Below are positions 1 to 64,000 of a stretch of 64,000 bases of DNA, one piece after another. A program made the position numbers and the translations under genes. The notes below the pieces were generated by a model that was not told the DNA's origin, searched no databases, and worked only from the letters and a program-made list of their open reading frames with translations. The DNA comes from Pseudomonas paraeruginosa PA7 (GTDB taxonomy: Bacteria; Pseudomonadota; Gammaproteobacteria; Pseudomonadales; Pseudomonadaceae). Each line of letters begins with the position of its first letter. Positions within the stretch are counted from its first letter, which is position 1. The stretch spans positions 5,026,001 to 5,090,000 of the forward strand of contig NC_009656.1 in assembly GCF_000017205.1 (NCBI RefSeq), written 5' to 3'.

Positions 1-1
1 C

Positions 2-1591
2 CTCGGCGAGGCAGCCACCGGGGCGTTCACCATGCGTCCCTACGATGCCATGCCGGCAGGCTACGATCCGCGTACCCGTGCCTGGTACAAGGAAGCGCTG
101 GCAGCCGACCGGCTGATCGTCACCGAGCCCTTCGTCGATGCCGGCACCGGCGAGCAGATCCTCGCCATGTCGCTGCCGGTGCGGCACAACGGCCAACTGC
201 TGGGCGTCGCCGCCGGCGACATGAAGCTGGAAACCCTGACCGCGATCCTCAACTCGCTGAAGTTCGACGGCGCCGGCTATGCCTTCCTGGTCAGCGACGC
301 CGGCAGGATCCTCCTCCACCCCGACTCCGGGCTGGTCCTGAAGAGCCTCGCCGAAGCCTATCCCAAGGGCGCACCGGCAATCGCCCCCGGAGTCCATGAA
401 GTGGAGCTCGACGGCCGCAGCCAGTTCGTTTCCTTCACTCCGGTGAAGGGACTGCCCGGCGTGACCTGGTATGTCGCCCTGGTTCTCGACCGCGACACCG
501 CCTATTCGATGCTCAGCGAGTTCCGCACGTCGGCGATCGTCGCCACGCTGATCGCGGTGGTCGGCATCATGTTCCTCCTCGGCATGCTGATCCGCGTGCT
601 GATGCAGCCGCTCACCGACATGGGCCGCGCCATGCAGGACATCGCCCAGGGCGAGGGCGACCTGACCAAGCGCCTGAAGGTCACCAGCAACGATGAATTC
701 GGCGCCCTGGCGATCGCCTTCAACCGTTTCGTCGAGCGCATCCACGAGTCGATCCGCGAGGTCGCCGGCACCGCCCGCCAGTTGCACGACGTGGCGCAAC
801 TGGTGGTCAACGCCTCGAACTCGTCGATGGCCAATTCCGACGAGCAGTCCAACCGCACCAACAGCGTCGCCGCCGCGATCAACGAACTCGGCGCCGCCGC
901 CCAGGAAATCGCCCGCAACGCCGCCGACGCCTCGCACCATGCTTCCGACGCCAACCATCAGGCCGAGGACGGCAAGCAGGTGGTCGAGCAGACCATCCGC
1001 GCGATGAACGAGCTGTCCGAGAAGATCAGCGCTTCCTGCGCCAACATCGAGGCGCTGAACAGCCGCACGGTGAACATCGGGCAGATCCTCGAGGTGATCA
1101 AGGGCATCTCCGAGCAGACCAACCTGCTCGCCCTCAACGCCGCCATCGAGGCCGCCCGCGCCGGCGAGGCCGGGCGCGGCTTCGCGGTGGTCGCCGACGA
1201 GGTGCGCAACCTCGCGCACCGCGCCCAGGAGTCGGCGCAGCAGATCCAGAAGATGATCGAGGAACTGCAGGTCGGCGCCCGCGAAGCGGTGGCCACCATG
1301 ACCGAGAGCCAGCGCTACAGCCTGGAGAGCGTGGAGATCGCCAACCGCGCCGGCGAACGCCTGGGCAGCGTGACCAGCCGGATCGGCGAGATCGACAGCA
1401 TGAACCAGTCGGTGGCCACCGCCACCGAGGAACAGACCGCCGTGGTCGACTCGCTGAACATGGACATCACCGAGATCAACACCCTCAACCAGGAAGGCGT
1501 GGAGAACCTCCAGGCCACCCTGCGCGCCTGCGGCGAGCTGGAGGCCCAGGCCGGGCGCCTGCGGCACCTGGTGGACAGTTTCAAGATCTGA
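2..1591 (+). CDS. pctC: Methyl-accepting chemotaxis protein PctC (5' end missing)
   Basis: Transmembrane chemoreceptor that passes ligand occupancy to the CheA/CheW array. The reading frame is open from base 2, so the N-terminus lies outside the window; 529 residues remain, about 100 short of a full PctC. What is present is the distal part of the periplasmic dCache sensor (RxW and TEPFVDA motifs, then GDMKL), a membrane helix near bases 525-600, a HAMP domain, and the long cytoplasmic helical hairpin with the conserved [19 protein letters not shown] tip. In PctA the TEPxVD position is Tyr144; here it is Phe, consistent with a different ligand range. Family knowledge: PctC responds mainly to GABA and a few amino acids. 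Its HAMP matches PctB and its tail matches PctA. It shares a bidirectional terminator with the next gene. Confidence 0.95.
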
Positions 1592-1653
1592 GCCCGTCCG
1601 TCCCGCCGGGGATATCGCCACGGGCGTTATCCGCCGGGCCCCCTCGCTGAAAC

Positions 1654-1682
1654 GGCGGATAATCGCGAAGCGGTTATCCGCC
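1654..1682. repeat. REP-like palindrome, copy 1
   Basis: Inverted repeat ggcggataatcgc / gcggttatccgcc with a 3-nt loop; one mismatch can be a G:T pair. A half-copy (cgttatccgcc) lies just upstream at 1625-1635. The same ggcggataac...gttatccgcc unit follows pctB (7663-7691) and pykA (26720-26748). Position between stop codons and intergenic placement fit the short palindromic repeats known in Pseudomonas genomes. Confidence 0.75.
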
Positions 1683-1707
1683 CCACGCACTCATCCAGCC
1701 TCCATGA

Positions 1708-1733
1708 AAAAGGCGCCCAAGGGCGCCTTTTTT
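1708..1733. terminator. Bidirectional intrinsic terminator, pctC / ATPase gene
   Basis: Stem aggcgccc-aa-gggcgcct flanked by A4 on the left and T6 on the right. It serves the convergent genes pctC (+) and the HerA-like ATPase (-), whose stop codon lies 13 bases beyond. Confidence 0.9.
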
Positions 1734-1745
1734 AGTGCCTGGCGC

Positions 1746-3236
1746 TCAACGCCGCTTCTTGCCGCCCATCAACGAACCCAGCAGGCCGCGCACCAGCTCG
1801 CGGCTCAACTGGTTGGCCGCCTGGCGCATGGCGCTCTTCACCGTCGAGTTGGACAGCAGGCTGCCGAGGATCTGCCCGGCCATGCCGCCAACGCCGGACG
1901 AGCCCTCCTGCTGTGCGGGCGCCTGGCCCTGCACCTCCGGCTTGGCGGCCGCCTTGCTCGCCAGTACCTCGTAGGCCGACTCGCGATCGATCGGCTGGTC
2001 GTAGCGGCCCTTCAATGGCGAACGCTGGACCAGTTCGGCGCGTTCGCTGTCGCTCAGCGGGCCGATCCGCGAATAGGGCGGCGCCACCGCGACACGCTGG
2101 ACCATGGCCGGCGTGCCCTTCTCCTCCAGGGTGCCGACCAGCGCCTCGCCGATGCCCAGTTCGGTCAGCCCCCCCAGGGTGTCGAACGCCGGGTTCGGGC
2201 GGAAACCGTCGGCCACCGCGCGCAGCGACTTCTGTTCCTTGGCGGTGAAGGCGCGCAGGCCGTGCTGGATACGCAGGCCGAGCTGGGCGAGGACGTCGTC
2301 CGGCAGGTCGCCCGGCGACTGGGTGACGAAGTAGACGCCGACGCCCTTCGAGCGGATCAGCCGCACCACCTGTTCCAGACGGTCGCGCAGGGCTTTCGGG
2401 GTGCCGTTGAACAGCAGGTGGGCCTCGTCGAAGAACAGTGCCAGCACCGGCTTGTCGGCATCGCCGCGCTCCGGCAGTTGCTCGAACAGTTCGGCCAGCA
2501 GCCAGAGCAGGAAGGTCGCGTAGACCTTCGGCGCCTCGTGCACCAGGCGACTGGCGTCGAGCAGGTGGATGCGTCCGCGTCCGTCCGGCTCGGGGCGGAG
2601 GATGTCCTCCAGTTGCAGCGCCGGTTCGCCGAAGAACGCCTCGGCGCCCTGCTGCTCCAGGGTCGCCAGGCGGCGCAGCAGCGCCTGCCCGGAAGCACCG
2701 GTGAACAGTGCACGGTCCTCGCCGAGGATTTCCGGATTGTCCTTCAGGTGGTTGAGCAGCGCCTTCAGGTCCTTCAGGTCGAGCAGCAGCAGGCCTTCGC
2801 GATCCGCCACCTGGAAGGCGGCGAACAGCGCGGCCTGCTGGCTGTCGGTCAGTTCCAGCAGGTTGGCCAGCAGCAGCGGGCCCATTTCGCTGATGGTGGT
2901 GCGCAGGGGATGGCCGGTCTTGCCGGCGATGTCCCAGAGGGTGGTCGGGTAGGCCTTCGGCTGGTAGTTCAGCCACGGCATGCTGGCGATGCGCTCGGCG
3001 ACCTTGCCCTGCGGATTGCCCGGCGCGGCGATGCCGCACAGGTCGCCCTTGATGTCGGCGGCGAACACCGCCACGCCGGCATCGCTGAAGGACTCGGCGA
3101 GGTGCTGCAGGGTCACCGTCTTGCCGGTACCGGTGGCGCCGGCGATCAATCCATGGCGGTTGGCCAGGCGCCAGGCCTGCCCTACCGGCTGGCCATCGGG
3201 GCCAGCGCCGATCAACAACTCATTCGCTTGCGACAT
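1746..3236 (-). CDS. HerA/YjgR-like P-loop ATPase (DUF853)
   Basis: 496-residue RecA-fold ATPase of the DUF853 (YjgR) family, related to HerA/FtsK helicases; the physiological role is unknown. Walker A GATGTGKT sits near residues 33-40 and Walker B is LALFFDEAHLLF near residue 265. The GTGKTVTLQHLAE and VTQSPGDLPDDVLAQLG segments are typical of the family. The C-terminal 60 residues are low-complexity, with Gly- and Ala-rich stretches ending in a basic tail. It is monocistronic and faces pctC. Its placement inside the pct chemoreceptor cluster looks like synteny rather than function; I see nothing tying it to chemotaxis. Confidence 0.88.
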   Translation of the reverse strand: MSQANELLIGAGPDGQPVGQAWRLANRHGLIAGATGTGKTVTLQHLAESFSDAGVAVFAADIKGDLCGIAAPGNPQGKVAERIASMPWLNYQPKAYPTTLWDIAGKTGHPLRTTISEMGPLLLANLLELTDSQQAALFAAFQVADREGLLLLDLKDLKALLNHLKDNPEILGEDRALFTGASGQALLRRLATLEQQGAEAFFGEPALQLEDILRPEPDGRGRIHLLDASRLVHEAPKVYATFLLWLLAELFEQLPERGDADKPVLALFFDEAHLLFNGTPKALRDRLEQVVRLIRSKGVGVYFVTQSPGDLPDDVLAQLGLRIQHGLRAFTAKEQKSLRAVADGFRPNPAFDTLGGLTELGIGEALVGTLEEKGTPAMVQRVAVAPPYSRIGPLSDSERAELVQRSPLKGRYDQPIDRESAYEVLASKAAAKPEVQGQAPAQQEGSSGVGGMAGQILGSLLSNSTVKSAMRQAANQLSRELVRGLLGSLMGGKKRR

Positions 3237-3633
3237 CCATTCATCCTCGGGACTAAAGCTCCAGCACGCAGTGCCGACAGTTAAGGAAAGCCCTTTTATA
3301 CCGGGGCCTCCAGCGGCCCCCGCTAGCAGATGCGCGGGGACCGCGAAGGGGCGTCGGGCCCGCCGTACCGGCCCGACCTGGCCGTCCAGCTTCAGTGAAG
3401 ACCGTCCGGCCTTCCTGAGACAGGAAAAAACGCCATCGTATCCGTATCACGCACTCTTCGGAGCCACCAGGGAACCGTGGCTTCGCGGCACAAGGCAGTG
3501 CCTGGGTCGACGGGCTTGCACCCGCCCGGCCCGCCCGACGCTGCAAGGCGTGCGGACAGCCCCGGCCGATCGCGGAGCGCTCGCCGGGGCCAGGTCAAAG
3601 ACTGGCGCTACATACTCCTGGACGCAATACAAC
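3237..3633. other. Divergent intergenic region before pctA
   Basis: No credible gene. It holds the start-side regions of the ATPase gene (-) and pctA (+). Two inverted repeats are visible: ggggcc/ggcccc at 3303-3320, and gtcgggcc/ggcccgac (8-bp arms, 9-nt loop) at 3353-3377. An AT-rich TATAAA on the minus strand at 3296-3301 could be a -10 for the ATPase gene. I could not assign a convincing promoter to pctA. Confidence 0.5.
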
Positions 3634-5523
3634 ATGATCAAAAGTCTGAAGTTCAGCCACAAGATCCTCCTCGCGGCCTCCCTCGTGGTGTTCGCCGCCT
3701 TCGCACTGTTCACCCTCTACAACGACTACCTGCAACGCAACGCGATCCGCGAGGACCTCGAAAGCTACCTGCGGGAAATGGGCGACGTGACTTCCAGCAA
3801 CATCCAGAACTGGCTGGGCGGCCGCCTGCTGCTGGTCGAGCAGACCGCACAGACCCTGGCCCGTGACCACGCCCCGGAAAATGTCAGCGCCCTGCTCGAG
3901 CAGCCGGTGCTGGCCTCGACCTTCAGCTTCACCTACCTCGGCCAGCAGGACGGCGCCTTCACCATGCGTCCGGACAGCCCGATGCCGGCCGGCTACGACC
4001 CACGCACCCGCCCCTGGTACAAGGATGCCGTGGCTGCCGGCGGCCTGACCCTGACCGAACCCTACGTCGACGCCGCCACCCGGGAACTGATCATCACCGC
4101 GGCAACGCCGGTGAAGGCCGCCGGCAACACCCTCGGCGTGGTCGGCGGCGATCTCAGCCTGAAGACCCTGGTACAGATCATCAATTCGCTGGACTTCAGC
4201 GGCATGGGCTACGCCTTCCTGGTCAGCGGCGACGGCAAGATCCTCGTCCATCCGGACAAAGAGCAGGTGATGAAGACCCTGGGCGAGATCTACCCGCAGA
4301 ACACGCCGAAGATCGCCGCCGGTTTCAGCGAGGCCGAACTGCACGGGCATGCCCGCATCCTCGCCTTCACCCCGATCAAGGGCCTGTCCGGCCTGAACTG
4401 GTACATCGGCATCTCGGTGGACAAGGACAAGGCCTACGCCATGCTCAGCAAGTTCCGCGTCTCGGCTATCGCCGCCGCGCTGATCTCGATCGTCGCCATC
4501 CTGCTCCTGCTCGGCCTGCTGATCCGCCTGCTGATGCAGCCGCTGCACCTGATGGGCCGAGCCATGCAGGACATCGCCCAGGGCGAGGGCGACCTGACCA
4601 AACGCCTGAACGTGACCAGCCACGACGAGTTCGGCGTGCTCGGCGAGGCCTTCAATCAGTTCGTCGAGCGCATCCATCGCTCGATCCGCGAGGTCGCCGG
4701 GACGGCGCACAAGCTGCACGACGTCTCGCAACTGGTGGTCAACGCCTCGAACTCGTCGATGGCCAATTCCGACGAGCAGTCCAACCGCACCAACAGCGTC
4801 GCCGCCGCGATCAACGAACTCGGCGCCGCTGCCCAGGAAATCGCCCGCAACGCCGCCGACGCCTCGCACCATGCTTCCGACGCCAACCACCAGGCCGAGG
4901 ACGGCAAGCAGGTGGTCGAGCAGACCATCCGCGCGATGAACGAGCTGTCCGAGAAGATCAGCGCTTCCTGCGCCAACATCGAGGCGCTGAACAGCCGCAC
5001 GGTGAACATCGGGCAGATCCTCGAGGTGATCAAGGGCATCTCCGAGCAGACCAACCTGCTCGCCCTCAACGCCGCCATCGAGGCCGCCCGCGCCGGCGAG
5101 GCCGGGCGCGGCTTCGCGGTGGTCGCCGACGAGGTGCGCAACCTCGCGCACCGTGCCCAGGAATCGGCGTTGCAGATCCAGAAGATGATCGAGGAACTGC
5201 AGGTCGGCGCCCGCGAAGCGGTGGCCACCATGACCGAGAGCCAGCGCTACAGCCTGGAGAGCGTGGAAATCGCCAACCGCGCCGGCGAACGCCTGGGCAG
5301 CGTGACCAGCCGGATCGGCGAGATCGACAGCATGAACCAGTCGGTGGCCACCGCCACCGAGGAGCAGACCGCCGTGGTCGACTCGCTGAACATGGACATC
5401 ACCGAGATCAACACCCTCAACCAGGAAGGCGTGGAGAACCTCCAGGCCACCCTGCGCGCCTGCGGCGAGCTGGAAGCCCAGGCCGGGCGCCTGCGGCAAC
5501 TGGTGGACAGCTTCAAGATCTGA
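3634..5523 (+). CDS. pctA: Amino-acid chemoreceptor PctA
   Basis: 629-residue chemoreceptor for many L-amino acids. The start at MIKSLKFSHKILLA is chosen because it begins directly with the first membrane helix (about residues 9-29) and matches the pctB N-terminus. A periplasmic dCache domain follows (about 30-275), then helix 2 (about 276-298), HAMP (about 299-353) and the signalling hairpin ending in DSFKI. The ligand-binding residues known for PctA are all present: Arg126, Trp128, Tyr144, Asp146 and Asp173. The open frame upstream of 3634 belongs to the intergenic region. There is no strong ribosome-binding site before the ATG. An intrinsic terminator follows. Confidence 0.97.
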   Translation: MIKSLKFSHKILLAASLVVFAAFALFTLYNDYLQRNAIREDLESYLREMGDVTSSNIQNWLGGRLLLVEQTAQTLARDHAPENVSALLEQPVLASTFSFTYLGQQDGAFTMRPDSPMPAGYDPRTRPWYKDAVAAGGLTLTEPYVDAATRELIITAATPVKAAGNTLGVVGGDLSLKTLVQIINSLDFSGMGYAFLVSGDGKILVHPDKEQVMKTLGEIYPQNTPKIAAGFSEAELHGHARILAFTPIKGLSGLNWYIGISVDKDKAYAMLSKFRVSAIAAALISIVAILLLLGLLIRLLMQPLHLMGRAMQDIAQGEGDLTKRLNVTSHDEFGVLGEAFNQFVERIHRSIREVAGTAHKLHDVSQLVVNASNSSMANSDEQSNRTNSVAAAINELGAAAQEIARNAADASHHASDANHQAEDGKQVVEQTIRAMNELSEKISASCANIEALNSRTVNIGQILEVIKGISEQTNLLALNAAIEAARAGEAGRGFAVVADEVRNLAHRAQESALQIQKMIEELQVGAREAVATMTESQRYSLESVEIANRAGERLGSVTSRIGEIDSMNQSVATATEEQTAVVDSLNMDITEINTLNQEGVENLQATLRACGELEAQAGRLRQLVDSFKI

Positions 5524-5565
5524 ACCTGCGCGGCCTTCCCATCCAGCATCCGCCGAGCCGACGAG

Positions 5566-5588
5566 AAAAGCGCCCCCGGCGCTTTTTT
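5566..5588 (+). terminator. Intrinsic terminator after pctA
   Basis: Stem aaaagcgcc / ggcgctttt with a 3-nt loop of c, running into T6, 43 bases after the pctA stop. Confidence 0.9.
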
Positions 5589-5736
5589 CGCTCTCCACGT
5601 CGCATTCGGCGCAACCATTCATCCAGTGCGCTAAAGCTTCCGGGCTTGCCGCCGACAGACACGGCAAGCCTTGCAGTTGCGATCCAACTGGGGCTGTTCA
5701 CGACAGCGCGCCCGCGCCTCCCGGATGCAAGAAACC

Positions 5737-7626
5737 ATGATCAAAAGTCTCAAGTTCAGCCACAAGATCCTGCTCGCCGCCGCCCTGGTGGTGATCGCGA
5801 CCTTCTCCCTGTTCACCCTCTACAACGACTCCCTGCAGCGCACCTCGATCCGCGAGGACCTCGAGGATTACCTGCACGAAATGGGCGAGATCACCGCCAG
5901 CAACGTGCAGAACTGGCTGAGCGGGCGCATCCTGCTGATCGAGAACCTGGCCCAGACCCTGGCCCGCGACCACAGCCCGGAAACCACCCAGGCCCTGCTG
6001 GAACAGCCGCTGCTGGGCTCGACCTTCCTCTTCACCTACCTGGGACAGACCGACGGTACCTATACCGCGCGCCCCACCAGCGACCTGCCGGCCGACTACG
6101 ATCCGCGCCGCCGCCCCTGGTACAACGCCGCCACCAGCGCCGGCCAGACCACCCTCACCGAACCCTATATGGAGCCGGCCATCCATGAGCTGGTGCTGAC
6201 CATCGCCAGCCCGGCGCGCCAGGGCGGCCAGCCGTTCGGCGTGGTCGGCGGCGACCTCAGCCTGCAGACGGTGGTGAAGATCATCAACTCGCTGGACTTC
6301 GGTGGCATGGGCTACGCCTTCCTGGTCAGCGGCGACGGCAAGATCCTCGTCCATCCGGACAAGGACCAGGTGATGAAGAACCTCAGCGACGTCTACCCAC
6401 GCAACACGCCGAAGATCGGCAGTGGTTTCAGCGAGGCCGAACTGCAAGGCAACACCCGCATCCTCAGCTTCTCCCCGGTCAAGGGCCTGTCCGGCCTGAA
6501 CTGGTACATCGGCATTTCGGTGGACAAGGACAAGGCCTACGCCATGCTCACCAAGCTGCGCACCTCGGCCATCGTCGCCGCGCTGATCGCGGTGGTGGCC
6601 ATCGTGCTCCTGCTGGGTATGCTGATCCGCGTGCTGATGCAGCCGCTCACCGACATGGGCCGCGCCATGCAGGACATCGCCCAGGGCGAGGGCGACCTGA
6701 CCAAGCGCCTGAAGGTCACCAGCAACGATGAATTCGGCGCCCTGGCGATCGCCTTCAACCGTTTCGTCGAGCGCATCCACGAGTCGATCCGCGAGGTCGC
6801 CGGCACCGCCCGCCAGTTGCACGACGTGGCGCAACTGGTGGTCAACGCCTCGAACTCGTCGATGGCCAATTCCGACGAGCAGTCCAACCGCACCAACAGC
6901 GTCGCCGCCGCGATCAACGAACTCGGCGCCGCTGCCCAGGAAATCGCCCGCAACGCCGCCGACGCCTCGCACCATGCTTCCGACGCCAACCACCAGGCCG
7001 AGGACGGCAAGCAGGTGGTCGAGCAGACCATCCGCGCGATGAACGAGCTGTCCGAGAAGATCAGCGCTTCCTGCGCCAACATCGAGGCGCTGAACAGCCG
7101 CACGGTGAACATCGGGCAGATCCTCGAGGTGATCAAGGGCATCTCCGAGCAGACCAACCTGCTCGCCCTCAACGCCGCCATCGAGGCCGCCCGCGCCGGC
7201 GAGGCCGGGCGCGGCTTCGCGGTGGTCGCCGACGAGGTGCGCAACCTCGCGCACCGCGCCCAGGAGTCGGCGCAGCAGATCCAGAAGATGATCGAGGAAC
7301 TGCAGGTCGGCGCCCAGGAAGCCGTCAGCACCATGACCGAGAGCCAGCGCTACAGCCTGGAAAGCGTGGAGATCGCCAACCGCGCCGGCGAACGCCTGAG
7401 CAGCGTCACTGGCCGGATCGCCGAGATCGACGGGATGAACCAGTCGGTGGCCACCGCCACCGAGGAACAGACCGCCGTGGTCGACTCGCTGAACATGGAC
7501 ATCACCGAGATCAACACCCTCAACCAGGAAGGCGTGGAGAACCTCCAGGCCACCCTGCGCGCCTGCGGCGAGCTGGAGACCCAGGCCGGGCGCCTGCGGC
7601 AGTTGGTGGACAGCTTCAAGATCTGA
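5737..7626 (+). CDS. pctB: Amino-acid chemoreceptor PctB
   Basis: 629-residue paralogue of PctA with the same architecture: membrane helix, dCache sensor, helix, HAMP, signalling hairpin. Family knowledge: PctB prefers L-Gln and a narrower amino-acid set. Arg126, Trp128, Tyr144 and Asp173 are kept, but position 146 is Glu (TEPYMEPA) where PctA has Asp, a change in the binding pocket that fits a narrower ligand range. The HAMP is nearly identical to that of PctC, whereas the stretch after GAQEAVSTM differs from both paralogues. The start is taken at MIKSLKFSHK, matching PctA. It has its own gene unit, with terminator-like and REP-like hairpins downstream. Confidence 0.97.
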   Translation: MIKSLKFSHKILLAAALVVIATFSLFTLYNDSLQRTSIREDLEDYLHEMGEITASNVQNWLSGRILLIENLAQTLARDHSPETTQALLEQPLLGSTFLFTYLGQTDGTYTARPTSDLPADYDPRRRPWYNAATSAGQTTLTEPYMEPAIHELVLTIASPARQGGQPFGVVGGDLSLQTVVKIINSLDFGGMGYAFLVSGDGKILVHPDKDQVMKNLSDVYPRNTPKIGSGFSEAELQGNTRILSFSPVKGLSGLNWYIGISVDKDKAYAMLTKLRTSAIVAALIAVVAIVLLLGMLIRVLMQPLTDMGRAMQDIAQGEGDLTKRLKVTSNDEFGALAIAFNRFVERIHESIREVAGTARQLHDVAQLVVNASNSSMANSDEQSNRTNSVAAAINELGAAAQEIARNAADASHHASDANHQAEDGKQVVEQTIRAMNELSEKISASCANIEALNSRTVNIGQILEVIKGISEQTNLLALNAAIEAARAGEAGRGFAVVADEVRNLAHRAQESAQQIQKMIEELQVGAQEAVSTMTESQRYSLESVEIANRAGERLSSVTGRIAEIDGMNQSVATATEEQTAVVDSLNMDITEINTLNQEGVENLQATLRACGELETQAGRLRQLVDSFKI

Positions 7627-7662
7627 CCCCGCCCGTGTCCTGACAGGCATTCCCGCCGAGCC

Positions 7663-7691
7663 GGCGGATAACCGTGAGGCGGTTATCCGCC
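7663..7691. repeat. REP-like palindrome, copy 2
   Basis: Inverted repeat ggcggataacc / ggttatccgcc with a 7-nt loop, 37 bases after the pctB stop. It is the same unit as at 1654 and 26720. Confidence 0.75.
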
Positions 7692-7761
7692 CCGCTCCAA
7701 GCGCGGCCATCCGCTCCACGCCCCTCGCCTGCGACCTATCCCCGCGCTGGCTCTTCCAAAC

Positions 7762-7782
7762 GCGCCGGTTGGCGCTTTCTTT
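7762..7782 (+). terminator. Possible weak terminator after pctB
   Basis: Short stem gcgcc-ggtt-ggcgc followed by tttcttt. The arms are only 5 bp, so this is tentative. Confidence 0.4.
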
Positions 7783-7888
7783 CCTAGACTTGAAGCCAGG
7801 CCGCCCCGCGCACGCCGTTCGAACGTCTGCCGGGGCCGGTGGTCCACTGACTGGCAGAAGGAACAAGCTCAACGGAGGAAGGCCCATC

Positions 7889-9004
7889 GTGCACATCGCC
7901 GATATGACCATGTTCTACGCGCCTGCCAGCGGGGGGGTTCGCACCTATCTGGAAGCCAAGCATCGCCATCTCTGGCACTACCCCGGTATCCGCCACAGCG
8001 TGCTGGTCCCGGGCGCCGGCTACCGCCAGGCGAATGGCATCCACGAGGTCCCGGCGCCGCCGCTCCCGTTCGGCAACGGCTATCGTTTTCCCCTCCGCCG
8101 CGGCCCCTGGCGCAAGGTGCTGCGCAATCTGCAGCCGGACCTGATCGAGGTCGGCGATCCCTACCTCACCGCCTGGGCGGCGCTCGACGCACGGCGCCGG
8201 CTGGACGTGCCGGTGATCGGCTTCTACCACTCCGACCTGCCGCTGCTGGTGAGCAACCGCATGGGCGCCTGGCTGGGCACCAATGCCGACAACTATGTGA
8301 GCAAGCTGTACGGCCATTTCGACCGGGTGCTGGCGCCCAGCCGGGTGATGGCCGAGAAGCTGATGCGCCTGGGCGTCGCCGACGTACACGTGCAGCCGCT
8401 GGGCGTCGACCTGGTCACTTTCCATCCGTGCAACCGCGACCCGGGCCTGCGCCAGGAGCTCGGGCTGGACGAGGAAACCCGCCTGCTGGTGTTCGCCGGT
8501 CGCGGTTCACGGGAAAAGAACCTGCCGGTGCTGCTCGATGCCATCCAGCGCCTGGGCGATGGCTACCATCTGCTACTGGTGGGTTCCAACATGCCGACCC
8601 GGGTACCGCACAACACCAGCGTGGTCGACCATTTCTGCGACAGCCGGGAAGTCGCCCGCCTTCTGGCCAGCAGCGACGCGCTGCTGCACGCCGGCGACCA
8701 GGAGACCTTCGGCCTGGTCGCCCTGGAAGCGATGGCCAGCGGCATCCCGGTGGTGGCGGTGCGCGCCGGGGCGCTGGCGGAAATCGTCCCGGAACGCTGC
8801 GGCGTGCTCTGCGCGCCGAACAATGGCGACGCCATGGCCTGCGCCGTGCGCGAGCTGTTCAGCCACGACGTGGCGCAGCGCGGCCAGCGCGCGCGCCGCC
8901 ACGTCGAGCGCCAGCACGCCTGGGACGCGGTGGTCGCCGGACTGCTGCTGCACTATCACGCGGTACTCGGCGACAGCGAGGCGAGGTTCCCGCGCCATGG
9001 CTGA
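7889..9004 (+). CDS. GT4-family glycosyltransferase
   Basis: 371-residue glycosyltransferase with two Rossmann-like halves. The C-terminal half has the GT4 signature: FAGRGSREKNLPVLLDAI, then HAGDQETFGLVALEAMASGIPVVA (EX7E-type donor site). The N-terminal SGGVRTYLEAK resembles the acceptor-side loop of GT4 enzymes acting on lipids. The GTG start at 7889 is preferred because GGAGGAA lies 8 nt upstream; an in-frame ATG at 7769 has no such site and would overlap the possible pctB terminator. The stop overlaps the next gene by 8 bases. Sugar donor and acceptor are unknown. The neighbours suggest a lipid-linked product. Confidence 0.88.
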   Translation: MHIADMTMFYAPASGGVRTYLEAKHRHLWHYPGIRHSVLVPGAGYRQANGIHEVPAPPLPFGNGYRFPLRRGPWRKVLRNLQPDLIEVGDPYLTAWAALDARRRLDVPVIGFYHSDLPLLVSNRMGAWLGTNADNYVSKLYGHFDRVLAPSRVMAEKLMRLGVADVHVQPLGVDLVTFHPCNRDPGLRQELGLDEETRLLVFAGRGSREKNLPVLLDAIQRLGDGYHLLLVGSNMPTRVPHNTSVVDHFCDSREVARLLASSDALLHAGDQETFGLVALEAMASGIPVVAVRAGALAEIVPERCGVLCAPNNGDAMACAVRELFSHDVAQRGQRARRHVERQHAWDAVVAGLLLHYHAVLGDSEARFPRHG

Positions 9005-9758
9005 ACGCAGCCTGCTGCTGGTGCTGCATGACGTGGCTCCGGAGACCTGGCCGGACTACCGGCCCTTCGTCGAGGCGGTGGATGCTCTCGGCCAGGTGCC
9101 GATGACCTGGCTGGTGGTCCCCGATTTCCACCATCGCAACCCGCTGGAAAACGACGAGGCGTTCTGCGAACTGCTCTCGCGACGGGTGGCGCATGGCGAC
9201 GAACTGGCTCTCCACGGCTTCTATCACTACGATGACGCCCCACCACCGCGCACTCCGGGGCAATACTTCATGCGTCGCATCTATACCTGGGAGGGAGAGT
9301 TCTACGCCCTCGACCACACCGAGGCCAAGGCCCGCCTGGCCGCCGGCATCCAGCTGTTCCGCCGGCGCGGCTGGCCGCTGCACGGTTTCGTCGCGCCGGC
9401 CTGGCTGATGAGCGCCGGCACCCGCCAGGCGCTCGGCGAGAGCGGACTGCGCTACACCAGCGACCCGTCCAACCTGTACCTGCTTCCCCGACTGCAACCG
9501 ATCGAGGCTCCCGGCCTGGTCTGGAGCGCACGCAGTGCCTGGCGTCGCGGCCTCTCCTGGGCGCTCAGCGAGCAGCGCCGGCGGGCCTGGCGCGAAGCGC
9601 CGGTGATCCGTCTCGGACTCCATCCCGTCGACATGCGTCATCGCTTCTCCCGCGAATACTGGCTGCGCACCCTCGAGACCCTGCTGGCCGAGGGGCGCCG
9701 TCCGCTGACCAAGATCGACTGGCTGGACCGCCAGCAGGCTTCGGACCGCGCGGCATGA
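8997..9758 (+). CDS. Polysaccharide-deacetylase-like protein (DUF2334)
   Basis: 253 residues of the DUF2334 branch of the NodB/polysaccharide deacetylase fold. The first strand LLLVLHDVAPETW supplies a His-Asp pair near residues 11-12, and ELALHGFYHYDD supplies the HxxxH metal motif, so it looks catalytically competent. No signal peptide is visible, so it would act in the cytoplasm, probably on a nucleotide- or lipid-linked sugar made by the preceding glycosyltransferase. The start overlaps the upstream stop by 8 bases and the end overlaps the next gene by an ATGA, so the three are almost certainly cotranscribed and translationally coupled. Confidence 0.85.
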   Translation: MAERSLLLVLHDVAPETWPDYRPFVEAVDALGQVPMTWLVVPDFHHRNPLENDEAFCELLSRRVAHGDELALHGFYHYDDAPPPRTPGQYFMRRIYTWEGEFYALDHTEAKARLAAGIQLFRRRGWPLHGFVAPAWLMSAGTRQALGESGLRYTSDPSNLYLLPRLQPIEAPGLVWSARSAWRRGLSWALSEQRRRAWREAPVIRLGLHPVDMRHRFSREYWLRTLETLLAEGRRPLTKIDWLDRQQASDRAA

Positions 9759-10756
9759 GTCGAGGCTGGTTGCTGCTGTTCGGACTGATCGGCGCCTCGC
9801 TGATTCCGCTGCTGCTCGGCGGCAGCGACATGTTCCCGCGCCTGCGCGCCTTCCCGCTGGACAGCCTGCTGCTGATGTTCGGCATGATCGTGGTCTGCTG
9901 GTTCATCAACGGCCTGCGCCTGCGCCTGCTGCTCGCCGGCCGCGCGGGCAGGCTCGGGCAGATGCAGAGCGTCGGTATCATCATGGCCAGCGAGTTCGCC
10001 TTCTGCGCCACCCCCGGCGGCAGCGGCGGTCCGCTGACCCTGATGGCCCTGCTGGCCCGCCGCGGCCTGAGGCCGGCGCAGACCAGCGCGGTGTTCGCCG
10101 TGGACCAGTTGGCCGACCTGACCTTCTTCCTCTGCGCCCTGGGCGCGATCCTGATCTACGCCCTCAGCCATTCGCTGAGTCCGAACATGGAGTCGAGCCT
10201 GATCTTCAGCGCGGTGTTCCTGGTCGGCCTGTTCGTCGGCGCGGTGATGCTGATCCGCTACCTGCACCAGGTGATCCGCTTCAACGGCCGGGTCCTGGCC
10301 CGGCTCGGCGTGTCGCCGCGCAAGCGGTTGCACTGGGGACGCAAGATCCTGCACTTCCGCATCGCCCTGCACGACAGCCTGCGTCTGCCGAAACGCCGCC
10401 TGCTGGCGGTGTTCCTGCTCAGCAGCACGCACTGGCTGCTGCGCTTCAGCGTACTCGACCTGACCCTGCGCGGGCTCGGGGTGGATATCCAGTGGGCCTG
10501 GACCTTCCTGATCCAGATGGTTTCGCTCAGCGCCGGCCAGCTCTCGCTGATTCCCGGCGGCGCCGGCGGCACCGAGCTGACCTCGGCGGCGCTGCTGGCG
10601 CCCATGGTCGGCAAGTCGACAGCGGCGGCGGCCATCGTCATCTGGCGGGCAGTGACCTTCTATTTCTACCTGGTCGCCGGCGGTCCGGTGTTCGCCGTGC
10701 TCGCCGGGCGGCCGCTGCTGAAGAAGCTGATCAGCAGTCGCGAGGCGTCTTCCTGA
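9755..10756 (+). CDS. Membrane protein of the lysylphosphatidylglycerol-synthase TM / UPF0104 family
   Basis: 333 residues with about eight hydrophobic helices and the family motif IPGGAGGTELTSAALL near residue 270. This family includes the flippase half of MprF and many proteins encoded next to glycosyltransferases. The last gene of a three-gene overlapping unit, it is a reasonable candidate to move the lipid-linked product of the trio across the inner membrane. That role is inference from context. Its 3' end overlaps a small convergent gene by 26 bases. Confidence 0.85.
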   Translation: MSRGWLLLFGLIGASLIPLLLGGSDMFPRLRAFPLDSLLLMFGMIVVCWFINGLRLRLLLAGRAGRLGQMQSVGIIMASEFAFCATPGGSGGPLTLMALLARRGLRPAQTSAVFAVDQLADLTFFLCALGAILIYALSHSLSPNMESSLIFSAVFLVGLFVGAVMLIRYLHQVIRFNGRVLARLGVSPRKRLHWGRKILHFRIALHDSLRLPKRRLLAVFLLSSTHWLLRFSVLDLTLRGLGVDIQWAWTFLIQMVSLSAGQLSLIPGGAGGTELTSAALLAPMVGKSTAAAAIVIWRAVTFYFYLVAGGPVFAVLAGRPLLKKLISSREASS

Positions 10757-10943
10757 GCCTGTCGTCGGCGGAGCCCTCGGCCATCTCGCCGCCGTTCTCC
10801 TGGAGACGCCGCCAGAGTTCGGCCGCGCCTGGAAACTCGGTTCCGTCCTCGTCGCCCAGCGCGTCGATGTCGTAGCGGCTGGTGCAGCCCTCGCCGAGGG
10901 TCGGCGGCGGGCTGGCGGTACCCGCCTGCCTGGGATCGCTCAT
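10731..10943 (-). CDS. Small acidic hypothetical protein
   Basis: 70 codons (MSDPRQAGTA...RKTPRDC). It is supported by a strong GGAGGAAGG ribosome-binding site 3-11 nt before the ATG and by its place 50 bases downstream of purU on the same strand. The central stretch YDIDALGDEDGTEFPGAAELW is acidic. I recognise no family. The 3' end runs 26 bases into the convergent flippase-like gene. It is either a purU-linked small gene or a fortuitous frame; the ribosome-binding site favours a real gene. Confidence 0.55.
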   Translation of the reverse strand: MSDPRQAGTASPPPTLGEGCTSRYDIDALGDEDGTEFPGAAELWRRLQENGGEMAEGSADDRLRKTPRDC

Positions 10944-10992
10944 GTTCCTTCCTCCGGATGCCGGCCATGGCCGGCACCGCGCGGGAACCGAC

Positions 10993-11844
10993 TCAGTCGA
11001 ACACCACCGTCTTGTTGCCGTGAACCAGTACACGGTCTTCCAGGTGATAGCGCAGACCGCGCGCGAGCACCAGTTTTTCCACGTCCTTGCCCAGGCGCAC
11101 CATGTCCTCGACGTTGTCGCGGTGGGTCACCCGCACCACGTCCTGCTCGATGATCGGGCCGGCATCCAGTTCCTCGGTCACGTAGTGGCTGGTCGCGCCG
11201 ATCAGCTTGACCCCGCGCTTCGACGCCTGGTGGTAAGGCTTGGCGCCGATGAAGGACGGCAGGAAGCTGTGGTGGATGTTGATCACCTGGTGGGCGTACT
11301 TGCGGCACAGGTCCGGTGGCAGGATCTGCATGTAGCGGGCCAGTACGATGCAATCGGCACCATGTTCGTCGATCAGCCGGGAAACCTCGTCGAAGGCCGG
11401 CTGTTTGTCCTGGGGATCGACCGGAACGTGGAAGTACGGGATGCCGTGCCATTCGACCATGCTGCGCAGGTCGTCATGGTTGGCGATCACGCAGGGAATC
11501 TCGCAGTCCAGTTCGCCACTGTGCCAGCGGTGCAGCAGGTCGGCCAGGCAATGCGACTCCTTGCTGGCCATCAGCACCACGCGCTTCTTCACTTCGGAAT
11601 CGGTGATCCGCCACACCATGGAAAACTCGCGGGCGATCGGGGCGAAGGCCTGGCGGAAGCCATCGAGATCGAACGGCAGGGAATCGGCACGGATCTCGTG
11701 GCGCATGAAGAACCAGCCGTTATCGTTATCGGAATGATGGCTGGCTTCGGTGATCCAGCCATTGTAGGTGGCCAGGAAGTTACTCACCTTGGCAACGATC
11801 CCGACCCCGTCGGGACAGGCGATCACCAGCCGAAAAGTGCGCAT
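10993..11844 (-). CDS. purU: Formyltetrahydrofolate deformylase
   Basis: 283 residues, the normal PurU length. It hydrolyses 10-formyl-THF to THF and formate, balancing the one-carbon pool and feeding formate to PurT. An N-terminal ACT domain (residues 1-80, LVIACPDGVGIVAKVSNFL) precedes the formyltransferase domain. The catalytic region includes HHSFLPSFIGAKPYHQA and DAGPIIEQD. The start MRTFRLVIAC begins directly with the first ACT strand. P. aeruginosa carries more than one purU paralogue; this one corresponds to the copy beside mvaT (purU1 from memory). Confidence 0.95.
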   Translation of the reverse strand: MRTFRLVIACPDGVGIVAKVSNFLATYNGWITEASHHSDNDNGWFFMRHEIRADSLPFDLDGFRQAFAPIAREFSMVWRITDSEVKKRVVLMASKESHCLADLLHRWHSGELDCEIPCVIANHDDLRSMVEWHGIPYFHVPVDPQDKQPAFDEVSRLIDEHGADCIVLARYMQILPPDLCRKYAHQVINIHHSFLPSFIGAKPYHQASKRGVKLIGATSHYVTEELDAGPIIEQDVVRVTHRDNVEDMVRLGKDVEKLVLARGLRYHLEDRVLVHGNKTVVFD

Positions 11845-12022
11845 GGGTATACTCCAGAAACATCGCGAAAAGCCGCCATTCTAGCGGCACGGCGGGAAAA
11901 GTTCAGCCTCGGCGACAGCCTTTCGACGGGCTGTTCGCAGGCGAGAATAAAGCCCGGCAACAGGGCAATGGCGATGCCGAATTAATTACTTTGAATTTCT
12001 TCGAGAAAACTTTTCTTCGCGG

Positions 12023-12051
12023 TTTACTTACAGTTTCGCCCTGACTATTAT
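12023..12051 (+). promoter_or_regulatory. Sigma-70 promoter of mvaT
   Basis: TTTACT, a 17-bp spacer and TATTAT, 53 bases before the mvaT ATG. The surrounding 11980-12060 stretch is markedly AT-rich for this genome, the kind of DNA MvaT itself binds, so autoregulation is plausible. Confidence 0.7.
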
Positions 12052-12104
12052 TGAATCTACTTACATGCCCGCCATCGCCACTCAGCACAGACAAGGTACC
12101 TGAC

Positions 12105-12482
12105 ATGTCCCTGATCAATGAATATCGCGCCACGGAAGAAGCCATCAAGGAACTTCAGGAACGCCTGAAGTCCCTCGAACAAGACGACAAACTGAAAAAA
12201 GAACTGGAATTCGAAGAGAAGCTGCGGGCACTGATGGGTACTTACCAGAAGTCTCTGCGCGACGTGATTTCCCTGCTCGATCCGGACGCCAAGATCGGCG
12301 GCAAGAGCACCCGCGCGGTGAAGGCCCCTGCCGGCAAGCGCGCGCGCAAGGTCAAGCAATACAAGAACCCGCATACCGGTGAAGTCATCGAGACCAAGGG
12401 CGGCAACCACAAGACCCTGAAAGAATGGAAAGCCAAGTGGGGCCCGGAGGCCGTCGAGAGCTGGGCCACCCTGCTCGGCTAA
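12105..12482 (+). CDS. mvaT: H-NS-family xenogeneic silencer MvaT
   Basis: 125 codons (MSLINEYRAT start). MvaT is the Pseudomonas functional analogue of H-NS; with MvaU it coats AT-rich DNA and silences foreign genes, phage and fimbrial operons. The N-terminal half is a charged coiled coil (about residues 1-60) for dimer and higher-order assembly. A basic linker follows (GKRARKVKQYKNP), then a C-terminal DNA-binding domain with the AT-pincer residues Arg81, Gly100 and Asn101 (one higher than published numbering, which omits the Met). The open frame extends 18 codons upstream into the promoter; the ATG at 12105 is used because it lies downstream of the -10 and matches the known N-terminus. Confidence 0.97.
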   Translation: MSLINEYRATEEAIKELQERLKSLEQDDKLKKELEFEEKLRALMGTYQKSLRDVISLLDPDAKIGGKSTRAVKAPAGKRARKVKQYKNPHTGEVIETKGGNHKTLKEWKAKWGPEAVESWATLLG

Positions 12483-12500
12483 GCGCCGCTCGCTCGAAGG

Positions 12501-12526
12501 AACGCCAGCCTAGTGCTGGCGTTTTC
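12501..12526. terminator. Intrinsic terminator, mvaT / sbcB
   Basis: Stem aacgccagc / gctggcgtt with a 5-nt loop, T-rich on the plus side. It lies between the convergent mvaT and sbcB genes. Confidence 0.85.
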
Positions 12527-12565
12527 ATTTCTGCCGGAGAGTGCGCCGGCACATGCCTCGCGCCG

Positions 12566-14008
12566 TCAGTTGTCCAGCGCATAGCGTCGACGCAGTTCCC
12601 CGGCATAATCGCGCCAGGCCGCAAGTACCGCCGGCAATGTCCCGCCCTGCTCTTGTCGACAGGCTTCCATTGCCGCCTCGAAGGCCGGCAAAGTATTCGG
12701 CGCACCGAATTCTTCATGGGACAAACGATTGCGGCAGAACGCCTCCCATTGTTGTCGCTCGCTGGGACTTAAAGTTTCCGGGAAATTGCGCGCACGATAA
12801 CGGAAGAACAATTCCTGCAAGCGGATATCGTCGAACGGCCATTGTTCTCTGGCCAACTGCTCCGGTTCGGCGCGACGCAGCTGTTCGCAAAGGCGCCGGT
12901 CGCGGTCGCCGATAAATCCGTCATACAACTGTTGTTCGGGGTCTTCGCTGGCAGCGAAACTTTCCTCGCTATATGCGAGGGCCAGTTTTTCCGTCCAGGC
13001 AGCCTGCCGCTGGCGCAACAGCTCGGCTCTCCGCTGGCAGGCCTCGACATCGATGCCTGTGCGCAGGCGATCCTCGGCACGCAACACCGACAGCGGCGCC
13101 ACCACCGGGCAACGGTTCACCTGGATCTGCTTCAGCGGCACCGGCAGCTCGCCTTCGGCCAGCTCGTCGCGCCGGGTATACAGGCGCCGGCGCAGCTCCT
13201 CGGCGGACAGCTCCAGCAACGGCGCGGGGTCGGCGCGCAGGTCGCAGACGATCAGGGCATTGCGGTTGCGCGGGTGCCAGGCCAGCGGCAGGACCACGGA
13301 GAGGAAATGACGCTCGGCGGAAAAGCGCCCGGAGACGTGCACCAGCGGCTGCAGCAGGTGGATCTGGTCGAGCACCCTGTGCTTGCTGCGCAACTGGTAG
13401 AGATAGTCGTACAGGCGTGGCTGGCGCTGGCGGATCAGGCGGGCCAGGGCGATGGTCGCGCGGACGTCGGACAGCGCGTCGTGGGCCTGGCCGTGCTCCA
13501 GGCCATTCGCCGCGGTGAGCAGTTCCAGCTTCAGCGATACGCGACCGTCCGCTTCCGGCCACTGGATGCCTTCGGGGCGCAGGGCGTAGGCGGTGCGGAC
13601 CATGTCGATCAGGTCCCAGCGACTGTTGCCGCCCTGCCATTCGCGGGCATAGGGATCGAAGAAGTTGCGGTACAGGCTGTAGCGCGTCACCTCGTCGTCG
13701 AAGCGCAGCGAGTTGTAGCCGGCCACGCAGGTCGCCGGGTGCGCCAGTTGGGCGTGGACCCGGGTCATGAAGTCGGCCTCGGAGAGCCCCCGCTCGGCCA
13801 GGCGCTGCGGGGTGATGCCGGTGATCAGGCAGGCCATCGGGTGCGGCAGGATGTCGTCGCTGGGGCGGCAATAGAGATTCATCGGCTCGCCGATCTCGTT
13901 CAGCGCCTCGTCGGTGCGGATGCCGGCGATCTGCAGCGGGCGGTCGCGACGGGGGTCGATGCCGGTGGTTTCGTAGTCGTACCAAAAAATACTCGCGTTC
14001 ACGGTCAT
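12566..14008 (-). CDS. sbcB: Exodeoxyribonuclease I
   Basis: 480 residues, close to the usual ExoI length. It is a 3'-to-5' single-strand DNA exonuclease of the DnaQ superfamily acting in recombination and mismatch repair. The ExoI motif WYDYETTGIDPRRDRPLQ gives the first Asp and Glu; GYNSLRFDDEV and HDALSDVRATIALA supply the other acidic and His residues. The conserved C-terminal segment (LFFRYRARNFPETLSPSER) is also present. Convergent with mvaT. Confidence 0.95.
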   Translation of the reverse strand: MTVNASIFWYDYETTGIDPRRDRPLQIAGIRTDEALNEIGEPMNLYCRPSDDILPHPMACLITGITPQRLAERGLSEADFMTRVHAQLAHPATCVAGYNSLRFDDEVTRYSLYRNFFDPYAREWQGGNSRWDLIDMVRTAYALRPEGIQWPEADGRVSLKLELLTAANGLEHGQAHDALSDVRATIALARLIRQRQPRLYDYLYQLRSKHRVLDQIHLLQPLVHVSGRFSAERHFLSVVLPLAWHPRNRNALIVCDLRADPAPLLELSAEELRRRLYTRRDELAEGELPVPLKQIQVNRCPVVAPLSVLRAEDRLRTGIDVEACQRRAELLRQRQAAWTEKLALAYSEESFAASEDPEQQLYDGFIGDRDRRLCEQLRRAEPEQLAREQWPFDDIRLQELFFRYRARNFPETLSPSERQQWEAFCRNRLSHEEFGAPNTLPAFEAAMEACRQEQGGTLPAVLAAWRDYAGELRRRYALDN

Positions 14009-14232
14009 TCCCTATCTGGCGGCAGCAGGGAGTCTAACAGCGACAGCCGTTCCGCTTTCAAAGCCTTGAGGTATTCGCTGGTTTCCCCCGGGCTATCAGA
14101 AACCTCTGAACTCAATCCACCCCATAATCCGCGACAATCCGCCTCTTCCTCCATCCAACCTTGCGCAACGCCCCCACCCCTCGTTAGCATTCCGCACGCA
14201 CGGATGCCCGTTTCACAGACAAGGAAAGCACC

Positions 14233-14970
14233 ATGACCGACACCAGCAATCCCTACGCCACACCCGCCAGCGCGCTGCAGCCCACCCAAGCGGTGCCACC
14301 GGTGATCGGTGACTACGATTTCCGCATCGGCGACGTGATCAGCGAAGCCTGGGCCAGGATCAAGGGTGTCAAGGGCATCCTGATCGGCGCCTTCGTGGTC
14401 TACAGCGTGGTGGTCCAGACCGTCACCTTCGTCCTTACCCTGATCTTCGGCGGCATCGGCCTGATGAGCGAAGCCGATCCCGTCGCCCTGGCGATCGGCC
14501 AGATGATCGCCAGCCTGGCCGCCACCGCCGTCAGCTATCCGTTCTTCACCGGCCTGACCATGATCGGCATCCGCCGCGCCGCCGACCAGCCGGCGACCTT
14601 CAACGAGATGTTCAACTATTTCGGCGTGATGGTGCCGCTGCTGATCACCGGGCTGCTGATGATGCTGATGGTCTACCTCGGCTTCTTCCTGCTGGTCATC
14701 CCCGGCATCTACCTGAGCGTCGCCTACATGCTCGCCCTGCCGCTGGTGGCCGAGCGTGGCCTGTCGCCCTGGCAGGCGCTGGAAACCTCGCGCAAGGCCA
14801 TCAGCCGCCACTGGTTCAAGGTCTTCGGACTGATGCTGGTACTCAGCCTGCTGATGCTGGTGAGCATGATCCCGCTGTTCATCGGCCTGATCTGGACCGG
14901 CCCGCTGTTCGTCGTCTCCATGGGCATCCTCTACCGCACCATCTTCGGCGTCCGCCCGCTGGGCAATTGA
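14233..14970 (+). CDS. Multi-span membrane protein of unknown function
   Basis: 245 residues with about five or six hydrophobic helices, starting at MTDTSNPYATPAS after AAGGAAAG. The Pro/Ala-rich N-terminus with a NPYATP motif, followed by FRIGDVISEAWARIKG and LETSRKAISRHWFKVFGLML, resembles bacterial membrane proteins of the DUF975 / glycerophosphodiester-phosphodiesterase membrane-domain type. I cannot assign a function. It is read toward the RDD operon but is separated from it by a GC-rich palindrome and a promoter-like sequence, so it is probably a separate unit. Confidence 0.75.
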   Translation: MTDTSNPYATPASALQPTQAVPPVIGDYDFRIGDVISEAWARIKGVKGILIGAFVVYSVVVQTVTFVLTLIFGGIGLMSEADPVALAIGQMIASLAATAVSYPFFTGLTMIGIRRAADQPATFNEMFNYFGVMVPLLITGLLMMLMVYLGFFLLVIPGIYLSVAYMLALPLVAERGLSPWQALETSRKAISRHWFKVFGLMLVLSLLMLVSMIPLFIGLIWTGPLFVVSMGILYRTIFGVRPLGN

Positions 14971-14978
14971 GAAGCCGT

Positions 14979-15000
14979 CCGGGCCGCCGCGGCGGCCCGG
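14979..15000. repeat. Perfect 22-bp GC palindrome
   Basis: ccgggccgccg/cggcggcccgg, a perfect inverted repeat immediately after the membrane-protein gene and abutting the -35 of the next operon. It may act as a weak terminator, although there is no T tract. Confidence 0.6.
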
Positions 15001-15029
15001 TTGCCTGATGACGCCGCGCTGGCTAGCAT
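15001..15029 (+). promoter_or_regulatory. Sigma-70-like promoter of the RDD-MoxR operon
   Basis: TTGCCT, 17 bp, TAGCAT, with a predicted transcription start near 15036. This argues that translation starts at ATG 15056 rather than at the in-frame ATG 15008, which lies within the promoter spacer. Confidence 0.55.
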
Positions 15030-15055
15030 CTGACTTTCCCCGACACGGCCCCCCG

Positions 15056-15805
15056 ATGCTCCCGAACGCTGCCGCCCGCCTCGTCGCGCCCGCCTCACGG
15101 CCTGGCGCCGAGGTCCTCGACACCCATTACCACGTGGAAACGCCGGAAGGCATCGACCTGCTCCTGCGCCCCGCCGGCGTCGTCCCCAGGGCCCTGGCCT
15201 ACAGCATCGACCTGGGCATCCGCGGACTGATCATGCTGGTGCTGATGCTCGGCCTGGCCTTCCTCGGCAAGCTCGGCGCCGGCCTCGGTCTGCTGCTGAC
15301 CTTCGTCATGACCTGGTGGTACATGGTCCTGTTCGAAGTGCTCAACCAGGGCCGCTCGCCCGGCAAGCAACTGATGGGCCTGCGCGTGGTCCACGACGAC
15401 GGCACGCCGGTAGGCTGGGCCGCCTCGCTGCTGCGCAACCTGCTGCGCTTCGCCGACATCCTCCCGTTCGGCTACGCCCTGGGCCTGCTCAGTTGCCTCA
15501 ACCACCCGGCCTTCAAGCGTCTCGGCGACATCGCCGCGGGAACCCTGGTGGTCTACCGCGAGCCCGAGCTGAGCCGACCGAGCCTGCCCGACGTCGAGCC
15601 GCTGCTGCCACCCTTCCCGATGAGCCTGGAGGAACAGCGCGCCTTCCTCGGTTTCGCCGAACGCGGCGCGGCGCTTTCCGCCGCGCGTCGCGAGGAGCTG
15701 GCGGGCATCCTCGCCGAACCGCTGGGCGTCGAGGCGGTCCGCGCCCAGGCCGAGATCAACGGCATCGCCCGCGGCTTTCTCGGCCTGCGCCAGGAGAGCG
15801 CATGA
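15056..15805 (+). CDS. RDD family membrane protein
   Basis: 249 residues. The RDD domain spans about residues 30-150: GVVPRALAYSIDLGIRGLI carries the Arg and Asp of the name, and NQGRSPGKQLMGLRVVHDDG is the second signature. About three membrane helices. The C-terminal 80 residues are hydrophilic. First gene of a six-gene operon; its stop overlaps the next start as ATGA. Function unknown; RDD proteins are repeatedly found beside MoxR/DUF58 genes and have been linked to ion exchange or envelope stress. An upstream ATG at 15008 is rejected because it lies inside the promoter. Confidence 0.85.
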   Translation: MLPNAAARLVAPASRPGAEVLDTHYHVETPEGIDLLLRPAGVVPRALAYSIDLGIRGLIMLVLMLGLAFLGKLGAGLGLLLTFVMTWWYMVLFEVLNQGRSPGKQLMGLRVVHDDGTPVGWAASLLRNLLRFADILPFGYALGLLSCLNHPAFKRLGDIAAGTLVVYREPELSRPSLPDVEPLLPPFPMSLEEQRAFLGFAERGAALSAARREELAGILAEPLGVEAVRAQAEINGIARGFLGLRQESA

Positions 15806-16782
15806 AACAGAGCCTCTTCGAACAGCGTCACCAGGCCGCCTGGCAGCGCTTCGACAAACGCCTCGCCTTCCTCGAGAAAGGCAGGAAGCTGGAGGGTTCC
15901 AGCGAGGACTTCGCCGCCGATTACCGGCGCCTCTGCCAGCAGCTGGCGCTGGCCCAGGAACGCGGCTACAGCAGCCACCTGATCGATCAGTTGCAGCAGC
16001 TGGTGATGCGCGGCCACCAGCAGTTCTACCGGCACCGCAGCCACCTCGGCAGCCGCATCCTCGGCTTCCTCCTCGCCGGCCTGCCGCGCCTGGTTCGCGA
16101 GGAATGGCGCAGCATCGCCGTGGCCAGCCTGCTGTTCTACGGCAGCGCCCTGCTCATGGGCCTGCTGGTCTACCACTTCCCCGACCTGATCTACAGCGTG
16201 GTCAGCCCGGACAAGGTCAGCGAGATGGAATCGATGTACGCCCCCGAGACCACCCGCCTCGGACCGCTGGGTGCGCGCGACACCAGCGACGACTGGGAGA
16301 TGTTCGGCTTCTATGTCATGAACAACATCGGCATCGCCTTCCAGACCTTCGCCAGCGGCGTGCTGCTGGGCCTGGGCAGCCTGTTCTTCCTGCTGTTCAA
16401 CGGCCTGATGATCGGCTCGGTGGCCGGCCACCTGACGCAGATCGGCTACGTGCAGACCTTCTGGCCGTTCGTCATCGGCCACGGCGCCTTCGAGCTGACC
16501 GCCATCACCTTCGCCGGCGCCGCCGGCCTCAAGCTCGGCTGGGCGCTGCTCGCCCCCGGTCGCCTGACCCGCGGCGAAGCACTGCGGCTGGCCGCCAGAC
16601 GCAGCGTGCAACTGATCGCCGGGGTGATCGTGCTGTTGCTGCTGGCCGCCTTCACCGAGGCCTACTGGTCCTCCATCAGCCATTTCCAGCCACGGGTGAA
16701 GTACGTGGTGGGCGCAGTCCTCTGGCTGCTGGTCGGCGCCTACTTCCTGCTCGCCGGACGGAGCCGCCATGCGCCTGACTGA
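15802..16782 (+). CDS. Stage II sporulation protein M (SpoIIM) family membrane protein
   Basis: 326 residues. A soluble helical N-terminus (to about residue 95) is followed by a SpoIIM-type membrane domain with MFGFYVMNNIGIAFQTFASGVLLGLG and GHGAFELTAITFAGAAGLKLG, the conserved Asn-Asn and His-Gly-Glu features of the family. About five helices. Pseudomonads do not sporulate; in this gene order SpoIIM-like proteins partner RDD and MoxR proteins. The start overlaps the RDD stop by 4 bases, with AGGAGAG upstream, and the end overlaps the next gene by 14 bases. Confidence 0.87.
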   Translation: MKQSLFEQRHQAAWQRFDKRLAFLEKGRKLEGSSEDFAADYRRLCQQLALAQERGYSSHLIDQLQQLVMRGHQQFYRHRSHLGSRILGFLLAGLPRLVREEWRSIAVASLLFYGSALLMGLLVYHFPDLIYSVVSPDKVSEMESMYAPETTRLGPLGARDTSDDWEMFGFYVMNNIGIAFQTFASGVLLGLGSLFFLLFNGLMIGSVAGHLTQIGYVQTFWPFVIGHGAFELTAITFAGAAGLKLGWALLAPGRLTRGEALRLAARRSVQLIAGVIVLLLLAAFTEAYWSSISHFQPRVKYVVGAVLWLLVGAYFLLAGRSRHAPD

Positions 16783-18340
16783 CGCCAGCGTGGCGATCCG
16801 CCCGCGCAGCGCCTGGGAGGCGCTGGACCTCGGCATGCTGTTGGCGCACCGCCACGCGCGGCTGCTGATGGCCAGTTGGGCACTGCTGACGCTGCCGCTG
16901 TTCGTCGTGCTCAGCCTGCTGCTGTGGCGACACCCGACCCTGGCGATCCTGCTCTTCTGGTGGCTCAAGCCGGCCTTCGAGCGGCTGCCGCTGTACATCC
17001 TCTCGCACGCCCTGTTCGGCGACACGCCAACCCTGAAGCAGGCGCTGCGCGCCTATCCCGCACTGTTGAAGAAACAGTTGCCGGCCAGCCTGCTGTGGCG
17101 CCGCTTCAGCCCGACGCGCAGCTTCGACCTGCCGGTCCTGCAACTCGAAGGACTCGCCGGGGACACGCGCAGCCAGCGCCTGATCGTCCTGTCCCAGCGC
17201 AACGCCGGCGGCGCGACCTGGCTGACCGTGGTCGGCGTGCACCTGGAGATGGCCCTCTGGGCCGGCTTCGCCATGCTGCTGTACCTGCTGATCCCGGCGC
17301 AGAGCGAGATCGACTGGAACTGGCAGAGCCTGCTCGATCCGGAGGCCGGCGAATGGCTCTGGCTCGAGCACCTGTCGAACCTGCTCTACGCCCTGGTGCT
17401 GGTGATCTGGGAACCGATCTACGTGGCCTGCGGCTTCACCCTCTACCTGAACCGGCGCACCGAACTGGAGGCCTGGGACATCGAACTGGTGTTCCGCCGC
17501 CTGCGCCAGCGCCTGCTCGGCAGCGCCTACGTACTGCTGCTCGGGCTCGGCGGACTGCTGGCCTGGCTGCCCTCCCCCGCCGTCTACGCCGAGCCGGCGC
17601 CGGCCGCCAGCGCCGCCGCGGCCGAGCTGCCGCCCGAACAGCCCCGCCTGCTGCGGCAGAAGCTCAACAGCGAACAGGCCGGCAAGCAGATCCAGGCGCT
17701 CGTCGACGCCGCTCCGTTCAAGAACAGCGAGACCGTCACCGGCTGGCGCTTCGGCGACAAGACCGGGAAGAAGGACGGCAGCAAGGACGACGAGAAGCAG
17801 CTCAAGGCGTTCTTCGAGGCCCTGGCCAACTGGGTGCCGTTCCGCCATGTCGCCCAGGCCATCGAGGTACTGCTCTGGGCGTTGCTGTTCAGCGCGGTGT
17901 TCCTGCTGGTCTGGCGCTACCGCGAATGGCTGCGCCTGTTCGTCGGCAACCTGGGTCTGCCGCGCCGGCCCCGGCGCGAAGCGCCGACGGTGATGTTCGG
18001 TCTCGACCTCAGCCCGGAAAGCCTGCCCGACGACATCGCCGGTCACGCCGAGCGGCTCTGGGCGGAAAAACCGCGGGAGGCCCTCGGCCTGCTCTACCGT
18101 GGCCTGCTCAGCCGCCTGCTGCACGACTACCGCCTACCGCTGAAGGGCTCGCATACCGAGGGCGAGGTCCTGCGCCTGGTCGAGCGGCTCGACCAGCAGC
18201 AGCCACTGCTGCACTACGCCCGGTTGCTGACCGCCCAGTGGCAGGCCCTGGCCTATGGCCACCGCCTGCCCGCCGAAGAGCTGCGCCAGCGCCTGTGCGA
18301 CGGCTGGCGTGGCCTGTTCGCCACCGAGGTGCGCCCATGA
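16769..18340 (+). CDS. DUF4129 membrane protein of the MoxR operon
   Basis: 523 residues with several membrane helices in the first half and one around residue 370. The C-terminal domain EALGLLYRGLLSRLLHDYRLPLKGSHTEGEV is the DUF4129 signature. Between them lies a long hydrophilic segment (about 270-360, Ala/Lys/Gln-rich), predicted to be extracytoplasmic. It overlaps both neighbours (14 and 4 bases). Precise role unknown; DUF4129 proteins co-occur with MoxR ATPases and DUF58 proteins. Confidence 0.82.
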   Translation: MRLTDASVAIRPRSAWEALDLGMLLAHRHARLLMASWALLTLPLFVVLSLLLWRHPTLAILLFWWLKPAFERLPLYILSHALFGDTPTLKQALRAYPALLKKQLPASLLWRRFSPTRSFDLPVLQLEGLAGDTRSQRLIVLSQRNAGGATWLTVVGVHLEMALWAGFAMLLYLLIPAQSEIDWNWQSLLDPEAGEWLWLEHLSNLLYALVLVIWEPIYVACGFTLYLNRRTELEAWDIELVFRRLRQRLLGSAYVLLLGLGGLLAWLPSPAVYAEPAPAASAAAAELPPEQPRLLRQKLNSEQAGKQIQALVDAAPFKNSETVTGWRFGDKTGKKDGSKDDEKQLKAFFEALANWVPFRHVAQAIEVLLWALLFSAVFLLVWRYREWLRLFVGNLGLPRRPRREAPTVMFGLDLSPESLPDDIAGHAERLWAEKPREALGLLYRGLLSRLLHDYRLPLKGSHTEGEVLRLVERLDQQQPLLHYARLLTAQWQALAYGHRLPAEELRQRLCDGWRGLFATEVRP

Positions 18341-19601
18341 CGAGCCGCCGTGCGCGTTTCCTGTTCGTCGCCGTGCTCCTGCTGCTGGCTGGTTTGCTGG
18401 CGCTCTTCCTCTTCAGCCGGCTGCAACCCTATACCGAGACCATCGACCTCGGCCCGGCGCCGGAGGCCCGGCGCAACCCCTACCTCGCCGCCGAGCTGTT
18501 CCTGCGCAAGCAGGGCGTCGCGGTGAACCGTGCCGACGGCCTGGAGACACTCAAGGACCTGCCGCCGGCCGGGCATACCCTGCTCCTGCTCGGCAGCCGC
18601 GCCGGCATGACCCCGGCCCAGGCCCGGCGGCTGCTCGCCTGGAGCGAACAGGGCGGACACCTGGTGCTGGTCGCCGAGCGTCTGTGGGACGAGGACGAGA
18701 AGAAGAGCGGCGACCTGCTGCTCGACAGCCTGGACATCCGCCAGTACCTGACCGAGGACTTCGACGACAGCCAGGACCAGGCACGGGAGCAGGCCCAGGC
18801 CGACGAGGAGGTGGCGGAAGAGGACGAGGCCGTGGATACGCCACCGGCGGACGCCGCCGAAGAGGACGCGCAGACGCCTGCCGACGCCACTCCCGACCAT
18901 TCCGCGCTGACCCGCCTCTACCTGGAGAACGAGCAGTCGCCGGCCTACATCGGCTTCGATCCCGATTATCACCTCTACGACCCGCAGAACCACGCCTACG
19001 CCTGGGCCAACAGCGGCGATGCCACCCACCTGCTGCAGATGCAGCACGGCAAGGGCCTGGTCACCGTGCTCACCGACGCCTGGATCTGGCAGAACCGCAA
19101 CATCGAGCAGTACGACAACGCCTGGCTGCTCTGGTACCTGACCCAGGACAACCAGGTCACCCTGCTCTACCGCGCCGAGCGCGACAGCCTCGCCACCCTG
19201 CTCGCCCGCCACTTCCCCGAAGCCCTGGCGGCGGCGCTGCTGTTGCTGCTCGGCGGCCTGTGGCGCGCCGGCCTGCGCCAGGGACCGCTGCAGCCGGTGG
19301 CCAGCCGCTCGCGCCGGCAACTGGAGGAACACCTGCGCGCCGGCGCCGACTTCCTCCTCCGCCAGCGTGGCCACGTCGCCTTGCTGCACGGGTTGCAACG
19401 CGACATCCTGCGCAGGGCGCGACGTCGCCACCCCGGTTTCGAACAGCTCGGCGTCGCCGAGCAATGGCAGATACTCGGGCGCATGACCCGCCTGCCACCC
19501 AGTGCCATCAGCCAGGCCATGCGCCCCTACCCGGCGCAGCGGCTTTCCGCTGCCGACTTCACCCGCCAGGTCGCCCACCTGCAAAGCCTCAGGAATGCCC
19601 T

Positions 19602-19605
<4 letters not shown>
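18337..19605 (+). CDS. DUF4350 domain protein
   Basis: 422 residues. The N-terminal helix (about 8-27) is followed by the DUF4350 signature ARRNPYLAAELFLRKQGV and a glutamine-amidotransferase-like fold segment ending in a C-terminal helix (ALAAALLLLLGGLWRAGL). An acidic low-complexity insert (QAQADEEVAEEDEAVD region, about residues 148-190) interrupts the domain. It overlaps both neighbours by 4 bases. DUF4350 proteins are typical members of MoxR/DUF58 clusters; no biochemical activity is known to me. Confidence 0.85.
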
Positions 19606-20605
<1,000 letters not shown>

Positions 20606-20609
<4 letters not shown>

Positions 20610-21937
20610 AGCCATCCCGCGCCCTGCTGGCGCTGACCGCCGCGCTCCTGCTGCTGGCCATCGTCCTGGGCAGCCTGTCGGCGCTCGGCCGGCAACTGCC
20701 GGCGCAGTTGCACACCTTCTGGTGGGCGGCGCTGGCCGCGCTGGTCCTGCTCGGCCTGCTGGACGCCCTGTGGGCACGACGCCAGCCGGCGCCGAGCCTG
20801 AGCCGCCAACTCAGCGGCAACCTGCCGCTCGGACGCTGGAGCGAAGTGCGCCTGCACCTGCAGCACGGCTACCGTCGCCCGCTGCGCCTGAGCCTTTTCG
20901 ACCACCTGCCGGCCGGCATGGACTTCGAATACCTGCCGCAGGAAGTCGAGCTGCGCCCGGGCGAAAGCACCGAGCTCGGCTACCGGGTACGGCCACTGAA
21001 CCGCGGCCACTTCGTGTTTCCCCGCTGCGAACTGGAACTGCCCAGCCCGCTGCGCCTGTGGCGGCAGCGACGCTACCTGGAGGTACGCGACGAAACCCGG
21101 GTCTACCCGGATTTCGCCCGCCTCTACGGCGCCGAGCTGATGGCGGTCGATCACTGGCTCAACCAGATCGGCGTGCGCGGCGGCCAGCGCCGCGGCCTCG
21201 GCCTGGAGTTCCACCAGTTGCGTGAATTCCGCGACGGCGACACCCTGCGCCAGATCGACTGGAAGGCCACCGCGCGCAAACGCACACCGATCGCCCGCGA
21301 GTACCAGGACGAACGCGACCAGCAGATCCTCTTCCTGCTCGACTGCGGGCGGCGCATGCGCAGCCAGGACGGCGACCTCTCGCACTTCGACCACGCCCTC
21401 AACGCCAGCCTGCTGCTGGCCTACGTCGCCCTGCGCCAAGGCGACGCGGTGGGCGCCATGACCTTCGCCGGCGACGACCGCCGGCACCTGCCTCCGGGCA
21501 AGGGCAACGGCCAGCTCGGCGCGTTGCTGAATACCGTCTATGACCTGCGGACCAGCCAGCGTCCCGCCGACTTCCCGGAAGCCGTCCAGGCCGTGCTGTC
21601 CCGCCAGCGGCGGCGAGCGCTGGTGATCCTGGTGACCAACCTGCGCGACGAGGATGACGAAGAGCTGCTCGGCGCGGTGAAACGCCTGGGCCGCCAGCAC
21701 CGGGTGCTGGTCGCCAGCCTGCGCGAGGAAGTGCTCGATACCCTGCGCCAGGAGCCGGTGGCCCGCTACGAGCAGGCACTGGCCTACACCGGCACCATCG
21801 ACTACCTGAACGCGCGCAACGGTCTCCACGAGAAGCTCGTCGCCCATGGCGTGCCGGTGCTCGACGCGCGCCCCAGCGAACTGGGCCCGGAGCTGATCAG
21901 CCGCTACCTGGGCTGGAAGCGCGCCGGCGTGCTCTGA
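20606..21937 (+). CDS. DUF58 domain protein, MoxR partner
   Basis: 443 residues. Two N-terminal helices (about 8-55) are followed by a beta-rich region and the DUF58 signature GLEFHQLREFRDGDTLRQID with WKATARKR next to it, then LFLLDCGRRM, which resembles the first strand of a VWA/MIDAS fold although the classical DxSxS is replaced by DCGRR. It is the last gene of the operon. The stop is 4 bases from the stop of the convergent PilZ gene, leaving no room for a classical terminator. Confidence 0.88.
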
Positions 21938-21941
21938 GGCG

Positions 21942-22301
21942 TCAGACCGATTGCGGCTGGCGCGGGAAGCTGAAGTAGCGGCGCAACGCCTCGACCAGTT
22001 CGAGGAACTCGGCGGGCGGCGCCAACAGGTGGAAGCCGGAGTCGAAATGACCGGGCGTGACGTCCTCGCGGGTCCACTGGCAGTCGGCGGAAAAGTCGAT
22101 GCATTGCGGGCGGCCGCCCAGTCCCGGAACCTTCAGGCGCAGTTCGAAACGTGCGCCGACCAGCATCGGCAGTTGGCTGATGAGCAGCAGGCCGTCCTCG
22201 GAGACATTGCCGATATAGCCCATCGGCTTGTCGGTGATGCGATTGAACACCTTCAGGTAGCTGGGCAACTGATGGCGCTGGATATGTCGTTGATGACCCA
22301 T
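21942..22301 (-). CDS. PilZ domain protein (c-di-GMP binding candidate)
   Basis: 119 residues consisting of a single PilZ domain. Both c-di-GMP motifs are recognisable: an Arg-rich N-terminal segment RHIQRHQLP (RxxxR) and GNVSEDG, fitting (D/N)xSxxG. It corresponds to one of the small PilZ proteins of P. aeruginosa (PA4324 from memory). Likely an effector or adaptor that reads the c-di-GMP pool set by enzymes such as SadC and BifA, both encoded in this window. The target is unknown. Confidence 0.9.
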   Translation of the reverse strand: MGHQRHIQRHQLPSYLKVFNRITDKPMGYIGNVSEDGLLLISQLPMLVGARFELRLKVPGLGGRPQCIDFSADCQWTREDVTPGHFDSGFHLLAPPAEFLELVEALRRYFSFPRQPQSV

Positions 22302-22361
22302 AATGGCATTTCGCTATGATTTGCAGTCCAGTATGACGATGCCGGCGCTCGCGGAACAAGC

Positions 22362-22784
22362 TCAGCGGCAGCGTTCGGACTCCCGCGAGGTCAGTTCGCG
22401 ACGAATGGCGTCCAGCTCGGCATCGCTCAGGTAAACCTGCTCGCCGCCGGCGTCCTGCCGATAGAAGCGGCCGCCGCGTTCGAGCCGGGACAACTGTTGC
22501 CGCAAGCGCCCGCACTCTTCGGCCAGCGCGGCCTGGCGCTGGCCGGCGCGTTCGGCGGCGGCGTCGCGTTCCTCGCGGCGAGCATCGAAATACTCCCGGG
22601 TGCGCTGCTCGCGCTGAAGGGTGGCGGCGTCACGCTCCACCACCTGCGGCCTGACTTCGACGCGTTGCGCGCCGGCCGGTGGCGTGGCGGAGAAGTGCAC
22701 CTTGCCCTGGGCATCGGTCCAGCGATAGATGTCCGCCTGTGCCAGCAAAGGCAGCAGACCGAGACAGAACCACAGGGCACGCAT
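22362..22784 (-). CDS. Periplasmic DUF4124 protein
   Basis: 140 residues. A signal peptide (MRALWFCLGLLPLLAQA) is followed immediately by the DUF4124 motif DIYRWTDAQGKVHFSATPPAG, then a long charged coiled-coil helix (about 50-105) and a Cys-containing C-terminus. The start at 22784 follows GGAGG with suitable spacing. An exported small protein of unknown role; DUF4124 proteins are common and largely uncharacterised in Pseudomonas. Confidence 0.82.
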   Translation of the reverse strand: MRALWFCLGLLPLLAQADIYRWTDAQGKVHFSATPPAGAQRVEVRPQVVERDAATLQREQRTREYFDARREERDAAAERAGQRQAALAEECGRLRQQLSRLERGGRFYRQDAGGEQVYLSDAELDAIRRELTSRESERCR

Positions 22785-22884
22785 GCGAACCTCCTCCGTG
22801 AAATCCAGGGCGCAGCTTACCGGATCGGCCAGGCCTGCACGCGACCGACGGTCAGCCTGAACGCCCGTCCAATCCGCCGGGCGC

Positions 22885-23262
22885 CTACAGGCGGGTTGGC
22901 ACGGCACTGGCCGAGGCCGGCGTCTCGCTCAGCCGGCCCAGTTGGCGCAGCGTCTCCAGCCGCGCCTTGGCACGGTAGGCATATTCGCTGGTGGGGTAAC
23001 GGGCGATGATGAAGTGGTAGGTCTGCGCCGCGTCGACGAACAGGCTTTGGCGCTCCAGGCACTGCCCGCGCAGCAGCGAGATTTCCGGCTGCAGGTAGGG
23101 CCGCGCGCGGATCCGCCGCTCGGCGCGCGACAGGTCGAGCATCACCTGTGCGCAATCGCCCTTGTCGTAGGCGCGGTAGGCCCCGTTCAGGTCGCTGTTC
23201 AGCGACCAGCTGTTACAGCCGGTGGCACTCAGCGCCAGGCAGGCAACGATCAAGCTTCGCAT
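22885..23262 (-). CDS. Small TPR-like lipoprotein
   Basis: 125 residues with a lipobox ending SATGC near residue 16. The mature part has two helical repeat units (AYRAYDKGDCAQVMLDLSRAERR; VDAAQTYHFIIARYPTSEYAYRAKARLETL) of TPR type. Two ATGs are close together; the second (23262) is chosen because GGAGG lies 8 nt before it but only 2 nt before the first. Divergent from the larger TPR lipoprotein gene at 23362, so the pair may share a control region and possibly an envelope function. Confidence 0.78.
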   Translation of the reverse strand: MRSLIVACLALSATGCNSWSLNSDLNGAYRAYDKGDCAQVMLDLSRAERRIRARPYLQPEISLLRGQCLERQSLFVDAAQTYHFIIARYPTSEYAYRAKARLETLRQLGRLSETPASASAVPTRL

Positions 23263-23361
23263 AGGCATATCCTCCGTTGGGTACTGTATCGGCGCGTATT
23301 GGCGTGGCTGAAGGGCCTGACTAGACTGGAGCGGCCCTCGCCCTGGCGCCAAGGAGATGCC

Positions 23362-24168
23362 ATGCGCTTCGCCCGCCGTCTCGTCCTGCCCCCGCTGCTG
23401 TCGCTGCTGGCCGCCTGTTCGCCGACCACGCCGTTGTTCGTCGCCCAGGTCACCACAGGCGAAGTCGCCGAATACAAGCAGATGAAGAGCAACCGCATGA
23501 CCGCCGCCATCGAGGAGGAAGGCGACCTGCTGACCTACAGCGCCATGGCGATCCGCGACAACAGGAGCGCCGAGGCGGAGAAGCTCTACCTCACCGGCTA
23601 CGACAATGACCGCTACAGCGCCGAGGTGCGCGGCATCTCGCTGTACCAGATCGGCCTGATCTACATGAGCCGCTACAACGACCAGCGCGACGACGCCAGG
23701 GCCACCGACTACTTCCAGCGCGTGGTCCGCGAGTTTCCCGGCACCCACGCCGCCGAGCATGCCCAGGCGCGCCTGCTGGTGATGCGGCAGCGGGCCAGGG
23801 AGCCGGTGCAGAAGAGCGCCCGCGAATTGCTCGCCACCTGGAAGCCACAGCAGAACCTCGACCTCTACAAGACCAGCCTCGACCCGGACATGACCCTGCT
23901 GTCGCGCCGGGCGGTGCTCAAGGATCGCGTCGACGAAGCCGCCGAACTCTACCTGCTGGCGGTCAACGATCCGGCGATTCCCGCCGGTATAAAGGAAAAG
24001 GCCCTCTACCAGCTCGGCCTGATGTACCTGGCGCCGGACAACCCGCACCCCAACCGCGACAAGGCCATCGAATACCTGCGCCGCCAGCTGCTCGACTATC
24101 CTGAAGGGGATCTGTCGAACAAGGCCAGCCGGCACCTCGACCAGGCTCTCAACGCGCAGCCGCGCTGA
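23362..24168 (+). CDS. TPR-repeat lipoprotein
   Basis: 268 residues. Lipoprotein signal with lipobox LLAAC (Cys19), then helical repeats resembling TPR/Sel1 units: SAEAEKLYLTGYDNDRYSAEVRGISLYQIGLIYM and DEAAELYLLAVNDPAI...ALYQLGLMYLAPDN, ending in a BamD-like repeat. The start follows AAGGAG. Outer-membrane anchoring is likely because residue +2 after the Cys is Ser. Partner unknown. The next gene is 84 bases downstream behind its own promoter. Confidence 0.8.
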   Translation: MRFARRLVLPPLLSLLAACSPTTPLFVAQVTTGEVAEYKQMKSNRMTAAIEEEGDLLTYSAMAIRDNRSAEAEKLYLTGYDNDRYSAEVRGISLYQIGLIYMSRYNDQRDDARATDYFQRVVREFPGTHAAEHAQARLLVMRQRAREPVQKSARELLATWKPQQNLDLYKTSLDPDMTLLSRRAVLKDRVDEAAELYLLAVNDPAIPAGIKEKALYQLGLMYLAPDNPHPNRDKAIEYLRRQLLDYPEGDLSNKASRHLDQALNAQPR

Positions 24169-24179
24169 TACCCGCCGGA

Positions 24180-24193
24180 CTGACCCAGATCAA
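24180..24193 (+). promoter_or_regulatory. Anr/Dnr-type box before the universal stress gene
   Basis: CTGACCCAGATCAA, matching the TTGAT-N4-ATCAA consensus with one perfect half. Its centre (24186.5) is exactly 41.5 bp before a start site predicted from the -10-like TGCAAT at 24216-24221, the class II FNR/Anr spacing. ATG at 24253. Confidence 0.65.
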
Positions 24194-24252
24194 GCGCCCG
24201 ACGCGGCGCCTGGTCTGCAATGGCATTCTCGCCCACAGCCAGGAGCGTTGCC

Positions 24253-25167
24253 ATGAACCTGCAGAACCTGCTGGTGGTCATCGACCCGAGCAGCGACGAA
24301 CAACCGGCTCTCACCCGCGCGCAGTGGATCGCCGAGCGCAGCGGCGCCAGCGTCGAGTTGCTGCTGTGCGACTTCAACCCGGCGCTGGACGGCGGGCTGT
24401 TCTTCGACAGCCACTCCCTGAGGCGCGCCCGCGACCTTTACCTGGACGAACGGGTCACCTGGCTGGAGCAGCTTTCCATGCCGCTGCAGCAGGCCGGCCT
24501 CCGCACCCGGGTCGAGGCCCTGTGGGGCAAGCCGCTGGACCGGATGGTCCTGCAGCGGGTCGACGAAACCCGCCCCGACCTGGTCCTCAAGAGTACCCGC
24601 AGGCACAACCTGCTGCGCCGCCTGCTGCTGGGCAGCAGCGACTGGCAACTGATCCGCCACTGCCCGCAGCCGCTCTGGCTGGTGCATCACGATAGCTGGC
24701 GCGGCCAGCGCCTGTGCGCGGCGCTGGACCCGCTGCACGCCAGCGACAAGCCAGCGGCCCTCGACCACCAGCTGATCGCCGCCGCCGAGCGCCTGGAGGC
24801 CAGCCTCGGCCTGCGCGCCGACTATCTCCATGCCTACGCGGCAATGCCGCGCAGCCTGCTGTTCGACGCGGAGATGCTCGCCGGCTACGAGCGCTTCGTG
24901 CTACAGCACGAGGAACGACACCGCCAGGCTTTCGACGATCTGCTGGCGGCTTATCCGCAGGTCGCCGCGGAGCGCCGCCACCTGCTGGCCGGCTACGCCG
25001 AGCAGGCGGTTCCCGACTTCGTCCGGGCCAACGACATCGACCTGCTGCTGATGGGCGCGGTCGCCCGCGGGCACCTGGACAACGCGCTGATCGGGCAGAC
25101 CGCCGAACGGGTGCTGGAAGAGGTGGAGTGCGACCTGCTGGTGCTCAAACCGACAAATGACATCTGA
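24253..25167 (+). CDS. Tandem universal stress protein (UspE type)
   Basis: 304 residues with two consecutive Usp domains (about 1-150 and 155-304). The N-terminal domain begins NLLVVIDPSSDEQPAL; the C-terminal one ends with DIDLLLMGAVARGHLDNALIGQTAERVLEEVECDLLVLKP, including the GxxG-type nucleotide loop. The start at MNLQNLLVV is preceded by AGGAGCG. Family knowledge: several P. aeruginosa Usp genes are switched on by Anr at low oxygen and aid anaerobic survival; an Anr-type box lies 60 bases upstream. It reads toward pykA. Confidence 0.9.
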   Translation: MNLQNLLVVIDPSSDEQPALTRAQWIAERSGASVELLLCDFNPALDGGLFFDSHSLRRARDLYLDERVTWLEQLSMPLQQAGLRTRVEALWGKPLDRMVLQRVDETRPDLVLKSTRRHNLLRRLLLGSSDWQLIRHCPQPLWLVHHDSWRGQRLCAALDPLHASDKPAALDHQLIAAAERLEASLGLRADYLHAYAAMPRSLLFDAEMLAGYERFVLQHEERHRQAFDDLLAAYPQVAAERRHLLAGYAEQAVPDFVRANDIDLLLMGAVARGHLDNALIGQTAERVLEEVECDLLVLKPTNDI

Positions 25168-25249
25168 TGCAGATAGTATGACTCCGCAGTCGCCGCCGAG
25201 CCTCGCCGGTGGTAGCCTGCACGCCAGCGTTATCCAAGGAGTCCTTTGC

Positions 25250-26701
25250 ATGTCCGTTCGCCGCACCAAAATCGTCGCCACCCTCGGCCCAGCCAGCAAT
25301 TCCCCGGAAGTGCTGGAGCAGCTGATCCTGGCCGGGATCGACGTCGCCCGCCTCAACTTCTCCCACGGCACCCCCGATGAACACCGTGCCCGCGCCAGGC
25401 TGGTGCGCGAGCTGGCGGCCAGGCACGGCCGCTTCGTCGCCCTGCTCGGCGACCTGCAAGGACCGAAGATCCGCATCGCCAAGTTCGCCAGCAAGCGCAT
25501 CGAATTGCAGGTCGGCGACAGGTTCCGCTTCTCCACCAGCCACCCGCGCGACGCCGGCACCCAGGAAGTGGTCGGCATCGACTATCCGGACCTGGTGAAG
25601 GACTGCGGTGTCGGCGACGAACTGCTGCTGGACGACGGCCGGGTGGTGATGGTGGTCGAGGAAGTCGCCGCCGACGAACTGCGCTGCCGGGTGCTGATCG
25701 GCGGCCCGCTGTCCGACCACAAGGGCATCAACCGCCGCGGCGGCGGTCTCACCGCGCCGGCGCTGACCGACAAGGACAAGGCCGACATCAAGCTGGCCGC
25801 GGACATGGACCTGGACTACGTGGCCGTTTCCTTCCCGCGCGACGCCAAGGACATGGAATACGCCCGCAGCCTGCTCACCGAGGCCGGTGGCAAGGCCTGG
25901 CTGGTGGCCAAGATCGAACGCGCCGAAGCGGTGGCCGACGACGACGCCCTCGACGGCCTGATCCGCGCCAGCGACGCGGTGATGGTGGCGCGCGGCGACC
26001 TCGGCGTGGAAATCGGCGATGCCGAGCTGGTCGGCATCCAGAAGAAGATCATCCTGCACGCCCGCCGCAACAATAAAGTGGTGATCACCGCGACCCAGAT
26101 GATGGAGTCGATGATCCACAGCCCGATGCCGACCCGCGCGGAAGTCTCCGACGTGGCCAACGCCGTACTCGACTACACCGACGCGGTGATGCTCTCGGCG
26201 GAAAGCGCCGCCGGCGAATACCCGGTGGAAGCGGTGAAAGCCATGGCCCGCGTCTGCCAGGGCGCCGAGAAGCACCCGACCAGCCAGAAGTCCAGCCACC
26301 GCCTCGGCCAGACCTTCGACCGCTGCGACGAGAGCATCGCCCTGGCGTCGATGTATACCGCCAACCACTTCCCGGGGATCAAGGCGATCATCTGCCTGAC
26401 CGAAAGCGGCTTCACCCCGCTGATCATGTCGCGCATCCGCTCCTCGGTACCGATCTACGCCTATTCCCCGCACCGCGAGACCCAGGCCCGCGTGGCCATG
26501 TTCCGCGGCGTGGAGACCATCCCCTTCGACCCGGCCGCGCTGCCACCGGAAAAGGTCAGCCAGGCCGCGGTCGACGAACTGCTCAAGCGCGGCGTGGTGA
26601 CCAAGGGCGACTGGGTGATCCTGACCAAGGGCGACAGCTATACCGCCCAGGGCGGGACCAACACCATGAAGGTCCTGCACGTCGGCGACCTGCTGGTATA
26701 A
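25250..26701 (+). CDS. pykA: Pyruvate kinase
   Basis: 483 residues, type II pyruvate kinase length. It converts phosphoenolpyruvate and ADP to pyruvate and ATP. The TIM barrel starts at RRTKIVATLGPASN, with LNFSHGTPDEH, the lysine region LVAKIERAEA, the metal-site MVARGDLGVEIG and ATQMMESMI. The regulatory C-domain ends at VLHVGDLLV. The start at MSVRRTK follows AAGGAG with 8-nt spacing; the frame stays open 31 codons upstream into the previous gene. The species has a second isozyme gene elsewhere (pykF from memory). A REP-like palindrome follows. Confidence 0.96.
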   Translation: MSVRRTKIVATLGPASNSPEVLEQLILAGIDVARLNFSHGTPDEHRARARLVRELAARHGRFVALLGDLQGPKIRIAKFASKRIELQVGDRFRFSTSHPRDAGTQEVVGIDYPDLVKDCGVGDELLLDDGRVVMVVEEVAADELRCRVLIGGPLSDHKGINRRGGGLTAPALTDKDKADIKLAADMDLDYVAVSFPRDAKDMEYARSLLTEAGGKAWLVAKIERAEAVADDDALDGLIRASDAVMVARGDLGVEIGDAELVGIQKKIILHARRNNKVVITATQMMESMIHSPMPTRAEVSDVANAVLDYTDAVMLSAESAAGEYPVEAVKAMARVCQGAEKHPTSQKSSHRLGQTFDRCDESIALASMYTANHFPGIKAIICLTESGFTPLIMSRIRSSVPIYAYSPHRETQARVAMFRGVETIPFDPAALPPEKVSQAAVDELLKRGVVTKGDWVILTKGDSYTAQGGTNTMKVLHVGDLLV

Positions 26702-26719
26702 GCGCCTCACGCACGTCGC

Positions 26720-26748
26720 GGCGGATAACGCCTGGAGCGTTATCCGCC
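26720..26748. repeat. REP-like palindrome, copy 3
   Basis: Perfect 12-bp arms ggcggataacgc / gcgttatccgcc with a 5-nt loop, between the convergent pykA and enoyl-CoA hydratase genes. It is the cleanest of the three copies in the window and may serve as the only transcription barrier here. Confidence 0.8.
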
Positions 26749-26786
26749 CTACGGATCGGCGCCCCGCCAGCCCGACAACGGCGCAC

Positions 26787-27560
26787 TCAGGCGAACCTGG
26801 AGAAATCCGGCTGGCGCCGGTGCATGAAGGCGCTGAGCGCCTCGATCGCCTCGGGTGAGCGCAGACGGGCACTGAAGATATCGCCTTCCTCGGCGATCAC
26901 CCGGCGAAGCTCCTCGATGAATGGCGCTTTCATCAGACGCTTGCTCTCCACTACCGCCGACGGCGCCAGGTGCAGGAAGCGCCGCGCCGCATCGCGGGCG
27001 TGCTCCAGGACCGTGGCGCCATCCTCCAGCGCCGCGTTGGCCAGGCCCCAGGCGGCGGCCTGCTCGCCGCTGAAGTCCTGCCCGAGCAACAGCAGCTCGG
27101 CGGCCCTGGCATGACCGAGCATGCGCGGCAGGATCAGGCTGGAGCCGAACTCCGGGGTCAGGCCGAGGTTGGCGAAAGGCATCTTCAGTCGCGCGTTGCG
27201 TCCGACGTAGACCAGGTCGCAATGCAGCAGCAGGGTGGTGCCGATGCCGACCGCCGGACCGTTCACCGCGGCGATCACCGGCTTGGGAAATTCCAGCAGC
27301 GCGCTCATGAAGCGGCCCACCGGGCTGTCGCGCAGGGACGGCGGCTGCTCGAGAAAATCGAGGATGTCGTTGCCGCTGGTGAAGCAGGCGTCGCCACCGG
27401 TGATCAGCACCACCCGCACAGCCGTATCGGCCTGCGCCTCCAGCAGCGCCTCGGCCATCCGGCTGTACATCGCGCGGGTCAGCGCGTTCTTCTTGTCCAG
27501 GCGGTCCAGACGCAGGGTCAGCAGACCCGCCTCGCGCTCGACCCGAATCAGCTCGCTCAT
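26787..27560 (-). CDS. Enoyl-CoA hydratase/isomerase family protein
   Basis: 257 residues with the crotonase fold. The oxyanion-hole segments are FTSGNDILDF and AAVNGPAVGIGTTLLLHCDLVY; the catalytic-loop region is FANLGLTPEFGSSLILPRMLG, with one Glu in the usual position. The start MSELIRVERE follows GGGAG; 15 codons of open frame upstream are discarded. It lies 65 bases downstream of the 2Fe-2S reductase and sadC on the same strand, so probably the last gene of that unit. Substrate unknown. Confidence 0.88.
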   Translation of the reverse strand: MSELIRVEREAGLLTLRLDRLDKKNALTRAMYSRMAEALLEAQADTAVRVVLITGGDACFTSGNDILDFLEQPPSLRDSPVGRFMSALLEFPKPVIAAVNGPAVGIGTTLLLHCDLVYVGRNARLKMPFANLGLTPEFGSSLILPRMLGHARAAELLLLGQDFSGEQAAAWGLANAALEDGATVLEHARDAARRFLHLAPSAVVESKRLMKAPFIEELRRVIAEEGDIFSARLRSPEAIEALSAFMHRRQPDFSRFA

Positions 27561-27625
27561 CGTCACTCCCAGGAATGCGGCGCGCGGCCGCGGCAATCGC
27601 TGCAAGGCCCTGCCGCCAGCGCCGC

Positions 27626-28555
27626 TCAGGCGTGGGGCAGGAACAGGTCCGCGAGCGTCTGGCTACGCGGCACGCCGGCCAGGTAGAGATGCCGGGCGAA
27701 GCGCTCGACACTGGCGGGCTGGCCGCAGAGTAAGGCCAGGCTGCGCCGGGGAACAAGGCGGAGATCGGCCAACGCAGAGGGCAACTGCGCCGCCGTGACC
27801 AGGCTGGTCCGCAACTGCGGGTATTGCGCGGCCAACCCGGCGAGTTCGCCGGCCAGGTAATGCTCGCGCGCCAGGTGCAGCAGCTGGATCGGCGCCTGGT
27901 GCCCGCCGCGCAGGGCCTCGCGCAGAATGCCCCAGAGCGGGGCCAGGCCGGTGCCGGCGGCCATCAGCAGCAACGGCCGGTCCTGCCAGTCGGGTTCGTA
28001 ATGCAACGCCCCGCCGCGCAGCTCGCCGAGCCGCAGGCTGGCGCCGGGTGCCAACTGGCGGGCGCGGTCGCGGAAGGCGCCGGGCTCGCGGCAATCGATG
28101 TGGAATTCCAGCCAGGGGTCCTCGTTGGGCAGGCTGGCCAGCGAGTAGGGCCGCGCCACGCCATCCTCGCTCCACAGCAGCAGGTGCTGCCCGGCGCGAT
28201 AGCGCAACGGCCGCTGCGGTTCCAGGCGCAGGCGCAGCACCTGGCCACCCAGCCAGTCGCAAGCGAGCACCCGGGCCGGCAGTCCGTCGCGCGCCGGGTC
28301 GAAAGGCTGCAAGGCGAGGTCGCCGCGGATCCGGCACTGGCACGCCAGCCGCCAGCCCTGTTCGCGCCGCTCGGCGTCGAGCGCCTCGGGCAACACGTCC
28401 TCCACCTCGCCGTCCAGGCATTGCACCAGGCAGGCATGGCAACTGCCGGCCCGGCAGCTATAGGGCAAGGCGATAGCGCCGGCGAGCAGCGCGTCCAGCA
28501 GGTTGCTGCCGGCGGCGACGACCAGGCGTCGCTCGCCGACCCGGATCTCAGGCAC
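27626..28555 (-). CDS. 2Fe-2S ferredoxin / FAD-NAD(P) oxidoreductase
   Basis: 309 residues. An N-terminal plant-type 2Fe-2S domain (SCRAGSCHACLVQC, with the fourth Cys in LACQC) is followed by an FAD-binding domain (RPYSLASLPNED) and an NAD-binding domain (LLLMAAGTGLAPLWGILREA). This is the domain order of Rieske-oxygenase reductases and LuxG/flavin-reductase-like proteins. The GTG start at 28555 is chosen because GGAGG lies 6 nt upstream and it overlaps the sadC stop by 8 bases. No oxygenase gene is adjacent, so the electron acceptor is unknown. Translational coupling to a diguanylate cyclase gene is unusual. Confidence 0.88.
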   Translation of the reverse strand: MPEIRVGERRLVVAAGSNLLDALLAGAIALPYSCRAGSCHACLVQCLDGEVEDVLPEALDAERREQGWRLACQCRIRGDLALQPFDPARDGLPARVLACDWLGGQVLRLRLEPQRPLRYRAGQHLLLWSEDGVARPYSLASLPNEDPWLEFHIDCREPGAFRDRARQLAPGASLRLGELRGGALHYEPDWQDRPLLLMAAGTGLAPLWGILREALRGGHQAPIQLLHLAREHYLAGELAGLAAQYPQLRTSLVTAAQLPSALADLRLVPRRSLALLCGQPASVERFARHLYLAGVPRSQTLADLFLPHA

Positions 28556-29675
28556 TGGTGACCTCCCAGGTGGCGTCGCAGCGGTTTCGTCCGCCGCGCT
28601 TGGCACGGTAGAGCGCCTGGTCGGCCCGCTGCAAGGCCTCGTCGAGATCGTCGTCGGCATACAGCAGGGTCATGCCCACCGACAGGCTCAGGACCTCCAC
28701 CGCCACGCCCACCGGTTCCGCCTGTTCGAATGCCAGGCGCAGGCGCTCGCAACAACGTTCCAGCTGCTCGGCATCGGCGTGCGGCAGCAGCAGGACGAAT
28801 TCCTCGCCACCGTAGCGGGCCAGGATGTCACCGTCGCGCAGGCAGGAACGCGCCACCGCGGCGAAGGTCTGCAGCACACGGTCGCCGGCGGCATGGCCGT
28901 GGCGGTCGTTGATCCGCTTGAAGTGATCGAGGTCGATCAGCGCCAGGCCGTGCTGCCGGTTCGGCAGCAGGTCTTCCAGTGCGCGCCCGGCCATGCGCAT
29001 GAAGTGCCGGCGGTTGAACAGTCCGGTGAGTTCGTCGGTGGCGACCAGGTCTTCCAGTTGACGCATCATCCCGCGCAGGGTGTCCTGGTGCGCCTGCAGG
29101 GCATAGCGGCGCTGGCGCATGCGCTGGCGCATCGCCTGCACGTAGCTGGCGAACAGACTCAGCCAGACCAGCACGATGAACAGCGCCAGCACCTGCAGGG
29201 CGGCGCGCCCCGGCAGTTCGAGGCGCCGCTGCAGGACTTCCACCAGATGGATGCCGGAGAAGGCGATGAATGCCAGCGCCGCGCAGCGGGCGAACACCCG
29301 TGGCGGCAACTGGAATACGCCGAACAACAGGGCCAGCACGTAGAACACCATGAAAGTGCCGCGCAGGCTGTCGACGTGATAAAGGAAGTAGGTCAGCCAG
29401 ACGATCGCCACCAGCACCTGCGGCTCGGTCAGGCTGGGGTCGGCGTAACGCAGGTTGCGGCCACTGGCGAACAGCCAGAGGAACGCCAGTTGGCAAGCCA
29501 CCACCAGGGTGGTGCTGAGCGCCGCGGTGGTCGGCGCGGCCCGGTAGAAACCGCTGAGCACCGCCAGCCAGAGCAGGACCAGGCCGAACAGGTAGGTGCC
29601 GGCGGCCATGCCGAACCGGCGGAGCAAGAGCTTTTGCAGGGCGCGCTGCTTCAGAGGAGGCTTGTCTGTGCGCAT
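28548..29675 (-). CDS. sadC: Diguanylate cyclase SadC
   Basis: Inner-membrane enzyme that makes c-di-GMP from two GTP and promotes attachment and exopolysaccharide. About six N-terminal helices (MASE-like, residues 20-190) precede a GGDEF domain with DELTGLFNRRHFMRM, LIDLDHFKRINDRHGHAAGD and the active-site loop RYGGEEF. No inhibitory RxxD is obvious five residues before GGEEF. I take the ATG at 29675 (MRTDKPPLKQ, 375 residues); a GTG at 29759 would add 28 residues of poor hydrophobic character, so the start is uncertain. It overlaps the reductase gene by 8 bases. Divergent from fumarase. Confidence 0.92.
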   Translation of the reverse strand: MRTDKPPLKQRALQKLLLRRFGMAAGTYLFGLVLLWLAVLSGFYRAAPTTAALSTTLVVACQLAFLWLFASGRNLRYADPSLTEPQVLVAIVWLTYFLYHVDSLRGTFMVFYVLALLFGVFQLPPRVFARCAALAFIAFSGIHLVEVLQRRLELPGRAALQVLALFIVLVWLSLFASYVQAMRQRMRQRRYALQAHQDTLRGMMRQLEDLVATDELTGLFNRRHFMRMAGRALEDLLPNRQHGLALIDLDHFKRINDRHGHAAGDRVLQTFAAVARSCLRDGDILARYGGEEFVLLLPHADAEQLERCCERLRLAFEQAEPVGVAVEVLSLSVGMTLLYADDDLDEALQRADQALYRAKRGGRNRCDATWEVTSA

Positions 29676-29816
29676 GGGCTCCGTCCCGTAATGGCACCTG
29701 GCCGCAATGTACCCTTCCCCCCGCGGGTTGCCTAGTCGAACGAACAGCCAGCTAGTCACACCCCCGGCCGACCAAGGTCTGATCGCCGGCGCGTGCCCCT
29801 GTCGCGCGGGAAGGGC

Positions 29817-29857
29817 TATACTGTTCCGCCTTTTTTGCGCCGGTGCCTGACCGGCGC
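29817..29857 (+). promoter_or_regulatory. Fumarase leader: -10-like element and perfect hairpin
   Basis: TATACT at 29817-29822 is a good -10, without a clear -35. About 15 bases later a perfect 8-bp stem gcgccggt / accggcgc with a 5-nt loop (29837-29857) would form in the 5' leader, directly preceded by T6. It lacks a downstream T tract, so it is not a plain terminator. Confidence 0.45.
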
Positions 29858-29929
29858 GCTCCTCGGCTGCGGCCGGTTCCGTGACCCTACCCCGCCGCCG
29901 AATTACCCGCCTGAAGAGGACCGTGCTCC

Positions 29930-31453
29930 ATGGCCGTGATCAAGCAAGACGACCTGATCCAGAGCGTCGCCGATGCCCTGCAGTTCATCTCCTACTACCA
30001 CCCGGTCGATTTCATCCAGGCCATGCATGAGGCCTACCTGCGCGAAGAGTCGCCGGCCGCCCGCGACTCCATGGCGCAGATCCTGATCAACTCGCGCATG
30101 TGCGCCACCGGGCACCGCCCGATCTGCCAGGACACCGGAATCGTCACCGTGTTCGTCCGGGTCGGCATGGACGTGCGCTGGGACGGCGCCACCATGAGCG
30201 TCGACGACATGATCAACGAAGGCGTGCGCCGCGCCTACAACCTGCCGGAAAACGTCCTGCGCGCCTCGATCCTGGCCGACCCGGCCGGAGCGCGGAAGAA
30301 CACCAGGGACAACACCCCGGCGGTGATCCACTATTCCCTGGTCCCCGGCGACAAGGTCGAGGTCGATGTCGCGGCCAAGGGCGGCGGCTCGGAGAACAAG
30401 TCGAAGATGGCCATGCTCAACCCGTCCGACTCGATCGTCGACTGGGTGCTCAAGACCGTTCCGACCATGGGCGCCGGCTGGTGCCCGCCAGGTATGCTCG
30501 GCATCGGCATCGGCGGTACCGCGGAGAAGGCCGCGGTGATGGCCAAGGAGGTCCTGATGGACCCGATCGACATTCACGAGCTGAAGGCCCGCGGCCCGCA
30601 GAACCGCATCGAGGAACTGCGCCTGGAACTGTTCGAGAAGGTCAACCAACTGGGCATCGGCGCCCAGGGCCTGGGCGGCCTGACCACCGTGCTCGACGTC
30701 AAGATCATGGACTACCCGACCCACGCCGCTTCGCTGCCGGTGTGCATGATCCCCAACTGCGCCGCCACCCGCCACGCCCACTTCGTCCTCGACGGTTCCG
30801 GCCCGGCCGAGCTGGAAGCGCCGCCGCTGGACGCCTACCCGGAGATCGTCTGGGAAGCCGGCCCGTCCGCGCGCCGCGTCGACCTGGACAGCATCACCCC
30901 GGAAGAGGTGCGGAGCTGGAAGCCGGGCGAGACCCTGCTGCTCAACGGCAAGATGCTCACCGGCCGCGATGCCGCCCACAAGCGCATGGTCGACATGCTG
31001 AACAAGGGCGAAGAACTGCCGGTGGACCTGAAAGGCCGCTTCATCTACTACGTCGGCCCGGTCGATCCGGTCGGCGACGAGGTGGTCGGCCCGGCCGGTC
31101 CCACCACCGCCACCCGGATGGACAAGTTCACCCGGCAGATCCTCGAACAGACTGGCCTGCTGGGCATGATCGGCAAGTCCGAGCGCGGCCCAATCGCGAT
31201 CGAGGCGATCAAGGACAACAAGGCCGTGTACTTGATGGCCGTCGGCGGCGCCGCCTACCTGGTGGCCCAGGCGATCAAGAAGTCCAGGGTCCTGGCCTTC
31301 GCCGAACTGGGCATGGAAGCGATCTACGAATTCGACGTGAAGGACATGCCGGTCACCGTCGCGGTCGATACCAACGGCGAGTCGGTGCACATCACCGGCC
31401 CGGCGGTCTGGCAGAAGAAGATCAGCGAAAGCCTGGCGGTGGAAGTCAAGTAG
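29930..31453 (+). CDS. fumA: Fumarate hydratase, class I (4Fe-4S)
   Basis: 507 residues, single-chain class I fumarase, oxygen- and iron-sensitive, interconverting fumarate and malate in the TCA cycle. The alpha part (about 1-290) contains CATGHRPICQDTGIVTVFVR and GAGWCPPGMLGIGIGGTAEKA; the beta part (about 300-500) has GPTTATRMDKFT and MIGKSERG. Conserved Cys residues for the cluster are at CQDTG, around CMIPNCAATRH, and in GWCPPG. The ATG follows GAAGAGGACC. It ends at a strong terminator. The species also encodes class II fumarases elsewhere, which would replace it when iron is short. Confidence 0.95.
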   Translation: MAVIKQDDLIQSVADALQFISYYHPVDFIQAMHEAYLREESPAARDSMAQILINSRMCATGHRPICQDTGIVTVFVRVGMDVRWDGATMSVDDMINEGVRRAYNLPENVLRASILADPAGARKNTRDNTPAVIHYSLVPGDKVEVDVAAKGGGSENKSKMAMLNPSDSIVDWVLKTVPTMGAGWCPPGMLGIGIGGTAEKAAVMAKEVLMDPIDIHELKARGPQNRIEELRLELFEKVNQLGIGAQGLGGLTTVLDVKIMDYPTHAASLPVCMIPNCAATRHAHFVLDGSGPAELEAPPLDAYPEIVWEAGPSARRVDLDSITPEEVRSWKPGETLLLNGKMLTGRDAAHKRMVDMLNKGEELPVDLKGRFIYYVGPVDPVGDEVVGPAGPTTATRMDKFTRQILEQTGLLGMIGKSERGPIAIEAIKDNKAVYLMAVGGAAYLVAQAIKKSRVLAFAELGMEAIYEFDVKDMPVTVAVDTNGESVHITGPAVWQKKISESLAVEVK

Positions 31454-31469
31454 AACGCGCCGCCCCAGG

Positions 31470-31498
31470 AAAAGCCCGGCCTTGCGCCGGGCTTTTCC
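31470..31498 (+). terminator. Intrinsic terminator after fumarase
   Basis: Stem aaaagcccggc / gccgggctttt with a 5-nt loop, 16 bases after the stop. It also faces the convergent hydrolase gene ending at 31520. Confidence 0.92.
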
Positions 31499-31519
31499 GT
31501 TAGGGACGCACGCATCCCG

Positions 31520-32638
31520 CTACCAGACCACCTGCTGGTCGAGCGCATAGGCCCGACAGGGGGTCGACGAGTTGGTGTTGCAGTACTCCAGCGCTTCATC
31601 CAGCGGATTGGCGGAAACCGACCAGCCCCAGGCGTCCCCATCCTCGCTCAGGGCGAAAGCCCGTTGACCGGCAGCCTCGAGGAAGGTCCGGTAGTCCTTG
31701 CCGCCGGCTTCACGCTCGTGCTCGACGAACGGCACGCTGTCGACGTCCCCGATGGCGGCGAACCCGCTCTCGCCCGGACGCCTGGTTTCGGCGATGTGCC
31801 GCACCTTGCGCGTCGGCAATCCCACGGCCCGCATGAACCCCTCTACCTCCGGCCACCAGGCTTGCAGTCCGCTCCGCTCAGGGAAGAACAGATGACCGTC
31901 GCCGGGATGCGCAGCCAGCACTCGCAGGCGCCCCGCGCCCCCCGCCTGGCGGTAGCTGGCGAACAGCTGCCGGGCCAGCTCCGGCGGGAACATCCGGTCG
32001 TTTTCCGCGTACACCCAGAGGGAGGGTATCCGCGAGGCCGCGGCCTGGCGCATCTCTTCCAGCAGCGGCGTCTGCCAGTCGCAATTTTCCCAGCGGAAGC
32101 CGCCCGCCATGTTTACGACGCCGACGACGCCAGGCAAGTCCTGCTCGGCTGTCTTCAGTCCGACCAGGCCACCCACCGAATGACCCACAAGGAGGATCCG
32201 CCGCGTGTCGATATCGTCGCGCGCCAGGGCCAGCCGCAGGGTAGCGTGGATTTCGCGCTGCGCCTCGCGGGTATAGGCGCCGGGCTGGCAGTCCGGCCAG
32301 TCGCGCGGCCCCTCGGAACCGCCGAAGGAACGTCGCTGCGGCACCATCACGGCGTAGCCGCGCTGGACGAACTCGCGCGCGGGCACCTGGAAGCGTACGC
32401 GGTCCCGGCTACCGTCGGGGTCGATGCCATGGTTGAGGATGACCAGGGGGAACGGCCCCGGTCCCGAGGGTAGGAAGGTGTTCACCCGGATCACGAAGGA
32501 CTTGCCCGGGCGGGGCGAGATCCGCTCGTAGAGAATGGTCTCGCCGATTCGCCGGTCCAGGTGGTCCGTGGCGAACGTCGGCCCGCCATTCAGTGCGAGC
32601 CCGATGAGCAAGAGAAACCCGCGGCTGGTTCTTTTCAT
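31520..32638 (-). CDS. Secreted alpha/beta hydrolase
   Basis: 372 residues. A signal peptide (MKRTSRGFLLLIGLALNGGPTFA) is followed by an alpha/beta hydrolase of the dienelactone-hydrolase/prolyl-oligopeptidase type: oxyanion strand VILNHGIDPDG, nucleophile elbow GHSVGG (Ser), Asp in VYAENDRMFP and His in AAHPGDGHLFF. The C-terminal 90 residues after the catalytic core are unusual and Cys-containing (YCNTNSSTPC). The start at 32638 follows GGGAG; the frame is open 55 codons upstream. My recollection of PAO1 is that fumarase is followed directly by mntH, so this gene may be a strain-variable insertion. Substrate unknown, probably an ester. Confidence 0.82.
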   Translation of the reverse strand: MKRTSRGFLLLIGLALNGGPTFATDHLDRRIGETILYERISPRPGKSFVIRVNTFLPSGPGPFPLVILNHGIDPDGSRDRVRFQVPAREFVQRGYAVMVPQRRSFGGSEGPRDWPDCQPGAYTREAQREIHATLRLALARDDIDTRRILLVGHSVGGLVGLKTAEQDLPGVVGVVNMAGGFRWENCDWQTPLLEEMRQAAASRIPSLWVYAENDRMFPPELARQLFASYRQAGGAGRLRVLAAHPGDGHLFFPERSGLQAWWPEVEGFMRAVGLPTRKVRHIAETRRPGESGFAAIGDVDSVPFVEHEREAGGKDYRTFLEAAGQRAFALSEDGDAWGWSVSANPLDEALEYCNTNSSTPCRAYALDQQVVW

Positions 32639-32916
32639 TGCTGCACTCCCGTTGGTCGTGGACATTGCGTCGAAGACAGTCATCGCCGACCGCCGGCGTT
32701 CCCGGGGACAAAGGACAAGGTTGCCGCATCGTCCGCATGGACAGGACTGGACCGGGATTCGAAAGAGCAGCCGGAATGACTTTCCCGCTGACGCCCCATC
32801 CACGCGGGGGTTCCACGGAGAAAGCCGAGCGCGCGACCCAGCTCACACTTGGGGAAAAGAACGCGCGGCCGGGGAATTCCCCTGGCTCTCCAGGCTCGGG
32901 CCGGAGCCGAGCGTTT
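32639..32916. other. Intergenic region between hydrolase and mntH genes
   Basis: 278 bases without a convincing gene. It contains the hydrolase gene's upstream region and the 3' flank of mntH. Visible structure: the palindrome ggggaattcccc at 32871-32882 and a ctcgg/ccgag stem at about 32895-32911. Neither is followed by a T tract in the mntH direction. Confidence 0.45.
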
Positions 32917-34242
32917 TCAGGCGAACCAGAAGTACAGCAGGGCCAGGTTCGCCGCCGAGATCAGGCCGAACAGCAGCCAGGCCAGCGCGCTCACCCAGGG
33001 CGGGTTGACGAACTCGCCCATCAGGCCCCGGTCGCCGCTGAAGCGGATCAGCGGCCATAGCGCGAACGGCAGTTGCAGGCTCAGCAGCACCTGACTGAGC
33101 ACCAGCAGCTTGCCCACCGCGCCCTCGCCGAGCCAGAGCACACCGAGCAGTGCCGGTACCAGGGCCAGGCCGCGGGTGATCAGGCGCCGCTGCCAGCAGG
33201 GAATCTTCGCGCGGAGGAAACCCTCCATCACCACCTGGCCGGCGATGGTGCCGGTGAAGGTCGAACTCTGCCCGGCCGCCAGCAGGGCGAAACCGAACAG
33301 GAAGCTGGCCAGGGCGCCTCCCACCAGCGGGTCGAGCAGGTGGTAGGCGTCCTGGATCTCCACCACCTCGGTATGGCCAGTGCCGTGGAAGGCGGCGGCG
33401 GCAAGGATCAGGATCGCCGCGTTGACCAGCAGTGCCAGGGACAGCGAGCCGATGGTGTCGAACCGCGAGAAGCGGATCGCCGAGCGCTTGCTCGCCGCGT
33501 CGTCGCCGTTGACCCGGGTCTGTACCACGGAGGAATGCAGGTAGAGGTTGTGCGGCATCACCGTCGCGCCGAGGATGCCGATCGCCAGGTACAGCGGCTC
33601 CTGGCTGCCCAGGGTGTCCCAGGACGGCCGCAGGCCGGCGGCGACGTCGGGCCAGTAGGGCTTGATCAGCACCAGTTCGACGAAGAAGCACGCGCCGATG
33701 GTGGCGATCAGGCCCAGGACGATGGCTTCCAGGCGGCGGAAGTTGGCGCCCTGCAGGGCCAGCACGATCAGGGTGTCGAAAGCGGTGAGCACCACCCCGG
33801 TGGTGATCGAGACGCCCAGCAGCAGGTGGAAGGCCAGCGCCGCGCCGAGCACCTCGGCAAGGTCGGTGGCAACGATCGACAGCTCCGCCAGCAGCCATTG
33901 GCCGCGCGCCACGCCGGGCCGGTAGCGCTCCCGGGAAAGCTGCGCGAGGTCGCGGCCGGTGGCGATGCCCAGGCGCGAGCAGAGACTCTGCAGGAGCATC
34001 CCGGACAGGCTCGCCAGGACTACCACGAACAGCAGCGCATAGCCGAAGCGCGAGCCGGCCTCGATGGCGGTGGCCCAGTTGCCGGGGTCCATGTAGCCGA
34101 CCGAGACCAGCAGGCCGGGTCCCACGAACAGCGCCAGCTTGCGCAGCGGCGAAGCATTGGCCGGCACCGCGACGCTATGGCTGACCGCCGAGGGGCAGAA
34201 CGGCGCGGTGGCGGTGGAGGGCAGGGAAAATTTCACGAACAC
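32917..34242 (-). CDS. mntH: Nramp-family divalent metal transporter MntH
   Basis: 441 residues with about eleven helices; proton-coupled Mn(II)/Fe(II) importer of the inner membrane. The helix-1 metal motif DPGN (GYMDPGNWATAIEAG) and the helix-6 motif MPH (VMPHNLYLHSSVVQTR) are intact. The N-terminal 30 residues (Ser/Pro/Val-rich) precede the first helix. The start codon is GTG at 34242, with another GTG two codons later; spacing does not decide between them. Next to a ribbon-helix-helix gene on the same strand, 63 bases upstream. From memory this is the mntH1 copy of the species. Confidence 0.93.
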   Translation of the reverse strand: MFVKFSLPSTATAPFCPSAVSHSVAVPANASPLRKLALFVGPGLLVSVGYMDPGNWATAIEAGSRFGYALLFVVVLASLSGMLLQSLCSRLGIATGRDLAQLSRERYRPGVARGQWLLAELSIVATDLAEVLGAALAFHLLLGVSITTGVVLTAFDTLIVLALQGANFRRLEAIVLGLIATIGACFFVELVLIKPYWPDVAAGLRPSWDTLGSQEPLYLAIGILGATVMPHNLYLHSSVVQTRVNGDDAASKRSAIRFSRFDTIGSLSLALLVNAAILILAAAAFHGTGHTEVVEIQDAYHLLDPLVGGALASFLFGFALLAAGQSSTFTGTIAGQVVMEGFLRAKIPCWQRRLITRGLALVPALLGVLWLGEGAVGKLLVLSQVLLSLQLPFALWPLIRFSGDRGLMGEFVNPPWVSALAWLLFGLISAANLALLYFWFA

Positions 34243-34305
34243 TTGCCAGGTCGGAAGGGAGGCTCTGCCAGAGTAAAGCTTTCCACCCGGCCGCGCCTCC
34301 CCGGT

Positions 34306-34614
34306 TCAGCCCTGGGCGCGCTGGCCGACCAGGCTCAACCCGGCGACATTGGCGCGCCGCTGCGCCAGGTAGCGGGTGCAACTGACGCGCAGGAACGAAG
34401 CGAAGTTGAGCACTTCGCCGCGATAGTCCATCACTTCCTCGTAGAGATTGGTGATCAACTGGTTGGTGCTCAGCCCCTCGCCTTCGGCGATCTCGCGGAG
34501 GATATCCCAGAACTGGTTCTCCAGGCGCAGGGTGGTCACCACCCCGCGGATGCGCAGGGAGCGCGAGCGCGATTCGTAGAGGATCGGATCGGCTTTCACA
34601 TAGAGTTCGCACAT
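34306..34614 (-). CDS. Ribbon-helix-helix domain protein
   Basis: 102 residues. The RHH_4-type domain spans about residues 15-75: RIRGVVTTLRLENQFWDILREIAEGEGLSTNQLITNLYEEV, a beta strand followed by two helices as in MetJ/Arc DNA-binding folds. The start MCELYVKADP follows AGGAGG with 9-nt spacing; the open frame runs back through the previous gene and is discarded. Probably a small DNA-binding regulator. It is encoded between a DJ-1/PfpI gene (20 bases upstream) and mntH, and the three may be cotranscribed. Confidence 0.8.
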   Translation of the reverse strand: MCELYVKADPILYESRSRSLRIRGVVTTLRLENQFWDILREIAEGEGLSTNQLITNLYEEVMDYRGEVLNFASFLRVSCTRYLAQRRANVAGLSLVGQRAQG

Positions 34615-34633
34615 GCGCGGGGCCTCCTGGATC

Positions 34634-35215
34634 TCAGTGACTGATACGGGTGCCGAGCACCTCGAGGAAGCGCGCCAGCCAGGCCGGGTGCGCCGGCCAG
34701 GCCGGCGCGGTGACCAGGTGGCCGTCGACATGGGCCTGGTCCACCGGGATGTCGACGTACTCGCCGCCGGCCAGGCGCACTTCCGGCGCGCAGGCCGGGT
34801 AGGCGCTGCATGCCCGCCCTTGCAGGACACCGGCGGCGGCCAGCAGCTGCGCGCCATGGCAGACCGCGGCGATCGGCTTGCGCGCGGCGTCGAAGGCGCG
34901 CACCAGGGCCAGCACCTGCTCGTTCAGGCGCAGGTATTCGGGGGCGCGTCCTCCGGGGATCAGCAGGGCATCGTAATCCTCGGCGCGAGCCTGGGCAAAG
35001 TCGGCGTTGAGAGCGAAGTTGTGCCCCGGCTTCTCGCTGTAGGTCTGGTCGCCTTCGAAATCGTGGATGGCGGTGCGTACGCTCTGCCCGGCGCTCTTGT
35101 CCGGACATACCGCGTGCACCTGGTGGCCGACCATCTGCAGGGCCTGGAACGGCACCATGGTCTCGTAGTCTTCGGCGTAGTCGCCGACCAGCATCAGGAT
35201 CTTCTTCGCAGCCAT
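34634..35215 (-). CDS. DJ-1/PfpI family protein
   Basis: 193 residues of the class I glutamine-amidotransferase-like fold. The nucleophile elbow [14 protein letters not shown] carries the conserved Cys with a following His, and [11 protein letters not shown] carries the conserved acidic partner region. Members act as deglycases, glyoxalases, proteases or chaperones; sequence alone does not decide. The start [13 protein letters not shown] follows AAGGAG. It is likely cotranscribed with the ribbon-helix-helix gene 20 bases downstream. Confidence 0.85.
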
Positions 35216-35322
35216 CACGCGCACTCCTTCGGGCGGGGACCCGGACACCCCGGGAATCCACCTAAGGTAGCCAATCCCGCCGGTGTCGCGGGTAATAGGC
35301 GGTTACTACAGGCGCGCCGGGC

Positions 35323-35934
35323 TCAGATGCCGATCCTGTCCAGTGTCCGCCCGACGCCTTCCCAGAACGAACGCTGGATGCGCTTCTGGTAGCCGCTGGC
35401 GGCGAACTGCATGGGCTCCTGGACCTGGTGGGTGGCAGCGATCTCGGCGCTGCCGAGGTCGCCGCCCACCAGTTGCAGCGGGCCGTCGCCCTCGCCCGCC
35501 GGATGCTCGCTCTTCGGCGGCGGGGCGAGTTCGTCGTAGCGCAGGTAGTAGACCGCGCCGGCCCTGGCGTCGAGCACGAAGCTGGCGATGCGGGTGAAAT
35601 CCATCGGCCCGTCGGCGAACAGGGTCCAGAAGCTGCCTGCCAGCGGACGGCGCATCTCCAGCTTGTAGCTGCCGGTCTCGAACTCGAAGGCCAGGTAGCC
35701 GTTGCTCGGCAGGCTGCCGATCAGCTCGTTGTTGAGGAAGATGCCCGGCGCCTCGAGTTCCTCGTCCGCCCACTGGCTCTGCGGGCGGTAGAGGTAGACC
35801 GTGGCGTGACTGGCGTCGGCGGCAGGATGGGTGGCGAAGACGGGACCGTCCAGCGCACCGAAGAACGCGCCGGGCGTGCTGCAGCCAACCAGGCTCGCGA
35901 CGATCGACAGGGCCAGCGACAGGCTGCGCAGCAT
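35323..35934 (-). CDS. Lipoprotein with DUF2846-like domain
   Basis: 203 residues with a lipoprotein signal and lipobox SLVGC (Cys18). The mature region ATVYLYRPQSQWADEELEAPGIFLNNELIGSLPSNGYLAFEFETGSYKLEM is characteristic of the DUF2846/DUF2057-like beta-sandwich lipoproteins. Function unknown. It is separated from the upstream acyltransferase gene by 85 bases on the same strand. Confidence 0.78.
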   Translation of the reverse strand: MLRSLSLALSIVASLVGCSTPGAFFGALDGPVFATHPAADASHATVYLYRPQSQWADEELEAPGIFLNNELIGSLPSNGYLAFEFETGSYKLEMRRPLAGSFWTLFADGPMDFTRIASFVLDARAGAVYYLRYDELAPPPKSEHPAGEGDGPLQLVGGDLGSAEIAATHQVQEPMQFAASGYQKRIQRSFWEGVGRTLDRIGI

Positions 35935-36019
35935 GCTCCATCCCTCTTCTTATGGTTATTCGCCAAGAATAACCAGCCCGGTCATGGCTGCCACCCGTCG
36001 AAAGTCCGGTTCGCCGGCC

Positions 36020-37300
36020 TCAGGCCGGGCGCGGCACCTTGGCCAGCGGCGGGGCCGGCATCAAGCGGCGCACCAGCCACTTGCGCACCGGCACCACGCC
36101 GCGCTCCTGGAACAGCACGCAGAACGCCACCAGCAGCATCAGGAACAGCGGGTAATAGAGCAGCGACGAGGGCAGCGCGGCCGCCGCCTCGGTACAGGCG
36201 CGCCAGTCGTCGAGACAACGCCCCGGCACGGCGATAAGGCGCTCTCCCCGGGAGAACAGGGTGAACAGCGGCACATGCAGGGCGAACAGCGACAGCGAGG
36301 CGGCGCCCAGGCGCGGCGACCAGTGGCGGACGAAGGCGCTCTTCGGGTCGGCGGGCAGCGCGCAGAGGCACACCAGCAGCAACTGTGCCGGCAGCAGCAG
36401 GCCGTTGTGCAGCAGGAAGTACCAATGCTTGGCACCCTGGGTGAACAGATAGTCGGCCACCAGGAAGGCTGCCACCACCAGCGCCACCAACCCGGCGAGA
36501 AGACCGCGCCCTGGCGCCAGGCCACGGTCGCGGTAACCGCGGAACAGCCCGTAGGCGAGGATGCCGCCGAGGAATTCCGGCAGGCGCAGCAGCGGATTGC
36601 GGTGCAGCAGGCCGGTCCAGGGAATCCCGTAGCTCTCGCTGGCCACCACCAGCACCGGCGGAACCAGATAGACCAGCCAGACCAGCGCCAGCACCTTCCA
36701 CTTGTGCCGGCTGCGCATCAGCCGCGGGGCGACGAACGGAAACGCCAGGTAGAAGAACATTAGCGTCGACAACGACCACAAAGGCGCGTTGAAGGTCAGG
36801 TAGTAGGGATTCCAGGCCTGCAGCAGGAGGATCTGCAGGATGCTGTTGAGGAACAGTTCGGTGTTGCTCATCCAGTGCAGGAAAAGCTCCGGGTGGGTGC
36901 GACCGAGCACTTCGTTGGTGTCGTAGATGACGAAGCGCGGAGTGGCCTTGTCCAGGTCGGGGCCGATCCCGAGATGGCTCAGCGCCAGCAGCACCAGGAT
37001 CGACAGCAGCAGGGAAAACAGGTGCAGCGGGTATAGATTGGACAGGCGCTTGGTCCAGAAGCTGCGGGCACTTTCGCGCAACCGGCCGCTGCGCGCGTAG
37101 ACGTGGGCCAGGAGGAAGCCGGAGAGCGCGAAGAAGGTGCTGGTAGCGAAGAACCCCAGGCTGGTCAGCTCATCGAGGCCGGGAAACTTCTGCTCTTTCG
37201 GATAGCTATGCAGGGTGTGGTACACCACCACGTACAGGCCGAGCAGGAAGCGCAACCATTCCAGTCCGATGAAACGTTCCTTGGAGTCGGGCGTTGCCAC
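36020..37300 (-). CDS. Acyltransferase 3 family membrane protein
   Basis: 426 residues with about ten helices. The acyltransferase_3 signature RFIGLEWLRFLLGLYVVVYHTLHSY holds the catalytic-type His, and TSTFFALSGFLLAHVYARSGRLRESARSFWTKRLSNLYPLHL is the second conserved block. Such enzymes O-acylate surface sugars or peptidoglycan-linked substrates (OafA/OpgC type). The GTG start at 37300 is chosen because AAGGAGAG lies 4-8 nt upstream; the open frame runs 20 codons further. Acceptor unknown. It lies 100 bases from the upstream phospholipase-type gene. Confidence 0.85.
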   Translation of the reverse strand: MATPDSKERFIGLEWLRFLLGLYVVVYHTLHSYPKEQKFPGLDELTSLGFFATSTFFALSGFLLAHVYARSGRLRESARSFWTKRLSNLYPLHLFSLLLSILVLLALSHLGIGPDLDKATPRFVIYDTNEVLGRTHPELFLHWMSNTELFLNSILQILLLQAWNPYYLTFNAPLWSLSTLMFFYLAFPFVAPRLMRSRHKWKVLALVWLVYLVPPVLVVASESYGIPWTGLLHRNPLLRLPEFLGGILAYGLFRGYRDRGLAPGRGLLAGLVALVVAAFLVADYLFTQGAKHWYFLLHNGLLLPAQLLLVCLCALPADPKSAFVRHWSPRLGAASLSLFALHVPLFTLFSRGERLIAVPGRCLDDWRACTEAAAALPSSLLYYPLFLMLLVAFCVLFQERGVVPVRKWLVRRLMPAPPLAKVPRPA

Positions 37301-37400
37301 GCATCTCTCCTTTGTCATTGTAATGGGCGGTCCGGGGTAGACCCGCAGGCTCCCCGGCAAGTTTCACCGGGGCGGCCAGCGGGTACGAACGGCCGGCACC

Positions 37401-38558
37401 CTAGCGACGACGGTCGAGGAAATTCACCACCACCCGGTCCAGCCACCCCCACAAGCGCTGGTGCAGACGCATCCACAGCGGCCGCGCGCGCCACATCTCC
37501 AGGGTCACCTCGCGGCTGTCGGCGAAGTCCGCCAGCAGGCTCGCCGCCGCCTGGTTGGTGAAGTCCGGGTCGAGGGCCTCGAGATTGGCGTCGAGGTTGA
37601 AGCGTAGATTCCAATGGTCGAAGTTGCAGGAGCCGACGCTGACCCAGTCGTCGACCATGACCATCTTCAGGTGCAGGAAGCGCGGTCGGTATTCATGGAT
37701 CTGCACGCCGGCGCGCAGCAGGCGCGGGTAATAACGTTGTCCGGCATAGCGTACAGGGGCGTGGTCGGTGAGCCGCCCGGCGAGCAGCAGGCGCACTTCC
37801 ACGCCACGCTGGGCGGCCTTGCGCAGGGCCCGGCGGACCTTCCAGGTCGGCAGGAAGTACGGTGTCGCCAGCCAGATGCGCCGCCGCGAACCGTTCAGCG
37901 CGCGGACCAGCGACTGCAGGATGTCGCGATGCTGGCGAGCATCGGCGTAGGCCACCCGGCCCAGCCCCTGCTCTGCCCCCGGTTGCGGCGGCAGGCGGGT
38001 GAGCGTCATGCCGTCGCGGGGCTTCCAGGCCTTGTCCTCCAGGCAGGCCTGCCATTGCCGCTCGAACAGCGCGGCCCAGTCCGCCACCACCGGGCCGTCC
38101 ATCTCCACCATCACTTCGCGCCAGGCGCTGACGTCACTGACCGGATCCCAGAATTCGTCGGTGATCCCGGCGCCGCCGACATAGCCGATGCGCCCGTCCA
38201 CCAGCAGCAGCTTGCGATGGTCGCGGTAGAGATTGCCGCCGGTCAGCTTCCAGCGCAGCGGGTTGTACAGCCGCAGTTCGCCACCGGCCTCGCGCAGGCG
38301 CTGGCCCCAGGCGCTGCCCAGGCCTAGGCAGCCGAAGCCGTCGAACAGGCAACGCACGGCGACGCCCCGGCGGCGGGCATCGAGCAGGGCCAGAAGAAAC
38401 AGTTCGGCGCAATGCCCGTCCTCCACCAGATACAACTCCAGCTCGATGCTCCGCTGCGCCGTCTCGATGGCCAGAAGCATGCGCGGAAAGAACCGCGCGC
38501 CATCGTTGAGCAGGGCGAAGCGGTTGTCGCTGCGCCAGGGGAAGACCGGGCCGCTCAC
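37401..38558 (-). CDS. PLD-type cardiolipin synthase (ClsB-like)
   Basis: 385 residues with two HKD motifs: HRKLLLVDGRIGYVGG (about residue 110) and HLKMVMVDDWVSVGSCNFD (about residue 300). This is the ClsB-like arrangement without N-terminal membrane helices; a C-terminal amphipathic segment (PLWMRLHQRLWGWLDRVVVNFLDRRR) could bind membrane. Expected reaction: transfer of a phosphatidyl group to make cardiolipin or a related phospholipid. The GTG start overlaps the stop of the upstream YceI gene (GTGA), so the two are translationally coupled. Confidence 0.88.
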   Translation of the reverse strand: MSGPVFPWRSDNRFALLNDGARFFPRMLLAIETAQRSIELELYLVEDGHCAELFLLALLDARRRGVAVRCLFDGFGCLGLGSAWGQRLREAGGELRLYNPLRWKLTGGNLYRDHRKLLLVDGRIGYVGGAGITDEFWDPVSDVSAWREVMVEMDGPVVADWAALFERQWQACLEDKAWKPRDGMTLTRLPPQPGAEQGLGRVAYADARQHRDILQSLVRALNGSRRRIWLATPYFLPTWKVRRALRKAAQRGVEVRLLLAGRLTDHAPVRYAGQRYYPRLLRAGVQIHEYRPRFLHLKMVMVDDWVSVGSCNFDHWNLRFNLDANLEALDPDFTNQAAASLLADFADSREVTLEMWRARPLWMRLHQRLWGWLDRVVVNFLDRRR

Positions 38559-39127
38559 CGCGACGTGAAGATCAGCACGGCGCCGACCGGCACCGTGAGC
38601 CCGATGCTGCTGGCGCCGGCCAGCTTGCGCAGGGTCTCGATACCCGGCGCAAGGTCGAAGTCGGCGGCTTCCAGCACCAGCGGCGACAGGGTGACCACCT
38701 GGAAGCGATGCTCGTCCAGGCGGGTCACCAGCAGGTCGCTGGAGTAGCGCTTCTGCCTGCCGTGCAGGCTCACGGTCAGCGGCTGGCTCATCTCCAGCTG
38801 TACGCCGCTGGCCAGGTCGACGATCGGACCCAGGTCGAGCTGCGCGGTGATCTCCGCTTCGGCGAAGCGCTTGGTCTCGAACAGATGCTCGCGGATGCGC
38901 TCGTCGCGCAGCGGGATCCCGCTGCTCACCGAGTCCAGTTCGACGCGCAGGCGCGCCTGGCCCTTGTCATCGACCTTGCCATGCATGACCAGGAAGCGGC
39001 CGACTTCGGAAAGGGTGGCGTTCTTGGTGGAGATGAAGCTGAGTCGCGACGACTCGTAGTCCAGGTACCAGGCGGCCTGGACCGGCAAGGCCAGCAGGGC
39101 CAGGCCGAGGCAGATCAACTTGTGCAT
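38555..39127 (-). CDS. YceI-family periplasmic protein (copy 1)
   Basis: 190 residues. A signal peptide (MHKLICLGLALLALPVQA) is followed by a lipocalin-like YceI barrel: WYLDYESSRLSFISTKNATLSEVGRFLVMHGKV and DLASGVQLEMSQPLTVSLHG. YceI proteins bind isoprenoid-type lipids. It is clearly paralogous to the protein encoded at 44273-44860 (same WxLxxxxSRxSFxSxKxAxxxEVxRF pattern). The start follows GGGAG. Coupled to a cardiolipin-synthase-like gene, which suggests lipid handling in the envelope. Confidence 0.88.
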   Translation of the reverse strand: MHKLICLGLALLALPVQAAWYLDYESSRLSFISTKNATLSEVGRFLVMHGKVDDKGQARLRVELDSVSSGIPLRDERIREHLFETKRFAEAEITAQLDLGPIVDLASGVQLEMSQPLTVSLHGRQKRYSSDLLVTRLDEHRFQVVTLSPLVLEAADFDLAPGIETLRKLAGASSIGLTVPVGAVLIFTSR

Positions 39128-39191
39128 GCGGGCTCCCTATGCGTCCGGCGCCACCTTAAACCGGGCGCCGGGGAGCAGGCAAACCCCCGCC

Positions 39192-39962
39192 TCAGTCCAG
39201 CGCGTGCTGCAACTGACTGATGGTCTCGGCCAGGGTTCCCAGGTGCCGCCGGCGAACCCGCTCGACGCAATCCTGGTCGCACGGCCAGTGCAGCGCCACG
39301 CTGCCCAGCAGGCGGCCCTGGACGCGCACCGGCAGGGCCACCGCGCGAATCAGGAACGGCAGGCGCACCGGGTATTCCCAGTGCCCCTCGGTGCGTTCGC
39401 CGTAACCCTGGCCATGGGCCTGTTCGCGGGTGCGCAGCCAGAGGTCCTCGTCCACCTGGTGGTGGCGCGCCAGGCGGCGTACCTCGCTGTCTTCCAGTTC
39501 GCCCAGGCAAGCCTTGCCCATCGCCGAGTGGAACAGGCTGGCATGCTGGCCGACCACCAGCCGGTTGGCCGGGTAGCGTTTACGCAGGGCACCCGGCACC
39601 GAGCTTTCCGCCACCAGCAAGTGGTCGCCGTCGAGGATCGACAGATCGGCGACCAGCCCGGTACGCTCGCTCAGTTCCACCAGCAGCGGCGCGGAACGCT
39701 CCACCACCTGGCAGCGGAAACGCTCGGCGGCGTCGCCGTACAGGCGGTTGGAACGCAGGCGGTAGCGCCGGTCGGTCAACGCGCGGTACAGCCAGCCCTG
39801 TTCCAGCAGGGTATGCAACAGCCGCGACACCGTGGCCTTGGGCAGCCCGCTCAGATAGTGCAGTTCCTCCAGGCCCAGCGCGCGGTGCTGGCCAAGCAGG
39901 TCGAGGAGCGCCAGCGCCCGCTCCACCGAACGGACGGTTCCCGCTTCTTCTTTTTCCGGCAT
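39192..39962 (-). CDS. IclR-family transcriptional regulator
   Basis: 256 residues. An N-terminal winged helix (about 10-70: VRSVERALALLDLLGQHRALGLEELHYLSGLPKATVSRLLHTLLEQGWL) is followed by the effector-binding domain of the family (PLLVELSERTGLVADLSILDGDHLL...SAMGKACLGEL). The start MPEKEEAGTVRSV follows GGAGG with 7-nt spacing. It is the last gene of the same-strand cluster peptidase-MFS-amidase-regulator and is the likely regulator of that catabolic unit, probably responding to its substrate. Confidence 0.9.
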   Translation of the reverse strand: MPEKEEAGTVRSVERALALLDLLGQHRALGLEELHYLSGLPKATVSRLLHTLLEQGWLYRALTDRRYRLRSNRLYGDAAERFRCQVVERSAPLLVELSERTGLVADLSILDGDHLLVAESSVPGALRKRYPANRLVVGQHASLFHSAMGKACLGELEDSEVRRLARHHQVDEDLWLRTREQAHGQGYGERTEGHWEYPVRLPFLIRAVALPVRVQGRLLGSVALHWPCDQDCVERVRRRHLGTLAETISQLQHALD

Positions 39963-40053
39963 GACGACACCTCCACCGTCGACAGACCGTGATGGCAAAG
40001 CAATATGCAAGCCCAGGCCTTGTAGGAGAAGTCTGCAAGCACAGCCAGCGTGC

Positions 40054-41544
40054 CTACCGAAGCCAGGCCGCTCCCGCCACCTCCAGCATCGCAGGCGGGC
40101 GCCGGCCGACCCAGCCGGTCAGTTTCTCGTGGGCCCGGGCCAGTTGCAGCACCGCCAGGTCGGCCTGCGCCGGGCCGATGATCTGCAGCCCCATCGGCAA
40201 GCCCGCCGCACCGAAACCGATCGGTACGCTGATCGCCGGCAGGCCGGCCAGGGTCGCACCGATCACTACCTCCATCCAGCGATGATAGGTGTCCATCGGC
40301 CGCCCGCCGACCTGCCGCGGCCAGGGTATCTCTGCATCGAAAGGAAACACTTGGGCGGTGGGCAGCAAGAGGAAATCGTAACGTTCGAACAGGCGCGCCA
40401 GGGCGCGGTACCAGTCGCTGCGATCCAGCGCCGCGCGATACACCTCGGCAGCCGTCAAGCCGAGCCCGGACTCCACCTCCCACTGCGCCTCCGGCTTGAG
40501 CCGGGCGCGACGCACAGGGTCGGCGTAGAGCTCGCCGAGGCTGCCCTGCACCAGCCACTGGCGATGGACCAGCCAGCTGCACCACAGACGTTCCAGCGAA
40601 TAGTCCGGCAGGCACGCCTCGACCTCGCAACCCAGTTCGGCGAAATCGCCCAGCGCGGCGTCGCAGAGCGCCAGCACGCCCTCCTCCGTCGGCAGGTAGC
40701 CGGCGTAGTCGCCGAGCCAGCCGAGCCGGGCGCCGTGGAAATCGCGCTCCAGGTCGCTGGCGAAAACGCCCGGATCGTCACGCAGCGACAACGGGCAGCG
40801 CGGGTCGTAGCCGGCCTGGGTGGCCAACAGCCGGGCGACATCGGCGACGCTGCGGCCCATCGGCCCTTCGGTGGCCAGTTGCTGGACGAACAGCTCCGGC
40901 TGCGGTCCGTGCGGCACCCGGCCCTGGGACGGCCGGAAGCCGTAGATGTTGTTGTAGGCCGCCGGATTGCGCAGCGAGCCCATCATGTCGCTGCCGTCGG
41001 CCACCGGCAACATGCGCAGCGCCAGCGCCACCGCTGCCCCGCCGCTGCTGCCGCCGGCGGTCCGCGACGGATCGTAGGCGTTGCGAGTGGTACCGAAGAC
41101 ACGGTTGTAGGTCTGCGAGCCGAGGCCGAACTCCGGCACGTTGGTCTTGCCGATGACGATCGCCCCGCTGCGCCTGGCGCGTTCGACGATGATCGCGTCG
41201 TGCGCCGGCACCTGTCCGGCGAACAGCGGCGAGCCCAGGGTGGTGGGGATGCCGGCGGTGGCGGCGAGGTCCTTGACCGCCTGAGGCATGCCGTGCATCC
41301 AGCCAAGCCATTCGCCGCGCGCCAGTTGCCGGTCGCGCTCGTCGGCCTGGGCCAGCAGCAGGCTTTCCGGTCGCAACGAGACGATGGCGTTGACCCGTGG
41401 GTTGAACCGCTCGATCTGCGCCAGGTAGGCCCGCATGACCTCGCGACAGGACAGCTCGCGTCGGCGGATCGCCGCGGACAACGGCAACGCGTCCAGCGCG
41501 ACGATCTCCTCATGGTTGTCGCGTCGATGGCCGGTAGCGCTCAT
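40054..41544 (-). CDS. Amidase (amidase-signature family)
   Basis: 496 residues. The Ser-cisSer-Lys triad is readable: Lys91 (QAVKDLAATAG), cis-Ser166 in AGGSSGGAAVALAL and nucleophile Ser190 in GSDMMGSLRNPA; the 24-residue spacing between the two serines is that of the family. It hydrolyses an amide; substrate not predictable. ATG at 41544 follows AAGGAG and is immediately next to the stop of the upstream MFS gene (41545), so the two are coupled. In the cluster it would act on an imported amide or acyl-amino compound. Confidence 0.93.
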   Translation of the reverse strand: MSATGHRRDNHEEIVALDALPLSAAIRRRELSCREVMRAYLAQIERFNPRVNAIVSLRPESLLLAQADERDRQLARGEWLGWMHGMPQAVKDLAATAGIPTTLGSPLFAGQVPAHDAIIVERARRSGAIVIGKTNVPEFGLGSQTYNRVFGTTRNAYDPSRTAGGSSGGAAVALALRMLPVADGSDMMGSLRNPAAYNNIYGFRPSQGRVPHGPQPELFVQQLATEGPMGRSVADVARLLATQAGYDPRCPLSLRDDPGVFASDLERDFHGARLGWLGDYAGYLPTEEGVLALCDAALGDFAELGCEVEACLPDYSLERLWCSWLVHRQWLVQGSLGELYADPVRRARLKPEAQWEVESGLGLTAAEVYRAALDRSDWYRALARLFERYDFLLLPTAQVFPFDAEIPWPRQVGGRPMDTYHRWMEVVIGATLAGLPAISVPIGFGAAGLPMGLQIIGPAQADLAVLQLARAHEKLTGWVGRRPPAMLEVAGAAWLR

Positions 41545-42864
41545 TCACAGACTCCTTGCCGGCTTGCCCAGGACCGGTTGGGGGGCGCGCGGAGCGGGCG
41601 TGGCGCCCTCTCGCAGGTACAGGGTGGCAAGCAGGCCGAGGAAGGCCGCGCCGAGCACGTAGAACGCCGGTGCCACCGGCGAGCCAGCGGCCTCGCTCAG
41701 CCAGGTGACGATGAACGGGGCGAAGCCGCCGAACAGCATCACCGCCAGGTTATACCCCACCGCCAGGCCGGTGGAGCGGACCCGCACCGGGAACTGCTCG
41801 GCCACCGCGGTCGGCGCCGGGCCGTAGAAACCGCCGATCGCCGTGCACAACAGCAGTTGCATCAGCAGCAGGCGCTCCAGGCTGGGCGCGGCGGCGACCC
41901 AGGCGAACAACGGGTAGACCATCAGCATGAAGGCCAGGGTCGAGACCAGCAGCACCGGCCGCCGGCCGACCCGGTCGGACAATCCGCCGGCCAGCGGGAT
42001 CACCAGCGTCATCAGCGCCACCGCCGCCATCTGCACCATGAATACCTGGTCCAGCGCCAGGCCCAGTTGCTTGTGGGCAAAGGTCGGCATGTTCACCAGC
42101 ACCACGTAGAAAGACACCGTGCCGATCACCGTCAGGCCCATGCTCACCAGCACGCCGCGCCGGTGCCGGCGCAGCACGCCGAGCAGGCCCAGGCGCTCGC
42201 CGGGCGCCTGGCGGGCCTCGAGGAAGGCTTCGGTCTCGCTCATGTAGCGGCGGATCCAGAACCCCACCGGGCCGATCAGCAGGCCGACCAGGAACGGCAG
42301 CCGCCAGCCCCAGCTTTCCAGCGCCGCCGCACTCAGGCAATGGGTGACCAGCGCGCCCATGCCGGCACCGGTGAATACCGCCAGGCACTGCCCGAACAAC
42401 TGCCAGGAACCGTAGAGGCCACGCCGATGCGGCGGCGCGCTTTCCACCAGGAACGCCGTGGCGCTGGCGAACTCGCCACCGGTGGCGAAGCCCTGCAGCA
42501 TCCGCGCGATGACGATCAGCAGCGGCGCGCCCAGGCCGATGGCCGCGTGGGTCGGGGCGAGGGCGATCAGCGCGATGGACAGGGTCATCAGCAGGATGAT
42601 CAGTTGCATCGCCGCCTTTCGCCCCTTGCGATCGGCATACAGGCCGAGCAGCACGCCACCGGCCGGGCGCATGAAGAAGCCGACGCCGAAGGTCGCCAGG
42701 GCCATCAGCAGCGAGGTGTAATCGTCGCCGGAGGGAAAGAACAGCCTGGCGATCAGGCTGGAGAGAAAGCCGTAGACGATGAAGTCGTACCATTCCAGGG
42801 CGTTGCCGATCACGGCAGCCGCCACCTGGCGGGTACGCGAGGTACCGCTCGGGCAAGCGTGCAT
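41545..42864 (-). CDS. MFS metabolite:H+ symporter
   Basis: 439 residues with twelve helices of the MHS subfamily (ShiA/ProP/KgtP type). The first helix region AVIGNALEWYDFIVYGFLSSLIARLFFPSGDD and the loop YADRKGRKAAMQLIILLMTLS are the hallmarks; ATGGEFASATAFLVESAPPHRRGLYGSWQ is the helix-5 region. Likely imports the compound processed by the flanking M20 hydrolase and amidase. ATG follows AGGAGA. It lies 36 bases downstream of the M20 gene. Confidence 0.92.
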   Translation of the reverse strand: MHACPSGTSRTRQVAAAVIGNALEWYDFIVYGFLSSLIARLFFPSGDDYTSLLMALATFGVGFFMRPAGGVLLGLYADRKGRKAAMQLIILLMTLSIALIALAPTHAAIGLGAPLLIVIARMLQGFATGGEFASATAFLVESAPPHRRGLYGSWQLFGQCLAVFTGAGMGALVTHCLSAAALESWGWRLPFLVGLLIGPVGFWIRRYMSETEAFLEARQAPGERLGLLGVLRRHRRGVLVSMGLTVIGTVSFYVVLVNMPTFAHKQLGLALDQVFMVQMAAVALMTLVIPLAGGLSDRVGRRPVLLVSTLAFMLMVYPLFAWVAAAPSLERLLLMQLLLCTAIGGFYGPAPTAVAEQFPVRVRSTGLAVGYNLAVMLFGGFAPFIVTWLSEAAGSPVAPAFYVLGAAFLGLLATLYLREGATPAPRAPQPVLGKPARSL

Positions 42865-42900
42865 GGGAGTCTCCTGGTAACTGGGAAAGGCCGGCGCGGT

Positions 42901-44118
42901 TCAGGCCGCACCGAGGCTGGCGGCGGTGCCGACGCCGGCGGCCGCGGAAGCGTCCAGCCAGGTCTCGGCGAGCGCGCCCCAGTAGGCGGCGCCCAGGACC
43001 AGGATGTCGTCGTTGAAGTCATAGCCCGGGTTATGCACCATCGGTCCCCCGGCGCCATTACCGATGAACAGGTAGCTGCCGGGGCAGCGTTGCAGCATCC
43101 AGGCGAAATCCTCGCTGCCCATCAGCTTCGGCGTAGCGCCGTCGACCTGGTCCGCGCCGAGCAGCTCGACCCCGACCTGGCGGGCGAACTCGGTTTCCTC
43201 GGCGCTGTTGACCAGCACCGGGTAGGCCGGATAGTGCTCGATGCTGGCCTGGCAGCCGTAGCTGGCGGCCTGCTGCTCGATGATCGCGCGGACCCGTTGC
43301 AGGACCTGCTCGCGCACCTGCCCGTCGAGCGCCCGTAGGCTCAGGCGCAGCAAGGCGCGCTGGGGAATCACGTTGGCCGCTTCGCCGGCCTGCAGCGCGC
43401 CGACGGTGACCACCGCGGCCTTCTGCGGGTCGATGTTGCGCGCCACCACGCTCTGCAAGGCCATCACCACGCCGGACGCGGCGAGCAGCGGGTCGACGCT
43501 CAGGTGCGGCATCGAGCCGTGGCCGCCGACGCCTTCGACGGTGACCGTCAGCAGATCCTGGGACGCCATCATCGGCCCGGCGCGGAAGCCCAGGTGGCCG
43601 GCCTCCAGCCCCGGCATGTTGTGCATGCCGAACAGCGCGTCGCAGGGGAAGCGCTCCAGCAGACCATCGGCGAGCATCGCCTCGGCACCGCCCTGGCCTT
43701 CCTCGGCGGGCTGGAAGATCAGCACCAGGGTGCCGTCGAAACGCCGGGTCGCCGCCAGGTAGCGCGCCGCGCCAAGCAGCATCGCGGTGTGCCCGTCGTG
43801 GCCGCAGGCATGCATCCGCCCGCCGTGGCAACTGCTGTAGCCGAGCCCGGTGGCCTCGACGATGGGCAGCGCGTCCATGTCCGCCCGCAGCCCGATCCGG
43901 CGCGGACTGTCGCCCTGGCGCAGGACCCCGACCACGCCGGTGCGGCCGATCCCTTCGTGTACCTCGTAGCCCCACTCGCGCAGGCGGTCGGCGACCAGCG
44001 CGGCGGTGCGCCGCTCCTCGAAACCCAGTTCGGGATGGGCGTGGATGTCCTGGCGCAGGCTGCGCAGATCGTCGCCGACCTCCTCGAGCCAGGCCACGAT
44101 GTGTCGATGTCGAGCCAT
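42901..44118 (-). CDS. M20-family amidohydrolase (aminoacylase/hippurate-hydrolase type)
   Basis: 405 residues. M20D metal-binding features: RADMDALPI, HACGHDGHTAMLLGAARYLA and EEGQGGAEAM with the catalytic Glu. The dimerisation domain is at about 180-290. Such enzymes cleave N-acyl or N-carbamoyl groups from amino acids. The start MARHRHIVAW follows GAGGAGAGAC; 20 codons upstream in frame are discarded. It is the first gene of the four-gene unit with MFS, amidase and IclR genes, which together look like uptake and two-step hydrolysis of an amide-containing compound. Confidence 0.92.
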   Translation of the reverse strand: MARHRHIVAWLEEVGDDLRSLRQDIHAHPELGFEERRTAALVADRLREWGYEVHEGIGRTGVVGVLRQGDSPRRIGLRADMDALPIVEATGLGYSSCHGGRMHACGHDGHTAMLLGAARYLAATRRFDGTLVLIFQPAEEGQGGAEAMLADGLLERFPCDALFGMHNMPGLEAGHLGFRAGPMMASQDLLTVTVEGVGGHGSMPHLSVDPLLAASGVVMALQSVVARNIDPQKAAVVTVGALQAGEAANVIPQRALLRLSLRALDGQVREQVLQRVRAIIEQQAASYGCQASIEHYPAYPVLVNSAEETEFARQVGVELLGADQVDGATPKLMGSEDFAWMLQRCPGSYLFIGNGAGGPMVHNPGYDFNDDILVLGAAYWGALAETWLDASAAAGVGTAASLGAA

Positions 44119-44272
44119 GCCGTCTCTCCTCTGGCCGGATAGCGCTCCGGTCTTGTTGGCGGGAGCCCCGGGACGCAAGGCCGCCCGGGCTTGGCAACAG
44201 CTAAGCGCGGCACGCGGCGGAGGACAACGAAAGGCGGTTCCACTGGGTGGAACCCGACGCCCGCGCCGGCCT

Positions 44273-44860
44273 TCAGAGCTGTTCCGGCGGCACTTCGCGG
44301 AAGTTGAGCACGGCGAAGACCGGCACCTCGGGAGTGATCGAAGGGATATTGGCCATGTCCTTCAGCGGCTTGAGCTTTTCCTCGAGGTTGAAGTCGAGCA
44401 GCTTGAGCAGCACCGGCTCCAGGGTGGCCACCTGGACCAGCCCCTCGCCCTGGCGGGTGACCAGCACGTCGGCCTTGAGGCGACGCTGCTGGCCGTGCAG
44501 GTCGAGGGTGAAGTCGAGCTTCTCGACCCGCGACTGGCCAACCCGCAGGTCGTCGAAGCCGGCCATGTCCAGGCGGCTCTCCACGGTGGCCTGGGGGAAG
44601 CGCGAGGTCTCGAAGAAGTTGTCCTTCATCCGCTCGTCGCGCAGGGCCAGGCCGCTGTCCAGGGTGCCCAGCGGTACCACGATGCGCGCCACGCCCTGCT
44701 TGTCGATCTGCCCGCTGAGACGGTCGAAGCGCTGCACCTCGGCCATCTTCGCGCGCTTCACGGAGACGAAGCTGATTCGCGAATAATCCGGTTCCAGCTG
44801 CCATTCCGCCGCCGACAGCAACGGGCTGAACAGCAGCAGCACACACAATACGACAGGCAT
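44273..44860 (-). CDS. YceI-family periplasmic protein (copy 2)
   Basis: 195 residues. A signal peptide (MPVVLCVLLLFSPLLSA) is followed by a YceI barrel (EWQLEPDYSRISFVSVKRAKMAEVQRFDRLSGQIDKQGVARIVVPL). Strongly similar in pattern to the YceI protein at 38555-39127, about 5 kb away on the same strand. GGAGG lies 4 nt before the ATG. Probably an envelope lipid-binding protein; the specific ligand is unknown. Confidence 0.87.
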   Translation of the reverse strand: MPVVLCVLLLFSPLLSAAEWQLEPDYSRISFVSVKRAKMAEVQRFDRLSGQIDKQGVARIVVPLGTLDSGLALRDERMKDNFFETSRFPQATVESRLDMAGFDDLRVGQSRVEKLDFTLDLHGQQRRLKADVLVTRQGEGLVQVATLEPVLLKLLDFNLEEKLKPLKDMANIPSITPEVPVFAVLNFREVPPEQL

Positions 44861-44920
44861 TCCACCTCCGGCTGCGGGCCGGCGCCATCCCTCGCACCGC
44901 GCCCCGACATGCGCCGCCGG

Positions 44921-45256
44921 TCAGTCCGGCAGCCTGTCCGCCTCGGCCAGCAGCCGGCATCCTTCGCGCGGGCCCAGCCAGGCGGCCGTCTGCGTACTGC
45001 CGAGGCCGCGGGCGGTCACCCGGCGGCGGGCTTCGTCGTCGAAGAAGCCGCTGATCGGCACGTACTGTTGGGTATAGGCCCGGCAATAGTCCGCAGAGTT
45101 CCCCATCACGTAGCGACAGGAACAGTACTCCTTGGCCGTGTAGGCGCCGATGATGGCGGGAAAGGCCGCCAGGTGGACGCGGTTCTGCCAGGCCCAGGCC
45201 AGCGCCGCGAGCAGTAGCAGGAGGAACAGCGCGAGCCAGGGGTGGCGTCGGATCAT
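44921..45256 (-). CDS. Small Cys-rich membrane-anchored protein
   Basis: 111 residues. One N-terminal helix (MIRRHPWLALFLLLLLAALAWAW) is followed by a periplasmic part with a Cys cluster EYCSCRYVMGNSADYC (CxC...C) and one further Cys near the end (REGCRLL). It starts at 45256, overlapping the stop of the upstream hydrolase gene by ATGA, so the two are coupled. I recognise no family. The Cys spacing could bind metal or form disulfides in the periplasm. Probably a partner of the hydrolase. Confidence 0.78.
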   Translation of the reverse strand: MIRRHPWLALFLLLLLAALAWAWQNRVHLAAFPAIIGAYTAKEYCSCRYVMGNSADYCRAYTQQYVPISGFFDDEARRRVTARGLGSTQTAAWLGPREGCRLLAEADRLPD

Positions 45257-46368
45257 GGCGGTGTGTCCCCGGCGAACGCCGCCCTGGCCAGGCCGAGGAA
45301 GCGGTTGTCGTCGTAGCGTCCGTCGCGGTCGTCGGCGTAGCGCACGATCACCAGCTTCTGCTCGGGCAGGACGTAGAGCGCCTGGCCCCAGTGACCGAGC
45401 GCGGCGAAAGCGGTCTCCGGGATGTCCGGCCAGGGCGGCGGCGCGCCTTTCACCGCGCGGTTCAGCCACCAGTGCCCGCCGGGCACCGCCTCGCCGGCCT
45501 CTTCCGGACTCGGCCGGTAGCGGGCGAAAGGCGTCAGGTTGAATTCGATCCAGGACAGCGGCAGCAGCTGGCGCTCGCGCCAGCGCCCGTGGCGCTGCAT
45601 CAGCAGGCCGACGCGGGCCAGGTCGCGGGCGCTCAGGTAGGCATAGGACGAACCGACGAATGTGCCGGCGGCATCCCGCTCCCAGACCGCCGAACGAATC
45701 CCCAGCGGCTCGAACAGCGCGCGCCAGGGATAGTCGGCGTATTCCGCGCCGAGCATGCCGTGCAGGGCCGCCGCCAGCACGTTGCTGTCGCCGCTGGAGT
45801 AGCGGAAGCGCCGGCCCGGCTGGCGTGCCGCCGGTGTGCTGGCGACGAACCCGGCCATGTCGTCGCGGCCGCGGGTATAGAGCATCGCCACCACCGAGGA
45901 TTTCAGCGGCGCGAACTCGTAGTCCTCCTGCCAGTCCAGCCCGGAGGACCAGTTCAGCAGGTGACGCAGCGTCACCTCGGGATGGCGGGCGAACGGCGGG
46001 TAGTAGCCGGCGACCGGATCGTCGAGCTGGAAGCGCCGCTCACCCTGGGCGATGCCGAGCAGCGTGGCGAGCAGGCTCTTGCTCACCGACCAGGTCAGGT
46101 GCGGCGTCTCGGCGCGGCTCGGCCCGGCATAGCGCTCGTAGACCAGGCGGCCGTCGCGGACCACCACCACCGCATCGGTGCGAACGCCCTTGCGACGGAC
46201 ATCGTCACGACGGGGAAAGGCATAGCGCTCGAACGCCTCCAGCGCCGGCCCGGTGGGCTGCGGCGCGCGCGGCCAGTCGGCGTCGGGCCAGTCTTCACCG
46301 AGAGCGGCAAGGGAACACGTCAGGAGCAGCGCGGCGAGGGCGCCGCGGAACAACGGCAAAGCGGGCAT
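45253..46368 (-). CDS. Serine hydrolase of the beta-lactamase/NylB fold
   Basis: 371 residues with a signal peptide (first about 24). Class C beta-lactamase/penicillin-binding fold resembling 6-aminohexanoate-dimer hydrolase NylB: nucleophile Ser94 and Lys97 in TWSVSKSLLATLLG, Tyr190 in RYSSGDSN, and a C-terminal HWGQALYVLPEQKLVIVRY (KTG-loop equivalent GHxGQ). True beta-lactamase activity is unlikely from these motifs; an esterase or amidase is more probable. Coupled to the small Cys-rich gene downstream. Confidence 0.87.
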   Translation of the reverse strand: MPALPLFRGALAALLLTCSLAALGEDWPDADWPRAPQPTGPALEAFERYAFPRRDDVRRKGVRTDAVVVVRDGRLVYERYAGPSRAETPHLTWSVSKSLLATLLGIAQGERRFQLDDPVAGYYPPFARHPEVTLRHLLNWSSGLDWQEDYEFAPLKSSVVAMLYTRGRDDMAGFVASTPAARQPGRRFRYSSGDSNVLAAALHGMLGAEYADYPWRALFEPLGIRSAVWERDAAGTFVGSSYAYLSARDLARVGLLMQRHGRWRERQLLPLSWIEFNLTPFARYRPSPEEAGEAVPGGHWWLNRAVKGAPPPWPDIPETAFAALGHWGQALYVLPEQKLVIVRYADDRDGRYDDNRFLGLARAAFAGDTPP

Positions 46369-46436
46369 CGGCGGGGCCCTCTCGACAGTCGAGGGGCCAC
46401 CCTAGCACGGCCTCGATGACAGCCGGAAGCGCGGGT

Positions 46437-47222
46437 TCAGCCGGGCATGCGGTAGTCGTCGGGACCGAGCAGGTCGATGCCGCACTCCAGGTTCTCGATC
46501 CAGTAGAGGAAGGCGCTGATCATTTCCTTGCCGACGAAGGGGCGGCCGTGTTGCGGCACGATCATCTCCACATCCATGTCCCGGACCATCCGCGCCCACA
46601 GGCGGCAGATCTTGTTCGCCGCCATGTAGCGGCGATGGAAGCCGTCCATGTACTGGATGTGCGCGGCGAAGTCGGTCACCGGCGAGGCGTCGTCCACCAG
46701 CGAGGCGCCCATGTCGCCGGAGAAGAGAATCCTGCTCACCGGATCGTAGAGCTGGAAGTTGCCCACCGAGTGCAGGAAATGCGCGGGAATCGCCTTCAGC
46801 GAACAGTCGCCGAGGGAAATCGCCTGGCCGCGGTCGGGCAACGGGATGACCCGGTCGTAGGTGTTGATGCCATGGCTGACCGCCAGGTAGTTGGCCGTCA
46901 GGTGCGGCAGGAAGCGTGCCCAGAGCTTGGAGCAGATCACTCGCGCGCGGGTGTGCAGCAGCCATTTGTCGAGGGCGGCGATGATGTCCGGGTCCTGGTG
47001 CGAAGCGAAGATGTAGTCCAGTTCCTGCAGCGGGAAGCGCTTCGACAGCTCCAGCGAGAGCGGCGTATAGGTCAGGTCGCCGCCCGGGTCGAGCAGCAGG
47101 TACTGGCCGTTGTCGACGATGAGGAACTGGTTGGACTGGACGCCTTCGCCGCTGACGAGGTCATCGAAACACAGGCACTGGTGGCTGCCGTTGTCGAACA
47201 GCACGATCGGTTCGCGTCGCAT
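46437..47222 (-). CDS. Stand-alone diiron-type metallo-beta-lactamase-fold protein (ODP-like)
   Basis: 261 residues. The metal ligands follow the flavodiiron-protein pattern rather than the zinc hydrolase HxHxDH: His75-x-Asp77-x-Asp79 (SHQDPDI), His148 (AHFLHSVGN), Asp170 (LFSGDMGA) and His225 (VPQHGRP). There is no flavodoxin or rubredoxin domain, so it cannot be a classical FMN-dependent oxygen reductase by itself. Similar free-standing domains (ODP) bind oxygen at a diiron site and can serve as sensors. It has its own start and lies 68 bases from the upstream edge of the hydrolase gene. Function unproven; hydrolase activity is possible. Confidence 0.83.
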   Translation of the reverse strand: MRREPIVLFDNGSHQCLCFDDLVSGEGVQSNQFLIVDNGQYLLLDPGGDLTYTPLSLELSKRFPLQELDYIFASHQDPDIIAALDKWLLHTRARVICSKLWARFLPHLTANYLAVSHGINTYDRVIPLPDRGQAISLGDCSLKAIPAHFLHSVGNFQLYDPVSRILFSGDMGASLVDDASPVTDFAAHIQYMDGFHRRYMAANKICRLWARMVRDMDVEMIVPQHGRPFVGKEMISAFLYWIENLECGIDLLGPDDYRMPG

Positions 47223-47303
47223 GGTCGGTGGAATCTACTCTGTGCAGGCGCGAGGCATGCCTCGCCGGATGCTGCGCAGGGTAAGCGCCTGCGGCGCGGC
47301 GCC

Positions 47304-48200
47304 TCACTGACCTGGGTCAAGCCCGAGGGTGGTCAAGGCCTTTTCCAGGCGAACTTTGCGGGCCCCGTTGGCAATCGCCAGCAGGCCGCGGTCGCGCTGC
47401 CACAGCGCCTCCCAGGCCGAGGCGTTGGCGGCGAAGGCGGCGTCGAGGTCGGCTTCGAGCGCCCTGAACTGTTCGAACAGCCCGGCCAGCACCGCCTGGG
47501 TACCGACGCAGGCGACCGGGTGTCGCGCCACTTCGGCGCAACCACCGAGGACCCCGGCCAGGCGCAGCAGCAGCGGCGTCGGCCAGCCGCACTCGTGGCC
47601 GACGCCGTAAAGCCAGGCGCCGAGCGCGGCCAGCACGTGGACGTCTTCCAGCAGACGGAACGGCTTGACGTAGTCGTCCCAGCCATCGCCGGGCAGGCGC
47701 TCGCAATGGGCGCCGTCGAGCACCAGGCGGGAATGCGGCACGTCCGGCATCAGCGGCAGCGCCGGGAACGCCTCCAGGCGCGCCCCCGGCGCGCCGGCCA
47801 GGACCACCGTCATCGACAGTCGCGGCGGCTGCCCCGGCGCTTCGTCGCGGGCGGCCACCAGCCACCAGGCAGCACTGTCGCCAGCGGTGACGAAATCCTT
47901 TTGCCCATGCAGGACCAGCCCCTCCAGGCGGGTCTGCAGGTCTGCCGGGCGCACGCTGCGCTTCTCGGTGACGCACAGCGCGCCGAGGCCTTCCGGCGCC
48001 GCCGGCCAGAGCGCGCGCAGGGCCGCCTGGTAGCCGGCGAGGAAGGCCAGGCCCGGACTCGCGGCCAATCGTCCGCCGAGCACCGCGCGCTCCAGGCTGC
48101 CGAGGCCGTCGGCGCGCGCCAGGACGGCGGCGTGCCAGTCCTCCAGGGAACCTTCGGTGGGCAGGCGGTCGAGCGGGCCGAGCAAGGGTTGCCAGGACAT
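47304..48200 (-). CDS. Acyl-CoA-dehydrogenase-like protein (short, divergent)
   Basis: 298 residues, about 80 shorter than a normal acyl-CoA dehydrogenase. Recognisable segments are [48 protein letters not shown] (middle beta domain) and [19 protein letters not shown]. The C-terminal helical domain is reduced and I do not find the usual catalytic Glu, so it may be inactive or recruited to another role. The start [10 protein letters not shown] follows GGAG; 30 upstream codons in frame are discarded. It is divergent from olsB, so the 200-bp gap could co-regulate both. Confidence 0.72.
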
Positions 48201-48305
48201 GGCGGACTCCAATCGAAGATGTCGAAACCGGCATCCTGCCGAGGCTGCCGGGGTGGAACAACGGCGCGTTACATCCGGCGACAATGTCATACAAGCATCA
48301 CGCCC

Positions 48306-48339
48306 CTGTCACAGGGGTGACACCGCGCCTTCCTAGCCT
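48306..48339 (+). promoter_or_regulatory. PhoB-box-like site and -10 of olsBA
   Basis: CTGTCAC-AGGG-GTGACAC at 48306-48323 fits the CTGTCAT-N4-CTGTCAT Pho box (6/7 and 4/7), and ends exactly 10 bp before a -10-like TAGCCT (48334-48339), the standard PhoB geometry. Further half-sites in 11-bp phase lie upstream (ATGTCAT at 48284 and GCATCAC at 48295). Ornithine-lipid synthesis is known to rise under phosphate limitation. Confidence 0.65.
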
Positions 48340-48400
48340 GAGCTTGCACAACAAAGCCGAGCGGCCGCAACCCGCGGCGCCGGCCCAAGGAGGCCCAGGC

Positions 48401-49156
48401 ATGACCCAGACCGCCATTCCCCGCGAACCCGTCGCCGGACGCCGCCTCAAGGCCGAGCGCCTGAACGGTGCCCGCGCCCTGCGCGAGGCCCAGGCCTTGC
48501 GTTACCGCGTATTCAGCGCCGAGTTCGACGCCAAGCTCGAAGGCGCCGAAGACGGTCTCGACCGCGACGACTACGACCGCCACTGCGCGCACATCGGCGT
48601 CCGTGACCTCGACAGCGGCGCCCTGGTGGCCACTACCCGGCTCCTCGACCATCGCGCCGCCGAGCGCCTCGGGCGCTTCTACAGCGAAGAGGAATTCCAC
48701 CTCTCCGGGCTCGACGCCCTGCACGGCCCGGTGCTGGAGATCGGCCGCACCTGCGTCGCCGCCGAATACCGCAACGGCGCTACCATCGCGGTACTCTGGG
48801 GCGAACTCGCCGAGGTCCTCAACGAGGGCGGCTACCGCTACCTGATGGGCTGCGCCAGCATTCCCATGCGCGACGGCGGGGTCCAGGCCAAGGCGGTGAT
48901 GCAGCGGCTGCGCGAACGCTACCTGTGCACCGATTACCTGCAGGCCGAGCCGAAGAACCCGCTGCCGCCGCTGGACGTCCCGGAAAACCTCACCGCCGAA
49001 CTGCCGCCGCTGCTCAAGGCCTACATGCGCCTGGGCGCGAAGATCTGCGGCGAGCCCTGCTGGGACCCGGACTTCCAGGTCGCCGACGTATTCATCCTGC
49101 TCAAGCGCGACGAACTCTGCCCACGCTACGCCCGCCACTTCAAGGCGGCGGTCTGA
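48401..49156 (+). CDS. olsB: Ornithine N-acyltransferase OlsB
   Basis: 251 residues, GNAT-fold (hemolysin-related) enzyme that attaches a 3-hydroxy fatty acid from ACP to ornithine, giving lyso-ornithine lipid. Conserved segments: [40 protein letters not shown] and [24 protein letters not shown]. The start [10 protein letters not shown] follows AAGGAGG with about 7-nt spacing; the frame is open 39 codons further up, across the Pho-box region. The stop overlaps the olsA start (TGATG). A PhoB-like box precedes it. Confidence 0.95.
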
Positions 49157-49932
49157 TGGCGCGGCTGCGCCTGCTGCTGCGCAGCGCCCGCCTGCTCGGG
49201 CTGGTCGCGCTCGGATTGGGCCTGGCGAGCTGTGTCAGCCTGCGCGAGCGGCTCCCCGGGACCGACGTCACGCCGCTGCGCCAGCGCCTGACCCGCTGGT
49301 GGCTGGCGCGCCTGTGCGCGGCGCTGCCGTTCGATATCCGGGTCAGCGGCGAAGCGCCACGGCAACCGATGCTGTGGGTCGCCAACCATGTGTCCTGGAC
49401 CGATATTCCCCTGCTCGGCGCCCTGGCGCCGCTGACCTTCCTGTCCAAGGCCGAGGTTCGCGCCTGGCCGCTGGCCGGCTGGCTGGCGGAAAAGGCCGGA
49501 ACCCTGTTCATCCGCCGCGGCGCGGGCGACAGCCGGCTGATCAACCAGCGACTGGCCGAACAGTTGCACCGCGGGCGCAATCTGCTGATCTTCCCGGAAG
49601 GCACCACCACCAACGGCGAGAGCCTGCGCACCTTCCACGGACGCCTGATGGCCAGCGCCCTGGAGGCCGGCGTGGCGGTGCAGCCGGTGGCGATCAGCTA
49701 CCGCCGCGATGGCGTACCCGATGCGCTGGCGCCGTTCATCGGCGACGACGACCTGCTCAGCCACCTCGGCCGCCTGCTGCGCGGCGAGCGCGGCAGCGTG
49801 CACATCCAGCTGCTGGAACCTATCCCCAGCCAGGGCCTGGACCGCGCCGAACTGGCCCGCCAGGCCCAGCAGGCGGTGCGCCTGGCGCTGTTCGGCACTG
49901 CCGTCCCTGCGGAAACCCGGCGCGCCGCCTAG
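49156..49932 (+). CDS. olsA: Lyso-ornithine-lipid O-acyltransferase OlsA
   Basis: 258 residues, PlsC-like. It adds the second, ester-linked acyl chain to the OlsB product, completing the phosphorus-free ornithine lipid that replaces phospholipids in phosphate-starved cells. An N-terminal anchor helix precedes the motif NHVSWTDIPLLG (HX4D) and FPEGTTTNGESL. Coupled to olsB by TGATG. Its TAG stop overlaps the stop of the convergent Usp gene within a ctag palindrome, so no terminator separates them. Confidence 0.95.
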   Translation: MARLRLLLRSARLLGLVALGLGLASCVSLRERLPGTDVTPLRQRLTRWWLARLCAALPFDIRVSGEAPRQPMLWVANHVSWTDIPLLGALAPLTFLSKAEVRAWPLAGWLAEKAGTLFIRRGAGDSRLINQRLAEQLHRGRNLLIFPEGTTTNGESLRTFHGRLMASALEAGVAVQPVAISYRRDGVPDALAPFIGDDDLLSHLGRLLRGERGSVHIQLLEPIPSQGLDRAELARQAQQAVRLALFGTAVPAETRRAA

Positions 49933-50789
49933 TCGCGCTTGGGCGGCACCGCCAGCACGTCGCATGGCAGGTCGCCGAGGGCCGCCTCGGCCACGCTGCC
50001 GATCAGCGCGCGGCGGAAGCCGGTCAGGCCCTGGGTGCCGAGCACCGTCAACTGCGGGGCCTGGCGCCGCACCTCGGTCATGATCACGTTGATCGGCAAG
50101 CCTTCGCCTACGCGCAGCTGGATATCCTCGCGGCCCAGCCCCAGCCCGGCGACGTAATCGCGCAGCTCGACGTTGGCCTTGAGCTCCTCCTGGTCGACGT
50201 AATGCTCGACGCGGTCTTCCTTGATCCCCGAATAACGCATCATGCCCTTGGCGAACGGCTCGAAGGCATGCAACGCGGTAAGGCTGGCGGCGTCGAGGAA
50301 GCCGAGCTGGCCGGCCATCTGCACCGCGCGCGTGGAGGTCGGCGAGAAGTCCAGCGCCAGCAGCACCCGGCGGTACTCCTCTTCCGGCGCACCGGCCGCG
50401 CGCAACACCGGGATCTTCGCATTGCGTACCACCCGCTCCAGGGTGGTGCCGATGAACAGGTCGCGCAGCGGCGTGTGCCGGTGCGCCCCCATCACCAGCA
50501 GGTCGGCGCCGAGTTCCTCGGCCACCGCGTTGATCACCACCACCGGGTCGCCGACCCGCACGATCGCCCTGGAGTCGACCCCGAGGCGTTCCTTCAGGGC
50601 CTGCCCATTGACCTCCAGCAGGTTGGCGATGGCCAGCCGCTGTGGCGCGATCAGCACCGGTGGCTGGTCGTCGTCGAGCACATTCAGCACGGTCAGCTCG
50701 GCATTCCTCGCCTTGGCCAGTGCCGCGGCGCGCATGACCGCCAGCTCGGAACGCGTGGACAGGTCGGTCGCCACCAGGATTCGTTTCAT
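49929..50789 (-). CDS. Universal stress protein (tandem Usp domains)
   Basis: 286 residues with two Usp domains. The first begins [25 protein letters not shown] and contains [33 protein letters not shown]-type nucleotide-binding residues; the second contains [35 protein letters not shown] with the G-2x-G-9x-G loop. From memory this is PA4352, an Anr-controlled Usp needed for anaerobic survival. A perfect Anr-type palindrome lies upstream. Strong GGAGGTGG site before the ATG. Confidence 0.93.
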
Positions 50790-50855
50790 CTTCCACCTCC
50801 ATTGGCAGAGCGTTGAACGTCGGCCTCATTGAACGATCGACGCGACCGTTGCCGG

Positions 50856-50869
50856 TTGATATGCATCAA
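50856..50869 (-). promoter_or_regulatory. Perfect Anr/Dnr box before the Usp gene
   Basis: TTGATATGCATCAA is a perfect match to TTGAT-N4-ATCAA. Centred at 50862.5, it is 41.5 bp from the start site (about 50821) predicted from a minus-strand -10-like TTCAAT at 50828-50833. ATG at 50789. Confidence 0.85.
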
Positions 50870-50939
50870 GCGGATGCTTCGGCCTGAAACAATTGACAGG
50901 TGATTCCGCCGACCGGGCCAATGGCCGCTGCGCCAGGGG

Positions 50940-51512
50940 TCAGCGCTGGCTCAGGGCGAAGGCCTGGAGCTGCGGGTAGAAGGCGCGGAAATCCGCGCTC
51001 AGGACGTCGTAGCGCTGGGCCAGTTCTTCCCAGGAGCCGTCCAGCAGGTGCGGTCGCGACAGCCTCCGCGACATGCCGCCCAGCACTTCGCGCAAGACCT
51101 CGAACTCGCGGTAGCTGCCCAGCCAGTCCTGGGCCGCCATCCGCGGCGCGATGCGCGCCAGGCGCTCCGGCAGCGGCGAGGCGGTGCGCAGGGTGCCGTA
51201 GACCCGCTCGACGAACTGCGGCAGCGGTTCGTCGGCGTAGTCGCTCCAGTCGCGCGCCAGGCAGTGGTCGAAGAACACGTCCAGCAGGACACCGGCGAAA
51301 CGCCGTCGCTCCGCCGGGAAGCGCCGCTTGGCCGCATGCACCAGCGGGTGGCTGTCGGTGAAGGCGTCGATGCGCCGGTGCAGCTGGATGGCCCGCTCGA
51401 TCTCGTCCGGCCATTGTCCCTGCAGGCGGCCCTTGACGAAGTCGCCGTACAGGCTGCCGAGCAGTTGGGCCGGCTGCGGGCCGCCGAGGTGGAGGTGCGC
51501 GAGGTAGTTCAT
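50940..51512 (-). CDS. acpH: ACP phosphodiesterase AcpH
   Basis: 190 residues, the usual AcpH size. It removes the 4'-phosphopantetheine arm from acyl carrier protein. The family pattern is complete: MNYLAHLHL, GDFVKGRL, HRRIDAFTDSHP, VLLDVFFDHCLARDW and LGGMSRRLSRP, HD-like metal ligands included. No strong ribosome-binding site precedes the ATG. The gene is monocistronic and divergent from pyeR. Confidence 0.9.
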   Translation of the reverse strand: MNYLAHLHLGGPQPAQLLGSLYGDFVKGRLQGQWPDEIERAIQLHRRIDAFTDSHPLVHAAKRRFPAERRRFAGVLLDVFFDHCLARDWSDYADEPLPQFVERVYGTLRTASPLPERLARIAPRMAAQDWLGSYREFEVLREVLGGMSRRLSRPHLLDGSWEELAQRYDVLSADFRAFYPQLQAFALSQR

Positions 51513-51570
51513 GCGGGCTAGCTTACCCCAGGGACGGAACGGTCGTTTCGATCATCGTCATCAGCCCTGT

Positions 51571-51625
51571 CGATAGCGACTATCGTCGCAATCGATCCCA
51601 ATATCGTCCCGCGTCGATATATAGT
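51571..51625 (+). promoter_or_regulatory. pyeR operator/promoter region with two dyads
   Basis: Two inverted repeats sharing the cgat core: cgatag-cga-ctatcg (51571-51585) and atatcg-N8-cgatat (51601-51620). The second abuts the -10-like TATAGT at 51620-51625. The arrangement suits autorepression by the ArsR-type PyeR. Confidence 0.6.
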
Positions 51626-51640
51626 TCGTTCCAACCCGAT

Positions 51641-51967
51641 ATGAACGGCCAACGGACCACCGCCATGCCACTGGACATCGACGAAATCATCAAGGCTCTC
51701 TCCCACCCGGTGCGACGCGACATGCTGCGCTGGCTGAAGGAGCCGGAGAAGTACTTCGTCGAACAGGACCATCCGTTCGAGATCGGCGTCTGCGCCGGCA
51801 AGTTCGACCAGCGTACCGGTCTCTCCCAGTCCACCGTGTCGGTGCACCTGGCCACCCTGCAACGCGCCGGCCTGGTGACCAGCCGCCGGGTCGGCCAGTG
51901 GAACTTCTTCAAGCGCAACGAGGAGACCATCCAGGCCTTCCTCGACCAACTCGGCGACGAGTTGTAA
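51641..51967 (+). CDS. pyeR: ArsR-family repressor PyeR
   Basis: 108 residues, winged-helix ArsR fold: IIKALSHPVRRDMLRWLKEP (helices 1-2), TGLSQSTVSVHLATLQRAGLVTSRRVGQWNFFKRNEET (recognition helix and wing). It lacks the ELCVCD metal-binding box of classical ArsR proteins; only one Cys (GVCAGKF) is present, in line with its description as a non-classical member. It is known to repress its own pyeR-pyeM-xenB operon and affect biofilm. The ATG at 51641 has no good ribosome-binding site; ATG 51665 (MPLDIDEI) is a credible alternative. Confidence 0.92.
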   Translation: MNGQRTTAMPLDIDEIIKALSHPVRRDMLRWLKEPEKYFVEQDHPFEIGVCAGKFDQRTGLSQSTVSVHLATLQRAGLVTSRRVGQWNFFKRNEETIQAFLDQLGDEL

Positions 51968-52015
51968 GCAGCACTCGCTTCCACCCCACTACTTCGCTGT
52001 CCAGGAGCTCGACCG

Positions 52016-53182
52016 ATGCCGGCGTCCCTTCTCGTCCTCGCTTTGTCCGCCTTTGCCATCGGTACCACCGAATTCGTCATCATGGGCCTGCTGCCGCAGG
52101 TCGCCGGCGACCTGCGGGTCTCCATTCCCAGCGCCGGCTGGCTGATCAGCGGCTACGCCTTCGCCGTGGCCTTCGGCGCCCCGCTGATGGCCATGGCCAC
52201 CGCCCGCCTGGAGCGCAAGAAAGCGCTGCTGGCGCTGATGGGCATCTTCATCGTCGGCAACCTGCTCTGTGCGGTGGCCGCCAACTACGGCCTGCTGATG
52301 CTGGCGCGGATCGTCACCGCGCTCTGCCATGGCGCCTTCTTCGGCATCGGCTCGGTGGTCGCCGCTGGCCTGGTGGCGCCGAACCGCCGCGCCTCCGCCG
52401 TGGCCCTGATGTTCACCGGCCTGACCCTGGCCAACGTGCTCGGCGTACCGCTGGGCACCGCGCTCGGCCAGGAAGCCGGCTGGCGCGCGACCTTCTGGGT
52501 GGTGACCCTGATCGGCGTGGTTGCCTTCGTCGGCCTGGCCAGGGTGCTGCCGAACGACCGCGAGGAAGAGAAGGTCGACCTGCGCCAGGAAATGTCCGCG
52601 CTGAAGAACCCGTCGCTGTGGCTGGCCCTGGGCACCACCGTGCTGTTCGCCGCCTCGATGTTCGCCCTGTTCACTTACGTCGCGCCGCTGCTCGGCGAAG
52701 TCACCGGGGTCAGCCCGCGCGGCGTGACCTGGACCCTGCTGCTGATCGGCGTCGGCCTGACCGTCGGCAACGTGATCGGCGGCCGCCTCGCCGACTGGCG
52801 CCTGGGCACCACCATGGCCGCGGTGTTCGCCGCCATGGCGCTGGTCTCGGCGCTGTTCAGCTGGACCAGCCAGGCCGTGCTGCCGGCGGAAATCACCCTG
52901 TTCTTCTGGGCCGCCGCCGCCTTCGCCGCGGTGCCCGCGCTGCAGGTCAACGTGGTGCGCGTCGGGCATGCCGCGCCGAACCTGGTGGCGACCCTGAACA
53001 TCGGCGCCTTCAACGTCGGCAACGCACTCGGCGCCTGGGTCGGCGGCAGCGTCATCGACCACGGCCTGGGCCTGACCCGCGTGCCGCTGGCCGCCGCCGC
53101 GCTGGCCGCGCTGGCGCTGCTGGCCACCCTCATCGGCTTTTCCGGAAACGGCCGCGCCCAGGCGCAGCCGGTCCTCGATTGA
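52016..53182 (+). CDS. pyeM: MFS transporter PyeM (DHA1 type)
   Basis: 388 residues, twelve helices, drug:H+ antiporter-1 family. The first helix FAIGTTEFVIMGLLPQVAGDLRVSIPSAG and the loop MATARLERKKALLALMGIF are typical of the AraJ/NepI-like group. It lies 48 bases after pyeR with AGGAG before the ATG, and 35 bases before xenB, so it belongs to the PyeR-controlled operon. It presumably exports an electrophilic or quinone-type compound; substrate unknown. Confidence 0.92.
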   Translation: MPASLLVLALSAFAIGTTEFVIMGLLPQVAGDLRVSIPSAGWLISGYAFAVAFGAPLMAMATARLERKKALLALMGIFIVGNLLCAVAANYGLLMLARIVTALCHGAFFGIGSVVAAGLVAPNRRASAVALMFTGLTLANVLGVPLGTALGQEAGWRATFWVVTLIGVVAFVGLARVLPNDREEEKVDLRQEMSALKNPSLWLALGTTVLFAASMFALFTYVAPLLGEVTGVSPRGVTWTLLLIGVGLTVGNVIGGRLADWRLGTTMAAVFAAMALVSALFSWTSQAVLPAEITLFFWAAAAFAAVPALQVNVVRVGHAAPNLVATLNIGAFNVGNALGAWVGGSVIDHGLGLTRVPLAAAALAALALLATLIGFSGNGRAQAQPVLD

Positions 53183-53217
53183 TCCCTGTCCGTCTATTCC
53201 CTAGTGGAGGATGTTCC

Positions 53218-54270
53218 ATGGCTACTCTGTTCGATCCCATCGTGCTCGGCGACCTCGAGCTGCCCAACCGCATCGTCATGGCGCCGCTGACCCGCTGCCG
53301 CGCCGATGAAGGCCGCGTGCCCAACGCCCTGATGGCCGAGTACTACGCCCAGCGCGCCGAGGCCGGCCTGATCCTCAGCGAGGCCACCGCGGTCACGCCG
53401 ATGGGCGTAGGCTATCCCGACACCCCCGGCATCTGGTCCGATGACCAGGTCCGTGGCTGGAGCAACGTGACCAAGGCGGTGCACGCCGCCGGCGGGCGCA
53501 TCTTCCTGCAACTCTGGCACGTCGGGCGGATTTCCGACCCGCTCTACCTGAACGGCGAGCTGCCAGTGGCGCCGAGCGCCATCGCCGCCGAGGGGCATGT
53601 CAGCCTGGTGCGTCCGAAGCGTCCCTTCGTCACCCCGCGCGCGCTGGACACCGAGGAGATCGCCGACATCGTCGAGGCCTACCGCCAGGGCGCCGAACGG
53701 GCCAAGGCCGCCGGCTTCGACGGCGTGGAGATCCACGGCGCCAACGGCTACCTGCTCGACCAGTTCCTCCAGGACAGCACCAACCAGCGCACCGACCGCT
53801 ACGGCGGCTCCATCGAGAACCGCGCACGCCTGCTGCTGGAAGTCACCGACGCGGCGATCTCCGTATGGGGCGCCCAGCGCGTCGGCGTACACCTGGCGCC
53901 GCGTGCCGACTCCCACGACATGGGCGATTCCAACCGCCTGGAAACCTTCAGCCATGTCGCCCGCGAGCTGGGCAAGCGCGGCATCGCCTTCATCTGCGCC
54001 CGCGAAGCGCAGGCCGACGACAGCATCGGCGTGGCCCTGAAGGAAGCCTTCGGCGGTCCCTACATCGCCAACGAGAAATTCACCCGCGACAGCGCCAACG
54101 CCATCCTGGCCAGGGGCGACGCCGATGCGGTGGCCTTCGGTATTCCCTTCATCGCCAACCCGGACCTGGTCAAGCGCCTGCGCAACGGCGCCGAGCTGAA
54201 CCCGCCGCGCCCGGAGACCTTCTACACCGGTGGCACCGAAGGCTACCTGGACTACCCGACCCTGGACTGA
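53218..54270 (+). CDS. xenB: Old Yellow Enzyme-family reductase XenB
   Basis: 350 residues, FMN-dependent ene-reductase with a TIM barrel; reduces alpha,beta-unsaturated carbonyls and nitro compounds such as nitroglycerin or TNT. Conserved parts: NRIVMAPLTRCRADEG, FLQLWHVGRISDP, the catalytic segment DGVEIHGANGYLLDQFLQD, NQRTDRYGGS and AFGIPFIANPDL. The start MATLFDPIVLG follows GTGGAGG. Last gene of the pyeR operon, ending at a strong bidirectional terminator. Confidence 0.95.
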   Translation: MATLFDPIVLGDLELPNRIVMAPLTRCRADEGRVPNALMAEYYAQRAEAGLILSEATAVTPMGVGYPDTPGIWSDDQVRGWSNVTKAVHAAGGRIFLQLWHVGRISDPLYLNGELPVAPSAIAAEGHVSLVRPKRPFVTPRALDTEEIADIVEAYRQGAERAKAAGFDGVEIHGANGYLLDQFLQDSTNQRTDRYGGSIENRARLLLEVTDAAISVWGAQRVGVHLAPRADSHDMGDSNRLETFSHVARELGKRGIAFICAREAQADDSIGVALKEAFGGPYIANEKFTRDSANAILARGDADAVAFGIPFIANPDLVKRLRNGAELNPPRPETFYTGGTEGYLDYPTLD

Positions 54271-54284
54271 TCGCACCACCCAGG

Positions 54285-54318
54285 AAAAAGCCCGTCACGC
54301 TTGCCGTGGCGGGCTTTT
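54285..54318. terminator. Bidirectional terminator, xenB / feoC
   Basis: Stem aaaaagcccgtcacg paired with cgtggcgggctttttt, short loop, T6 on the plus side and A5 on the other. It lies between the convergent xenB and feoC genes. Confidence 0.9.
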
Positions 54319-54325
54319 TTCGCAT

Positions 54326-54568
54326 CTAGCGGCGACGGAACCGCGGCTCCGGCTCCGCGCAAGGATCGCGCTGGGCGCAGCCCTTGCAGCCACCGCCGCA
54401 ACCGCCCGAGCCTTGCGCAGCCACCCGCTCGACCTTGCCGAGAGCGATCAGCCGCTCCAGGATCGCCTCCACCAGCGCCGGCGGCGCGTCCACCTGGCGG
54501 CTGAGCTGTTTCAGCCCGCGCGCCTGGCCGTCTTCCAGGGCGGCGCGGATCTGCATGAGTGTCGCCAT
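54326..54568 (-). CDS. feoC: FeoC
   Basis: 80 residues, small winged-helix partner of FeoB. The helical core MATLMQIRAALEDGQARGLKQLSRQVDAPPALVEAILERLIALGKVERV is followed by the four-Cys loop CGGGCKGCAQRDPC, a proposed Fe-S site. Two ATGs exist; 54568 is chosen because GGGAGG lies 9 nt before it and its ATG overlaps the feoB stop as TGATG, whereas the ATG at 54577 directly abuts the Shine-Dalgarno sequence. Confidence 0.88.
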   Translation of the reverse strand: MATLMQIRAALEDGQARGLKQLSRQVDAPPALVEAILERLIALGKVERVAAQGSGGCGGGCKGCAQRDPCAEPEPRFRRR

Positions 54569-56868
54569 CAGTGACATCCTCCCTGCCCGCCCGGGGCATC
54601 GACCATTCGGCCTGGCAGTTGCAGTACCTGCTCGCGGCCGAACAGACGCAGGCAGGTCATCAGGATCAGGTTGAAGACCAGCACCACGGCGATGGTCAGG
54701 ACGCTACGCTCGGGGTGCGCGGCGAAGGTGGCGACCTGGTAGCAGAGGGTCGCCAGCGAGTAGGCGACGTTCAGCCCCCAGAGCACCGAGAAAGCCATCC
54801 AGCCCTTGCTGCTTTCCCGGGCGATCGCGCCCATGGCGGTCACGCAGGGCACGTAGAGCAGGACGAAGACCAGGTAGCTGTAGGCCGCGATGGGGCTGCC
54901 GAACTTGCTCGCCATGGTGCCCATCGAGCCGGCCGCCATGTCGCCGTCGGCCATGCTCGCCTCCACCGGGTTGGCCAGCACGCTGAGGCTGAAGGTATCG
55001 ATCAGGCCGTCCCAGGTTTCGGTCAGGGCGTCGCGCAGCTGTCCGGGCAGGTCGTAGCCTTCGTAGTCGAAGGCCTCGCCCTGGATCTGCTCGGCGGTAT
55101 AGAGGGTGTTCAGGGTGCCCACCACCACTTCCTTGGCCATCGCCCCGGTGACCAGGCCGACGGTGGCCTGCCAGTTGTCCGGCTGCACCCCGAGCGGCGC
55201 CAGCAGCGGAGTGAGACGCTGGCTGACGCTGGCCAGCGCGGAATGGCCGATGTCGCCCCGCACCGGCTTGCCGTCGAGGGTGATGCTGTTCAGCCCGCCG
55301 ATCACCAGGCTGACCAGGATGATCACCTTGCCGGCCCGCACCACGAAGCCGCGCAGGCGCGACCAGGTCTGCAGCAGCAGGCTCTTCAGGTGCGGCACAT
55401 GGTACAGCGGCAGCTCCATGACGAAGGGCGAGGCCTCGCCGCGCATCAGGGTGTGCTTGAGCAGCAGCCCGGTGAGGATCGCCACGACGATGCCGAGCAG
55501 GTACAGGGAGAAGATCACCAGCGCGCCGCCCTGGCCGAAGAAGGCCCCGGCGAACACGGCGAAGATCGCCAGGCGCGCGCCGCAGGACATGAACGGCGCC
55601 ATCATGATGGTGATCAGCCGCTCGCGCTGCGCGTCCAGGGTGCGCGCGCCCATGATCGACGGCACGTTGCAGCCGAAACCGACGATCAGCGGCACGAACG
55701 ACTTGCCCGGCAGTCCCAGCGCCTGCATCAGGCGGTCCATGACGAAGGCCGCGCGGGCCATGTAGCCGGAGTCCTCGAGCAGCGAGAGGAACAGGTACAT
55801 CAGGCCGATCTGCGGCACCAGCGGCAGCACCGTGTTGACCCCGCCGCCGATGCCCTGGGCGAGAAACACCGTGAGCCAGTCGGGCAGGCCGAAGCGGATG
55901 CCCAGCCACTGGATGCCATCGATGAAGATCGCCGCCGAACCCTTGTCGAAGATCGGCTGCAGCGCCCCACCGATGTTGATGGCGAAGAAGAACATCAGGT
56001 ACATCACCAGCAGGAAGATCGGCAGGCCCAGCCAGCGATTCAGGACGATCCGGTCGAGCCACTGGGTCAGCAGGTGCGGCTGCGCCTGCTGGTGGTCGCA
56101 GACCGCCGCGCAGATCTCGCCGATCAGCCGGTAGCGCGCATCGACGATAGCCAGCTCGGGCTCCTCGCCGCAGGCCTGGCGCGCCTGTTCCAGGGTAGCG
56201 GGCGGCAAGCCCAGCGCCGGGCCGTTGAAGATGTCACCTTCCAGCGCCTGCAACGCCAGCCAGCGCGGTTCGATGGCCGAGGCCGCCGGAGTGCGCGTTT
56301 CCAGCAGGTAGCCTACCTGCGCCTCGATGGTCGCCGGGTAATCCACCGCCAGCGCCGCCTGCGGAACCTGCAGGTCGTCGATGGCCGCCTTCAGCTCGTC
56401 GATGCCATCGGCGCGGGTGGACACCAGCGGCACCACCGGGCAACCGAGGCGCCGCGCGAGTTCGTCGATGTCGATGCGGATCCGCTGGCTGCGGGCGATG
56501 TCCAGCATGTTCAGCGCGACGATGCAGGGGATGCCCATCTCCCGTAGTTGCACCGTGAGGTAGAGATTGCGCTCCAGGTTCGCCGCGTCCACCACGTTGA
56601 CCAGCACGTCCACTTCGCCACTGGCGATGTAGCGACACGCGATCTGTTCGTCCAGCGAGGCCTGGGCGGACACGCTGGTCAGCGAATAGGTACCCGGCAG
56701 GTCGACCAGGCGCACCGCGTGGCGGGCGGTGTGGAACGCGCCCTCCTTGCGCTCGACGGTGACGCCGGCCCAGTTGCCGACCCGCTGGCGCGAGCCGGTG
56801 AGCTGGTTGAACAGGGTGGTCTTGCCGGAGTTGGGGTTGCCGATCAGGCCGAGGGTCAGCGCGGTCAT
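54568..56868 (-). CDS. feoB: Ferrous iron transporter FeoB
   Basis: 766 residues. An N-terminal G domain (G1 GNPNSGKTTLFN, G2 region WAGVTVERKEG, G3 DLPGTYSL, G4 LNMLD) is followed by a guanine-dissociation-inhibitor-like helical region and a membrane part with the Gate motifs (PLIVGFGCNVPSIMGARTL, FMSCGARLAIFAVFAGAFF). The principal Fe(II) importer of the inner membrane, important in low-oxygen or acidic sites. Second gene of feoABC. 17 bases separate it from feoA. Confidence 0.97.
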   Translation of the reverse strand: MTALTLGLIGNPNSGKTTLFNQLTGSRQRVGNWAGVTVERKEGAFHTARHAVRLVDLPGTYSLTSVSAQASLDEQIACRYIASGEVDVLVNVVDAANLERNLYLTVQLREMGIPCIVALNMLDIARSQRIRIDIDELARRLGCPVVPLVSTRADGIDELKAAIDDLQVPQAALAVDYPATIEAQVGYLLETRTPAASAIEPRWLALQALEGDIFNGPALGLPPATLEQARQACGEEPELAIVDARYRLIGEICAAVCDHQQAQPHLLTQWLDRIVLNRWLGLPIFLLVMYLMFFFAINIGGALQPIFDKGSAAIFIDGIQWLGIRFGLPDWLTVFLAQGIGGGVNTVLPLVPQIGLMYLFLSLLEDSGYMARAAFVMDRLMQALGLPGKSFVPLIVGFGCNVPSIMGARTLDAQRERLITIMMAPFMSCGARLAIFAVFAGAFFGQGGALVIFSLYLLGIVVAILTGLLLKHTLMRGEASPFVMELPLYHVPHLKSLLLQTWSRLRGFVVRAGKVIILVSLVIGGLNSITLDGKPVRGDIGHSALASVSQRLTPLLAPLGVQPDNWQATVGLVTGAMAKEVVVGTLNTLYTAEQIQGEAFDYEGYDLPGQLRDALTETWDGLIDTFSLSVLANPVEASMADGDMAAGSMGTMASKFGSPIAAYSYLVFVLLYVPCVTAMGAIARESSKGWMAFSVLWGLNVAYSLATLCYQVATFAAHPERSVLTIAVVLVFNLILMTCLRLFGREQVLQLPGRMVDAPGGQGGCH

Positions 56869-56885
56869 GGGGACTCCGGGCGGGA

Positions 56886-57113
56886 TCAGTCGAGCGGGAC
56901 GAGGGTCAGCAGGGCGAGGTCCTTGCGCCGCAGCGCCAGGCTGGTCTGGCGGGTCTCGACCTGGATCGGGTCGCCCAGCGGGGCGATGCGCACCACGCGC
57001 AGCGCGGCGCCGGGCAGCAGGCCCATGGAGAACAGGCGCTGGCGATAGCCGTTGCCGATGGCCGGTGAATACCCGGTGATGCGATAGGTACGGGAAGGTT
57101 GCAGTGCGCTCAT
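56886..57113 (-). CDS. feoA: FeoA
   Basis: 75 residues, SH3-like beta barrel protein needed for FeoB activity. Sequence MSALQPSRTYRITGYSPAIGNGYRQRLFSMGLLPGAALRVVRIAPLGDPIQVE matches the family; the RxxLxxMGLxPG motif is intact. The start is taken at 57113; 70 codons of open frame upstream run through the promoter and are discarded. First gene of feoABC. Confidence 0.93.
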   Translation of the reverse strand: MSALQPSRTYRITGYSPAIGNGYRQRLFSMGLLPGAALRVVRIAPLGDPIQVETRQTSLALRRKDLALLTLVPLD

Positions 57114-57166
57114 GGCGGATTCCAGGCAGTAGGGAGGAACGGTGGCCTCCCTGGCCGCTGATCGAG

Positions 57167-57200
57167 AATCTAAACGACTCTCACTTAAGGCTCGCTTAAG
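57167..57200 (-). promoter_or_regulatory. BqsR-type box and -10 of feoABC
   Basis: TTAAGGCTCGCTTAAG (57185-57200) is an exact TTAAG-N6-TTAAG direct repeat, the site reported for the Fe(II)-responsive regulator BqsR; because each half is CTTAAG, it reads the same way on the minus strand (57184-57199). It ends 11 bp before a minus-strand -10-like TAGATT (57167-57172), the usual geometry for an OmpR-family activator. Confidence 0.75.
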
Positions 57201-57330
57201 GGCGCAGTATCGGAGCGGATGGACAGCGGATTCGCTGATCCAGAGCAATGGATGGAGGGATTTCCGCGCGGCGCGGCAATCTGTCGCCGCCAGCGCCCCG
57301 GGCAACGGAGCAACTGGCGACACAGCGGAT

Positions 57331-58164
57331 TCAGCGGCTGTTGAGCTGCTGTTGCAGGTTCTGCACCTGGGCCTGGAGGGTATTGATGTTACGCATCACC
57401 TGGGTGCGGAAGGCGTCGAACTCGGCGGTATTGCCACCCTGGGGACGATTGTCGAGCTGGCTGCGCAGCACCAGCAGGTCGTCCTGGATGCCCTTGATGG
57501 CCTGGCTGGGATTGCCCTGTTTCTTCAGCGCCGCGACGTCGCCACCGAGGCTCTTGAGCTGCTCGTTGGTCTTGCCCAGCTCGGCCTGCAGCGCCTTCAG
57601 CTTCTCCTGCTCGGTGGCCAGCGCCTGCAGCTTGCCGTCGAGCTGCGCGACCAGTTGCGCGGCGCTTTCCTGCTGGGCCTTGAGGTCGCTGGCCAACTGG
57701 TCGAGGCGCTTGCCCTGGCCGCCGAACTGGTTGCTCACATCGGCCTGCTGGCGTTCCTGGCTGCCGAGTTTCTCCTGCAGTTGCTTGACCTGCAGGCGCA
57801 GCGCCTCGCGCTCGCTGGTGACGCTGGACTCGCTGGCGACCACCTTGCCGCGGATGTCGTCGAGGCGCCCGGCGGCTTCCTCGCTGATCCGCACGAAGCT
57901 TTCCTGGGTCGCGACCAGTTGCTGCTCCATCAGGCTGAGCTGCTGGTGACTCCACCAGGCCACTCCGGCGAGGGCGATCAGCATCGCCCCGAGCAGGGCC
58001 CAGAGCGGGCCGGTGGAAGCCGGGCGGCGCGCCTTGGTATCTACCACCCGACGCTGTTCCGGTTCGTAGACGTGCCGCGGGTGGTGGCCGAACTCTTCGC
58101 GGTCGGCGGCATCGGTGGTCAGGCTGGGCACATCGTCGAGTTCGTCGAAAGAATCGTTACGCAT
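57331..58164 (-). CDS. Single-pass membrane protein with long coiled coil
   Basis: 277 residues. A hydrophilic acidic N-terminus (about 1-50) precedes one membrane helix (PLWALLGAMLIALAGVAWW, about 52-70) and a periplasmic coiled coil of roughly 170 residues (LMEQQLVATQESFVRISEEAAGRLDDIRG...LQAQVQNLQQQLNSR) with heptad Leu/Val. Topology resembles small division- or envelope-associated coiled-coil proteins but I cannot name a family. The start MRNDSFDELDDV has only a weak AGG. It is monocistronic and lies upstream of feoA on the same strand. Confidence 0.78.
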   Translation of the reverse strand: MRNDSFDELDDVPSLTTDAADREEFGHHPRHVYEPEQRRVVDTKARRPASTGPLWALLGAMLIALAGVAWWSHQQLSLMEQQLVATQESFVRISEEAAGRLDDIRGKVVASESSVTSEREALRLQVKQLQEKLGSQERQQADVSNQFGGQGKRLDQLASDLKAQQESAAQLVAQLDGKLQALATEQEKLKALQAELGKTNEQLKSLGGDVAALKKQGNPSQAIKGIQDDLLVLRSQLDNRPQGGNTAEFDAFRTQVMRNINTLQAQVQNLQQQLNSR

Positions 58165-58454
58165 GGTGAAAACCTGTGAAGGGGAACGGCATCCTGCCGG
58201 AGGCCTGGAGAGAGGGCCGAATGACGCATTATATCGATTCGGCCCCACCCCTTCAGCGTCCGCGCGAAGGAAGTTCGTCGAGACCGGGGCGCTCCATCGC
58301 GGAGCCGCACGCACCATCACGGCGCGAGCCTGGCCCGACACAGACCGCCGCCGGACGCGGCCGGTTCCCGCGCGTCGCGCCGCCATCGGTGGAACCGTCG
58401 CGGCTGTCCGCACCCGCGCCGAGCCGGCATTACGCCGGCCCGCTGCGCGGCTGA
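58165..58454. other. Intergenic region between two minus-strand genes
   Basis: 290 bases, no credible gene. A GC-rich hairpin gccggc-attac-gccggc lies at 58423-58439, just after the oxidoreductase gene; it lacks a T tract. Gly/Pro/Arg-rich open frames here have neither ribosome-binding sites nor recognisable sequence. Confidence 0.5.
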
Positions 58455-59444
58455 TCAGAGTTCCTGGGCGCGCCACCAGGCGCAGAACTCGTCGAGCGCC
58501 GTCCACAGACTGACCCGCGGATCGTAGTCGAGGTATTCGCGGGCGCGGTTGATGTCCAGGGTGAAATTCTTCGCCATCACCGCCATGCCCAGGCGGAACA
58601 GCGCCGGCTCCGGGCGCCCCGGGAGAATCCGGCAGACGCCCTCGTTGAGCGCCGCCAGGCCGTAACCCATGGCATACGGCAGATGCCCGGTGACTGGCGG
58701 CAGGCCGAGCTGGCGCATGACGTAGTTGACCGCGTCCCAGAACGGCACCGGCTGGCCGTTGCTGATGTTGTAGACCCTGCCCAGCGCCGGCTCGCCGGCC
58801 AGCAGGCAACTGAACAGGGCATCGTTGAGGTTGTGCACGCTGGTGAAGTCGACCCGGTTCAGACCGTTGCCGAGGATCCGCAGGCGGCCCTTGCGATGGG
58901 CCTGGATCAACCTTGGGAAGATGCTGGTGTCGCCAGCGCCGACCACGAAGCGCGGACGCAGGGCCAGCACCTCGAGGCCGAGGTCGCGGGCACTGAGCAC
59001 CAGTTGCTCGGCCTGGTACTTGGTCGCCCCGTAGTGATCGGAAAAGCGCCGCGGGACATAGTCTTCACCGAGGTTCAGGTGGTCACGCCCGTCGAAGTAG
59101 ATCGACGGCGACGACAGATGCACGAGGCGCCGCACCTTCTGCTTCAGGCAGGCCTCGACCACGCTCTCGGCGAGGCCGACGTTGGCCGCCTGGAACCGCT
59201 CGCGCGGCCCCCACACACCCACCGCGCCGGCACAGTGCACCACCGCCTCGACACCCTCGCAGAGGCGCTCGACCAGCGCCGGCTCGGCCAGGTCGCCGGG
59301 AACGAACTCGGCGCCCCGCGCCACCAGGTGCTGCACCGCCTCCTGGCGACGTCCGCTGACCCGCACCGACAAGCCCTGCTCTAGGGCGAAGCGGGCGAAA
59401 CGCCCGCCGATGAAGCCCGTCGCCCCCGTTACCAGTATCCGCAT
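58455..59444 (-). CDS. NAD-dependent epimerase/dehydratase (3-beta-HSD-like SDR)
   Basis: 329 residues, extended short-chain dehydrogenase. Cofactor loop GATGFIGGRFARF at residues 7-19, catalytic YGATKYQAEQ (Tyr-x-x-x-Lys), substrate region LRPRFVVGAGDTSIFPRLIQAHRKGRLRILGNGLN and NISNGQPVPFWDAVN resemble the 3-beta-hydroxysteroid dehydrogenase / NSDHL branch. Substrate unknown: a sterol-like or sugar-nucleotide compound. Divergent from the next gene. Confidence 0.88.
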   Translation of the reverse strand: MRILVTGATGFIGGRFARFALEQGLSVRVSGRRQEAVQHLVARGAEFVPGDLAEPALVERLCEGVEAVVHCAGAVGVWGPRERFQAANVGLAESVVEACLKQKVRRLVHLSSPSIYFDGRDHLNLGEDYVPRRFSDHYGATKYQAEQLVLSARDLGLEVLALRPRFVVGAGDTSIFPRLIQAHRKGRLRILGNGLNRVDFTSVHNLNDALFSCLLAGEPALGRVYNISNGQPVPFWDAVNYVMRQLGLPPVTGHLPYAMGYGLAALNEGVCRILPGRPEPALFRLGMAVMAKNFTLDINRAREYLDYDPRVSLWTALDEFCAWWRAQEL

Positions 59445-59628
59445 CCCGAGTACTCCCGCTGTTCTTCTTGTGCCGCGACTCTAGCAATCCGACGTCGCGA
59501 AACCACTGGCACAGCATGCCAGAACAACGACCCTGCGGGCCGCCGGCACGACTTGCGTTGGGCGACAGGACAGGCATGGCGCGCTACAAGGGCTAACCTG
59601 AATGCCACCAGTTCGCGGGAGACGCAGC

Positions 59629-60687
59629 ATGGCCAGTCACTGGATGATCTACGGCGCCAACGGCTACACCGGCCGGCTGGTCGCCGAACAGGCGCGGCGC
59701 GAGGGCCTGACGCCGCTGCTCGGCGGGCGCAATCCGGCCGCCCTGCACGCGCTCGGCAGCCAGCTCGGGCTGGAGGGCCGGGTCTTCGACCTGGGCAATC
59801 CGCACGGCTGCCGCGAAGCGTTGAGCGACGTGCAGGTGGTAGCCCACTGCGCAGGTCCGTTCTCCGCCACCAGCGCGCCGATGATCGCCGCCTGCCGCGC
59901 CGCCGGCAGCCATTACGTGGACATCACCGGCGAGATCGCGGTGTTCGAGCAGGCCCATGCCGGCGACGCCGAGGCGCGCGAGGCGGGCATCGTGGTCTGC
60001 CCCGGGGTAGGTTTCGACGTGATCCCCACCGACTGCCTGGCCGCCTGCCTGAAGGAGGCCTTGCCGGACGCGCAGCGACTGGCGCTGGGCTTCGACACCG
60101 GCAGCGGACTCTCGACCGGAACCGCCAAGACCAGCGTCGAAGGCCTCAAGCTCGGCGGCAAGGTCCGCGAGAACGGACGCCTGCGCGACGTGCCGCTGGG
60201 CTACAGGCGCCGCGACATCGATTTCGGCCGCGGCCTGCGGCACGCCGTGACCATTCCCTGGGGCGACGTCGCCACCGCCTACTACAGCACCGGCATCCCG
60301 GACATCGAAGTCTACCTGCCGGCGCCGCCGCTGCTGGCCCTGGGCATGCGCCTGGTCGACCCGCTGCGGCCGCTGCTCGGTCGCGAACGGGTCCAGGACT
60401 GGCTCAAGGGTCAGGTCGACAAGCGCATCGCCGGCCCCGACCAGGCGGCCCGCGAACGCCTGCGCACCTGGGTCTGGGGCGAGGCGCGCAATGCCCGCGG
60501 CGAACGCCGCACGGCGCGCCTGGAAACCGCCAACGTCTACGACCTGACCGTGCACGGCGTGCTCCTGGCGGTACGCCACCTGCTCGGCTACCAGGGCCCC
60601 GGCGGCTACTTCACGCCCTCGCAGCTGCTCGGCGCGCGCTGCGTCGAGGCGCTGCCCGGTTCCGGCCGGATCGCCGTCATCGGTTGA
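59629..60687 (+). CDS. Saccharopine-dehydrogenase-like NAD(P)-binding protein
   Basis: 352 residues. An N-terminal Rossmann fold WMIYGANGYTGRLVAEQARREGL is followed by VAHCAGPFSATSAPMIAACRAAGSHYVDITGEIAVFEQAH and GFDVIPTDCLAACLKEALPDAQ. This is the trans-acting enoyl reductase / saccharopine reductase-like family, whose members act on lipid or polyketide substrates; true lysine-pathway activity is unlikely. The start MASHWMIYG follows GGGAGA. The stop lies directly next to that of argP (60687/60688). Confidence 0.85.
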   Translation: MASHWMIYGANGYTGRLVAEQARREGLTPLLGGRNPAALHALGSQLGLEGRVFDLGNPHGCREALSDVQVVAHCAGPFSATSAPMIAACRAAGSHYVDITGEIAVFEQAHAGDAEAREAGIVVCPGVGFDVIPTDCLAACLKEALPDAQRLALGFDTGSGLSTGTAKTSVEGLKLGGKVRENGRLRDVPLGYRRRDIDFGRGLRHAVTIPWGDVATAYYSTGIPDIEVYLPAPPLLALGMRLVDPLRPLLGRERVQDWLKGQVDKRIAGPDQAARERLRTWVWGEARNARGERRTARLETANVYDLTVHGVLLAVRHLLGYQGPGGYFTPSQLLGARCVEALPGSGRIAVIG

Positions 60688-61584
60688 TCAGCCGGCCACC
60701 CGCACCAGACCGTCGCCGGCACGGGCGAGCAGGTGCTCGGTGAGCGAGGCGAGCAGTTCACCGCCATTGCGCCAGTAGTGCCAGTACAGCGGCACGTCGA
60801 TGACCTGGCCGGGCAGCAGCTCGACCAGTTCGCCGCGCGCCAGCTCGCCTTGCACCTGGCGCTCCGGCACCAGACCCCAGCCGAGACCGCCGGCGGTGAG
60901 GCGGACGAAACCTTCCGAGGACGGGCAGAGGTGGTGGATGAAACCGCCCTCGACGCCAAGGTCCTTGAGGAAGCGGTGTTGCAGCAGGTCGTCCGGACCG
61001 AACACGATCGCCGGCACCCTGGCCAGGGCGGCCGCTTCGACGCCCTGGGGAAAGTGCCGGGCGACGAACGCCGGGCTGGCCAGCCCGCGGTAGCGCATGG
61101 CGCCGAGCAGCAGCGAACGCGCGCCGGCCACCGGACGCGCGCTGCCGCAGACGCAGCCGGCCACCTCGCCCGCGCGCATGCGCTTGAGCCCGACTTCCTG
61201 GTCCTCCACAACCAGGTCCAGCAGCACCCCTCGCTCGGCGCAGAAGTCGCCCACCGCGGCGGCCCACCAGGTCGCCAGGCTATCGGCGTTGAGAGCGATG
61301 CGCAGGCGTTCCGGGGCACCGCCTTCATCCAGGTTCGGCACCCAGCGCTGCAGGTCGCCCTCCAACAGGCGTACCTGCTGCACATGGTTGAGCAGGCGAC
61401 GGCCGAGATCGGTGGGTTGCGGTGGCGTCTCGCGCACCAGGACCGGCTGGCCGACCCGCGCCTCGAGCAGCTTGATCCGCTGCGATACCGCCGATTGCGA
61501 CAGCCCCAGCGCCTGCGCGGCGCGCTCGAAACCGCCCTGCTCCACGACCGCGGCCAGCGCGGCGAGCAACTTGTAGTCGAACAA
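60688..61584 (-). CDS. argP: LysR-family regulator ArgP (IciA)
   Basis: 298 residues. An N-terminal winged helix (LLAALAAVVEQGGFERAAQALGLSQSAVSQRIKLLEARVGQPVLVRE) is followed by a LysR effector domain. The ArgP-type pattern (DYKLLAALAAVV start, PPQPTDLGRRLLNHVQQVRLLE) is clear. In E. coli ArgP activates the Arg/Lys exporter gene argO; the divergent genes here include a LysE/ArgO exporter, which fits a local regulatory circuit responsive to basic amino acids. Confidence 0.92.
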   Translation of the reverse strand: MFDYKLLAALAAVVEQGGFERAAQALGLSQSAVSQRIKLLEARVGQPVLVRETPPQPTDLGRRLLNHVQQVRLLEGDLQRWVPNLDEGGAPERLRIALNADSLATWWAAAVGDFCAERGVLLDLVVEDQEVGLKRMRAGEVAGCVCGSARPVAGARSLLLGAMRYRGLASPAFVARHFPQGVEAAALARVPAIVFGPDDLLQHRFLKDLGVEGGFIHHLCPSSEGFVRLTAGGLGWGLVPERQVQGELARGELVELLPGQVIDVPLYWHYWRNGGELLASLTEHLLARAGDGLVRVAG

Positions 61585-61589
61585 AATCA

Positions 61590-61632
61590 GTTTTCCTAAT
61601 GAGAGATCAGCAGGATTCGTTTTCCTTATAAA
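61590..61632 (+). promoter_or_regulatory. argP / ACT-gene divergent control region
   Basis: Direct repeats gttttcct at 61590-61597 and 61619-61626 (29 bp apart), the second merging into a good -10 TATAAA at 61627-61632 but without a -35. A good -10 lacking a -35 is typical of a promoter needing an activator such as ArgP. Confidence 0.5.
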
Positions 61633-61685
61633 CCGTTCGCCATCACACTCGCCAGCACTTCCCGATCATCCACCGCGGACCGACC

Positions 61686-62087
61686 ATGGCTGGCGAAACC
61701 TCGCTGCGTACCCTGCTGCGCACGCTCACTCCCGAACTCAACCCCGGCGACTACGTGTTCTGTACCTGCGCCGATGGCGCGCTGCCGGACGGCGCCGAGC
61801 CGATCGCCAGCTTCCGCGAGCGCGAGGGCCTGACCCTGGTGCTCGAACGCCAGCAAGCCGAACGCCTGGGCCTGCCCTACGAATACGTGGCGGCCTGGAT
61901 CACCCTGACGGTGCACTCCTCGCTGGCGGCGGTGGGCCTGACCGCCGCCTTCGCCACGACGCTGGCCGGAGCCGGGATCAGTTGCAACGTGATGGCCGGC
62001 TATTTCCACGACCATCTGTTCGTCGCCCGCGACGACGGCCCGCGCGCCCTCGCCGTCCTGCAGAAGCTGGCCAGGGAGGCGCACTGA
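61686..62087 (+). CDS. ACT-domain protein
   Basis: 133 residues of the ACT (amino-acid-binding) type of the DUF2241 kind. It begins MAGETSLRTLLRTLTPELNPGDYVFCT and contains LTLVLERQQAERLGLPYEYVAAWITLTVHSSLAAVGLTAAFATTLAGAGISCNVMAGYFHDHLFV; the last stretch is characteristic. Such proteins are predicted to sense amino acids. It is separated from the LysE exporter gene by one base, so the two form a unit facing argP. Confidence 0.82.
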   Translation: MAGETSLRTLLRTLTPELNPGDYVFCTCADGALPDGAEPIASFREREGLTLVLERQQAERLGLPYEYVAAWITLTVHSSLAAVGLTAAFATTLAGAGISCNVMAGYFHDHLFVARDDGPRALAVLQKLAREAH

Positions 62088-62088
62088 G

Positions 62089-62691
62089 ATGTGGCAGAGC
62101 TATTTCAACGGGATCCTGGTGGCCGCCGGCCTGATCATCGCCATCGGCGCGCAGAATGCCTTCGTCCTCGCCCAGAGCCTGCGCCGCGAGCATCACCTCG
62201 CGGTAGCCGCTCTCTGCGTGCTCTGCGACGCGATACTGGTCAGCCTCGGCGTGTTCGGCCTGGCCAGGCTGCTGGTGGAGAACCCGACACTACTGGCCAT
62301 CGCCCGCTGGGGCGGGGTGGCCTTCCTGAGCTGGTACGGGCTCAAGGCGCTGCTTCGCGCGCTGCGCCCGGACGCCCTCGGCGACGCCGCGGAAACCGGC
62401 CCTCGCTCGCGCCGGGCGGTGCTGCTGGCGGCGCTGGCGGTGACCCTGCTCAACCCGCACGTCTATCTGGATACCGTCCTGCTGATCGGTTCGCTCGGCG
62501 CCCAGCAGGCCGCTCCCGGCGCCTACGCCCTTGGCGCGGCCAGCGCCTCGCTGATGTGGTTCTTCGCCCTCGCCCTCGGCGCTGCGTGGCTGGCGCCCTG
62601 GCTCGCGCGCCCGGCCACCTGGCGCCTGCTCGACCTGATGGTCGCCGCCATGATGCTGGGCATGGCCGTCCAACTGGTCCTCCGCAACTGA
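62089..62691 (+). CDS. LysE/ArgO-family amino-acid exporter
   Basis: 200 residues with six helices; exports basic amino acids such as Arg or Lys. The family start MWQSYFNGILVAAGLIIAIGAQNAFVLAQSLRREHHLAVAALCVLCDAILVSLGVFGLARLL is diagnostic (GAQNAFVLxQ), as is NPHVYLDTVLLIGSLG. Position beside argP supports an ArgO-like role. Coupled to the ACT gene. Confidence 0.9.
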   Translation: MWQSYFNGILVAAGLIIAIGAQNAFVLAQSLRREHHLAVAALCVLCDAILVSLGVFGLARLLVENPTLLAIARWGGVAFLSWYGLKALLRALRPDALGDAAETGPRSRRAVLLAALAVTLLNPHVYLDTVLLIGSLGAQQAAPGAYALGAASASLMWFFALALGAAWLAPWLARPATWRLLDLMVAAMMLGMAVQLVLRN

Positions 62692-63036
62692 GCGGAAATC
62701 CGGCGAGGCGATCGAACCCCGGCGCCGCCACGCAGTCCAGAAGGAAGGTGGGCAGTGCGCCGAGTGGCCTTGCGAAGCCCGGCGCAGCGCGCTGCCATCG
62801 GCCTTTGCCCCTACAGTTGCTGCGTGGATATGCCCCGACACGGGTGCTATGATCCGGAGTTCGCGGCACTGGGAGCCTAGGCTCCGAGTCGCACCCGGCG
62901 CCCTTTCCGGAGCGCTCCGCCGAACGTCCCCCCGGGGATCCAGGACGGGCTCCCGGACAGGCATCGGACCGGCCCCGTGAACCGGTCGCGCGCTAGCCGC
63001 GCCAGTCCTGACCTGAGGAAGAATAGGAGAGACACC
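62692..63036. other. Leader and intergenic region before sodB
   Basis: 345 bases without a gene. It contains a promoter-like TGGATA-N17-TATGAT (62825-62853) and, downstream of it, the palindrome gagcctaggctc at 62873-62884 near the predicted RNA start. If the promoter is real the sodB leader would be about 175 nt. The end carries CTGAGGAAGAATAGGAGAG, the sodB ribosome-binding site. Confidence 0.5.
62825..62853 (+). promoter_or_regulatory. Sigma-70-like promoter upstream of sodB
   Basis: TGGATA, 17 bp, TATGAT (5/6 to the -10 consensus), about 185 bases before the sodB ATG. Confidence 0.5.
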
Positions 63037-63618
63037 ATGGCTTTCGAATTGCCGCCGCTGCCTTACGAAAAGAACGCCCTTGAGCCGCACATTTCCGCCG
63101 AGACCCTGGAATACCACCACGACAAGCACCACAACACCTACGTGGTGAACCTGAACAACCTGATCCCGGGCACCGAGTTCGAAGGCAAGAGCCTGGAAGA
63201 GATCGTCAAGACCTCCTCCGGCGGCATCTTCAACAACGCCGCCCAGGTGTGGAACCACACCTTCTACTGGAACTGCCTGAGCCCCAACGGCGGTGGCCAG
63301 CCCACCGGTGCCCTGGCCGACGCGATCAACGCCGCCTTCGGCTCCTTCGACAAGTTCAAGGAAGAGTTCACCAAGACTTCCGTCGGCACCTTCGGCTCCG
63401 GCTGGGGCTGGCTGGTGAAGAAGGCCGACGGCTCCCTGGCCCTGGCCAGCACCATCGGCGCCGGCAACCCGCTGACCAGCGGCGACACCCCGCTGCTGAC
63501 CTGCGACGTTTGGGAACACGCGTACTACATCGACTACCGCAACCTGCGTCCGAAGTACGTCGAAGCGTTCTGGAACCTGGTCAACTGGGACTTCGTGGCG
63601 AAGAACTTCGCTGCCTGA
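63037..63618 (+). CDS. sodB: Iron superoxide dismutase
   Basis: 193 residues, typical FeSOD. It converts superoxide to peroxide and oxygen in the cytoplasm. Iron ligands follow the family pattern: His27 (LEYHHDKHH), His74 (NHTFYWN), and Asp157 and His161 ([12 protein letters not shown]). The start [10 protein letters not shown] follows AGGAGAG; 20 codons upstream in frame are not used. The short linker [17 protein letters not shown] and LAxxxG around residues 70-80 are Fe-type. Its expression is expected to depend on iron, with small RNAs acting on the leader region (knowledge of the family; not visible here). Confidence 0.97.
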
Positions 63619-63633
63619 GTCTGTTCAGAACCA

Positions 63634-63665
63634 CGAAAAAGCCCGGCATTCGCCGGGCTTTTTCG
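63634..63665 (+). terminator. Intrinsic terminator after sodB
   Basis: Perfect 14-bp stem cgaaaaagcccggc / gccgggctttttcg with a 4-nt loop, 15 bases after the stop. Confidence 0.93.
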
Positions 63666-63798
63666 TTTTAATCTGTGGCCCAGGAGCCATCGTCTACCCT
63701 CAGGAACTGGTAGACCTCCGCTCGTGTTAGCCTCTTGAGGCAAAGAAGTTCTGCCTACCGGCTTGTCTTTCGCCCTGGCGACGTACAAGGAAGGCCCC

Positions 63799-64000
63799 TT
63801 GAAACTGGACTCCCGACACAGCCTCTCGCTCAAGCTGCTGCGTGTCGTGCTACTGGCGGCGCTGGCCGTTGGCGCAGTGCTCAGTTGCGCACAGATCGTC
63901 TTCGACGCCTACAAGGCCAGGCAGGCGGTGAACAGCGACGCCCAGCGCATCCTCGCGATGGTCCGCGACCCGTCCACCCAGGCGGTCTACAGCCTCGACC
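63799..64000 (+). CDS. bifA: c-di-GMP phosphodiesterase BifA (3' end missing)
   Basis: The first 67 codons are visible, from the TTG at 63799 (MKLDSRHSLSLKLLRVVLLAALAVGAVLSCAQIVFDAYKARQAV when read as Met) with AAGGAAGG four bases before it; the gene continues past the window. One membrane helix at about residues 14-32 is followed by the beginning of the periplasmic sensory domain. In P. aeruginosa BifA is an inner-membrane GGDQF/EAL enzyme that degrades c-di-GMP and opposes SadC. Identification rests on this N-terminus and its position after sodB; the catalytic domains are not in the window. Confidence 0.88.
   Translation, partial: MKLDSRHSLSLKLLRVVLLAALAVGAVLSCAQIVFDAYKARQAVNSDAQRILAMVRDPSTQAVYSLD

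Follow-up and report, generated by a model that had tools for sequence, protein, structure and literature searches.

The feoABC genes of Pseudomonas paraeruginosa PA7 lie on the minus strand of a 64,000-nucleotide stretch of contig NC_009656.1 (assembly GCF_000017205.1, positions 5,026,001 to 5,090,000), which was analysed as a whole and is called the window here. The features of the feo promoter region are collected in Table 1, with positions counted from the first base of the window. The nearest upstream gene, which encodes a coiled-coil protein, is on the same strand as feoA, and thus the operator described below is not common to any divergent gene. An Rfam search returned no match.

Table 1 Genes and promoter elements at the feo locus (window positions)
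Feature	Position	Strand	Basis or assignment
feoA	56886–57113	−	NCBIfam PRK09555, ferrous iron transporter A, over cut-off
feoB	54568–56868	−	NCBIfam PRK09554 and TIGR00437, over cut-off
feoC-like	54326–54577	−	PRK15431 at 42.9 bits, below the cut-off of 111; named by position
Upstream coiled-coil protein gene	57331–58164	−	Weak coiled-coil matches only
Operator CTTAAG-CGAGC-CTTAAG (TTAAG-N6-TTAAG on both strands)	57184–57200	−	Predicted; most likely PmrA, possibly also BqsR
−10-like TAGATT, 11 bp downstream of the operator	57167–57172	−	4/6 to TATAAT
Fur-like imperfect palindrome GAGAGTCGTTTAGATTCTC over the −10	57164–57182	−	11/19 to the Fur consensus, better strand
Anr-like site TTGCTCTGGATCAG	57235–57248	−	8/10 to TTGAT-N4-ATCAA
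GATACT, candidate −10 of an ancestral Anr-type promoter	57206–57211	−	23 bp after the Anr-like site

Read along the minus strand, the region upstream of feoA carries CTTAAG (57200–57195), CGAGC (57194–57190) and a second CTTAAG (57189–57184), followed by the 11 bases TGAGAGTCGTT (57183–57173) and TAGATT (57172–57167), with the start of feoA at 57113. Two TTAA-core half-sites are therefore placed 11 bp apart, which is the layout of a PmrA operator, and the same letters contain the exact 6-bp spacer that the published BqsR consensus, TTAAG-N6-TTAAG, requires (PMC4682146; papers cited by PMC number were available in part, and statements drawn from them extend to their accessible portions). Because CTTAAG is its own reverse complement, the pattern CTTAAG-N5-CTTAAG is counted once per strand. 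As a direct repeat of a palindrome, the box gives no orientation, and we rejected it as a guide to the direction of transcription.

The exact box matches once per strand at this single site and nowhere else in the window. It is absent from all 100 dinucleotide shuffles of the window, and the seven occurrences of TTAAG on both strands lead to an expectation of about 0.0004 exact pairs. Across the whole genome (6.59 Mb), there are 12 strand-matches for the exact box versus 2 for the reversed pattern. When up to one mismatch is allowed, these numbers become 49 and 80, respectively, and so near-matches are not enriched by this control and only exact boxes stand out. The presence of the box in the feoABC promoter, with an exact 11-bp gap to TAGATT, is far beyond chance. 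An earlier sequence-only reading of this DNA had pointed to the repeat and its gap to TAGATT, had equated the box with the BqsR consensus and had placed it as an activating site for feoABC. The letters, shuffles and genome counts confirm the arrangement, the match to the consensus is exact (PMC4682146, accessible text), and the placement as an activating site is supported. A literature search using the letters of the box retrieved no related report.

TAGATT sits inside the Fur-like palindrome, and TTTAGATTC is also present in a sister genome (G020) that lacks the box, so this hexamer is not independent evidence. We infer a feoA start site near position 57160. A simple sigma-70 scan of positions 57080–57400 found no promoter, which is compatible with an activator-dependent promoter but is not support for one. 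On the feo strand the Fur-like palindrome matches the consensus at 10 of 19 positions, and seven positions in the window equal it in both score and symmetry; feoB is reported to be iron-repressed, with a consensus Fur site (PMC5192502, in part). As Anr-like sites, 19 window positions score at least 8.

FeoA was found at our cut-off in 20 of 25 genomes of the genus; the proteins from G001 and G013 are distant (46% identity), and a search across the family added eight further proteins outside the genus, all of them distant. Promoters were compared between this genome and 17 sisters whose FeoA is 66–74% identical. The sequence-only reading had proposed looking for the same spacing in other Pseudomonas feo promoters, and this check came out negative, with the box in none of the 17 sister promoters and a best match of at most 7/10 within 320 bp. 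Eight named feo loci, from P. jinjuensis, P. nitroreducens and relatives of which some are probably conspecific, also lack it.

The remaining architecture is shared. TTG-N6-RTCAG is present in all 18 promoters, and so is GNGAGTYNTTNNGATTC, a block overlapping the Fur-like site. In every sister (17/17), AATAAT follows TTG-N6-RTCAG after exactly 22 bp, whereas here GATACT follows after 23 bp. The Anr-to-Fur distance is 38 in 16 of the 17 sisters and 45 in the other, compared with 51 in this genome. From this comparison, an Anr/Fur promoter seems to have acquired the box specifically in this lineage; we read the change as a gain, and loss in all sisters appears less likely than gain in this lineage. 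Another PmrA-linked protein, SpeD2, was detected at E 1e-40 in just two of the 25 genomes, which suggests that the PmrA regulon may be larger in this genome.

The genome encodes 25 OmpR-type DNA-binding domains. The recognition helices of PmrA and BqsR, SNAIEVHVHHLRRKLG and SNVIEVHVNHLRRKLG, are identical at 14 of 16 residues, and thus sequence alone cannot name the regulator of the box. A regulator beside a DsbD-like gene, which we take to be DsbR, matches the PmrA helix at 13 of 16 residues, and the other 22 match at no more than 10. The sequence TTAAG-N6-TTATG occurs before this DsbD-like gene (G000:C1:2781903–2781918, where G000 is the source genome), and its neighbouring regulator is a possible third reader of the same type of box.

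Among solved structures, BqsR is closest to two CarR fragments, followed by the entries 8jo2 and 4s04 of BasR, the PmrA of enteric bacteria. PmrA is encoded in this genome and was assigned by its place behind speD2, its best NCBIfam matches being QseB and PmrA, both below cut-off. The BqsRS pair is also encoded, with BqsR recognized by its box-bearing upstream region and by an adjoining kinase carrying Glu45, Glu48 and Asn49, which are residues discussed for BqsS in the accessible part of PMC12666569. The gene content is consistent with Pseudomonas aeruginosa, and PA gene numbers given for genes of this genome follow the literature and were not computed. Co-occurrence was rejected as a discriminator, because BqsR is present in 25/25 genomes of the genus and PmrA (at least 80% identity) in 22/25, yet the box is at 0/17 sister feo promoters. 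Exact CTTAAG-N5-CTTAAG boxes precede each of two tandem carO-like genes in G013 (C47:262965–262981 and 263505–263521), a genome without an 80%-identical PmrA, and this counts against the PmrA reading of the feo box.

Other exact boxes were seen elsewhere in the source genome. At G000:C1:1640428–1640455, overlapping TTAAG-N6-TTAAG boxes are separated by about 560 bp and short open frames from a downstream UDP-sugar-dehydrogenase-like gene, presumably algD. Another exact box (G000:C1:661464–661479) is directly upstream of a membrane protein that by eye resembles the ferric-reductase type.

To compare the feo box with known promoter classes, models of the 17-base box were trained on arnB or pmrA sites versus bqs or carO sites and tested on the left-out promoter types. 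The expected sign was obtained in 183 of 184 held-out scorings (carO 52/52, bqs 50/50, pmrA 38/38 and arnB 43/44). For feo, each of the four trainings gives log-odds on the PmrA side (+3.7 to +10.4, or +7.0 to +10.8 once duplicate sites are collapsed), and the value is +11.9 with duplicates collapsed and the types pooled. Among 20,000 random exact boxes, however, 71% also score above zero; the pooled feo score is equalled or exceeded by 5% of them, a share that ranges from 2 to 22% when trainings are taken singly, and this bias weakens the score as a firm discriminator. Read on the plus strand, the feo box scores −0.6. The motif score thus favours PmrA for the feo box with moderate support only.

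Spacing between box and −10-like hexamer was compared across the 25 genomes. A gap of 10 bp separates the box from TAnnnT in 25/25 bqs promoters and in 26/26 carO loci (25 genomes). At arnB promoters, TAnnnT stands at 11 bp in 18/22 and is absent at 8–14 bp in four (G000, which is the arnB of this genome, G001, G002 and G003); the full arnB count, 22/22, takes in G011 and G005 despite poor boxes. Within the source genome, the feo (TAGATT) and speD2 (TATCGT) boxes have their hexamers at 11 bp, as do arnB and a PA4782-like gene, whose best hexamers are weak, whereas the distance is 10 bp for bqsP, carO and a carP-like gene. The feo box therefore departs from the bqs/carO geometry, with 11 bp versus 10 bp in 51/51 sites, although this geometry is a feature found in our comparison and not a published criterion.

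Spacing as a clean code for PmrA versus BqsR is weakened by the sister pmrA boxes, which have xAxxxT at 10 bp in 19/19 cases and TAxxxT in none, and by the speD2 box of G018, which also has its hexamer at 10 bp. These 19 pmrA boxes come from 20 loci fetched, G018 having no box near pmrA and the G021 locus being left out. Regulators were assigned to sister promoters by extension from work on P. aeruginosa, and promoters of orthologous genes do not count as independent cases. Spacing thus sets feo apart from BqsR promoters and leans towards PmrA, yet it is no proof of PmrA. The pmrA box lies about 90–108 bp upstream of pmrA in 19 of the 20 sisters fetched. The best box in both this genome and G018 is about 2.5 kb upstream, before speD2, and a rearrangement of the pmrAB promoter apparently accompanied the gain of speD2.

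The abstract of McPhee 2006 reportedly names feoAB as a PmrA target. Expression studies of P. aeruginosa connect feo with PmrAB. Expression of PA4357–4359 is raised in PAKpmrB6, a pmrB mutant resistant to polymyxin, and polymyxin B raises feoABC and ssuAC by 11.3–90.5 fold in PAK, a response called PmrAB-mediated (PMC6325167). Accessible text elsewhere describes feoAB as Mg2+-regulated via PmrAB, as reported earlier (PMC3742457), and as up-regulated by the PhoPQ/PmrAB systems (PMC4592263); all three papers cite McPhee 2006. In coculture with Staphylococcus aureus, calprotectin and zinc depletion, but not iron depletion, raise feoAB alongside arn and the pmrAB locus (PMC12455946), and a list of DSF-regulated genes includes PA4358/PA4359 and PA4774–4777 (PMC6536496). 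Contrary to a simple PmrA reading, in PA14 colistin lowers feoA 68-fold but raises pmrAB, arn, speD2E2 and PA14_04180, a BqsR target (PMC8120321, in part). Control of feo by PmrAB as well as by iron has thus been described before.

The box is probably an operator of the envelope-stress and cation regulator PmrA, added to the Anr/Fur feo promoter in this lineage. According to this model, two PmrA protomers would bind, presumably by direct contact, the CTTAAG half-sites phased by 11 bp, and the dimer would replace the missing −35 element and recruit RNA polymerase to TAGATT. Activation of PmrAB by low Mg2+, polymyxin or similar stress would then raise feoABC. Iron-loaded Fur at the Fur-like site over TAGATT could block the promoter and hence act as a veto, and the fall of feoA with colistin would fit a dominant iron veto of this kind (PMC8120321, accessible portion). 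An ancestral layer, comprising the Anr-type site and GATACT 23 bp downstream, would remain upstream, and BqsR may bind the box as well.

The sequence-only reading had named BqsR as the regulator. In this version, BqsS would respond to extracellular Fe(II) and activate BqsR to bind the box and turn on feoABC. The exact consensus agrees with this proposal, as do the presence of BqsR in all 25 genomes of the genus compared, the exact TTAAG pairs also found in the carO promoter of this genome, and the reported sensing of Fe2+ by BqsS (PMC12666569, in part). We nevertheless consider this explanation improbable, because the PmrA helix is nearly the same, the accessible papers credit PmrAB, the spacing is that of neither bqs nor carO, and the motif score falls on the PmrA side. 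Moreover, feo is absent from the main text of PMC4682146, in which the predicted but silent BqsR targets overlap the Anr regulon, and PA4357–4359 are absent from the main text of PMC12802237, even though the BqsR regulon is up in the Cpx mutant described there under iron-rich conditions. Colistin moves PA14_04180 and feo in opposite directions (PMC8120321), and an importer switched on by its own substrate would contradict Fur repression. BqsR is thus probably not the regulator, or is at most one of a pair. That second option, an operator shared in vivo by PmrA and BqsR through which envelope stress and extracellular Fe(II) would both feed into feo, is unlikely but deserves somewhat more credence. 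The helices differ at only 2 of 16 positions, and reported BqsR targets include arnB and PA14_63110 (PMC8120321) as well as arn (PMC7916210, both in part), although the effects on arn and PA14_63110 may run through pmrAB. Nothing in the accessible literature, which takes in few subscription papers, describes BqsR as binding or regulating feo, and no expression result there links the two.

It is very improbable that the box is inert at feo, with Fur and Anr alone setting expression as the layout in sister species would suggest. All 17 sister promoters manage without the box, calprotectin raises feo only when oxygen is absent, which fits control by iron and oxygen (PMC12004955), and many boxes with high scores give no BqsR response (PMC4682146). 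An inert box is at odds, however, with the rise of feoABC in the pmrB mutant and with polymyxin (PMC6325167) and with the response of feoAB to zinc rather than iron depletion (PMC12455946, accessible text in each case).

If assignment of the box to PmrA is right, the motif-based assignment is corrected: the Fe(II) importer would be tied through PmrA to envelope and cation stress, with a possible Fur veto, and not to a sensor of its own substrate. PmrA would also account for the rise of feoAB on zinc but not iron depletion, which its authors called ‘unexpected’ (PMC12455946, in part). A consensus box common to paralogous regulators would then permit no assignment without geometry and context. 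A bolder proposal, which we regard as doubtful though worth stating, is that a single base pair of distance to the −10 keeps two paralogous readers of TTAAG-N6-TTAAG apart (10 bp for BqsR at bqs and carO, 11 bp at arnB, speD2 and feo), and that such a box wired the Fe(II) importer to envelope stress in this lineage. Such a code, if true, would help to explain why most strong BqsR boxes are silent to BqsR (PMC4682146, accessible text).

Among known systems, the closest are the PmrA-type operators of Pseudomonas arnB and speD2-pmrAB, which like feo have TTAA half-sites 11 bp apart. The 11-bp distance to a −10-like hexamer is shared by arnB (18/22) and by speD2 of this genome, and polymyxin induction is reported for all (PMC6325167, in part). 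In contrast to the two perfect palindromic CTTAAG halves at feo, sister arnB halves are mostly TTAAC, and the feo box differs further in adjoining a Fur-like site. The BqsR (CarR) operators of bqsPQRS and carO share the consensus TTAAG-N6-TTAAG with feo, but they stand 10 bp from the hexamer in 51/51 sites and often have a TTCAG half, and those of carO form arrays of pentamers. The feo promoters of P. nitroreducens, P. jinjuensis and other sisters resemble the one described here in having an Anr-like site and a Fur-like block before feoA, yet they lack the TTAAG box and carry AATAAT at exactly 22 bp after the Anr-like site. In Salmonella, feo is activated by RstA, which like PmrA and BqsR is an OmpR-family regulator. 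There, the regulator and its DNA site are different.
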